Made by a program: the position numbers and the translations under genes
The notes under the pieces: model-generated
Told to the model about the DNA's origin: nothing
Database searches by the model: none
Seen by the model: the letters and a program-made list of their open reading frames with translations, nothing else
Source of the DNA: Flavobacteriales bacterium
GTDB lineage: Bacteria; Bacteroidota; Bacteroidia; Flavobacteriales_D; Sanyastnellaceae
DNA: 34,519 nt
Direction of reading: 5' to 3'
NCBI GenBank assembly: GCA_029238785.1
Contig: JAQWFN010000101.1
Coordinates: 1-34,519 of the forward strand
Shown here: positions 1-34,519 of the stretch, piece by piece
Position numbering within the stretch: the first letter of the stretch is position 1
Layout of the letters: each line of letters opens with the position of its first letter

Positions 1-308
1 TCTAACATGTCTTCATCGTCTTCTTCGTAATACCACTTGATGAGCACATTGCTACCAACACTTTCAAGCTTCTTAAAAACATCCAAAATGCACTTAGAAG
101 AGGAGGTGTTGAAGTATTCTAGTTTGATGCTTACAACAGTATTCTCTTGAGGACTTTGCGCATAAGCACCAATCCAATCAATTAAAGGCTTGTAAAACTC
201 AATCGAGTTTTCCGGAATTGAACGTCCTTTAATTAATAAAGTCCCAGTTGAATGAAAAAATTCAACGGTGGGTGTTTTAGGAGTTCCTTCTATTTTAATG
301 TCTTCCAT
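1..308 (-). CDS. siaC: SiaC-family (DUF1987) regulatory phosphoprotein, C-terminus cut off by window edge
   Basis: The minus-strand frame starts with ATG at 308 and is still open at base 1, giving about 102 visible residues. The sequence begins MEDIKIEGTPKTPTVEF and holds the hallmark LEYFNTSSSK around residues 63-72, followed by an acidic WYYEEDDEDM segment. This is the DUF1987/SiaC fold. In Pseudomonas, SiaC is phosphorylated on Thr68 by the kinase SiaB, dephosphorylated by the PP2C phosphatase SiaA, and binds a diguanylate cyclase when unphosphorylated. Here a Thr also falls at residue 68 by direct count. No siaB-like or cyclase gene is visible; any operon partners would lie left of the window. 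A SpoIIE-type phosphatase at 24704-26110 is the only candidate partner within view. Family assignment is confident; pathway role is inferred. Confidence 0.85.
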   Translation of the reverse strand, partial: MEDIKIEGTPKTPTVEFFHSTGTLLIKGRSIPENSIEFYKPLIDWIGAYAQSPQENTVVSIKLEYFNTSSSKCILDVFKKLESVGSNVLIKWYYEEDDEDML

Positions 309-487
309 ATCGCAATGCCAATTTTCCCGAAGGCAGTTAAGGTTTGTCTAATTAACCAATTTATACAGATAAAGTGTCTATCTGATCGACTCACCTAGAA
401 CAAAAGTCTATTTTTGAGTCGACAATCAAAGTTAGCAATGAATTTCTATTTACAAGGACTAATTGCTGTCAGAATATTCTCAAAGTA

Positions 488-1246
488 ATGTCAATAAATA
501 GCTCAAAAGATAATTGGTTCGGTGAATGGTTTAATTCGCCCTATTATCATCTCTTGTACAATTACAGAAATGAAGAAGAAGCTAAATCGTTTATCCAGCG
601 TTTGTGCGAACTGGAGGAGTTAAAGGGCAACAAACGCGTTCTTGATTTAGCTTGTGGTAAAGGCAGGCATTCAAAAACACTTCATCAGCTTGGTTATGAC
701 ACAAGTGGAGTAGATCTGGCACCAGAAAGCATCAAATCAGCTAAAGAAAGCGCTTCAAAAGAAATACACTTTGAAGTGATGGACATGAGGAAGTTGTCTT
801 TTCAAAAACACTTTGATATTGTTTTCAATCTTTTCACAAGCTTTGGCTATTTTTCTGACACAGCGGATAATCAAAAGGTCATTCAAGAAGTGAGCTCAAT
901 TCTTCATCCGAAAGGGCTTTTCTGTATTGATTTCCTTAATGCTGATTTTGTGAAATCAAATTTAGTGGCTCAAGAAGAAACTTTTAGAACATTAGAAGCT
1001 CGAGAAATCAAGTTCAATATCACCAGAAAAATTAAAGAAGGGTTTATTTTGAAAGACATTGCGTTTGAAGATGGAGAACAAAGCTATCATTTTCAAGAGC
1101 GCGTTCAATTCATTCAATCGCATGATTTCATTCGTTGGCTGACGGAATTCAACTTTGAAATTATTCATACTTTTGGCGATTACCTTCTCAATCCATTTTC
1201 AGTGGAACAATCTCCACGCTTTTTAGTTGTTGCAAAGAAGAAATGA
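488..1246 (+). CDS. Class I SAM-dependent methyltransferase
   Basis: This 252-residue protein has the Rossmann methyltransferase motif I VLDLACGKGRHS at residues 51-62 and the acidic end of strand beta-2 (GVDLAP) at 74-79, followed by a motif with MDMRKLSF. It is expected to transfer a methyl group from S-adenosylmethionine to an unknown small molecule or macromolecule in the cytoplasm. The N-terminus (NWFGEWFNSPYYHLLY) is typical of a Bacteroidota clade of these enzymes. ATG at 488 is the first start in the frame. The stop overlaps the start of the ZIP transporter in an ATGA arrangement, so the two genes are probably translated from one mRNA. Substrate cannot be read from sequence. Confidence 0.9.
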   Translation: MSINSSKDNWFGEWFNSPYYHLLYNYRNEEEAKSFIQRLCELEELKGNKRVLDLACGKGRHSKTLHQLGYDTSGVDLAPESIKSAKESASKEIHFEVMDMRKLSFQKHFDIVFNLFTSFGYFSDTADNQKVIQEVSSILHPKGLFCIDFLNADFVKSNLVAQEETFRTLEAREIKFNITRKIKEGFILKDIAFEDGEQSYHFQERVQFIQSHDFIRWLTEFNFEIIHTFGDYLLNPFSVEQSPRFLVVAKKK

Positions 1247-1989
1247 ACGAAATTTTAACTCACGCAGGTGTATTGCTGCTCTCTGCAGTTATCGGAGCTT
1301 TGGTTGTTATTGCCTTTGGTAAACGTATAACTGGAGCCTTCAAACTTTTACTCACCTTCAGTGGAGCTTACTTAATGGGGATGATCTTTTTTCATCTTGT
1401 TCCTGAAGTTTTTGTAGACGGTAACCCTTACTTGGGATGGTATGTTATTGGTGGATTTATGATGCAATTGCTTTTGGAATACATGTCACAAGGAGCTGAG
1501 CACGGACACATTCACATTCATCCTGAAGCGAATGGTGGTAAGGGGAAATTCCCCATTGCTGTTTTTATAAGCCTGTGTTTGCACGCTTTGATTGAAGCCA
1601 TGCCACTGGGAACACATCACCACCACGATCACGATCATAGCCATGCTTTACTTTGGGGCTTGGCCATTCACAAGCTTCCTATCGCTATTGTATTGATGAG
1701 TATGTTTGTTGGTTTAGGCAATAGCATGAAGCGTTCTTTTTTCTTGCTGATGATCTTTGCGCTAATGGCGCCCTTAGGTATGTTTATTTACAGCGGAATT
1801 GAAGCGAGTGAAATTGGAGATCCAACGATGCTCTTTAGTGCTGTAAACGGTATTTTGATTGGTATTCTGCTTCACATCAGTACAACAATCATCTTTGAGT
1901 CAAGTGATGGGCACCGTTTTAATTCATTGAAATTGCTAACGATTGTAATTGGAATTGCCTTGAGCGCTTTGAGTATTCATGCACATTAA
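1243..1989 (+). CDS. ZIP family divalent metal transporter with His-rich loop
   Basis: This 248-residue inner-membrane protein has about eight hydrophobic segments. Two canonical ZIP metal-site motifs are visible: HALIEAMPLG (His114, Glu118) in the central helix and HKLPIA (His143) in the next. Between them lies a run of His and Asp at about residues 125-134, and another His-rich stretch (EHGHIHIHPE) sits at 86-95. ZIP proteins move zinc, and sometimes iron or manganese, into the cytoplasm; His-rich loops usually sense or capture the metal. The gene overlaps the upstream methyltransferase by four bases. Zinc is the most likely substrate but this is inferred from the family. Confidence 0.9.
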   Translation: MNEILTHAGVLLLSAVIGALVVIAFGKRITGAFKLLLTFSGAYLMGMIFFHLVPEVFVDGNPYLGWYVIGGFMMQLLLEYMSQGAEHGHIHIHPEANGGKGKFPIAVFISLCLHALIEAMPLGTHHHHDHDHSHALLWGLAIHKLPIAIVLMSMFVGLGNSMKRSFFLLMIFALMAPLGMFIYSGIEASEIGDPTMLFSAVNGILIGILLHISTTIIFESSDGHRFNSLKLLTIVIGIALSALSIHAH

Positions 1990-2211
1990 TGCGAACTACT
2001 GGAGGCCATTATTGTAACTTCTGAGGATGTTTTGCGTAAACGAGGGTAACTTACCAATACCTAACCACCCGTGAAACGTTGTAAAGTCAGAATCAATCTG
2101 CGCAAATTTGAGTGCATCGAAATGTATAAGAAGAATTATACCTTCAAAACATTCAACCATTGCCTTAACTAAATTGCCTCACAAAGGCTAATTCCTTCGT
2201 TGTTCTTATGA

Positions 2212-3063
2212 TTAGTGATTCATCAGGCTCGCAGACATTTGCAAGGCCTCATTGAGGATCTTAGGATCAATTCCGTGAGCAAGATCATTTCTCTCCATCC
2301 AAGAAATTACATTTTCCGTGGCCATATTGCCCGTTAATGAGTCTGCCGCCATCGGACAACCACCAAATCCTTTTAAAGCACCATCCATTCTTCTGCAGCC
2401 TGCCTTGTAGGCGGCGCTTACTTTCTCCTCCCAAGTATCAGGAGTAGTGTGAAGATGAGCGCCGAATTCAACTTCGGGAAAAGCAGGAATTAAATCTTGA
2501 AACAGAGCAGTGATGTTTTGTTCATTTGATACCCCTATCGTATCGCTTAAAGCAAGAATACGGACGTCGAGTTCGCGGTAGAGTTTTTCCGACCATTGCA
2601 GGGCGATGTCTGGATGCCATAGATCGCCATAAGGATTTCCAAAGCCCATTGAGATGTAAACCACCAAACGCTTGTCGTACTTCAAACACAAGTTTTGAAT
2701 TTCTTCAACACGAACTAAGCTAGCTTCAATACTAGAATTGGTATTTCGTTGCTGGAAGGTCTCAGAAATTGAAAAGGGAAATCCTAAATAGGAAATCTCA
2801 TCAAAGGCACAAGCATCAATAGCTCCTCGAGTATTGGCTACAATAGACAAGAGCTTCGATGGTGTATTACTTAGATCAAGCCCTTTTAAAACTTCACTGC
2901 TGTCTGCCAGCTGAGGAATGGCTTTCGGTGAGACAAAACTACCAAAGTCAATGGTGTCAAAACCTGCTTCTAGTAAAAGATTGATGTAGGCAATTTTCTT
3001 TTCAGTTGGGATAAAGGTTTTTATTCCCTGCATCGCATCTCTAGGGCATTCAATCAGTTTCAT
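2212..3063 (-). CDS. Hydroxymethylglutaryl-CoA lyase family protein
   Basis: This is a 283-residue TIM-barrel protein of the HMG-CoA lyase/DRE-TIM family. It starts with the family N-terminal catalytic segment MKLIECPRDAMQG (Arg8, Asp9). It has the metal-binding HLH at residues 203-205 and the active-site loop GFGGCPMA with the signature cysteine at residue 236. HMG-CoA lyases split HMG-CoA into acetoacetate and acetyl-CoA at the end of leucine breakdown. An ATG at 3090 lies in the same frame, but the extra nine residues do not match the family, whose members begin with the catalytic strand, so 3063 is preferred. The gene stands alone, divergent from the receiver gene at 3174. Confidence 0.88.
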   Translation of the reverse strand: MKLIECPRDAMQGIKTFIPTEKKIAYINLLLEAGFDTIDFGSFVSPKAIPQLADSSEVLKGLDLSNTPSKLLSIVANTRGAIDACAFDEISYLGFPFSISETFQQRNTNSSIEASLVRVEEIQNLCLKYDKRLVVYISMGFGNPYGDLWHPDIALQWSEKLYRELDVRILALSDTIGVSNEQNITALFQDLIPAFPEVEFGAHLHTTPDTWEEKVSAAYKAGCRRMDGALKGFGGCPMAADSLTGNMATENVISWMERNDLAHGIDPKILNEALQMSASLMNH

Positions 3064-3173
3064 GATGTAAAGGTAAGGCTTGTAGGACAAATCCCACTAT
3101 CACAAACCGCCACAATCCTACAATCCAAGAAGATCAATTCGTTCATCTTTACCTCGTACTATCGGCAAATAAA

Positions 3174-3551
3174 ATGAAAAGAATCCTACTAATAGATTCC
3201 GATCAGGTAACTTCTGAATTAACAAAGAAGTACTTGGAGGACTTTGGCTTCGAGGTAAAACTCGCAGTTAATGGCAAACAAGCTTTAGATCAACTCAATT
3301 CTGAGGGAACTGATTTAGTGATTTCTGAAATTAATTTCTCTGGATTAACTGGCTTCGATATTCTGCAACTCATGCGAAAATGCATGATTAAGGCACCAAT
3401 GGTTTTCTTTACTTCTTCAGACGATGCAGTAACAGAGTTGGAAGCACTTTCTTTGGGAGCAAGTAAGCTTATTTCCAAGCGAAAAGACTTTATCAACCTC
3501 CCTCATATTGTTAGCGGTTTATTCGCATCAACACAAAATATGGTAGCGTAA
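3174..3551 (+). CDS. Stand-alone receiver-like protein with Glu at the phospho-acceptor site
   Basis: This 125-residue protein is a single CheY-like receiver domain with no output domain. The acidic pair lies at Asp8/Asp10 (LLIDSD), the conserved Thr at residue 80 (FFTSS), and the conserved Lys at residue 102 (ISKRKDF). The position that normally holds the phosphorylated Asp, after the hydrophobic strand DLVIS, is Glu52 (codon 3327-3329, GAA). The protein therefore probably cannot be phosphorylated normally; Asp-to-Glu can mimic the phosphorylated state in some receivers. It may act as a constitutive partner-binding module. A small hypothetical gene follows 77 bases downstream on the same strand. 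No histidine kinase is nearby. Confidence 0.85.
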   Translation: MKRILLIDSDQVTSELTKKYLEDFGFEVKLAVNGKQALDQLNSEGTDLVISEINFSGLTGFDILQLMRKCMIKAPMVFFTSSDDAVTELEALSLGASKLISKRKDFINLPHIVSGLFASTQNMVA

Positions 3552-3628
3552 CCAATTGAAATTGAATACGTATACGGTGGTAAGTGCTTTTGCACGACAA
3601 GAATGTCGAACTAGCATCACCCACTATT

Positions 3629-3883
3629 ATGACTATTCAAGAATTTAGCCAGTTACCGCTTGATGAGATGACCAATTATCTTTGGGATAACGGTGTTTGT
3701 ATTTCTCAGCGTAGATTCAGCAAGCTCAACGTGGTTTGCATTTTTCAAATCGACACCTTCTTTGTTGAAGCTACCTATTCTTCGCAAGACAATAGGGTAG
3801 AAGTAATTCAACCCATTATCGAACTTAGAGAATGGGAAGCTTACGTCGATTGTTTACTCCGAAATGAGCTTTATACAAGCTAG
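3629..3883 (+). CDS. Small hypothetical protein (84 residues)
   Basis: The reading frame encodes MTIQEFSQLPLDEMTNYLWDNG followed by a segment rich in beta-forming residues (VVCIFQIDTFFVEATYSS). I recognise the general look of a small cytoplasmic protein common in Flavobacteriia, with no assigned function. It has no signal peptide or membrane segment. The frame can be extended to a GTG at 3584, but ATG at 3629 starts directly at the conserved-looking part. The stop codon TAG overlaps the stop of convergent comEC in the four bases CTAG, a very tight 3' junction. Confidence 0.65.
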   Translation: MTIQEFSQLPLDEMTNYLWDNGVCISQRRFSKLNVVCIFQIDTFFVEATYSSQDNRVEVIQPIIELREWEAYVDCLLRNELYTS

Positions 3884-5658
3884 TCTTGGTTGTTAGATAA
3901 ATTAAAACTCTTCCTTTCCCAGTAGATTGTGCCATTTCTCAAGGCACATTCAAATGGCATAAAAAGCATCGTGTCTGTTTCCACAGCAATCATTTTTAAG
4001 TCTATTCCGTAGTACTTCTCCCAATTTCTTTGAATTTGGCTGCTTTCAAACGCACTCTTTTCTGAACTTATTAGGATACCTTCTTTATTATTTTGTATGA
4101 TGAAGTGTTTATCTCCATTTTTTTGAATGAGCAATGAACTTTTGTGTTGTAAGTAGTAATCTACTTTCATCGCTAAAACAAAAAGCAGGCACAAAGAGGA
4201 AAACAGGAGCACCTGAGTGAATCTCTTATTGGAGGCATGAATTTTAGTGGAATGAATGAGGACTGCAATCATTGCGAAACCAAGAATTGAAATCCATAAA
4301 CGAGGATGTAAGCCTTGTATCAATGCATTGGGCAAAGAAATAATGAACTCATTTATTCGAAGTGTCCATTCACTCAAAAAAGAAATCAATTCATAAAGTA
4401 GCTCGAATTGAAGTCCAAGTTCATTTAAAACAATCAAGCCCATTAGCAGATAAATAATCACCACAAGTAGAGGGGCAACGATTAAATTACTCAGCAGGAA
4501 ATAAGTGGGAAACTGATTGAAGTAGAACAAACTCAAAGGGAGCGTTGCCACTTGTGCAGCCATAGAAACGGCAAGCCCATCTCTAAGGTATGTGCTCAGT
4601 CGATATTCACTGTTCCAACAAGATTGGAAAACGGGCATCAATAAGAAAATCCCCACCACGGCGGAATATGAAAGTTGAAAACCTACATTTCCAAGCCAAG
4701 AAGGTTCGATTAAAAGAAGGATGAAAGCAGAAGCGCAAAGGACATTGATTTTCTGGTGATTCCCCCTTAAGCTGGGCGCCCACAGAAAGAAACTAAACAT
4801 CACAGCTGCCCTGCAAATCGAGGGACTCAAACCGGTGAAATAAGCGTAAGTCCACACCAGGATACTTGCTCCAATTCGAGTAAGAATAATGGTTTTAAGC
4901 CACAACTTTGGAATGGACTTCAAGAGCATTAAAGGCAGCGCTGCAACAAGACCAACGTGCAGGCCTGAGACAGCCAAAATATGCATCAAACCGCTAGATT
5001 GGAAACCCAGTTTTGTAGCGCGGTCCAAGTCACTTTTTTCGCCAGTGAGCATCGCAAGAAAGAGTCCTTCTAGCTCATCAGGAAAGGGGGTAAGATGTGC
5101 TTTGAGTTTTCGAAAAAGTGATGTTTTAAGTGTGCTTTTTGCCTCATTACCTGGAAGGTGAAGATAAGATGATAGAAAGGCATGTTTGAAAATCGATTGA
5201 CTTCTTCGGTATTTTTCTTGGTCAAAATCCCCAGGATATGCAGCTTTTTCGAAATTCAGCCAAACGGCTTTAAAAACAAGTGTGTCTCCTGTTCTTAATG
5301 AAGATGGTTTTTTGATGTGAAGCAGGAAGCACGAATCTGGAGCATTGAGGTTCAAAGATTTCCAATGCTGCCAGTTTTCATTTTCCCGCTCAAGCTCTAA
5401 CAGAATTGATTGTGTGAGCTCTATTTTCTCTGAGCTGTGCATATTAGTGGCTTGTTCAGTTCGGAAGAACGCGATTAATTCGAAACAAGAAATGGCAAAT
5501 AAGAGCCCCAAACCACCAATTAGGGTTCGCCTTTTAGGTTCTTGGAAATAAGCATGAATGGCGAAGTAGGCGCAGATGACAAGAAAGGTCCATTCGCCAA
5601 AAAAGCGCCAAAGGAGGTAAGTAATGAGCAAACGAAGAAAGGGCATGCTGTTCCACAT
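3880..5658 (-). CDS. comEC: ComEC/Rec2-family competence membrane protein
   Basis: This 592-residue polytopic membrane protein has an N-terminal hydrophobic pair, then an extracytoplasmic DUF4131-type region (about 60-180), then the multi-helix Competence domain. The domain includes the family signatures SGLMHILAVSGLHVGL and TYAYFTGLSPSICRAAVMFSFFLWAP. ComEC forms the inner-membrane channel for single-stranded DNA uptake in transformation. The metallo-beta-lactamase domain found at the C-terminus in Firmicutes is absent; a short C-terminal domain replaces it, as seems usual for Bacteroidota. It is the last gene of a probable operon after the GWxTD gene and the glycosyltransferase (42-base gap). 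ATG at 5646 is an alternative start. Confidence 0.88.
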   Translation of the reverse strand: MWNSMPFLRLLITYLLWRFFGEWTFLVICAYFAIHAYFQEPKRRTLIGGLGLLFAISCFELIAFFRTEQATNMHSSEKIELTQSILLELERENENWQHWKSLNLNAPDSCFLLHIKKPSSLRTGDTLVFKAVWLNFEKAAYPGDFDQEKYRRSQSIFKHAFLSSYLHLPGNEAKSTLKTSLFRKLKAHLTPFPDELEGLFLAMLTGEKSDLDRATKLGFQSSGLMHILAVSGLHVGLVAALPLMLLKSIPKLWLKTIILTRIGASILVWTYAYFTGLSPSICRAAVMFSFFLWAPSLRGNHQKINVLCASAFILLLIEPSWLGNVGFQLSYSAVVGIFLLMPVFQSCWNSEYRLSTYLRDGLAVSMAAQVATLPLSLFYFNQFPTYFLLSNLIVAPLLVVIIYLLMGLIVLNELGLQFELLYELISFLSEWTLRINEFIISLPNALIQGLHPRLWISILGFAMIAVLIHSTKIHASNKRFTQVLLFSSLCLLFVLAMKVDYYLQHKSSLLIQKNGDKHFIIQNNKEGILISSEKSAFESSQIQRNWEKYYGIDLKMIAVETDTMLFMPFECALRNGTIYWERKSFNLSNNQD

Positions 5659-5700
5659 GCACGCAATTTGAATTAAAATAAAAAGCCCGTGTGATTGACT

Positions 5701-6753
5701 TTATAATTGCTCGTCTTTCTTTTGTGCTTGAATAAAAACGCTTTGATCGAGTTGGCTAAAGAACTTTTTACCCTTTGCGAAGTAGGCAATTAGAATGCTA
5801 CTTTGGTATAGTCCTGTTCTGTTGGGATGATTTCTAGCTGCCTTTTCAATCTTGCGTTTTTTGCACATCAAGGGCAAATTTCGATAGAAGGAGAAGTGTG
5901 CTTTTAAGACAGCTAGGGTATAGCTAAAGTTCCCTTCAAAAAGGAAACGCGTACCGGCAATTCCGTCTAAAACCATTCGTTTGAGCAGTGCAAAGAAAAT
6001 GGGCTTAGTGAATTCATTTTTCAAGAACATATACAGGTTGTTCCTGAAATTCAGGTAGGTTTTAAAGGGATTGATTTTATTCAAGGTTCCGCCACCAACA
6101 TGATAAACAAGGGCTGTACCACAAGCGCCAATTTTATAGCCGCGATTTTTCATTCGCCAGCACAAATCAATTTCTTCCATGTGGGCGAAGAAGTCTTCAT
6201 CCAAGCCACCGCACTCATGATATACTTCTGAACGAACAAAAAGAGCAGCCCCAGATGCCCAGAAAACCTCTTTGTTTTCGTTGTACTGACCTAAATCTTT
6301 TTCGTGGGTGTCGAAAATACGACCGGCGCAAAAGACAAATCCATCACAATCCATAAAGCCACCAGTAGCTCCTGCATATTCAAAATGGTCTTTATGGTGG
6401 TAACTGAGCACTTTTGGTTGACAAGCAGCTAAATTGGCTTCTTGCATGAAGTCGAGCACAGGAGCAAGCCAGTTTTGGGTTACTTCTACATCAGAGTTGA
6501 GCAAAACATAGTGTTTGGCTTTGATTTGGGCGAGGCCCATGTTGTAGCCTTTTGAGAAGCCGTAATTGATATCGAGTTGAAGAGTTTGCACATCTTCTAA
6601 GGTGGCCAAATAAGCCATAGAGTCATCGGTGGAGGCGTTGTCAATAACCCACACATCCGCTATTTCCTTGCTGTATTCTAGTACTTTAGGTAAGAAAGTC
6701 TGAAGGTAATTCAGACCATTCCAATTTAAAATAACAACTGCTGTTTCTTTCAC
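5701..6753 (-). CDS. Glycosyltransferase family 2 protein (rhamnosyltransferase-like)
   Basis: This 350-residue protein is a GT-A fold enzyme. Visible motifs are the N-terminal VVILNWNG (7-14), the sugar-nucleotide-binding VIDNASTDDS, the metal-binding region LLNSDVEV, and the acceptor-site part DEDFFAHMEEIDLCWRMKNRGY. This layout is that of GT2 enzymes annotated as dTDP-rhamnosyl or related transferases acting in polysaccharide or lipopolysaccharide synthesis at the cytoplasmic face of the inner membrane. The C-terminus has one or two weakly hydrophobic amphipathic segments. It lies 15 bases after the GWxTD gene and 42 bases before comEC, so co-transcription is likely. No other polysaccharide genes are present. 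Confidence 0.87.
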   Translation of the reverse strand: MKETAVVILNWNGLNYLQTFLPKVLEYSKEIADVWVIDNASTDDSMAYLATLEDVQTLQLDINYGFSKGYNMGLAQIKAKHYVLLNSDVEVTQNWLAPVLDFMQEANLAACQPKVLSYHHKDHFEYAGATGGFMDCDGFVFCAGRIFDTHEKDLGQYNENKEVFWASGAALFVRSEVYHECGGLDEDFFAHMEEIDLCWRMKNRGYKIGACGTALVYHVGGGTLNKINPFKTYLNFRNNLYMFLKNEFTKPIFFALLKRMVLDGIAGTRFLFEGNFSYTLAVLKAHFSFYRNLPLMCKKRKIEKAARNHPNRTGLYQSSILIAYFAKGKKFFSQLDQSVFIQAQKKDEQL

Positions 6754-6768
6754 TCCAACGCTCGATTT

Positions 6769-8235
6769 CTACCTAGGATTGTAGAACAAATCTTCGAGTT
6801 CATCGCCTGAAAATGTGTCGCGAGCACCGGATCTGTTTCTGCTACTTTCCGAACTGCTAACTTCGACATTTTTTGTGCGCATTACCACTGGCCAGTCGTT
6901 ATTTTGAACTTCACCAAGCATATCAGAGTGAAGAAGCACAAAATCTACCCCAACAGACTCTCTCGAATAGAAAAGAAAACGTTTGTTGTTGAACTGATTG
7001 ATCTTGTAATAATGCCAGATTTCATAAGGCAAGACGTTCACAGGTTGATAGCGTTGGACAATTGTATTTGGTGGTCCGTATTGAAGGTAAACTCTACCGC
7101 GATCCGTTTGGTAACCTTTCATAATACGCGTGCCATAAGCGCGGTTCACGAATTTCACCTGTTCCAGATAATCATTCCAAGCTTGTTCTGGATTGCGCTC
7201 ATCACGTTTACACCAGAAATAGTAGAAGTACTTCTGCAAGGTGGCTAAATCAGCAAGCTGCATTTGATTTTGCACGGTGCTTCTTTCAAGGTTAGTTGAA
7301 ATAGGATGACAACTATTCAAGTACTCCACGAGGCTGTCTCTATCGTTATACTTGACCACGAAAGTTTGGTCGATGTTAATAAGAGCGATGTTTTCTTCGT
7401 TGGCTACTTTAAGGAAGTTATTTCGAGTGAAACTGATTCGCTTACTCACCATGGGTTCGTTCATTCTGTTGCGAGCTTCTACAACCAAATCATATCTGCC
7501 TGTAGGAAGATTAGCGATGTCTAACATGTGCAACATGGGAATTACCGCATTCACCTTTGCACGTTCGAGTTTTTGGAATTCACCAACGGCAACATCTTGA
7601 CCTCTTTCTGCAATGTAGTACGTTAACAAAAACATGCTGTCTTGAAGTAGTGGTGATGTTCGGTAAAGCTCAGTGTAAAAGGCAAGAACGTTTTGATTGG
7701 AGGCGTAGTAGTCAGAAACATAAGGAATCATGTCGTAACCACTTTTGGTTAATTCGCTTGCTTCTTGTGCTTTTGAGAAGGCTTTGATCAGCATGATGTC
7801 GGAGAATTCCATGCGTGTATCTACAAATGCGAGCTCAAATTCTTGTTCCAGTTTCTGTTCCGTTATTTCAGGGCTAAAGAGGTCTTTTAAAGAAATTTCA
7901 ATTTGATACTTCCCTGGCTTAAGGGAGAATCTTTGAACATCCATGAAATCAACCAAAGTGGTATCACTAACTTCTGGCGACTCAATGATGATTTTTCTGA
8001 AGTCGATGATGTTGCCATTTTGAGAAATGATGATGGTGCTTTCTATTTGAGATGATAGTACACCCGTGTTCAAAGTGGTGTACGAAACCGAACTTCCAAC
8101 AAAAGATAATTGCGTCTCAACATAAGATTCACCACCTGGTAGATCAAATTTTTTCAAATCGAAGTAGGCTTCCATAGAAAAAACCGATCCCGATGCAAGG
8201 AGTGAGAAAAGGAGGAAGTTCAAGATTTTCAGCAT
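6769..8235 (-). CDS. GWxTD domain-containing secreted protein
   Basis: A 488-residue exported protein with signal peptide MLKILNFLLFSLLASGSVFS. The first half is beta-rich and resembles repeated immunoglobulin-like strands. The C-terminal half contains the GWxTD-domain segment RGRVYLQYGPPNTIVQRY and a YEIWHYY motif, which define this Bacteroidota/Acidobacteriota family of unknown function. The protein probably sits in the periplasm or at the cell surface. An in-frame ATG at 8259 would put eight extra residues before the signal peptide, so 8235 is chosen. It is the first gene of a minus-strand run with a glycosyltransferase and comEC. Confidence 0.85.
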   Translation of the reverse strand: MLKILNFLLFSLLASGSVFSMEAYFDLKKFDLPGGESYVETQLSFVGSSVSYTTLNTGVLSSQIESTIIISQNGNIIDFRKIIIESPEVSDTTLVDFMDVQRFSLKPGKYQIEISLKDLFSPEITEQKLEQEFELAFVDTRMEFSDIMLIKAFSKAQEASELTKSGYDMIPYVSDYYASNQNVLAFYTELYRTSPLLQDSMFLLTYYIAERGQDVAVGEFQKLERAKVNAVIPMLHMLDIANLPTGRYDLVVEARNRMNEPMVSKRISFTRNNFLKVANEENIALINIDQTFVVKYNDRDSLVEYLNSCHPISTNLERSTVQNQMQLADLATLQKYFYYFWCKRDERNPEQAWNDYLEQVKFVNRAYGTRIMKGYQTDRGRVYLQYGPPNTIVQRYQPVNVLPYEIWHYYKINQFNNKRFLFYSRESVGVDFVLLHSDMLGEVQNNDWPVVMRTKNVEVSSSESSRNRSGARDTFSGDELEDLFYNPR

Positions 8236-8315
8236 GATACAGAATTTAGTGTTTGTCAAAGTTAAGAAACATTTGTGCGATCTTGAATTTCATTAAAAAA
8301 TTTAGACCTGTGATG

Positions 8316-8347
8316 TTGATCTAAAAGAATAAATTGCCTTACCTTTG
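8316..8347 (+). promoter_or_regulatory. Bacteroidota-type promoter of tRNA-Ser
   Basis: TTG at 8316-8318 and TACCTTTG at 8340-8347 are separated by 21 bases. This matches the Bacteroidota sigma-ABfr consensus (-33 TTG, -7 TAnnTTTG). The tRNA begins four bases downstream. Confidence 0.8.
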
Positions 8348-8351
8348 CCGC

Positions 8352-8436
8352 GGAGACGTGGCAGAGTGGTCGAATGCGGCGGTCTTGAAAACCGTTGTAC
8401 CGCGAGGTACCGGGGGTTCGAATCCCTCCGTCTCCG
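8352..8436 (+). tRNA. tRNA-Ser(TGA)
   Basis: An 85-base class II tRNA. The 7-bp acceptor stem pairs GGAGACG (8352-8358) with CGTCTCC (8429-8435), and the discriminator base is G8436, as expected for serine. The anticodon stem pairs 8379-8383 with 8391-8395 around the loop CTTGAAA, placing anticodon TGA at 8386-8388. A long variable arm (ACCGCGAGGTACC region) and a T arm with GGTTCGAATCC follow. CCA is not encoded. Confidence 0.97.
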
Positions 8437-8441
8437 CACTC

Positions 8442-8480
8442 AAAAAACCGATTTACATTCTTGTGAGTCGGTTTTTTTTT
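8442..8480 (+). terminator. Rho-independent terminator after tRNA-Ser
   Basis: A hairpin pairs AAAAACCGA (8443-8451) with TCGGTTTTT (8468-8476) around a 16-base loop and runs into a nine-base T tract. It follows the tRNA by six bases. Confidence 0.85.
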
Positions 8481-8608
8481 GGCACTTATCACCGCAATTC
8501 AATACGATTATCAATTCTTAGCATCTTTTTTTCTTTGTCTTGACGAAGAGGTTTTATCTTTTAAAACCTAGTCAACAAGGTATTTTTAGAATGTATCAAG
8601 AAAAAAAC

Positions 8609-9269
8609 ATGAATGATATCGCAAACAATAAGAAGTTCAATATTTATTTGCTACCAGGTATGGGGGCCGATGAACGCTTGTTTGATAAAATGGAAATTCA
8701 TGGTGCTTGCTTGCATAAATTACGATGGTCTTTTGAACCTAACTGCAAAAGTTTAGCTGATTATACAGCACTCATTTCAGAACGTATCTCAACACAGAAT
8801 AATATTCTCATAGGGAGTTCAATGGGCGGAATGGTGGCGGTGGAGATGTATAAAAATCGAAAAACTTCTTGACCTGTCTTACTTCTGTATCAGCATGTAA
8901 AGCCTATTTCCTGTTGCTTATTAATGCTTTAAATGCAATTAATACTGGGAGATGGTTTGCTAAGGATAGTTTATTTAAACTTCAATCGCCCGCAGCTACC
9001 TTCGTAGGCTGTCGGGATTCAAATGAGCGAGCTTTGTTTGATAAAATGCTTCGTTCTTAGGGCCCAGATTTTTTGCATTTTGTTGTTTATGCCACTAGAG
9101 CATGGGATCGAAAGGGCCGTCGATACCAATACTTCCAAATCATTGGACAGAAGGACCAGATTTTAAAACAAAACGAATGAATCAGGGACCAACAAGGTCT
9201 GATGCTGCTTATTTCCTGACTTTAGAACAAGTTAAAACCATTTCAATACAGATCAATAACTATATTAGC
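8609..9269 (+). pseudogene. Decayed alpha/beta-hydrolase pseudogene
   Basis: The remains of one alpha/beta-fold hydrolase are spread over all three forward frames. The first part (8609-8872) gives FNIYLLPGMGADERLF and the nucleophile elbow GSSMGG. The second (8869 on, next frame) gives SLFKLQS and RDSNERALFDKMLRS, then a TAG at 9058-9060, then PDFLHFVVYATRAWDRKG and YFQIIGQKDQIL in the same frame. A tandem GAATGAAT duplication (9175-9182) shifts the frame again. The third frame holds AYFLTLEQVKTISIQINNYI, the family C-terminus, where the expected catalytic His in GGHFLT is replaced (AAYFLT). Order and spacing fit one ancestral gene of about 220-260 codons. At least four lesions make it non-functional. 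The last frame runs without a stop into the downstream lipoprotein gene. Confidence 0.85.
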
Positions 9270-9293
9270 GCACTAACCTTTGACTTATTAGTT

Positions 9294-9971
9294 ATGAAAC
9301 CAAGCTTAACACTTCGTAATGCTTTATTAGGTGCAGCAGTACTGATCCTTGCAGCTTGTACCGTAAATCTGGAGTTTGAAATATTTTCCAGTGATCTTAT
9401 TCACATCGCTCAGCAGAAAAATGAAGTGATCATGGTTAATGCCACCGTAAAGATGGATTATAGTGAAGAAGAAGCGGAGTCGGTAAAGAAGTTTATGAAT
9501 GATAACTTCCGTGATGCGGGAAATTTCAAAGTAGTAGAAGAAGAATATTCTACTTTTCTTTTGGCCGAATACAAGTTGCCGATAGTTCATGCTGAAAACG
9601 AGGAATTTAAATCAGAACAAGATTTGATTACCGTAATCGTGAATGAAGCTGATACCGGTAAGTATTTGGTAGGGATTAAGTTTGATAAAGAACAGTACAA
9701 AGCCATGAACGTCTTTTCTCAGGAGAAGTTTTATTCAGACATCGATTTAAAGGAAAGTGAAATTCAGTTTGAGTTTAGAAGCGATAACGACGAAGAAATT
9801 CAAACATCTTGGCGAAGTGTTTATGTGAATAGTGAGGCTTATCCTATCAGAGGAAAGTTTCTTCTTCATAAGCGCGATAAGCTCATTGTTACCCTTTCAG
9901 ATATTTTTAAAGAGGCCATGAAGAGTGAGGAGGATGTGATTTATTTTGGTGAAATGACCATTGTTCAATAA
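9294..9971 (+). CDS. Putative lipoprotein of unknown function
   Basis: A 225-residue protein starting MKPSLTLRNALLGAAVLILAAC has a basic n-region, a hydrophobic core and a lipobox LAAC with Cys22, so it should be a lipid-anchored envelope protein. The mature part is acidic and mixed alpha/beta (NATVKMDYSEEEAESVKKF...), with no domain I recognise. The frame is open upstream to 9102, but that extension is the relic of the hydrolase pseudogene; ATG at 9294 gives a clean signal peptide and is the real start. The gene stands alone before the metal-uptake locus. Confidence 0.75.
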   Translation: MKPSLTLRNALLGAAVLILAACTVNLEFEIFSSDLIHIAQQKNEVIMVNATVKMDYSEEEAESVKKFMNDNFRDAGNFKVVEEEYSTFLLAEYKLPIVHAENEEFKSEQDLITVIVNEADTGKYLVGIKFDKEQYKAMNVFSQEKFYSDIDLKESEIQFEFRSDNDEEIQTSWRSVYVNSEAYPIRGKFLLHKRDKLIVTLSDIFKEAMKSEEDVIYFGEMTIVQ

Positions 9972-10021
9972 AGTTAAGTCAACATCAATCACTCAGTGCA
10001 GAATAAGATTTCATTTGGTTC

Positions 10022-10033
10022 AGGCAATTGCCT
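10022..10033. promoter_or_regulatory. Perfect 12-bp palindrome, candidate operator of the TonB locus
   Basis: AGGCAATTGCCT reads identically on both strands and contains the TTG (10028-10030) that serves as the -33 box of the promoter ahead of the small His/Cys protein and TonB receptor. A dimeric repressor bound here would block sigma factor access. A metalloregulator is an attractive guess given the genes, but the regulator is unknown. Confidence 0.5.
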
Positions 10034-10056
10034 TAAGTTAAATTCATCTACCTTTG
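10028..10056 (+). promoter_or_regulatory. Bacteroidota-type promoter of the metal-uptake locus
   Basis: TTG at 10028-10030 and TACCTTTG at 10049-10056 are separated by 18 bases, matching the -33/-7 consensus of the phylum. Transcription should begin near 10063, almost at the start of the reading frame of the small protein. Confidence 0.7.
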
Positions 10057-10099
10057 CAAAATTAAATTAAGGCTGTACATATCGTCCATTGTTGCGCTA

Positions 10100-10393
10100 T
10101 TGCTAGTGCTGTTCATCAGCACTCCAGCAATCTATTTGCACAGTCATGAGGAGCATTTCGAAACACAAAGTCAGGGAGAACCTATTGATTATCTGGCGTT
10201 TACTTCAACTCATCACGACGATTCGTGTGAACTTTGTGATCTTGATTTATTAAGTCTTTTTGACGATGCCCAGCAGTTTGTTCTTCTCGATGCTCAAGCG
10301 TGGAGTGATAGACTTCCTCTTGCTTGTGTTGAGCGCTGTTTTATAGCAATCATTAGTACCTCTAGCCCTCGAGGGCCTCCTGCATGTTTGTGA
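10100..10393 (+). CDS. Small secreted His/Cys-rich protein upstream of TonB receptor
   Basis: A protein of about 97 residues from TTG 10100, with a hydrophobic N-terminus, a HSHEEH motif, then HHDDSCELCDLD (His pair plus CxxC) and a C-terminal SPRGPP. Small proteins of this shape, resembling DUF2946 in layout, sit before metal-related TonB receptors in Bacteroidota; metal binding in the periplasm is plausible but unproven. There is no ATG in the frame. The frame is open back to 10037 and the stretch just upstream (KIKLRLYISSIVALL) would supply the basic n-region of a signal peptide, so the true start is probably a rare non-ATG codon between 10061 and 10100. The TonB receptor starts 35 bases downstream. 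Confidence 0.65.
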   Translation: MLVLFISTPAIYLHSHEEHFETQSQGEPIDYLAFTSTHHDDSCELCDLDLLSLFDDAQQFVLLDAQAWSDRLPLACVERCFIAIISTSSPRGPPACL

Positions 10394-10428
10394 TTTAGAG
10401 TATTTAATCATGAACATGAATCATTTGT

Positions 10429-12720
10429 ATGAGGCAATATGCTTGTTTGATCATTTTATTGGTCATCTCTGCTAGCACCCTTGCTCAAGATTTAGATTCC
10501 TGCTTCATCTCCATTCATGGTAAAGTCTTAGATGCACGAGAAGGTGTGCCTCTGGAGTTTGCGCATGTAAGTGTACATGTGGGCAATGAAACTCGCAATA
10601 CTTATAGCAATGAAAATGGAGCGTATGCAGTAACTATACCTTGTGGTGATAGCTTATTTCTTCGGGTATCTTATTTAGGATACGTGAGTGATGAAGGTCG
10701 TTTTTCAGGAAAGAAAGACCTAGATCTCACGCATCGTTTGGCCTATTCCAATCAGCTTTTTGCACCGGTGCTTATCAAGGCGGGGCGAAGAACGACTCCT
10801 TTTGTTGATGAAGTGGAGCGGATTGTGTTGAATTCAATCGACCAAGCATCAAGTGTTGATTTTAGTGCAAGCAGCGCTATTCTACCAAGAGTAAGGAGAA
10901 AATCTTCGGGGTCGAATACAGGGAAACCGCTGATTCGAGGCTTTTATGGTGCTCGAGTTGCTTTACTGGTGGAAGGTCTTGGGCTCTCAAATCAGCAATG
11001 GGGTGAAGAACATGCACCAGAGCTGTTTCCAGCATTCTACAAAGAGATGCAATTGCTCGCTGATGCAGAACTTCTCCGGTATAGCTACGAAGGAATTGGA
11101 GGCGCCATTAACATGGAAAAGCGCATTCATTCAGAAGATAGCTTGATTCATTACGAAGCCTACTTTTCTCTAAGAGATCAAGACCGTAGGGGAGCAATGG
11201 GCTTCAACTTCTTTCAAAATAGCCCGAAATACAACTTGGCGTGGAGAGCTCAAGTTTTTATGAATAAAGGAGGTACACTTAAGACGCCAGATGGCTTTCT
11301 CAGTAACACGGGGAGTGAAAACAGGCATTGGTCTTACGATCTTAAGTTTTCGCCTAAGAACCATCAAATCGACCTGCACTTCACGCAATTCAAAACTCGC
11401 CTTGGTATTTTTCGAGGAGCCCATCTGGGTAATCTTTCCGATCTCGAGCGAGCCATTGAAAGCGATGAATTGTTAGTTAGAAGCGATTTCAGTTACAGTA
11501 TTGGACTACCAAGACAAGAGGTTCTTCATGATTTTTTACGTTTAAATTACGGCACTAAGGCCTTGTTTCAAGGACAATTGTCATTTCAACTGGCCAGGCA
11601 GTTCAATCGCCGACAAGAGTTCGATTTAATTCGAGCTCGAGATGAAGACCTAGCAGCAATGGAGTTGAATAAAACCACCTGGAACACGTCACTCACTTGG
11701 GAAAAAAGTGTTTTTGAAAAGGCAAAGTTACATCTGGGCCTTCAAGGAGCGCACATCAAGAATACCAATGGGGCCATCATCTTCATCCCAAATTATTTAG
11801 AACGCCACTTGGGTTCCTTCTTGTCTTATGAGCACGAGCTAAATTCACTTTTTACCTTGAGCAGCACATTGAGGTATGACGCGATTCACCGAGAAGTCTT
11901 TCAGTTTCAGGATGGAGAGTTGAATCAATCGGAAAGGAACTTTGATCATTGGAGTGCTGCACTTGAGCTAGGCATCAGTCCATCTTCAAGCTTGAGCTTC
12001 CAATTGCAGTTATCGAGCATGTGGCGACCGCCTGCAATGAATGAATTGTTTGCCACTGGTTTGCATCATGGGGCTGCTGCCTTAGAGTTCGGGAATGAGG
12101 AATTGGAGCAAGAGGAGAGTTATAAATTGAATTTAAGCACAAGCTGGAACAATGAAAATTTGAAGATTTCAGCTGCGTTGTTTTATAACAGAATTGAGAA
12201 TTTCATCTATCTCGATCCACGTGCCGAACTGGAGTTGACGATTCGTGGCGCTTTTCCGGCCTTTGATCAAAAGCAAGCTCTTGCACATTTTTACGGTGCT
12301 GAAGTTTGGGGTGAATATGCAATAGGCAAATGGAAGTTGACGGAAAGTATTTCTGTGGTTGAAGCTAGAAAGAACGGAAATGAGGCTTTACCTCAAATTC
12401 CGCCATTTCAATTGAGCCAAAGACTACATTATTCATGGTCAACAAAACAAAAGCCTCTTGGTTTTCAGCTAGAACATCAATACACAGCAGCCCAAAATTT
12501 TTTCGACCCTGCTCTTGAAGTAGCTCTGCCGCCATCAGCGTTTCATTTATTCAATGCTGCAATTGATTATGAAATCAACAGCGCGAAGATGCTTTGGAGT
12601 TTTCAGTTAGGTGTACAGAACATCTTCAATCTTCGCTACTTCGATTACTTAAACAGACAGCGCTTTTTTGCTCCTGAATTGGGGCGACAAGTATTTATAT
12701 CACTAAAAGTCAATTATTAA
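10429..12720 (+). CDS. TonB-dependent outer-membrane receptor, probable metal (zinc-type) transporter
   Basis: A 763-residue outer-membrane protein. The order is signal peptide (1-19), a carboxypeptidase-regulatory-like domain (about 27-100, ISIHGKVLDAREGVPLEFAHVSV through FLRVSYLGY), a plug (about 130-230, with PLIRGFYGARVALLVEGL and EGIGGAINM), and a 22-strand-type beta barrel ending in an aromatic residue (LKVNY). In the barrel, RPPAMNELFATGLHHGAAALEFGN closely resembles the corresponding signature of ZnuD-like zinc receptors (RAPxxxELYAxGxHxAxxxFExGN). That, with the His/Cys protein upstream, suggests uptake of zinc or another transition metal. It is cotranscribed with the gene before and probably with the lipoprotein after it. 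Confidence 0.9.
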   Translation: MRQYACLIILLVISASTLAQDLDSCFISIHGKVLDAREGVPLEFAHVSVHVGNETRNTYSNENGAYAVTIPCGDSLFLRVSYLGYVSDEGRFSGKKDLDLTHRLAYSNQLFAPVLIKAGRRTTPFVDEVERIVLNSIDQASSVDFSASSAILPRVRRKSSGSNTGKPLIRGFYGARVALLVEGLGLSNQQWGEEHAPELFPAFYKEMQLLADAELLRYSYEGIGGAINMEKRIHSEDSLIHYEAYFSLRDQDRRGAMGFNFFQNSPKYNLAWRAQVFMNKGGTLKTPDGFLSNTGSENRHWSYDLKFSPKNHQIDLHFTQFKTRLGIFRGAHLGNLSDLERAIESDELLVRSDFSYSIGLPRQEVLHDFLRLNYGTKALFQGQLSFQLARQFNRRQEFDLIRARDEDLAAMELNKTTWNTSLTWEKSVFEKAKLHLGLQGAHIKNTNGAIIFIPNYLERHLGSFLSYEHELNSLFTLSSTLRYDAIHREVFQFQDGELNQSERNFDHWSAALELGISPSSSLSFQLQLSSMWRPPAMNELFATGLHHGAAALEFGNEELEQEESYKLNLSTSWNNENLKISAALFYNRIENFIYLDPRAELELTIRGAFPAFDQKQALAHFYGAEVWGEYAIGKWKLTESISVVEARKNGNEALPQIPPFQLSQRLHYSWSTKQKPLGFQLEHQYTAAQNFFDPALEVALPPSAFHLFNAAIDYEINSAKMLWSFQLGVQNIFNLRYFDYLNRQRFFAPELGRQVFISLKVNY

Positions 12721-12745
12721 AAATCAATCATTAAACATTAAAATT

Positions 12746-13306
12746 ATGAAAACAACAAAGTTTTATTTACTCGCTCCTGTATTTTTATTACTTCTTATAG
12801 GATGTGCCAAAGATGAAGAAGAGTTAGCTACTCCTCCTGTTAATAATGAAGAGGAGTTGATTACCACCTTTATTCTAAACTTAGAAAATAGCACCGATAG
12901 CACCGATACACATCAAGCTAGCTTTCGCGATGTTGACGGTCCTGGAGGTGAGGACCCCGTTTTAGAGAGCAATTTGGTGCTTCAAAGAAACGCTACTTAC
13001 AATGGAGCAATAAGCGTTTTGGACGAATCAGGTGATGAAATAGAAGACATCACCATTGAAGTAGAAGAGGAAGGCGCAGAGCATTTATTCTGCTTCGACT
13101 TTGATGGAATAACAGGTGTAAGTGTTGCTTATGCAGATAGCGATGGCATTTATGGTATTGGAATTTTATCTTCTTGGATTGGTGAAGAGCTTGGACAGGG
13201 AACCGTGAGCATCACCTTAAAACATCAACCTGGAGTAAAGGATGGAACTTGTGAACCTGGTGAAACCGATATTGAAGTTAGTTTTCCAATAGAAATTATT
13301 GAATGA
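12746..13306 (+). CDS. Acidic lipoprotein linked to the TonB receptor
   Basis: This 186-residue protein has a lipoprotein signal ending LLLIGC (Cys20), followed by a very acidic spacer (AKDEEELATPP). The mature domain is beta-rich, with repeated blocks such as VLQRNATYNGAISVLDESGDEIEDITIEVEEEGAEHLF and a closing GETDIEVSFPI. Lipoproteins of this look follow TonB receptors in many Bacteroidota metal loci. Acting as a surface or periplasmic accessory to the receptor is an inference from position. It begins 25 bases after the receptor stop. Confidence 0.8.
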   Translation: MKTTKFYLLAPVFLLLLIGCAKDEEELATPPVNNEEELITTFILNLENSTDSTDTHQASFRDVDGPGGEDPVLESNLVLQRNATYNGAISVLDESGDEIEDITIEVEEEGAEHLFCFDFDGITGVSVAYADSDGIYGIGILSSWIGEELGQGTVSITLKHQPGVKDGTCEPGETDIEVSFPIEIIE

Positions 13307-13359
13307 GCTTTTGATGAATGCTTAAACAATACCTCGGATTGATTACCTTCACAGCTACC

Positions 13360-13611
13360 ATGGAACGAATTCTTATTTACACAGGAAATTTTTATGCCGA
13401 TACCATTAATGTTAGAACGGCACTCGGCGTAAGAGAAATACCTTTTATTGTTGAGGACGAGTACACCGCAGCTTTGGGCTATGGAAGCGCTATGGGTGGG
13501 ATAAAGATTTTTGTAGAAAAGGAATTTTACATCGAAGCAGTGAATGCCTTCCTCGAAGACCAAATCATTTCAGAAGCCGATGCCAACGCGGCTTTAGAAG
13601 GTTGGGTTTGA
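13360..13611 (+). CDS. DUF2007-like putative signal-transducing protein
   Basis: An 83-residue cytoplasmic protein, MERILIYTGNFYADTINVRTALGVREIPFIVEDEY, then a Gly-rich turn and GGIKIFVEKEFYIEAVNAFLEDQ. This order (a strand with a residue-swap helix, a second strand, then a GGI-V-V strand and helix) is the DUF2007 pattern, a small fold of unknown role related to PII-like proteins. An in-frame ATG at 13318 would add fourteen residues that do not fit the fold, so 13360 is chosen. It follows the lipoprotein by 53 bases and precedes a terminator. Confidence 0.7.
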   Translation: MERILIYTGNFYADTINVRTALGVREIPFIVEDEYTAALGYGSAMGGIKIFVEKEFYIEAVNAFLEDQIISEADANAALEGWV

Positions 13612-13663
13612 TTAGGAAAAACATACCTCAGAGTGTAGCTTAAAACCTACCCTTAATGTAAGT

Positions 13664-13731
13664 AAAGTCTGCATTGTTTTCTTAGGTTTTTAGCTCAAAC
13701 CTTTGATAAATGCAGACTTTCTTTGTTTTTT
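13664..13731 (+). terminator. Two-tier hairpin terminator
   Basis: Outer stem AAAGTCTGCATT (13664-13675) pairs perfectly with AATGCAGACTTT (13709-13720); inside it AGGTTT (13684-13689) pairs with AAACCT (13697-13702). A T-rich stretch follows. It ends the TonB/lipoprotein/DUF2007 unit. Confidence 0.7.
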
Positions 13732-13813
13732 GTTGATGAATGATCTTGATATGTATTGTTATCATGAAACTTGAAGGCGTGTGATTACGTTCAATTGAAC
13801 AAAACAATTCAAC

Positions 13814-14518
13814 ATGAAACCCTTCTTTACACTAGTATTAGCAATGAGCGCTTTAGTGTGCTCTTCCCAACTAAGCAATCCACCTTCGTTGTTTGTGATC
13901 CTTCAATCGGGCGACACTGTTCTTGCTCAAAACGTAGCATATGTTCACCCCATCTTGAAAACACCTCAAATTTTGGCCGACAATCGCGGGTTCAAGCCAG
14001 CGGAAATTTCGAAATTTAAGACAGCACACGGACTATTTGCCGTTATCCCAGATGGAAAGTCAGAAGACCTGTATGCAATGAGAACCTATTCCGGAACCCT
14101 CAGTATTTATGAGGCTGTAGATATTGATCCCTACGCAGGAACAACAATTTCAACTTCTGGAGAAACTACGAACGCTCAACCAGATGAACTGGCAAAAGGA
14201 CAAGTTATCGATTCTTACACCAAGAACGATGGTCAACTTCAGCGCGCAAATTATGCCAATCTGAGATTGGACGTTCGAGATAATTCTGAAGCTGTATCAG
14301 AATTAAAACGATTTAGAAAATTACAATGGTTACAACGAGGAATGATTTCGGGAGGAGCTGGCATGCTTGCAGGCGGTTTGATATCTCAAACGGGAGTTAT
14401 TCAATTTAATCCATTAATGGTTGCAGGAGCAATTTTAGGAGGAAGTAGTTTCTTTCTTCAGGCACCAAAAGAAGACGCCATGTGGAACACCTTTGACATT
14501 TATAACGGAAAGCGTTAA
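13814..14518 (+). CDS. Secreted or membrane hypothetical protein with C-terminal glycine-rich helices
   Basis: A 234-residue protein with a signal peptide (MKPFFTLVLAMSALVCSS). The central region is a soluble, mostly beta domain (residues 25-160). Near the C-terminus two hydrophobic Gly/Ala-rich segments (GMISGGAGMLAGGLISQ and PLMVAGAILGGSSFFL, about 180-220) look like a glycine-zipper membrane hairpin. No family is recognised. It is monocistronic, flanked by hairpin terminators on both sides. Confidence 0.7.
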   Translation: MKPFFTLVLAMSALVCSSQLSNPPSLFVILQSGDTVLAQNVAYVHPILKTPQILADNRGFKPAEISKFKTAHGLFAVIPDGKSEDLYAMRTYSGTLSIYEAVDIDPYAGTTISTSGETTNAQPDELAKGQVIDSYTKNDGQLQRANYANLRLDVRDNSEAVSELKRFRKLQWLQRGMISGGAGMLAGGLISQTGVIQFNPLMVAGAILGGSSFFLQAPKEDAMWNTFDIYNGKR

Positions 14519-14541
14519 TTTATCCATTAGAAATAAGTTAC

Positions 14542-14575
14542 AAAAAGGGCCTTGGTTACTACCAAAGCCCTTTTT
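14542..14575 (+). terminator. Rho-independent terminator
   Basis: AAAAAGGGC (14542-14550) pairs with GCCCTTTTT (14567-14575); the inner TTGGT/ACCAA extends the stem around a TACT loop with one mismatch. It follows the secreted hypothetical gene by 23 bases. Confidence 0.85.
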
Positions 14576-14663
14576 CTATTCATGTATATCGTTTGCATTC
14601 TTGATTCTTTTTAAATCAAGGATTATTGCTTACCCTTTGAAAGTAGATTTTGCACTTAAAGTT

Positions 14664-15431
14664 TTACTTCTTTTTAAATGCCTTAATAGCATTTTTCGAG
14701 AAGTCTGAAAGCACCAATTCACCGCTCATAGCTGCACGAGTGCTCAATAATACATCCCAGTTCTCGGTTCCTTCCCAGAAGATTTGCTTGAGCATTCGCA
14801 TGGCTTCAGGGTTTGATTTAGAAAGCTTTGTAGTTAGTGCATCGATGGCTTCATCCATTTGAGCAATATCTTCAAAAAGCTCGGTGTAAAGTCCTTTCTC
14901 ACGTGCCCATTCAGCACTTTGCCATGCTGTAGCATTTATAGCGAGTTGACTCATTGCTGAAACGCCAATTTTACGTTGTACGGCCGGACCAACAACAAAA
15001 GGACCAATTCCCACTGCTAGCTCACTCAATTTTACTGAGGCATGTTTTGTAGCGAAACAGTAATCAACTGCGCTTGCTAAACCAACACCGCCACCAACAG
15101 CTTTTCCTTGAACCCTGCCGATGATCAATTTAGGGCACTTTCTTGCCGCATTAATTACGTTTGCGAAACCAGAGAAGAAGATTTTACCCGTGGCTTCATC
15201 TTCAATGCTAATGAGTTCGTCAAAGCTAGCTCCAGCGCAGAAAGCTCTATCTCCCTCAGATTTCAAAACAATAAGTAAAACCTCATCGTTTTCTCCACAG
15301 CTGGTGATCTCATTGGCCAAAGCTTCCAGCACCTTACCTGGAAGACTATTGCTCAAGGGGTGATGAAATGTAATTGTTGCTATTCCTGATTCTAAGACGC
15401 TATTTACGCCTCCTTGTTCTGTTGGATTCAT
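14664..15431 (-). CDS. Enoyl-CoA hydratase/isomerase (crotonase) family protein
   Basis: This 255-residue protein has the crotonase fold. The first oxyanion-hole segment is AFCAGASFDEL and the second is GKAVGGGVGLASAVDYCFA, followed by SELAVGIGPFVVGPAVQRKIG, where the Glu of SEL corresponds to a common catalytic glutamate. It should act on acyl-CoA thioesters in the cytoplasm: hydration in fatty-acid or branched-chain amino-acid breakdown, or isomerisation. The specific substrate is unclear. A methylglutaconyl-CoA hydratase role would pair with the HMG-CoA-lyase-family gene at 2212, but the two are 11 kb apart and this is only a thought. It lies downstream of citrate synthase behind a terminator. 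Confidence 0.88.
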   Translation of the reverse strand: MNPTEQGGVNSVLESGIATITFHHPLSNSLPGKVLEALANEITSCGENDEVLLIVLKSEGDRAFCAGASFDELISIEDEATGKIFFSGFANVINAARKCPKLIIGRVQGKAVGGGVGLASAVDYCFATKHASVKLSELAVGIGPFVVGPAVQRKIGVSAMSQLAINATAWQSAEWAREKGLYTELFEDIAQMDEAIDALTTKLSKSNPEAMRMLKQIFWEGTENWDVLLSTRAAMSGELVLSDFSKNAIKAFKKK

Positions 15432-15440
15432 AGTATCAAA

Positions 15441-15471
15441 TATAAAAAAGGCCCCACTAATGCAGGGCCTT
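15441..15471 (-). terminator. Rho-independent terminator of citrate synthase
   Basis: On the minus strand AAGGCCC (15471-15465) pairs with GGGCCTT (15454-15448) and is followed by a T-rich run (plus-strand A tract 15444-15449). It lies between the gltA stop and the crotonase start. Confidence 0.8.
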
Positions 15472-15491
15472 GTCGTATGTTGTTGGGCTGA

Positions 15492-16778
15492 TTATCTTTT
15501 TGTGATGTCTACATAGTCGCGTTTTGTAGCGCCTGTATAAACTTGGCGTGGACGACCAATAGGTTCCCCCATTTCTACCATTTCTTTCCATTGAGCGATC
15601 CAACCTGGCAAACGACCGATTGCAAACATTACTGTAAACATATCGGTAGGTATACCAAGCGCTCTGTAGATGATTCCAGAGTAGAAGTCGACATTTGGAT
15701 ACAATCCACGATCTATAAAGTATTGATCTTTCAAAGCAACAGCTTCAAGTTCTTTCGCGATATCGAGAACCGGGTCATCAACACCCAATGCTTCAAGCAC
15801 ATCGTCTGCTGCTTTCTTGATGATTTTCGCACGTGGGTCGAAGTTTTTGTAAACGCGGTGACCAAAGCCCATAAGACGGAAGCTGTCTGACTTGTCTTTT
15901 GCTTTGTCAACCCATTTTTGTAGACCTCCACCATCGTTTTTAATGGTTTCGAGCATTTCGATAACTGCTTGGTTTGCACCACCATGAAGAGGACCCCAAA
16001 GAGCGGCAATACCAGCAGAAATGGCAGAATAGAGGTTAGCTTGTGATGAACCTACGATACGAACGGTTGATGCAGAGCAGTTTTGTTCGTGATCGGCATG
16101 AAGGATCAACAATTTATTAAGTGCGTCGTTCACTACAGGACTAACGTTGTAATCATCCGTAGGAAGACCAAACATCATGTGTAAGAAATTTTCTGTGTAC
16201 GACAGACTGTTTTTCGGGTAAACTACAGGATGCCCCATGTTGTTTTTGTAAGCCTGAGCAGCTAAAGTAGGCAGTTTAGCAATAACGCGGTGCATTGTTA
16301 ATTCTACATCTTCGATAGAACGGTTGGGGTTCTGAGACTCTGGGTAGAAGGTAGATAAACTAGCAATCATTGAAGATAGAATACCCATGGGGTGGGCATC
16401 TGTTGGGAAGGCTTCAAAGAAACGCTTCATATCTTCATGAACTAGGGTGTGGTTTGTGATGCTGTTAACAAACCAATCGAGTTCTTTTTGATTCGGTAAA
16501 TCACCTTTGATCAACAAATATGCGACTTCAAGAAAAGTAGCTTTTTCGGCGAGCTGCTCGATTGGATATCCTCGGTAGTGAAGAATACCATTTTCCCCAT
16601 CTAAGTAGGTAATTGCGGACTTACATGAACCCGTATTTTTGAAACCTGGATCTATTGTGATATATCCAGAAGCACCACGAAGTTTACTAATATCGATGGC
16701 TTTTTCATTTTCTGTTCCAACAATAACTGGAAGTTCATACTCTTTTCCGTCAAGGATTATCCGTGCAATTTCGCTCAT
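15492..16778 (-). CDS. gltA: Citrate synthase
   Basis: A 428-residue type II citrate synthase, the usual length for the hexameric Gram-negative form. It condenses acetyl-CoA and oxaloacetate to citrate in the TCA cycle. Visible signatures are the N-terminal beta domain with YITIDPGFKNTGSCKSAITYLDG, the loop ILHYRGYPIEQLA, the substrate and CoA-binding region LHGGANQAVIEML, the catalytic His segment MGFGHRVYKNFDPRAK, and the catalytic Asp region NVDFYSGIIY. The start at 16778 gives the family N-terminus. It is followed by a terminator and is probably monocistronic. Confidence 0.97.
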   Translation of the reverse strand: MSEIARIILDGKEYELPVIVGTENEKAIDISKLRGASGYITIDPGFKNTGSCKSAITYLDGENGILHYRGYPIEQLAEKATFLEVAYLLIKGDLPNQKELDWFVNSITNHTLVHEDMKRFFEAFPTDAHPMGILSSMIASLSTFYPESQNPNRSIEDVELTMHRVIAKLPTLAAQAYKNNMGHPVVYPKNSLSYTENFLHMMFGLPTDDYNVSPVVNDALNKLLILHADHEQNCSASTVRIVGSSQANLYSAISAGIAALWGPLHGGANQAVIEMLETIKNDGGGLQKWVDKAKDKSDSFRLMGFGHRVYKNFDPRAKIIKKAADDVLEALGVDDPVLDIAKELEAVALKDQYFIDRGLYPNVDFYSGIIYRALGIPTDMFTVMFAIGRLPGWIAQWKEMVEMGEPIGRPRQVYTGATKRDYVDITKR

Positions 16779-16812
16779 TTCGATGCAAGTTTTATAGTGT
16801 TAAAAACGGTTG

Positions 16813-16839
16813 GCAATATAGCTAAAAATCAAAGGCCAA
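16813..16839 (-). promoter_or_regulatory. Possible promoter of gltA
   Basis: On the minus strand TTG (16839-16837) and TATATTGC (16820-16813) are separated by 16 bases. This is one mismatch from TAnnTTTG with slightly short spacing, so the call is weak. Confidence 0.3.
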
Positions 16840-16921
16840 TCGAGCCTTATACTTCCTTTTTCAATTCATGGTTACACTAAAAATGAAGCCTTAGCCTGCC
16901 TTACAACACTTAAGCGTTGAT

Positions 16922-17467
16922 TTAGTTGAATGTAGGCTTAAAATTTGCTTGATAGGCCTGCCATTGATCATCTGTTGTTACTGTTTTGTAGGCATTTTCA
17001 GCCACGAGTCTTAGGTAGAGTTCCAATTGTGGAGGGGTTCTGTAACCGCTGATTGGAGCAATTACATTTAGCTCTTCGTCCATATAAACAATGGTAGGAT
17101 ATGCTCTAACTTGAAGTGCTCTCGAAAATTGATGAACCCCATTTCTACCGGTCGCATTTGGATTGTAATCAGGGTTCTCATAAAACTGTCCTTTAAAGGT
17201 AACAGCATCTGCAGATTCAGCATCAAACTTCACAGCGTAAAAGTGGGTGTTGATGTAGCGAATCACATCAGGATTGGTGAAGGTGTTTTTCATCATCATC
17301 TTGCACGGACCGCACCACTTGGTGTAGACGTCGATCATGATTTTACGAGGTTCTTTTTTGTTTGCTTCAACGGCTTCTTCAATACTCATCCAGTTGATTT
17401 GTTCTGCTTGTGCTTGAACGAGAAACGAACTTGCGAGTAAAAGAAGTAGGAAGGTAAATTTCTTCAT
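16922..17467 (-). CDS. Secreted thioredoxin-family protein (WCGPCK)
   Basis: This 181-residue protein has a signal peptide (MKKFTFLLLLLASSFLVQAQA) and a thioredoxin-like domain of the thioredoxin_7/DUF255 type. The redox motif WCGPCK has Cys52 and Cys55, and the cis-proline region is AYPTIVYMD. It should act as a thiol-disulfide reductase in the periplasm. It follows the POT transporter gene on the same strand, but a strong terminator separates the two. Partner proteins are unknown. Confidence 0.88.
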   Translation of the reverse strand: MKKFTFLLLLLASSFLVQAQAEQINWMSIEEAVEANKKEPRKIMIDVYTKWCGPCKMMMKNTFTNPDVIRYINTHFYAVKFDAESADAVTFKGQFYENPDYNPNATGRNGVHQFSRALQVRAYPTIVYMDEELNVIAPISGYRTPPQLELYLRLVAENAYKTVTTDDQWQAYQANFKPTFN

Positions 17468-17543
17468 GGGATTATTTTTTGTGCAATGAACTCAAGTTTT
17501 ATACCACAAAACTCGATTAAAGTTCCTTGTGCAACAAAGATGC

Positions 17544-17577
17544 AAAAAAAAGCAGGAGCCAAAAAGGCCCCTGCTTT
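17544..17577 (-). terminator. Rho-independent terminator of the DPP IV/POT unit
   Basis: On the minus strand AAAGCAGGGGCC (17577-17566) pairs with GGCTCCTGCTTT (17560-17549), with one G-T pair, around a TTTTT loop and continues into a T tract (plus-strand A run 17544-17550). It lies just past the POT stop. Confidence 0.85.
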
Positions 17578-17600
17578 GAAAGATTGTTAACACGAAGTGT

Positions 17601-19490
17601 TTAGACAACACCGTGCATTAATTTTTGAAGTGGTTTGCTCAACAATGCAATCAAGATGGCGATACCGATCAAGACATATCCAATGGTTGAGAAAATACTT
17701 ACATACTTGTTCAATCCTGCTTCGAGTACAGTTGATTGATGTGTTTTAAAGGCAGCAGCAAGTGCTTGTCCATCGGCGTCCATATCAGCCAATCCACCGC
17801 GATAGTACTTCCAAGATTTGAAGTCTAATCCTGCATTTTCTCCTGCTTCCTCATCTACTTTCAAGATGGCAGTGTAACGTTCGCTCAAAGAAGCCCATGC
17901 ATCAGCATTCAACCAAGCCGCTGGTTCTGTTAAGGTATCGTTTGCTGTTCTGCTGGTCTTCCATGTACTGAGGTCGGCATTCTGCTGTAACTCACGGAAT
18001 TGAACCCAATCTTCAATGTCCATGTAATAAGACATGGTGATGTTAACAGGGTCTCCTTCTTTTAATGCTTTCCAATCTTCAAATTTAATGGTGTCGTTAC
18101 CAATTTTGGCAATAGCATCTTTTACTGTGGTTTCAACGGTGAATGCATCTTTATCGTGTTCTGCACCGCCGTGCTCTGCACCGGTCATAGAAGCGATATA
18201 ACCACCCAATAAGTTCGCAATTGCGAAACTCAAGAACCAACCACCCATTGCTGTTCCAGCCATGTGTTTCGGAGCTAATTTGGTTACCATACTCAAACCA
18301 ATAGGAGAGAGGAAAAGCTCACCAGTAGTGTGAAGCATGTAAAGAATTACAAGGGTTAACAAAGGAACTTGGAAGTCGCTTTCCATTGACAATCCAATTA
18401 AGGTTACCAAGAAACCAAGTCCGAGTTGTAAAATACCAAGAGCGAATTTCATTGGGATAGAAGGGTTCTTTCCAATTTTTGACAACTTCACCCACATCAA
18501 AGAGAATACAGATCCAAAGGTGATGATGAAGAATGGATTAAAGAACTGTGTCATTGAAGCCGGCATGGTCCAGCCGAGAATTTCGCGACTAACGTTTCTA
18601 TCTGCAAAGAGGGTAAGTGAAGTTCCCGCTTGTTCGAAGCACGCCCAGAACACGATGTTGATTAGGATAAAGATCACCAAGGCAATCATTCGGTCTCTCC
18701 AAATAACACCTTCTTTCGCTCCTGCAGAAATCAAGTTGTAAGCCACGATTATGAATAGAATCAAGAACATGAAGCTCAAGATTTCGTTATTGGCAATCAG
18801 GAGGTAACAAACTGGGATCAGCAAGAATGAAATAATCGTGATCACATGAAGGGCATTTAAGGGGCCAAGTACTTTCTTTTTACCTGCTTCATGCACTTCT
18901 AAGCCTTCTGCAGCAGCGTACTGCTTTCTTCCAGCAGAGAAGATAAACCAACCTAAAAGCATACCGATACCGGCCAAACCGAATCCATACTTGAAGCCAT
19001 AAGTTTCACCCACATAGGCTACAATCGTGGTTGCCATCAAAGCACCAACGTTGATCCCGATGTAGAAAATTGTAAAACCAGCATCACGTTTTGGATCACC
19101 GTCTGCGTAGAGTTTACCAACGATAGTGGAGATGTTTGCTTTAAAATAGCCGTTGCCAATAATGATGGCACCCATACCAATAAGTAGCCATTCTTCGGTA
19201 CCTCCCAAGATCATAAATTCACCTAGAGCCATAAGCAGTGCCCCAAGAATAATGGCGTAACGATAACCGAGGTATTTGTCGGCCATTTTCCCACCTAATA
19301 CTGGTGCAGCGTAAACTAATCCAGTCTAAGCGACATAGATAATACTTGCTTCTGCATCACCCTTCATGAGTGATTTTACCAAATAGAGGGTAAGTAAGGT
19401 ACGCATACCGTAGTAGCAAAAGCGTTCCCACATTTCAGAGAAAAAGAGGGTCATCAATCCTTGAGGATGCCCTTTGATTAGTTGTGCCAT
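17601..19490 (-). pseudogene. POT/PTR2 peptide:H+ symporter gene with in-frame TAG at codon 55
   Basis: Read through, the frame encodes 629 residues of a proton-coupled oligopeptide transporter. The N-terminus [20 protein letters not shown] carries the family ExxERFxYYG motif ([10 protein letters not shown], residues 19-28). The motifs FYIGINVGALMA and ELFLSPIGLSMVTKLAP follow later. Codon 55 is TAG (19328-19326), where the family has Tyr in GAYTGLVY; the preceding Gly is also changed (YVA). Reinitiation at MADKYLGYR (19286) would give 561 residues lacking the first helix and the ExxER motif, so function is doubtful. A hydrophilic stretch of about 155 residues (17715-18182) precedes the last helix. 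The gene lies 101 bases after DPP IV, fitting a peptide-import role. A sequencing error cannot be excluded. Confidence 0.85.
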
Positions 19491-19591
19491 ATTATTTTGA
19501 TTTTGTTCTTTTGGTTTCTAATTCGAGTAAGGCCATAAATATAGCCTAAAGTAGGTTTATGCGAATTGCTTTTCAACAAGAGCTTTGCCGT

Positions 19592-21814
19592 TTACAAGTT
19601 TGACTTGATGAAATTGCTCATTTTCGTAAACAAGTGGAGGCGTGTATTTCCCCCATAAATCCCGTGGTTTTTATTGGGATAAATGAACAAATCGAATTGC
19701 TTATTCGCCTTCACCAAGGCGTCAATCATTTCCATGGTGTTCTGATAATGAACATTGTCATCAGCACTTCCGTGAACCAAGAGATATGGTCCTTTTAGTT
19801 TCTCTACATGGTTGATTGGGGAGTTGTCGTCGTAGCCCGAAGCATTCTCTTGAGGTGTTCTCATGAAGCGCTCCGTGTAAATTGAATCATAATATCTCCA
19901 ATTGGTCACAGGAGCAACGGCAATTCCCATACTAAATACTTCAGCACCTTTGGTCATGGCCAAGCTGGTCATGTAACCTCCATAGCTCCATCCCTGAATA
20001 CCAATTCTATTCGCATCAACATAGGTCTGATTACCGAGGTATTTTCCGAAATCAATAAAGTCTTGAGTTTCAAGTTTACCCAATTGCATGTAGGTGCTGT
20101 GCTTGAATTCTTTTCCTCGGTACATGGTTCCACGCGGATCAACACTTGCCACGATATAACCCTCCTGAGCAAGATATTGGTGGAAGAGATAATTTCTGCC
20201 TTCCCAAGAATCAACAACGGTGTTATGCCCTGGCCCGCCATAGATGTTAACATACACAGGGTATTCTTTATTCGGATCGAAATTCGCTGGTTTGATTATC
20301 CAACAATTGAGCTCGATGCCATCACTATTGGTAAAGGTGAAGAACTCTTTGTTTTGAAGATTGTAGCTCGCCAAGGTCGCCTTTAAATCAGCGTTATCTT
20401 CCAAAACACGAAGCGTTTTCCCTTTTCCATTTTTCATAGTGATGTAGTAGGGGGTATTGGCATCGGTATGGTAGTCGATAAAGTAGGAGAAGCTCTTGCT
20501 GAAGTCGGCACTGTGATTTCCAGGGCGCTCTGTAAGTTTGTTGAAAGAGCGCTTGTTAAGTCCTTTTGCATAGATATGTTCTTCTAAGGTGCTTTCTGCT
20601 GAAGAGCTGTAGAATACTTGACCGCTCTTTTCATCATAACCATAAAAGGTAATTACATCCCAGGCGCCAGAAGTCACTTGCTGTACTTTTTTACCTTTCA
20701 TATCAAACTGATAAATGTGGTTGTAGCCATCCATTTCAGAATTCCACAAGAAACCTTTTCCACCGGCAAGAAAAATCAAATTATCGTTGATTTCAATGTA
20801 GGTGCTTGATCGCTCTTCATAAATCAAGCTGGTTTCAAGCTGAAATGGTTGTGGTTTAGAAATATCTGTAATTAAGAATTCAAGGTGGTTTTGATGGCGA
20901 TTCATGCGCATCACACACAAAGCATCGTTGTCTTCTGTCCACTTTATGCGAGGAATGTACTGATCCACCTCTTTTCCGGTATCTACTTGTTTTGAACTGT
21001 TTGAAACCAAGTCGTAGACGTAAACACTCACTTTGCTGTTTTTCTCACCAGCCTTAGGGTATTTAAAGGTGTATTGATCTGGGTAGAGCGTGCCGTACAT
21101 GGCCATTTGGAACTCCTTAACTTGACTTTCGTCGAATTTATAATAGGCAATTCTATTTCCTTTTGGCGACCAATAAAGTCCTTTATCAAAGCCAAATTCT
21201 TCTTCATAAACCCAATCAGTAGCCCCATTGATGATTTCGTTCATCTTTCCATCATCTGTGACGCGAATTTCTTTTCTGTATTTCACGTCCACATAATAGA
21301 TGTCGTTGTCTCTTACAAAAGCAACCGCGCTCCCTTGAGGTGAGAAGCAGGCGAGACGTTGTTTTCCTTTACTGAAGTCGGTAAGCGGGAAAGCCTTGTT
21401 TTTCTCAATGCTATAGATGTAGTAATTCGCTTTGCTTGAGTGGCGATAGATGCTCTCGGTTTCTGTAGTAATGAGTAACTGGCTCTCATCTGCACTAAAC
21501 TCGTAATCGTCGATATAAGTGCTCGCATTAGAAAAGATACTTTTAGAACTGGCAATGGTGCTTACCTTTTCTCCAGTTTTATAGCTGTATTTGTTGATCT
21601 CAATCCCTTGCTCTTCAGAGTAGTCTATACTTGTGTAGTGTTCTCCGTCGTTCATGGAGCGCACTCCTGAGACATATTTTGCGCTGAACTCACCGCTGGC
21701 CCAGATAAGCTCGTTGCTCAATGTTTTTTTGAGTTCTTTTTTCTGGGCGATACCAGGAGTGCTTCCAATGAAGATCATCGCGAAGCAAAGAAAAAGGAGT
21801 GTAATTCTATTCAT
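19592..21814 (-). CDS. Dipeptidyl peptidase IV (S9B) family serine peptidase
   Basis: A 740-residue exported peptidase with signal peptide MNRITLLFLCFAMIFIGSTPGIAQ, an eight-bladed beta-propeller and a C-terminal alpha/beta-hydrolase domain. Catalytic residues by count are Ser610 (GWSYGG), Asp685 (HGSADDNVH) and His717 (KNHGI). The propeller carries DWVYEEEFGF, the double-Glu motif that anchors the substrate N-terminus in DPP IV. It removes dipeptides, usually Xaa-Pro, from peptide N-termini in the periplasm or outside. In-frame starts up to 21922 would overlap the divergent oxidase gene and bury the signal peptide, so 21814 is chosen. It is followed by a peptide transporter gene, which would take up the products. 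Confidence 0.93.
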   Translation of the reverse strand: MNRITLLFLCFAMIFIGSTPGIAQKKELKKTLSNELIWASGEFSAKYVSGVRSMNDGEHYTSIDYSEEQGIEINKYSYKTGEKVSTIASSKSIFSNASTYIDDYEFSADESQLLITTETESIYRHSSKANYYIYSIEKNKAFPLTDFSKGKQRLACFSPQGSAVAFVRDNDIYYVDVKYRKEIRVTDDGKMNEIINGATDWVYEEEFGFDKGLYWSPKGNRIAYYKFDESQVKEFQMAMYGTLYPDQYTFKYPKAGEKNSKVSVYVYDLVSNSSKQVDTGKEVDQYIPRIKWTEDNDALCVMRMNRHQNHLEFLITDISKPQPFQLETSLIYEERSSTYIEINDNLIFLAGGKGFLWNSEMDGYNHIYQFDMKGKKVQQVTSGAWDVITFYGYDEKSGQVFYSSSAESTLEEHIYAKGLNKRSFNKLTERPGNHSADFSKSFSYFIDYHTDANTPYYITMKNGKGKTLRVLEDNADLKATLASYNLQNKEFFTFTNSDGIELNCWIIKPANFDPNKEYPVYVNIYGGPGHNTVVDSWEGRNYLFHQYLAQEGYIVASVDPRGTMYRGKEFKHSTYMQLGKLETQDFIDFGKYLGNQTYVDANRIGIQGWSYGGYMTSLAMTKGAEVFSMGIAVAPVTNWRYYDSIYTERFMRTPQENASGYDDNSPINHVEKLKGPYLLVHGSADDNVHYQNTMEMIDALVKANKQFDLFIYPNKNHGIYGGNTRLHLFTKMSNFIKSNL

Positions 21815-21908
21815 GTGATTATGCATTACTTTTGAACTGAGAACGGCCGAAGATAAAAAAAACCTTTCGCTTCTCTTAATAGAATCATCACACAACAAAA
21901 GCAGTACC

Positions 21909-23312
21909 ATGTTCACACCCATAAATCAGGATCACATTTTATTCTTTATTCATACACTTGGTGAAGATGCTGTTAAAACAAATGAGGTTGATAGGGTGGA
22001 TTACGGTCACGATCATACAGAGGATCTTAGTTTCCCTCCCGAAGTAGTGCTCCTGCCGCGTTCGACAAAAGAGGTGTCTTTAGTATTGGCTTATTGTTAT
22101 GAGCATGAGATATGTGTTACACCTATTGGAGCAAGGACGGGTTTGAGTGGGGGAGCATTGAGTATTTACGGAGGAGTAGGTCTTTGTTTGGAAAGAATGA
22201 ACAAGATTCTAAAGATCGATGAAGACAATCAGCAAGTGATTACACAGCCCGGTGTTATTACACAGGTTTTGCAAGAAGCGGTAGCTGAAAAGGGCTTGTT
22301 CTATGCTCCTGATCCAGCGAGTAGAGGAACGTGTTTTATTGGAGGGAATTTGGCCGAGAATTCTGGCGGACCGCGTGCGGTGAAGTATGGGGTGACAAAA
22401 GATTTTGTCTTGAATTTGGAAGTGGTTTTACCTGGTGGAGAGATCATTCATACAGGAGCAAATACTTTGAAAAACTCCACAGGCTATAATCTAACTCAGC
22501 TCATGGTGGGCAGCGAAGGAACTCTAGGGGTAATAACGGCTGCTACTTTAAAGTTACTTCCCCTTCCGAAGAAGAACATGCTGATGCTGGTATCCTTTAA
22601 ATCGGCTGAAGACGCATGTGAAGCAGTAAGCACGATATTCAAGGCTGGCTTAACACCTTCTGCTTTAGAGTTCATGGAGAGAGACGCCGTGCTTTTAGCG
22701 CAAGAGTTCACAGGCGAAGTGCCATTTCCTTTGGCCGACGATTGTGCCGCCCAGTTGCTTATTGAAATGGACGGAAACGATGAAGAACGCATTATGACAG
22801 ATTGTGAGGCGGTAATGTTGGCCCTAGAAAATTTTGATACTGATGAAATTTATTTTGCTGATAGTGAAGCGCAAAAAGAGAAATTGTGGTTTTTACGCCG
22901 ACGTGTTGGTGAGGCAGTAAAGGCTCATTCTGTATACAAGGAAGAAGATACAGTCGTACCAAGGTTTGAATTGCCTCGATTATTAAAGGGTGTAAAGCGC
23001 ATTGGTGGCGAGTATGGTTTTAGCTCAATTTGTTACGGTCATGCTGGAGACGGCAACCTTCATGTAAACATATTAAAAGGAGATCTTAGTGAAGCGCAAT
23101 GGAAAGATGATTTGCCTGAGGCCATAAGCAAGATTTTTGAGTTGTGCGTAGCCCTTGGCGGAACATTAAGTGGCGAGCATGGGATTGGGCTTGTTCAGAA
23201 GGAATACATGCCCATTGCATTTACCCAAGTACAGTTAAACTTGATGAAGGCCATCAAAAAAACATTTGATTCGAAAGGGATTTTGAACCCGGGTAAGCTA
23301 TTTCCCGAATAG
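21909..23312 (+). CDS. FAD-binding oxidase, GlcD/D-lactate dehydrogenase type
   Basis: This 467-residue flavoprotein has an FAD_binding_4 domain in its first half, with TPIGARTGLSGGALSIYGGVGLCLERM contacting the FAD pyrophosphate and GGNLAENSGGPRAVKYGVTKD. It also has an FAD-oxidase C-terminal domain with CYGHAGDGNLHVNI and GGTLSGEHGIGLVQKEY. This is the architecture of GlcD-type glycolate and D-2-hydroxyacid dehydrogenases, which oxidise a 2-hydroxyacid and pass electrons to the quinone pool. The exact substrate is not readable from sequence. It is divergent from DPP IV with a 94-base gap. Confidence 0.9.
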   Translation: MFTPINQDHILFFIHTLGEDAVKTNEVDRVDYGHDHTEDLSFPPEVVLLPRSTKEVSLVLAYCYEHEICVTPIGARTGLSGGALSIYGGVGLCLERMNKILKIDEDNQQVITQPGVITQVLQEAVAEKGLFYAPDPASRGTCFIGGNLAENSGGPRAVKYGVTKDFVLNLEVVLPGGEIIHTGANTLKNSTGYNLTQLMVGSEGTLGVITAATLKLLPLPKKNMLMLVSFKSAEDACEAVSTIFKAGLTPSALEFMERDAVLLAQEFTGEVPFPLADDCAAQLLIEMDGNDEERIMTDCEAVMLALENFDTDEIYFADSEAQKEKLWFLRRRVGEAVKAHSVYKEEDTVVPRFELPRLLKGVKRIGGEYGFSSICYGHAGDGNLHVNILKGDLSEAQWKDDLPEAISKIFELCVALGGTLSGEHGIGLVQKEYMPIAFTQVQLNLMKAIKKTFDSKGILNPGKLFPE

Positions 23313-23489
23313 AAACTACCAGTTATCGACATAATTCGACCACTCAACGAAAAAGAGGAGAATCCTCATTTAGCTAAGGCTTGAGGGCGTATATTTGACA
23401 TGTTTTAAGTTAGTTGAGATAGAGCGATGGTCGTTTATCGTTCTCGACAGAGTAATTTAATAGTTTTTAGTTTTTCAGTTTAAGCCATT

Positions 23490-23517
23490 AAGTCCCGCAA
23501 GAGTGTGGGACTTTTTG
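23490..23517 (+). terminator. Rho-independent terminator
   Basis: AAGTCCC (23490-23496) pairs with GGGACTT (23507-23513) and is followed by a five-base T run. It probably ends transcription from the FAD oxidase gene, 177 bases upstream. Confidence 0.65.
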
Positions 23518-23546
23518 GTTATAAGCATTTTTTTAAAGTAGATTTA
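23515..23546 (+). promoter_or_regulatory. Possible promoter of fabI
   Basis: TTG (23515-23517) and TAGATTTA (23539-23546) are 21 bases apart; the -7 box has one mismatch to TAnnTTTG. It lies 22 bases before the fabI start codon. Confidence 0.35.
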
Positions 23547-23568
23547 CCCCATCAAAACAGAAGATAAT

Positions 23569-24387
23569 ATGACTCCAGAGCTATTAAAAGGAAAAAAGGG
23601 AATCATCTTTGGCGCGTTGAACAGCCAATCGATTGCTTGGAAAGTGGCAGAGCAAGCACATGCTGCGGGTGCCGAGTTTGTTTTAACCAATGCGCCTGTT
23701 GCCATGCGTATGGGAGAGATTAATGAACTTGCTGCTAAGTGCGGTGGAGCAAAAGTAATTCCAGCAGATGCAACAAATGTGGATGATCTTAAGCATCTTG
23801 TTCAAGGAGCGATGGATCAATTTGGAGGAAAGATTGACTTCGTTCTTCACTCTATTGGGATGTCTCCAAACGTTCGCAAAAACAAGCACTACACCGAGGT
23901 TAATTACAATTGGTATCAGCAAACAATGGATGTTAGTGCTATTTCTTTGCACAAAACATTGGCCGTTTGTAAAGACCTTGATGCACTTAATGAGTGGGGT
24001 TCAGTAGTTGCTTTGACGTACATTGCAGCGCAACGTATTTTCCCAGATTATAATGACATGGCTGATGCAAAATCGCTTTTGGAAAGCATCACTCGTAGTT
24101 TTGGTTACCACTATGGAGTAGCAAAGAAAGTACGTGTAAATACCATCTCTCAGTCGCCAACAGTAACAACTGCTGGTAGTGGAGTTAAAGGATTTGATGA
24201 GTTTATTTCTTACTCAGAGCAAATGAGTCCGCTTGGTAATGCCGATGCCGAATCTTGTGCGAACTATTGTATCGCTATGTTCTCAGACCTTACGAAGTAT
24301 GTTACCATGCAGAACTTATTCCACGATGGAGGATTCAGCAATACAGGTGTAACTCAGCAGGTGATAGAGAAGTTTAAGGCGGAGTGA
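23569..24387 (+). CDS. fabI: Enoyl-[acyl-carrier-protein] reductase (NADH)
   Basis: A 272-residue short-chain dehydrogenase of the FabI type, which performs the last reduction of each fatty-acid elongation cycle in the cytoplasm. The nucleotide-binding segment is GIIFGALNSQSIAWKVAEQ, the FabI-specific pattern without the classical GxxxGxG. The active-site pair is seen in LTYIAAQRIFPDYNDMADAK, with two Tyr and a Lys in the FabI Y-x6-K spacing. The sequence DFVLHSIGMSP and a C-terminal FHDGGFSNTG match the family. It is followed by a terminator and appears monocistronic. Confidence 0.95.
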   Translation: MTPELLKGKKGIIFGALNSQSIAWKVAEQAHAAGAEFVLTNAPVAMRMGEINELAAKCGGAKVIPADATNVDDLKHLVQGAMDQFGGKIDFVLHSIGMSPNVRKNKHYTEVNYNWYQQTMDVSAISLHKTLAVCKDLDALNEWGSVVALTYIAAQRIFPDYNDMADAKSLLESITRSFGYHYGVAKKVRVNTISQSPTVTTAGSGVKGFDEFISYSEQMSPLGNADAESCANYCIAMFSDLTKYVTMQNLFHDGGFSNTGVTQQVIEKFKAE

Positions 24388-24439
24388 GGGTTTTAATTTA
24401 GAATTAGGAATTAGGAAATTTCTATTCAGTGAATAATAG

Positions 24440-24470
24440 AATGGTGAGTCTTTTGGCTCGCCATTTTTTG
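24440..24470 (+). terminator. Rho-independent terminator of fabI
   Basis: AATGGTGAG (24440-24448) pairs with CTCGCCATT (24457-24465), with one wobble pair, followed by a T run. Confidence 0.75.
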
Positions 24471-24703
24471 TGCTTGAATTTTACAGTTACAAAGTGGGAG
24501 GGGGCGGCTACAAAATGGGAATTAAAATCTTTTGAGTCTTGAATAAAAATAATGAATTTCGCTAAGCACGGTGGAGGTGGGGGAGGGAAAGGGAGGGCCC
24601 GCAAGGGCTGAGTTCTGTAGGGTCGCGTAGCAACCTTTTTTCGAAAATACGAGTTTTTAAAACCTTCTCCAAATGGCGAGTTGTAAGAGACGAAATCCCT
24701 CAG
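24471..24703. other. G-rich intergenic island with G-quadruplex-type motif
   Basis: The 316 bases between fabI and the SpoIIE phosphatase (24388-24703) hold no convincing gene. After the fabI terminator the plus strand turns unusually G-rich for this AT-rich genome. Bases 24579-24597 carry four runs of three or more G separated by 1-3 bases, the canonical quadruplex pattern. A short hairpin GCCC-GCAA-GGGC (24597-24608) with a GNRA-type loop follows, then a weak AGGGT...ACCT stem with a T run near 24650. Whether any RNA is made here is unknown. Confidence 0.5.
24488..24520 (+). repeat. Imperfect 12-bp direct repeat
   Basis: TACAAAGTGGGA (24488-24499) and TACAAAATGGGA (24509-24520) differ at one base and start 21 bases apart, about two helical turns, inside the G-rich island. 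Confidence 0.5.
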
Positions 24704-26110
24704 TTAAAAACCAATCGATATCAAACAAATATCATCGATTTGCTCATCATCTTTACTCCAATCGTGCCAATACTTCTCAATGTGACTGATACCGCTCTCT
24801 GATCGAAGCTCTCTGCTGTTTTGTAGCAATTCAACAAAGCGCTTGCGTCCGATTTTCTTGTTCCGTTCTCCACCGAATTGATCGTAATAACCGTCACTAG
24901 TGAGTACCAACAAGTCGCCTTTTTCAAAGCTGCTCGTCTTAGTATTGAACGCTTTATTGCCTTCCCCTCCAATGGCCTGTCTTGAAGTTTTGAGGTGAAG
25001 AACTTCATCTTTCTTCGCCAAGAATATAATACCATTAGCCCCAGAACTCTGAATCTCATTCTTTTCAAAATCAATCAAACAAATGCTCATATCCATGCCA
25101 TCATTGACAACAGTTTCTCCAGTCTTTTTGAAATTACTTCTTACATGATGGTCCAATTGCTGAACAAGAGTACCACAATCTTCCCAGTCCCATTGATCAA
25201 CTGCAGACTTCAAGCCTTGGTGACCAACAAAACTCAAGAAGGCAACTGGAACACCGTGGCCTGTGCAATCAATCACACTGATCAAACATTTGCTACCGCT
25301 TTCTTGGTAAAAGTAAAAATCACCACTCACAAGGTCTTTAGCTTTGTAGAACAAGCCAAGTTCTCCGCGATCACATGCTTTATTTGGGAGTTTATTGATG
25401 ATGGTTTGTTGCAAGCGCTGAGCGTATCGAATACTTGAAATAATTTCTTCGTTCTGCTTTTCAGATTGGTCTAAAAGTGTCTTTACTTGCTTTTCGAATC
25501 TGCCATTATTGATCTTGAAAAAGAGCATCCCGCAACTCAAAGAGAGGGCCGCTAAGGAAGACGCAAAACTGGCAAAACCAAGGTTTGGGGTAATTAAATC
25601 AAGCGACTCAGGATCGACCCCGAAATAGGAATGGATTTCGTTGTAGGCGAAGATAATGAAGAGGTTGAGTCCAAGACTCATGGCTAAGAACATTCTTTCG
25701 CGGAGTTGAAATATGATGAAAGGAACAAACACCAAACCGATCAAGAAAAAACGTGGATTATAGTAACTCGCTTCATGAATGAGTTCTGGGCGAATTGATT
25801 TACTGTGTATGGTTGAAAAAAGCACAACCAAGGGAAGGCCTACAGATAAAAGCACCCTGCTTGGACCGTTATAGCCGCCTGCGTTCAGTGCGAAGTTGAG
25901 TAGTAGAATTCCTAGGAGTGATAAAAGCCAGGTATTGACAATCTCATTGCTAGGGAGTAGGGTTTGAGTTGCAGCAAGAAGGAAGCCTACGAAAAGAAAA
26001 ATACTTGTCACAATTTGATTACTGAGCACTAATGATCGGGATATATCCTGATGCTTGGCGTGCTGTAATCCAATACTAGACAATGAATTCCAAATTTGAC
26101 TTAGGCTCAT
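24704..26110 (-). CDS. Membrane-bound SpoIIE-type PP2C serine phosphatase
   Basis: This 468-residue protein has an N-terminal membrane region with about six hydrophobic helices (residues 25-205), a short coiled coil (KQVKTLLDQSEKQNEEIISSIRYAQRLQQTI) and a C-terminal SpoIIE phosphatase domain. Metal-binding acidic residues are seen in DLVSGDFY, VIDCTGHGVP, LTSDGYYDQFGG and QIDDICL, so the enzyme should be active. Such phosphatases dephosphorylate Ser/Thr on partner-switch proteins, including SiaC-like proteins; a SiaC-family gene lies at the left window edge. The longer frame begins with TTG at 26125; ATG at 26110 (MSLSQIWNSL) is preferred. The gene stands alone, divergent from tRNA-Met. Confidence 0.9.
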   Translation of the reverse strand: MSLSQIWNSLSSIGLQHAKHQDISRSLVLSNQIVTSIFLFVGFLLAATQTLLPSNEIVNTWLLSLLGILLLNFALNAGGYNGPSRVLLSVGLPLVVLFSTIHSKSIRPELIHEASYYNPRFFLIGLVFVPFIIFQLRERMFLAMSLGLNLFIIFAYNEIHSYFGVDPESLDLITPNLGFASFASSLAALSLSCGMLFFKINNGRFEKQVKTLLDQSEKQNEEIISSIRYAQRLQQTIINKLPNKACDRGELGLFYKAKDLVSGDFYFYQESGSKCLISVIDCTGHGVPVAFLSFVGHQGLKSAVDQWDWEDCGTLVQQLDHHVRSNFKKTGETVVNDGMDMSICLIDFEKNEIQSSGANGIIFLAKKDEVLHLKTSRQAIGGEGNKAFNTKTSSFEKGDLLVLTSDGYYDQFGGERNKKIGRKRFVELLQNSRELRSESGISHIEKYWHDWSKDDEQIDDICLISIGF

Positions 26111-26189
26111 AGTGCTGTTTACCAAGAAGAAGCTAAAATGTTCAAAGGAGTGATGATAAAAAAAGTAGTTCTAGAACTTGTTTTGGTGC

Positions 26190-26219
26190 TTGGACAGAAA
26201 AAAAAAGTTATTATCTTTG
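26190..26219 (+). promoter_or_regulatory. Bacteroidota-type promoter of tRNA-Met
   Basis: TTG (26190-26192) and TATCTTTG (26212-26219) are 19 bases apart, a full match to the phylum consensus. The tRNA starts 12 bases downstream. Confidence 0.8.
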
Positions 26220-26231
26220 CCGCCCAATCAT

Positions 26232-26305
26232 GGCGAGGTAGCTCAGCTGGTTAGAGCGCATGATTCATAATCATGAGGTCGAGAGTTCAAGTCTCTCTCT
26301 CGCTA
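26232..26305 (+). tRNA. tRNA-Met(CAT), elongator type
   Basis: A 74-base class I tRNA. Acceptor bases GGCGAGG (26232-26238) pair with TCTCGCT before discriminator A26305, with G-T pairs at the ends. The anticodon stem CATGA/TCATG closes the loop TTCATAA, giving anticodon CAT. The T arm is GAGAG-TTCAAGT-CTCTC. The anticodon stem lacks the three G-C pairs of initiators, and the first pair is not the initiator mismatch. A lysidine-modified tRNA-Ile(CAT) is the alternative and cannot be excluded from sequence alone. CCA is not encoded. Confidence 0.9.
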
Positions 26306-26310
26306 CGAAA

Positions 26311-26346
26311 ACAAAAAGGTCTGGATATTTCCAGACCTTTTTGTTT
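26311..26346. terminator. Bidirectional Rho-independent terminator
   Basis: CAAAAAGGTCTGGA (26312-26325) pairs with TCCAGACCTTTTTG (26330-26343) around a TATT loop. T-rich flanks on both strands let it end both the tRNA-Met transcript and the minus-strand gene stopping at 26368. Confidence 0.88.
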
Positions 26347-26367
26347 AAACAATACTTCCTTATCAGA

Positions 26368-26889
26368 TCAATCTTCATCAAGAAATCGCTTGTTCACCTG
26401 GCGCTGCATGGCAGGGGTGAGTTCGGGCATTTTGTGTTTTAATGTGGCGGTGAATTGCGTCATCTTTTCCGGGTAATTTTCACCCACATTATTCATGATG
26501 CGCATGCAGTGGTATTTCTCACCGGTAGCGGTTTCATCACTTTCTATAATAAATAGACACAATTCCACGAGCTGTTCTTCAATCTCACCGGTCCACGGAT
26601 AACAACGAGAAATCATTCTTAAGGCCTCTCTTCGGGTTCCTTGAATGGGCGATTCTTCTACAACTTTAATGAGGTAGGGAACATGCGCTTCGATGGCATC
26701 AAGGTCGAGCTGCGATACTGCACTTAAGACATAGGACGCTTTCATAGACACACTTTTGTTTTCATTCAAACAAGCATCGAGAACCTCGTCTAAACGATAC
26801 GTTCCATCTAAAATTTCGTGCGCAAGAAAAAGGGCTTGGTTTTTACCCAAACCCTTATGAAATAATTGTTCTAACTTTTCCTGTGTCAT
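26368..26889 (-). CDS. HEAT-like helical repeat protein
   Basis: A 173-residue all-helical protein, MTQEKLEQLFHKGLGKNQALFLAHEIL and several paired-helix blocks such as NKSVSMKASYVLSAVSQLD and IQGTRREALRMISRC. The pattern suggests HEAT/armadillo repeats, a protein-binding scaffold, with no signal peptide. Its ATG overlaps the stop of the upstream TlpA-like gene by one base (TAATG on the minus strand), so translation is probably coupled. Function is unknown. Confidence 0.7.
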   Translation of the reverse strand: MTQEKLEQLFHKGLGKNQALFLAHEILDGTYRLDEVLDACLNENKSVSMKASYVLSAVSQLDLDAIEAHVPYLIKVVEESPIQGTRREALRMISRCYPWTGEIEEQLVELCLFIIESDETATGEKYHCMRIMNNVGENYPEKMTQFTATLKHKMPELTPAMQRQVNKRFLDED

Positions 26890-28457
26890 TAACCCCTGCT
26901 GTTGCTCGCCTTTGCTTTTTTAGCTTTTTTCCCGTCCGTAGCTTTAGGATCATTTGGAAGTACTTCTCCTTGATCTTCACCAGCAGCTCCTTTTTCCTTC
27001 TCTTGCTCGTCTTTCTCAAGGTTGCTTAGTAAATCTTCCAATTGCTCGGCACTTAACTGCTTAGCGATAATGCGCTTGTCTTTGTCAAGTAAGAGTAGTT
27101 TTGGAGTAGAAAACACATCAAAGGTGGTTCGGAAATTCAAACTTGGTAGCGTTGTGGTGCCATTCAAAATCAGCACTCGAGCAGAATCGGCATCGTTGAT
27201 CTCTGGATTATCAGAAACGTTGATCCAGTCGAGGTTCTTTTCCTTCACATACTTGATCCATGGTTCGGTTTCGAAATCGTTTCCAATGGCGTAAACTTCC
27301 AATCCTCGGTCTTTCCAATCGTGGTAAAGGTCAAGCAATACGGGCAACTCTTTCTTGCAATGGCCACAAGTACTTTCCCAAATCATAATCACGGTGTATT
27401 TCGCGTCGATGGCATAAAGGCTTTCCCATTTAACACCAGAGGTGTCTGGAAGAATAATGTTCATCACCGGTTCACCACAAAGCACATTGCGCTTTTTATC
27501 GGCAGATTCAATCACTTTGGTGAGTTGTTCTTCGTCCAACCAGTCGGCTTTTCCCTGCTTGTAGTACTCATCCACCATGCGCACAAATACTTTATCCATG
27601 CACATGATGTTGCTGGTCTCTGAACTGTAAGTGATGTAATGAATGGTGTACTTCTTCATGTCGTAGTTCCCCATCATTTCAGCCAATTTTATGGCCTCGT
27701 TGCAAAGGGTGTCGGGAATTTGAGGAAGAATCTTCGTGTAGTATTTCTCCAACAAACGGTGGAACATTTGATCTCGTACCAAGCGGGGATCATTCAAATC
27801 TACATTGTCCCAATAATGAGCTCTGTACCAGTAGTACTGAACGGCCGGGTCTTCTTCTCCTTGCTTTTTGATTTCTTCTGGCACCTCAATGTCAACAGCC
27901 AAGTTCAAGATTTTCCCAACAAGTTTCTCCGAGTGTTCTGCAACAATGTTTTTTTGAAAGTCAACAACTTCTTGGTTGAGTTTTTCGAGTTTCTCGCGAA
28001 ACGGTTTCTGCTCTTTCTCAGTAGCGGTGCTATCGTTCAGCACAGCATCAATGGGCTCGCGCTCTTTTCTTTTATCTGAGATGAAGTTGAGGTATTCGTA
28101 ATATACTTTGTTGTTTTCTGATTGATGAATGACCATGTCCTCCACCAAGTTGTTAACGTTGGTCTCGATATAGATATCCTCATCAGCCACCAAAAACTCA
28201 AAGAACTTTGGTCCGGGAGTTACTAAAGCATATTTACCGCCTTCTTCAAACTTTTTCCCTTCAAAATTCACAAAACCAAGATCGTCTGTTTTGGCGGTAT
28301 CGTTATAGTAAAGCTTGTTTCCATAATAATTCGCAAGGTAAACTTCGGTGTTCTGTAGTCCGTTGATCTTAAACTTCATTTGATTTTGAGCCTGAAGGCC
28401 CATCACCCCGAAAGCAAAAACAAAAAAGAGTACAATACGCATGGATGTCATTTTCAT
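26889..28457 (-). CDS. DUF4369/TlpA-like thiol-disulfide reductase
   Basis: A roughly 522-residue exported protein with signal peptide MKMTSMRIVLFFVFAFGVMGLQA. It has an N-terminal DUF4369-type beta domain (FKINGLQNTEVYLANYYGNKLYYNDTAKTD), a long helical middle resembling DUF5106, and a C-terminal TlpA-type thioredoxin domain with WESTCGHCKKELP and the cis-proline segment STPKLLLLD. It should act as a periplasmic thiol oxidoreductase. The C-terminal tail of about 45 residues is rich in Lys, Glu and Ala and probably disordered. ATGs at 28496 and 28442 are other possible starts; 28457 gives a normal basic n-region. It heads a two-gene unit with the HEAT-like protein. Confidence 0.85.
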   Translation of the reverse strand: MKMTSMRIVLFFVFAFGVMGLQAQNQMKFKINGLQNTEVYLANYYGNKLYYNDTAKTDDLGFVNFEGKKFEEGGKYALVTPGPKFFEFLVADEDIYIETNVNNLVEDMVIHQSENNKVYYEYLNFISDKRKEREPIDAVLNDSTATEKEQKPFREKLEKLNQEVVDFQKNIVAEHSEKLVGKILNLAVDIEVPEEIKKQGEEDPAVQYYWYRAHYWDNVDLNDPRLVRDQMFHRLLEKYYTKILPQIPDTLCNEAIKLAEMMGNYDMKKYTIHYITYSSETSNIMCMDKVFVRMVDEYYKQGKADWLDEEQLTKVIESADKKRNVLCGEPVMNIILPDTSGVKWESLYAIDAKYTVIMIWESTCGHCKKELPVLLDLYHDWKDRGLEVYAIGNDFETEPWIKYVKEKNLDWINVSDNPEINDADSARVLILNGTTTLPSLNFRTTFDVFSTPKLLLLDKDKRIIAKQLSAEQLEDLLSNLEKDEQEKEKGAAGEDQGEVLPNDPKATDGKKAKKAKASNSRG

Positions 28458-28588
28458 AAAAACAGGTTTCATAATTTCGTTCGCAATGTTAGACAAGATT
28501 TACATGACAAAAGTTGTACCCAAATTTAGGATTAACATTTCTTTAGCAAAAAGCTTATTGTACTATATTGGCCACAATCTGAAAAACG

Positions 28589-29395
28589 ATGAAAGAAAAA
28601 GTGAGCATTTTGGGTTGTGGATGGATAGGCCGACCTCTAGGAAAACGTTTAAGTTCAAGGGGATACACTGTTAAGGGCAGCACAACGAGGACTTCTATGA
28701 TGGCACAAATAGCGCTTGAAGGTATTATCCCTTTTCAAGTGAATGCTAACCCCGTGCCTTTTGGTTCTAACATCGATGGCTTTTTTGATTGCGACGTGCT
28801 CGTTGGAACGATACCGCCTCCGAGTAATCCACTAATCCCCGATTGGGCCTTTATGGTGCACAGTTCGATTTCGAGAAAGGTGGTGGAATACGGTATTAAG
28901 AAGGTGGTTCTCATTTCAAGCACGAGTGTTTATCCCGATGAAGCGAGGGTTTACAGAGAGGCCGATGCTCAAAGTATTGTATCAAAACACAGCGGTACGG
29001 TAATGTTGGACCTTGAAAAATGTTACACCTTGGGCGGATTTTCATCCATTGTTTTACGTTTGGGCGGTTTGTTTGGACCCGATCGAGATCCTGGGAAATT
29101 TTTATCGGCACAGCGCAGCAATACCAACCCCGACAATCCGGTGAACATGGTTCATTTGGATGACGTTGTATCAGCTATTCAGTTTTGCATTGAAGATGAT
29201 GCACAGCACGAAGTATTCAATGTGGTTTCCCCAGAGCACAGCACAAGGAGGGCTTTTTACGACAAAGCAGCAGCGCTGAGAGGTATCAGCCTGACTTGGA
29301 ACGAAAACAGCACAGGTGGTAAAAAGGTGAGCAGCGAAAAGCTTCAAAAAAAGGGCTTCACCTTCAAATACAAATCTCCCGAAGAGGCGCTTTAA
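28589..29395 (+). CDS. NAD(P)-dependent epimerase/dehydratase-like protein (atypical SDR)
   Basis: This 268-residue protein has the Rossmann motif ILGCGWIGRPLGKRL near its N-terminus, VLISSTSVYPD in the mid strand, and LRLGGLFGPDRDPGKFL followed by VNMVHLDDVVSAI, as in sugar-nucleotide epimerases and YeeZ-like proteins. The usual YxxxK catalytic motif is not plain: the region after VYPDE has no clear Tyr-Lys pair except EKCYTLGG, so catalysis may differ from the classic enzymes. It is divergent from the TlpA-like gene. Confidence 0.82.
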   Translation: MKEKVSILGCGWIGRPLGKRLSSRGYTVKGSTTRTSMMAQIALEGIIPFQVNANPVPFGSNIDGFFDCDVLVGTIPPPSNPLIPDWAFMVHSSISRKVVEYGIKKVVLISSTSVYPDEARVYREADAQSIVSKHSGTVMLDLEKCYTLGGFSSIVLRLGGLFGPDRDPGKFLSAQRSNTNPDNPVNMVHLDDVVSAIQFCIEDDAQHEVFNVVSPEHSTRRAFYDKAAALRGISLTWNENSTGGKKVSSEKLQKKGFTFKYKSPEEAL

Positions 29396-29492
29396 GCAAG
29401 TTAATCTTTCTTTTTTGTTGAAAACTGAACAAAAAGAACTTGCATTTATGTGCAATTCTTGAATACCTTACTGCTTCAGTAAAACTTAAAAC

Positions 29493-30326
29493 ATGCCGAT
29501 GTCTCACGTCCACGTAGGTGGTAGCGAAGGAAAACCCATTGCTATCGACTACCGGTATGATGAAACCATCTCTCCCCAGGCAGTTCTAATTTTTTGTCAT
29601 GGCTACAAAGGATTCAAAGACTGGGGAACTTGGAATCTGATGGCCGACGAGTTCATGCGTGCTGGATTTGCAGTGCTTAAGTTCAATTTTTCCCACAACG
29701 GTATTGGCGATGGAGATCTGCAAACCTTTTCTGATTTAGAAGGCTTTGGTCGAAATACCTATTCTAAAGAGTTATACGATACTGCCAAAGTTATTGAGTG
29801 GACAAGCAAACAAGCTCAATTCAAGGCTTTACCCCTTGTATTAATGGGGCACAGTAGGGGCGGAGGTATTGCCTTGCTGGAAGGAGACCGAAATGAAAAA
29901 GTTGCGGCAGTAATTACCCTTGCTGCGGTTTGTGATTTTGGCGATCGCTTTCCTTTGGGAAAGGACTTTGAAGCCTGGGAGAAACGAGGGGTGTTTTATG
30001 TGAAAAATGGGAGGACGGGACAGGAAATGCCGCATTATTTCTCCTTTTATGAAGACTACAAAAAGCACCAAGATCAATTGGATATTTACGAGACCTTAAG
30101 GCATTTTTCGAAGCCTTTGTTGGCACTGCATACTATGGACGATGAAGCCGTTCATGTGAGTGCCGGTATGAAGCTAAAGAAGTGGAATTCCAATACTGAG
30201 CTGCATTTATATGCTTCTGGCGGACACACTTTTGAATCTAAACATCCGTGGACAAATCCCGATTTACCTTTATCCATGCTTCGTGTTGTTGAAGATGTGA
30301 AAAGCTTTCTATCTTTGATCTTATGA
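29493..30326 (+). CDS. Alpha/beta-hydrolase family protein (dienelactone-hydrolase-like)
   Basis: A 277-residue serine hydrolase. The oxyanion region is LIFCHGYKGFKDWG, the nucleophile elbow GHSRGGG has Ser121, and later LLALHTMDDEAVH and ASGGHTFESKHP supply a probable Asp and His. No signal peptide is seen, so it should be cytoplasmic. Substrate is unknown; esterase or peptidase-like activity is typical. Its stop overlaps the start of the small YqaE-like gene by four bases (ATGA), suggesting translational coupling. Confidence 0.87.
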   Translation: MPMSHVHVGGSEGKPIAIDYRYDETISPQAVLIFCHGYKGFKDWGTWNLMADEFMRAGFAVLKFNFSHNGIGDGDLQTFSDLEGFGRNTYSKELYDTAKVIEWTSKQAQFKALPLVLMGHSRGGGIALLEGDRNEKVAAVITLAAVCDFGDRFPLGKDFEAWEKRGVFYVKNGRTGQEMPHYFSFYEDYKKHQDQLDIYETLRHFSKPLLALHTMDDEAVHVSAGMKLKKWNSNTELHLYASGGHTFESKHPWTNPDLPLSMLRVVEDVKSFLSLIL

Positions 30327-30475
30327 CAGTTTGGCGTGTAATTTTATCCATCATTTTTCCTCCCTTAGCCGTTTACGACCGAGGTTGTGGATCCATCATC
30401 ATCGTTTTCTTACTCAGCTTATCAGGATGGGTGCCTGGCGTTATCGCTGCACTGGTGATCTTGAATAAGGATTAA
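30323..30475 (+). CDS. Pmp3/YqaE (UPF0057) family membrane protein
   Basis: A 50-residue protein reading MTVWRVILSIIFPPLAVYDR then GCGSIIIVFLLSLSGWVPGVIAALVILNKD. Two membrane helices flank a short loop, and the FPPLAV segment plus the W-P-G-I/V-I/L-A-A-L motif of the second helix are the family signature. These proteolipids sit in the inner membrane and are linked to salt or membrane-potential stress. ATG at 30323 overlaps the hydrolase stop (ATGA); the stop TAA is at 30473-30475, seven bases from the convergent coiled-coil gene. Confidence 0.85.
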   Translation: MTVWRVILSIIFPPLAVYDRGCGSIIIVFLLSLSGWVPGVIAALVILNKD

Positions 30476-30481
30476 TAGCGC

Positions 30482-31255
30482 TTAGTTCGTGCTCAAAACC
30501 TGACCTTCGAGTTGAGCTCTGATATCTGCTAATTCCTTGATGTATGCTGCTTGAAGTTGTCTTGCCTGAGCCAAGTTGCTTTCTGCCAAACGCAATTTCT
30601 CACGTGCTTTCTCTTTTTTGCTGGCTTCCCTTTCGTGACGAGATTTTAGGCCTTTCATTTCTTTCTCAAGCGCTTCTAAACGCTGTGTTCTAGAAATCAA
30701 ATCGTTCTCTTTGATAAGCTGCTCTTGTTGCTCAATTTTAAGGTCCTTTGTGGCGATGGTGTTTTCGTTTTGAACAATCTCACTTTCTAACAAATCAATG
30801 TCGGCATACAAACGGGCAATTTGTGCCTTTTTCTTCTCGATGGATTTTGCCTTACGCCCATTCAGGCTTTCAAGTTTATTGCGCTCGCGTTCTTCCGTTT
30901 TTATTTCGTCTTCGATGGAATAGAGGTCCAATTCGTTCATTTCAGATTTCAAGGTGGCCATGGCCATCACGTGCTGGTTTTGTTGCTCCTCATTGAGCTC
31001 AAGGTTTTGTTCTGCATCTCGGATGTTCTTCTCTTCAATTTCAATTGCCTTCAAGGCTTTATCTTGAGCCTTGCGTGCTTCATCTTGCTGCTTCATTAAG
31101 GAAGCTTGTCTTTCCTGAAGTGCGGCACGTTGCATGGCTTTGGCTTCCATGTTTTGGTCTGAAGTATTGGAAATAAGTTCGTTTTATGGTGTAATTTGAG
31201 CAAATGCACTCATTGAAATCAAAGCTAGAGAAAGAGATAGGAGGTGGGCTTTCAT
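30482..31255 (-). pseudogene. Exported coiled-coil protein with in-frame TAA after the signal peptide
   Basis: Starting at ATG 31255, the frame encodes a clean signal peptide (MKAHLLSLSLALISMSAFAQ), then ITP and a TAA stop at 31186-31184 (codon 24). Then it stays open in the same frame for 233 more codons to 30482. The second part is almost entirely alpha-helical, charged and heptad-rich, a long coiled coil from about residue 40 to the end. The signal peptide and coiled coil clearly belong to one gene. Without readthrough, the first in-frame ATG after the stop (31150) yields 222 residues with no export signal. One base change (for example from CAA, AAA or GAA) would explain the stop; a sequencing error is possible. 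Confidence 0.72.
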
Positions 31256-31293
31256 GGTTTTTTCTTTTCTGACGTTGAGCTTTTAAAAAAGTC

Positions 31294-31328
31294 ACAAAAA
31301 AAGAGGAACACCAATAAATGTTCCTCTT
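31294..31328 (-). terminator. Rho-independent terminator of the WCGD thioredoxin-like gene
   Basis: On the minus strand AAAGAGGAACA (31328-31318) pairs with TGTTCCTCTTT (31309-31299) and runs into a T tract (plus-strand A run 31295-31301). It lies 71 bases past the stop at 31399. Confidence 0.85.
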
Positions 31329-31398
31329 TAAGAATCAGTTCTTTAAAATTCCAAGGCTTGAGTTAGTCGAGGCAGTTTTCGAACTGAAAATACTTTAT

Positions 31399-32019
31399 TT
31401 AAGCCTTAACACCTTCGTTAATGAGGCTTACAAATTCTTGTTGAATGCTTTGACCTTTGTCTTTGGCATACCACTTCTGTACTTCAACAACAAACTCGGT
31501 GTAAGGTTTCTTGGGCTCGGGCGAATGTTTATAATCCATCACCATTTCTTGCGCTGCTTCTGGTCGAGGTCCCCAAGTAAAAAGGAGCTCGTTTTTCTCG
31601 TTAAACGCAGCAAGCTTAGGTATGGATTTCCCGCCATTGGTTAAAAAGTGCTTCATCAAGTCTGGGTGCTCATCGCGCAGCAAAACTTTGAAATCGATCA
31701 AGGGATTAACGGCGGCCATTTTTGCTAGAATAGGCATGTTTTGCGCTGCATCGCCACACCATGTTTCGCTAAAAACAATCCAGGTTTGTGTTTCTTTAAT
31801 GGCACTTAATTCTTCAACAGTACTGGTATTCAGCGCTACGGTTTTATCAATTCGCTTGAGTCGATGAGCGTTCAATCTAGAGTATTCAACCATACTTGCT
31901 GATTGATCAAGTCCACTTGTCTTCCCTTCGTCTGCAAAGCGCACAGAGATGGCTTTATATTCCTCGAAGGACATCGCCCCAGGCCAATTTGCATTTGCTG
32001 CTTCAATTACTTCTTTCAT
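31399..32019 (-). CDS. Thioredoxin-like protein with WCGD motif
   Basis: A 206-residue cytoplasmic protein with a helical N-terminal part and a thioredoxin fold. The redox position reads ETWCGDAAQNMP with a single Cys (about residue 88), so the second Cys of CxxC is replaced by Ala. A GGKSIPKLAAF cis-proline segment follows. Proteins of this kind are common in Bacteroidota; activity, if any, must be monothiol-type or non-redox. An ATG at 32046 is in frame, but 32019 (MKEVIEAANANWPG) fits better. It is divergent from the DUF2797 gene. Confidence 0.82.
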   Translation of the reverse strand: MKEVIEAANANWPGAMSFEEYKAISVRFADEGKTSGLDQSASMVEYSRLNAHRLKRIDKTVALNTSTVEELSAIKETQTWIVFSETWCGDAAQNMPILAKMAAVNPLIDFKVLLRDEHPDLMKHFLTNGGKSIPKLAAFNEKNELLFTWGPRPEAAQEMVMDYKHSPEPKKPYTEFVVEVQKWYAKDKGQSIQQEFVSLINEGVKA

Positions 32020-32075
32020 CTTACAAATATCAAGTCCCAAGGTCACAAAGCCATCACGAAGTTGTCAAATCGAAT

Positions 32076-32083
32076 TACATTTG
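32076..32083 (+). promoter_or_regulatory. -7 promoter box of the DUF2797 gene
   Basis: TACATTTG matches TAnnTTTG exactly and ends six bases before the ATG at 32089, which implies a very short or absent 5' leader. No TTG is present at the expected -33 distance. Confidence 0.4.
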
Positions 32084-32088
32084 CAGTT

Positions 32089-32910
32089 ATGAAATGGACC
32101 GGTAACCTCAGAAAAATGAGCAGTGAATTGCTCACTCCAGTGAATTACACCCTAAACATGAAAAATGTTCTAGAGGATGGTCCGAGTGTTCCCATGAATG
32201 AGCTCTTGGGCAAGCAAATCAGCATTCAGTTTGAAAACGAGATTCATTGTGTGGTGAGCGGTAAGAAAATTAAGAAAACCTTTGGAGAGGGGATGAGTTT
32301 TGATGCTTGGAGAAATTCACCTTCTGCAGTTGAGAGTATCCTTCACCCAGAAAAAAGTAGAATACACGAAGGCATCGCCCTGCGCGATTTTGAATGGGAG
32401 GAAGCGCATCATAACCAACCACATTACGTGTACCTTTCAAGAACGGGAGGAATAAAAGTAGGCGTTACCCGCTGCACAAATGTTCCTTTCCGTTGGATCG
32501 ACCAAGGGGCAACAGAGGCCATTATTCTTGCTGAAACGCCTTACCGCCAGCTTGCGGGTTTAATCGAGGTGGAATTGAAAGAGCACATGTCTGACAAAAC
32601 CAATTGGCGGATGATGCTGAAAAATGAGTTTTCAGACGATACCGACTTGCTTGATGCTAAAGAGGAGGCCTTGGAATTGCTTTCTGAGGGCTATTACGAC
32701 TTCATTAGTGATGAGGATGAGATCACCAAAATTGAATTCCCCGTGTTGGAATACCCTACAAAAGTCAGCAGCATGAAGCTCGACAAGGAGGAGCTCATTG
32801 AAGGAAGACTCATGGGAATTAAAGGGCAGTACTTGATTTTCGATGGAGGCCGAGTAATGAATGTTAGAAGCCATGCAGGATACCGAGTGAGCATTAGTTT
32901 TAGGGAATGA
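32089..32910 (+). CDS. DUF2797 family protein
   Basis: This 273-residue protein shows the conserved core of DUF2797: IHCVVSGKKIKKTFGEGMSFDAW, then HEGIALRDFEWEEAHHNQPHYVYLSRTGGIKVGVTR and RWIDQGATEAIILAETPYRQLAGLIEVELKEHMSDKTNWRMML. The core resembles a GIY-YIG-like fold (YVYLSRTGGIKVGVTR), but nuclease activity has not been shown. As I recall the proteobacterial members, they carry a cysteine zinc ribbon in the first part; here only one Cys remains there. The frame is open to 31903 upstream, but ATG at 32089 starts the conserved region. It is convergent with yqgE, with a 23-base gap. Confidence 0.85.
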   Translation: MKWTGNLRKMSSELLTPVNYTLNMKNVLEDGPSVPMNELLGKQISIQFENEIHCVVSGKKIKKTFGEGMSFDAWRNSPSAVESILHPEKSRIHEGIALRDFEWEEAHHNQPHYVYLSRTGGIKVGVTRCTNVPFRWIDQGATEAIILAETPYRQLAGLIEVELKEHMSDKTNWRMMLKNEFSDDTDLLDAKEEALELLSEGYYDFISDEDEITKIEFPVLEYPTKVSSMKLDKEELIEGRLMGIKGQYLIFDGGRVMNVRSHAGYRVSISFRE

Positions 32911-32933
32911 GCTCAGAAAAAGCAAATCGGAAA

Positions 32934-33509
32934 TCAGTTCAGCTTGGGGTCGGAAGGCAAATTGGTTAATCTCCTGTAGTCTTTGCCCATGGTATTCAAA
33001 ATGGTGCTCCAGAGATCATCTACCTGAGTGTTCATCAACAAATCTGCAGCTGCTTCACCCACAATCCACGAGTTTTGCTCGAGTTCTTCGTTCAATTGAT
33101 TGGCGCTCCAGCCAGAGTAACCTACAAAAAAGCGAATTTGATTGCGGTCCAATTTTCCCAATTTTAGCAGGTGCTGAAGGGCATCAAAGTCGCCACCCAT
33201 GTAGATGCCTTCAGCTATAGGTACGGAGTTTTCAATCTTGTTCCCGAGGGAGTGAATGTAGAAGAGGTTGGAATTTTTAACCGGACCACCGATGCTGATT
33301 CTGGTGTCGATGTTTGGAAGTTGATCCATCAATTGGTCGAGATCCATTTCGATGTAGTTGTTCAACACGAAGCCAAAACTCCCTTCATCGCTGTGTTCGC
33401 AAAGAAGCACCACAGAGCGCTTGAAGTAGGGATCAGCAAGAAAGGGTTCTGCGATGAGAATCTTTCCCGGACCTACGGGTATTTTGCTATCTGGTGTGAA
33501 GTCGAACAT
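32934..33509 (-). CDS. yqgE: YqgE/AlgH (UPF0301) family protein
   Basis: A 191-residue cytoplasmic protein with the family core GKILIAEPFLADPYFKRSVVLLCEHSDEGSFGFVLN near the N-terminus, ISIGGPVKNSNLFYIHSLG in the middle, and RFFVGYSGWSANQLNEELEQNSWIV toward the C-terminus. The function of UPF0301 is not established; it was named for a link to alginate regulation in Pseudomonas. Length and motif order match the family. The gene is divergent from the M14 peptidase gene. Confidence 0.93.
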   Translation of the reverse strand: MFDFTPDSKIPVGPGKILIAEPFLADPYFKRSVVLLCEHSDEGSFGFVLNNYIEMDLDQLMDQLPNIDTRISIGGPVKNSNLFYIHSLGNKIENSVPIAEGIYMGGDFDALQHLLKLGKLDRNQIRFFVGYSGWSANQLNEELEQNSWIVGEAAADLLMNTQVDDLWSTILNTMGKDYRRLTNLPSDPKLN

Positions 33510-33572
33510 TTCTCTTTATTAAACTGATGTACTCTATCGAAAGTTGCTACTTTTCGGTCAAAACTTCAAAGA

Positions 33573-34519
33573 ATGATGCCTTTTATCTTCAAATTTGTGA
33601 ATAATCGTCTGTTTTTGCGTGTTTTAGTCTTTTTCGGGGTGATGCTTTTTTGTCCTTCAGAGGCGCTCTTCGCCCAAAATAAGGAAGCTGCTTTTCAAGG
33701 AAACGTTTCAAAAAGCTATGAAGAAGCCATCGAGAGCTACAAACTATTGGCTGAGGAGCATGCCGAAGCGCACTTGATTGAGGTGGGGATGAGCGATTCG
33801 GGCAAAGCCTTGCATTGTTTTGTGCTTTCTAGTGAAAATCCTTTGGACCAGTACGGACAATTTTCACTGCCCGAAAATAAAGCCATCTTGTTCATTAACA
33901 ACGGCATTCATCCTGGAGAGCCTTGCGGTATCGATGCCAGCATTCAATTTGCCGAGCGCATATTAAAGCAGCGCAACGCGGAACGTCAGGAGATCCTCGA
34001 GCAATTGGTGATTGCCATCATTCCCGTTTATAATGTAGGTGGAGCATTGAATAGAAACTGTTGTTCAAGGGCCAATCAAAATGGTCCGGAAGAATACGGT
34101 TTTCGTGGAAACGCGAAGAATTTAGACTTGAACCGCGACTTCATCAAGCTCGATTCTGAGAACGCAAGAAGTTTGGTGTATTTGCTTCGCGAACTGAATC
34201 CTAACGTTTTTATCGACACGCACACCAGCAATGGGGCAGACTACCAGTATGTGATGACCATGATTGCCACTCAACCCGATAAGGCGAGCGCACCCATAGG
34301 CAAGTACATCAGAGAAAAGATGTCGCCCATTTTGTATGCCGATATGGAAAAACAGGGTTATGGAATGACGCCTTATGTATATGGTTTAGGGCGAATTCCT
34401 GACGAGGGCATTAAAGATTTTCTTGAAACACCACGGTACAGCACCGGCTACAATGCCTTGTTCAATACCATTGGTTATACTTCAGAAACACATATGCTAA
34501 AGCCATTTGCTCAAAGGGT
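33573..34519 (+). CDS. M14-family zinc carboxypeptidase-like protein, 3' end cut by window
   Basis: The frame opens at ATG 33573 (or 33576) and is open to the last base, giving 315 visible residues. A signal peptide (hydrophobic run LRVLVFFGVMLFCPSEALFAQ) precedes a region beginning NKEAAFQGNVSKSYEEAIESY. Zinc ligands of the M14 fold are visible as HPGE in FINNGIHPGEPCG and His in FIDTHTSNGADYQ. The substrate-binding LNRDF motif lies between them. The catalytic Glu would lie beyond the window edge. Such enzymes trim C-terminal residues from peptides in the envelope or outside the cell. Confidence 0.87.
   Translation, partial: MMPFIFKFVNNRLFLRVLVFFGVMLFCPSEALFAQNKEAAFQGNVSKSYEEAIESYKLLAEEHAEAHLIEVGMSDSGKALHCFVLSSENPLDQYGQFSLPENKAILFINNGIHPGEPCGIDASIQFAERILKQRNAERQEILEQLVIAIIPVYNVGGALNRNCCSRANQNGPEEYGFRGNAKNLDLNRDFIKLDSENARSLVYLLRELNPNVFIDTHTSNGADYQYVMTMIATQPDKASAPIGKYIREKMSPILYADMEKQGYGMTPYVYGLGRIPDEGIKDFLETPRYSTGYNALFNTIGYTSETHMLKPFAQR

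Follow-up and report, generated by a model that had tools for sequence, protein, structure and literature searches.

Genes and Promoter Features at the Locus

The window, meaning the whole stretch of 34,519 nucleotides that was analysed, carries a small His/Cys open reading frame followed by a TonB receptor and then by a lipoprotein-like open reading frame, all on the same strand. The initial annotation had named this trio as a small His/Cys protein, a ZnuD-like TonB receptor and a lipoprotein, and it holds up, with ZnuD emerging as the best solved relative of the receptor. The features of the region are as follows.

9294..9971, + strand: DUF7424 gene, upstream; it bounds the promoter region
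10022..10033, no strand: AGGCAATTGCCT, a perfect 12-bp palindrome, probably incidental
10028..10030, + strand: TTG at the -33 position, 18 nt upstream of the -7 box; absent in the genus-mate
10030..10073: imperfect inverted repeat with arms 10030-10044 and 10059-10073, 13 of 15 pairs, and a 14-nt spacer holding the -7 box
10049..10056, + strand: -7 box TACCTTTG, of the sigma-ABfr type TAnnTTTG; the conserved element of the promoter
10061..10063, + strand: ATT (ATC in the genus-mate), 4 nt downstream of the box, predicted to be both the transcription start and the first codon
10061..10393, + strand: small His/Cys protein gene with a signal-like N-terminus, a His cluster, CELC and a C-terminal SPRGPP; predicted leaderless
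10429..12720, + strand: TonB-dependent receptor, ZnuD-like, with a TonB barrel and N-terminal carboxypeptidase-like domains
12746..13306, + strand: lipoprotein-like ORF with an LLIGC lipobox (by eye) and no Pfam match at E 0.001

A single congeneric genome is the nearest relative found (locus L033, CALKGK010000005.1; the genus-mate in what follows), whose receptor is 45% identical to that of the window. Among 114 genomes of the family no relative nearer than this was detected. In the genus-mate, as in the window, an ORF like the lipoprotein-like ORF follows the receptor (7297-7875).

The Small His/Cys Protein and Its Family

Members of the family to which the head gene belongs have a signal-like N-terminus, a His cluster, a CxxC motif and a C-terminal R[GA]PP. 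In an alignment of fifteen members, one cysteine and both prolines are invariant. When 399 genomes of the order were searched with a profile made from these fifteen, 28 gave a match (E 0.001), and 18 of the 28 were new (L083-L100). All of the new members except L091 have a receptor relative in their locus (17 of 18; the match in L099 is weak), and it comes after the small gene in 16, the exception being L085, where the receptor lies upstream of the small gene. The small protein is best explained as secreted or membrane-bound, as part of the overall reading set out below.

The set used for counting has 33 genes, namely those of the window and the genus-mate, 13 others and the 18 new ones. Small RxPP genes were obtained from 8 of 20 regions examined; in the remaining 12 no such gene was seen, in some cases owing to a contig end. 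Among 11 loci on public contigs, L033, L036, L037, L038, L040 and L041 were used, L034, L035, L039 and L043 yielded no member, and L042 stands outside the counts. Two matches to the RxPP pattern, in L045 (5567-5806) and L047 (4720-4944), were discarded as spurious on inspection by eye.

For the window's small protein, Pfam gives nothing up to E 5, and NCBIfam gives one match that is far below the cut-off. Likeness to DUF2946 (PF11162) consists of a weak full-length match to the genus-mate's protein only, with E 0.035 over its length and 15.3 bits, below the cut-off of 23.7; no DUF2946 match was seen in the window's protein or in the other seven scanned. Among the open-access papers listed, as judged from titles and the openings of abstracts, neither the small His/Cys family nor a leaderless start for it is described.

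The Receptor

When the receptor alone was compared with solved proteins, ZnuD was the only match at E 1e-5 or better (E 3.1e-7, with no stretch passing singly). The receptor search had matched 47 of 100 genomes, and 16 full-length receptors were aligned. A profile of these 16 has ZnuD as its best PDB match (4rdr, E 4.4e-34), followed by a TonB-linked receptor and the copper porin OprC.

The zinc ligands of ZnuD are Asp-99, His-100, His-499 and Glu-340 (PMC4557270). With a numbering offset of 14, itself inferred from the alignment, Asp-99 and His-100 correspond to E194 and H195 of the window's receptor and His-499 corresponds to H546. The three columns are occupied by [DE], H and H in 16 of 16 receptors, and the fourth ligand, Glu-340, falls outside the aligned stretches. 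The NCBIfam ZnuD model gives 60.8 bits against a cut-off of 950, so that the receptor is to be called ZnuD-like and is not a ZnuD by that test. The NCBIfam heme-receptor model scores higher, at 121.2 bits, also below its cut-off (316.85). Zinc is the likely substrate, and the combined matches support a probable zinc-uptake operon with a ZnuD-like receptor and a His/Cys head gene.

The Palindrome Upstream of the -7 Box

Because of its symmetry and position, the palindrome had been read as the operator of a repressor of this operon. The palindrome itself is confirmed: AGGCAATTGCCT is perfect over its 12 bp. Three properties would mark such an operator, namely a frequency above chance, recurrence before the genes of a regulon and conservation at orthologues, and none of the three was found.

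Frequency can be judged at two scales. In the window as a whole, 10 perfect palindromes of at least 12 bp occur, with 10.05 expected from base composition. For the promoter region, first-order Markov sequences were generated to match the 129 nt from 9972 to 10100 in composition, and 4.6% of them carry a perfect palindrome of at least 12 bp.

The 3.11-Mb genome (132 contigs) has exact matches to AGGCAATTGCCT in two places, and the second is between rpsO-like and pnp-like genes. This second copy is part of a hairpin-like sequence (by eye) on the minus strand of L002 (1480-1535), which is likely to be a terminator or pnp leader. It was rejected as a shared operator, given the longer hairpin-like sequence in which it sits. 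The exact-match search found no copy before any other metal gene in the genome. With up to 2 mismatches allowed, matches in the window start at 1462, 1716, 2988 and 10022, and none is upstream of the ZIP gene (1243-1989), one of the metal genes before which the palindrome was to be sought. The ATG of this ZIP zinc transporter gene overlaps the 3' end of a methyltransferase-like ORF (488-1246), so it is without a promoter region of its own directly upstream.

Conservation upstream of orthologous loci, whose absence the initial annotation had set as the refutation of its reading, is lacking as well, within the limit set by the distance of the nearest relative. For 29 small-gene-family promoters (the window included; the 33 family genes minus L037, L085, L090 and L091, in which no box was found), the 100 nt before the -7 box were searched for AGGCAATTGCCT at up to 2 mismatches. 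It was present in 1 of 29, the window itself, and absent from the 28 others. The genus-mate's promoter has neither AGGCAATTGCCT (at up to 2 mismatches) nor the -33 TTG. Over the 90 nt upstream of the box, the alignment of window and genus-mate is no better than that of shuffles (0.11 of shuffles as good). Perfect 6+6 inverted repeats were counted in the 45 nt upstream of each box; 7 of 29 promoters have one, against 4.5 expected from shuffles. The genus-mate does have another inverted repeat, GCTTCA-N5-TGAAGC, in the same stretch. Between its DUF7424-like gene and the operon there are also sensor-kinase-like and response-regulator-like ORFs (L033:3058-4499) that are absent there in the window; with these two-component-like ORFs in between, the DNA before the genus-mate's promoter probably differs in origin from that of the window.

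In this light, AGGCAATTGCCT could still be the operator of a species-specific or fast-evolving repressor that would act over the -33 region and block the promoter at plentiful metal, since non-conservation across species whose receptors are 45% identical would leave room for an operator of that kind. Perfect symmetry, the position over the -33 TTG, the 4.6% figure and the different repeat of the genus-mate all point that way. Set against them are the chance frequency in the window, the single other genomic site between rpsO-like and pnp-like genes, the absence from the 28 other promoters, the count of 6+6 repeats (7 of 29 against 4.5 expected), and the fact that no regulator was linked to AGGCAATTGCCT in this analysis. 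On balance an operator of this kind is distinctly unlikely, and the palindrome, though real, is very probably incidental. The operator reading would have steered experiments to the wrong bases.

Different repeats are seen elsewhere in the family. Two loci of one genus (L094 and L098) share ATTGCAACA[CG]ATTTGCAT, an inverted repeat of the form TGCAA-N5-TTGCA, about 19-36 nt before the -7 box. It is a candidate operator of that genus and differs from the window's palindrome.

Candidate Metal Regulators Elsewhere in the Genome

In the window's own genome a single protein reaches the Pfam cut-off for the Fur family, and its gene is next to a RelA/SpoT-like gene; there is likewise a single DtxR-family protein, whose gene has a ZIP-like gene as its neighbour (neighbours identified by eye in both cases). 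The DtxR-ZIP-like pair is divergent from a TonB-receptor-like gene (L065:1201-1320, contig C96; neighbours again by eye), and between them lies a 14-bp palindrome, TTAGACTAGTCTAA. TTAGACTAGTCTAA is a good candidate for a true metal operator here. When it was sought before the window's operon with up to 3 mismatches allowed, no match was found there (3 matches at 3 mismatches, none near 10022). A single site with 2 mismatches to TTAGACTAGTCTAA elsewhere was dismissed as meaningless, the backward control pattern giving 8 matches per strand against 2.

The -7 Box and Its Surroundings

A -33 TTG in a consensus promoter had also been proposed, and this stands in part. There is a TTG 18 nt before a box of the sigma-ABfr type; the -33 element as such is weakly supported and is absent in the genus-mate. 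Across the family, TTG at a spacer of 16-22 before the box occurs in 10 of 29 promoters as compared with 15.4% of random positions, a mild excess. For Flavobacterium johnsoniae, PMC6847099 describes the -33 motif as 'much less evident'.

The -7 box is the better anchor. The window's TACCTTTG aligns with TAGCTTTG in the genus-mate. The -7 boxes of F. johnsoniae virtually never carry G at position three or four, and many transcripts with that box begin 4 or 5 nt after it (PMC6847099). The window's box fits the first of these rules; TAGCTTTG goes against it with G at the third position, as do the boxes of L046 and L087.

The inverted repeat at 10030-10073 offers a second kind of operator. In that case the bound element would be the repeat flanking the -7 box, and the 12-bp palindrome would merely overlap its edge. 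In simulation, 0.275% of Markov sequences with matching composition contain a repeat with 15-nt arms paired at 13 of 15 positions, a post hoc figure since the repeat was noticed after the fact, and the window has 4 such repeat clusters where 40 simulated windows have a mean of 0.6. The other three clusters, lying between ORFs, may be terminators. The repeat at the promoter is A+T-rich, its right arm is in predicted coding sequence, and an inverted repeat around the box is found in 1 of 29 promoters, that of the window only. It is very unlikely to be the operator.

A Predicted Leaderless Start against the Box

What does recur in the family is the distance from the box to the start of the small gene. 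A TAnnTTTG box lies 4-5 nt before an ATG, GTG or TTG in 15 of 33 family genes and in 9 of 280 control ORFs. At 3-10 nt before a canonical start it is seen in 22 of 33 family genes against 16 of 280 controls (Fisher 7e-16), and if the count is confined to genes that have a box within 39 nt, it is 3-10 nt before the start in 22 of 25 family genes against 16 of 59 controls (4e-7), p values that are overstated by kinship among the family genes. These genes were picked by protein features and not by the box. Members with the 3-10 nt spacing are present in seven families of the order.

The remaining genes of the 33 are of several kinds. The window, the genus-mate and L055 have no canonical start near the box, L036, L089 and L095 have wider spacers (16, 11 and 16 nt), and four, as noted above, have no box. 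L097 was missed by the 150-nt limit, yet its ATG is 10 nt after a box. One extra member, L042 (a Prevotellaceae record), is outside the 33, and counting it would give 22 of 34. Its nearest box is 71 nt from its ATG, and with no box within 70 nt it shows that the short distance from box to start is not universal.

Of the F. johnsoniae leaders examined, 87% exceed 10 nt (PMC6847099), 5.5% of Flavobacterium psychrophilum mRNAs are leaderless (PMC9723704), and about 3.7% of 5' UTRs in Bacteroides thetaiotaomicron are under 10 nt (PMC7366714); in an earlier survey that used Pribnow-like signals, 1 of 37 Bacteroidetes/Chlorobi genomes had leaderless genes (PMC3160421). In the window, 4 nt separate TACCTTTG from the ATT, within the 4-5 nt reported in the F. 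johnsoniae work. The head gene is therefore predicted to be leaderless, as its box stands against the start and transcripts are expected to begin 4-5 nt downstream of that box. The feature conserved in much of the family within the order is thus quite probably a leaderless start against the -7 box.

The First Codon

The window and its genus-mate differ from most members in having no canonical start at this position. In frame from 10037 to 10099 the window has no ATG, GTG or TTG, and the genus-mate has none before codon 14. The upstream frame is closed by a TAA at 10034-10036 in the window and by the box's own TAG, 12 nt before the ATC, in the genus-mate. The codon in the predicted first position is ATT in one and ATC in the other, so the case for a non-AUG start rests on two sequences.

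From that codon onward the two genes align without gaps over the 33 codons compared. Differences at codon positions 1, 2 and 3 number 8, 9 and 18 over codons 1-26, and 6, 5 and 10 over codons 1-13. Compared as plain DNA, the box plus 102 nt is no better than 0.11 of shuffles, in what is a weak test. The N-termini of relatives are of like length to the one that would begin at ATT or ATC.

The first in-frame TTG, at 10100, is codon 14 and is aligned with a TTG in the genus-mate; a CTG at 10073 is a further possible start, though one that the window does not share with the genus-mate. The small gene could then be led, with transcription beginning near 10061 and translation at TTG 10100 (or CTG 10073) after a leader of 12-39 nt. 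Besides the aligned TTG, the long leaders that prevail in F. johnsoniae and the led appearance of L042, a relative outside the set, would agree with this. Most family members examined are predicted to have near-zero leaders, however, and codons 1-13, which would be untranslated leader, are gap-free between window and genus-mate. Initiation at TTG 10100 would also strip off the N-region with its positive charge and half the hydrophobic segment kept in relatives. Such a leader is doubtful. Since relatives keep a signal-like segment that translation from TTG 10100 would truncate, AUU or AUC is the better reading of the start codon in this genus, and we hold it with moderate confidence. Gene finders would take TTG 10100 and, if AUU or AUC is the true start, would misplace it and lose the signal-like segment.

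One other member of the small-gene family lacks an in-frame ATG, GTG or TTG near the box (L055:2133-2160). There ACA is found 4 nt and ATC 7 nt after the box.

Interpretation

The observations can be drawn together as follows. A promoter of the sigma-ABfr type would place its -7 box (10049-10056) directly against the first codon of the small His/Cys gene. RNA polymerase would start at about 10061, and the mRNA would then begin at the first codon, leaderless; in this genus that codon would be AUU or AUC and not AUG. The small gene would head a ZnuD-like receptor operon, and the palindrome upstream would be incidental. This explanation as a whole is given a probability of roughly two in three, the third-position G of TAGCTTTG and the led appearance of L042 telling slightly against it; the transcription start, the AUU or AUC start, the zinc substrate and any regulation are parts of it that we infer from the DNA and its relatives.

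If it is true, a family of metal-uptake operons in Bacteroidota is headed by a leaderless gene, which in one genus starts with an AUU or AUC codon. The locus would then be a natural test case for the choice of start by Bacteroidota ribosomes.

A more speculative extension is that the head-gene family is kept leaderless by selection, often with weak starts (GTG, TTG, AUU or AUC), and that its translation needs ribosomes in a special state, such as a shortage of zinc or initiation factors. This seems unlikely as it stands. Were it true, zinc uptake would have its metal-sensing or gain-setting step in the leaderless start and not in a DNA operator.

Comparison with Known Systems

Fur- and DtxR-type operators are palindromes near metal-transport promoters, and AGGCAATTGCCT shares that much with them. 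In contrast to TTAGACTAGTCTAA, which lies at the DtxR gene, AGGCAATTGCCT has no second copy at a metal gene.

ZnuD, the neisserial zinc TonB-dependent receptor, is the best solved match to the receptor profile, and three of its four zinc ligands are kept. The window's receptor differs in adding an N-terminal carboxypeptidase-like domain.

A bacterial gene that starts with AUU is infC, a translation-factor gene under its own feedback. The likeness to the small His/Cys gene is in the near-cognate AUU as presumed start; the feedback link belongs to infC, and none is known for the small gene. In E. coli, leaderless mRNA is said to be recognised via a 5'-terminal AUG. Bacteroidota have mRNAs without Shine-Dalgarno sequences.

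A further parallel is with the leaderless mRNAs of Bacteroidota, which likewise have the first codon at the expected transcription start and TAnnTTTG 4-5 nt before it. In contrast to the leaderless mRNAs of F. psychrophilum and B. thetaiotaomicron, the layout described here is repeated within a single gene family that spans several families of the order, and the first codon in the window's genus would be AUU or AUC.
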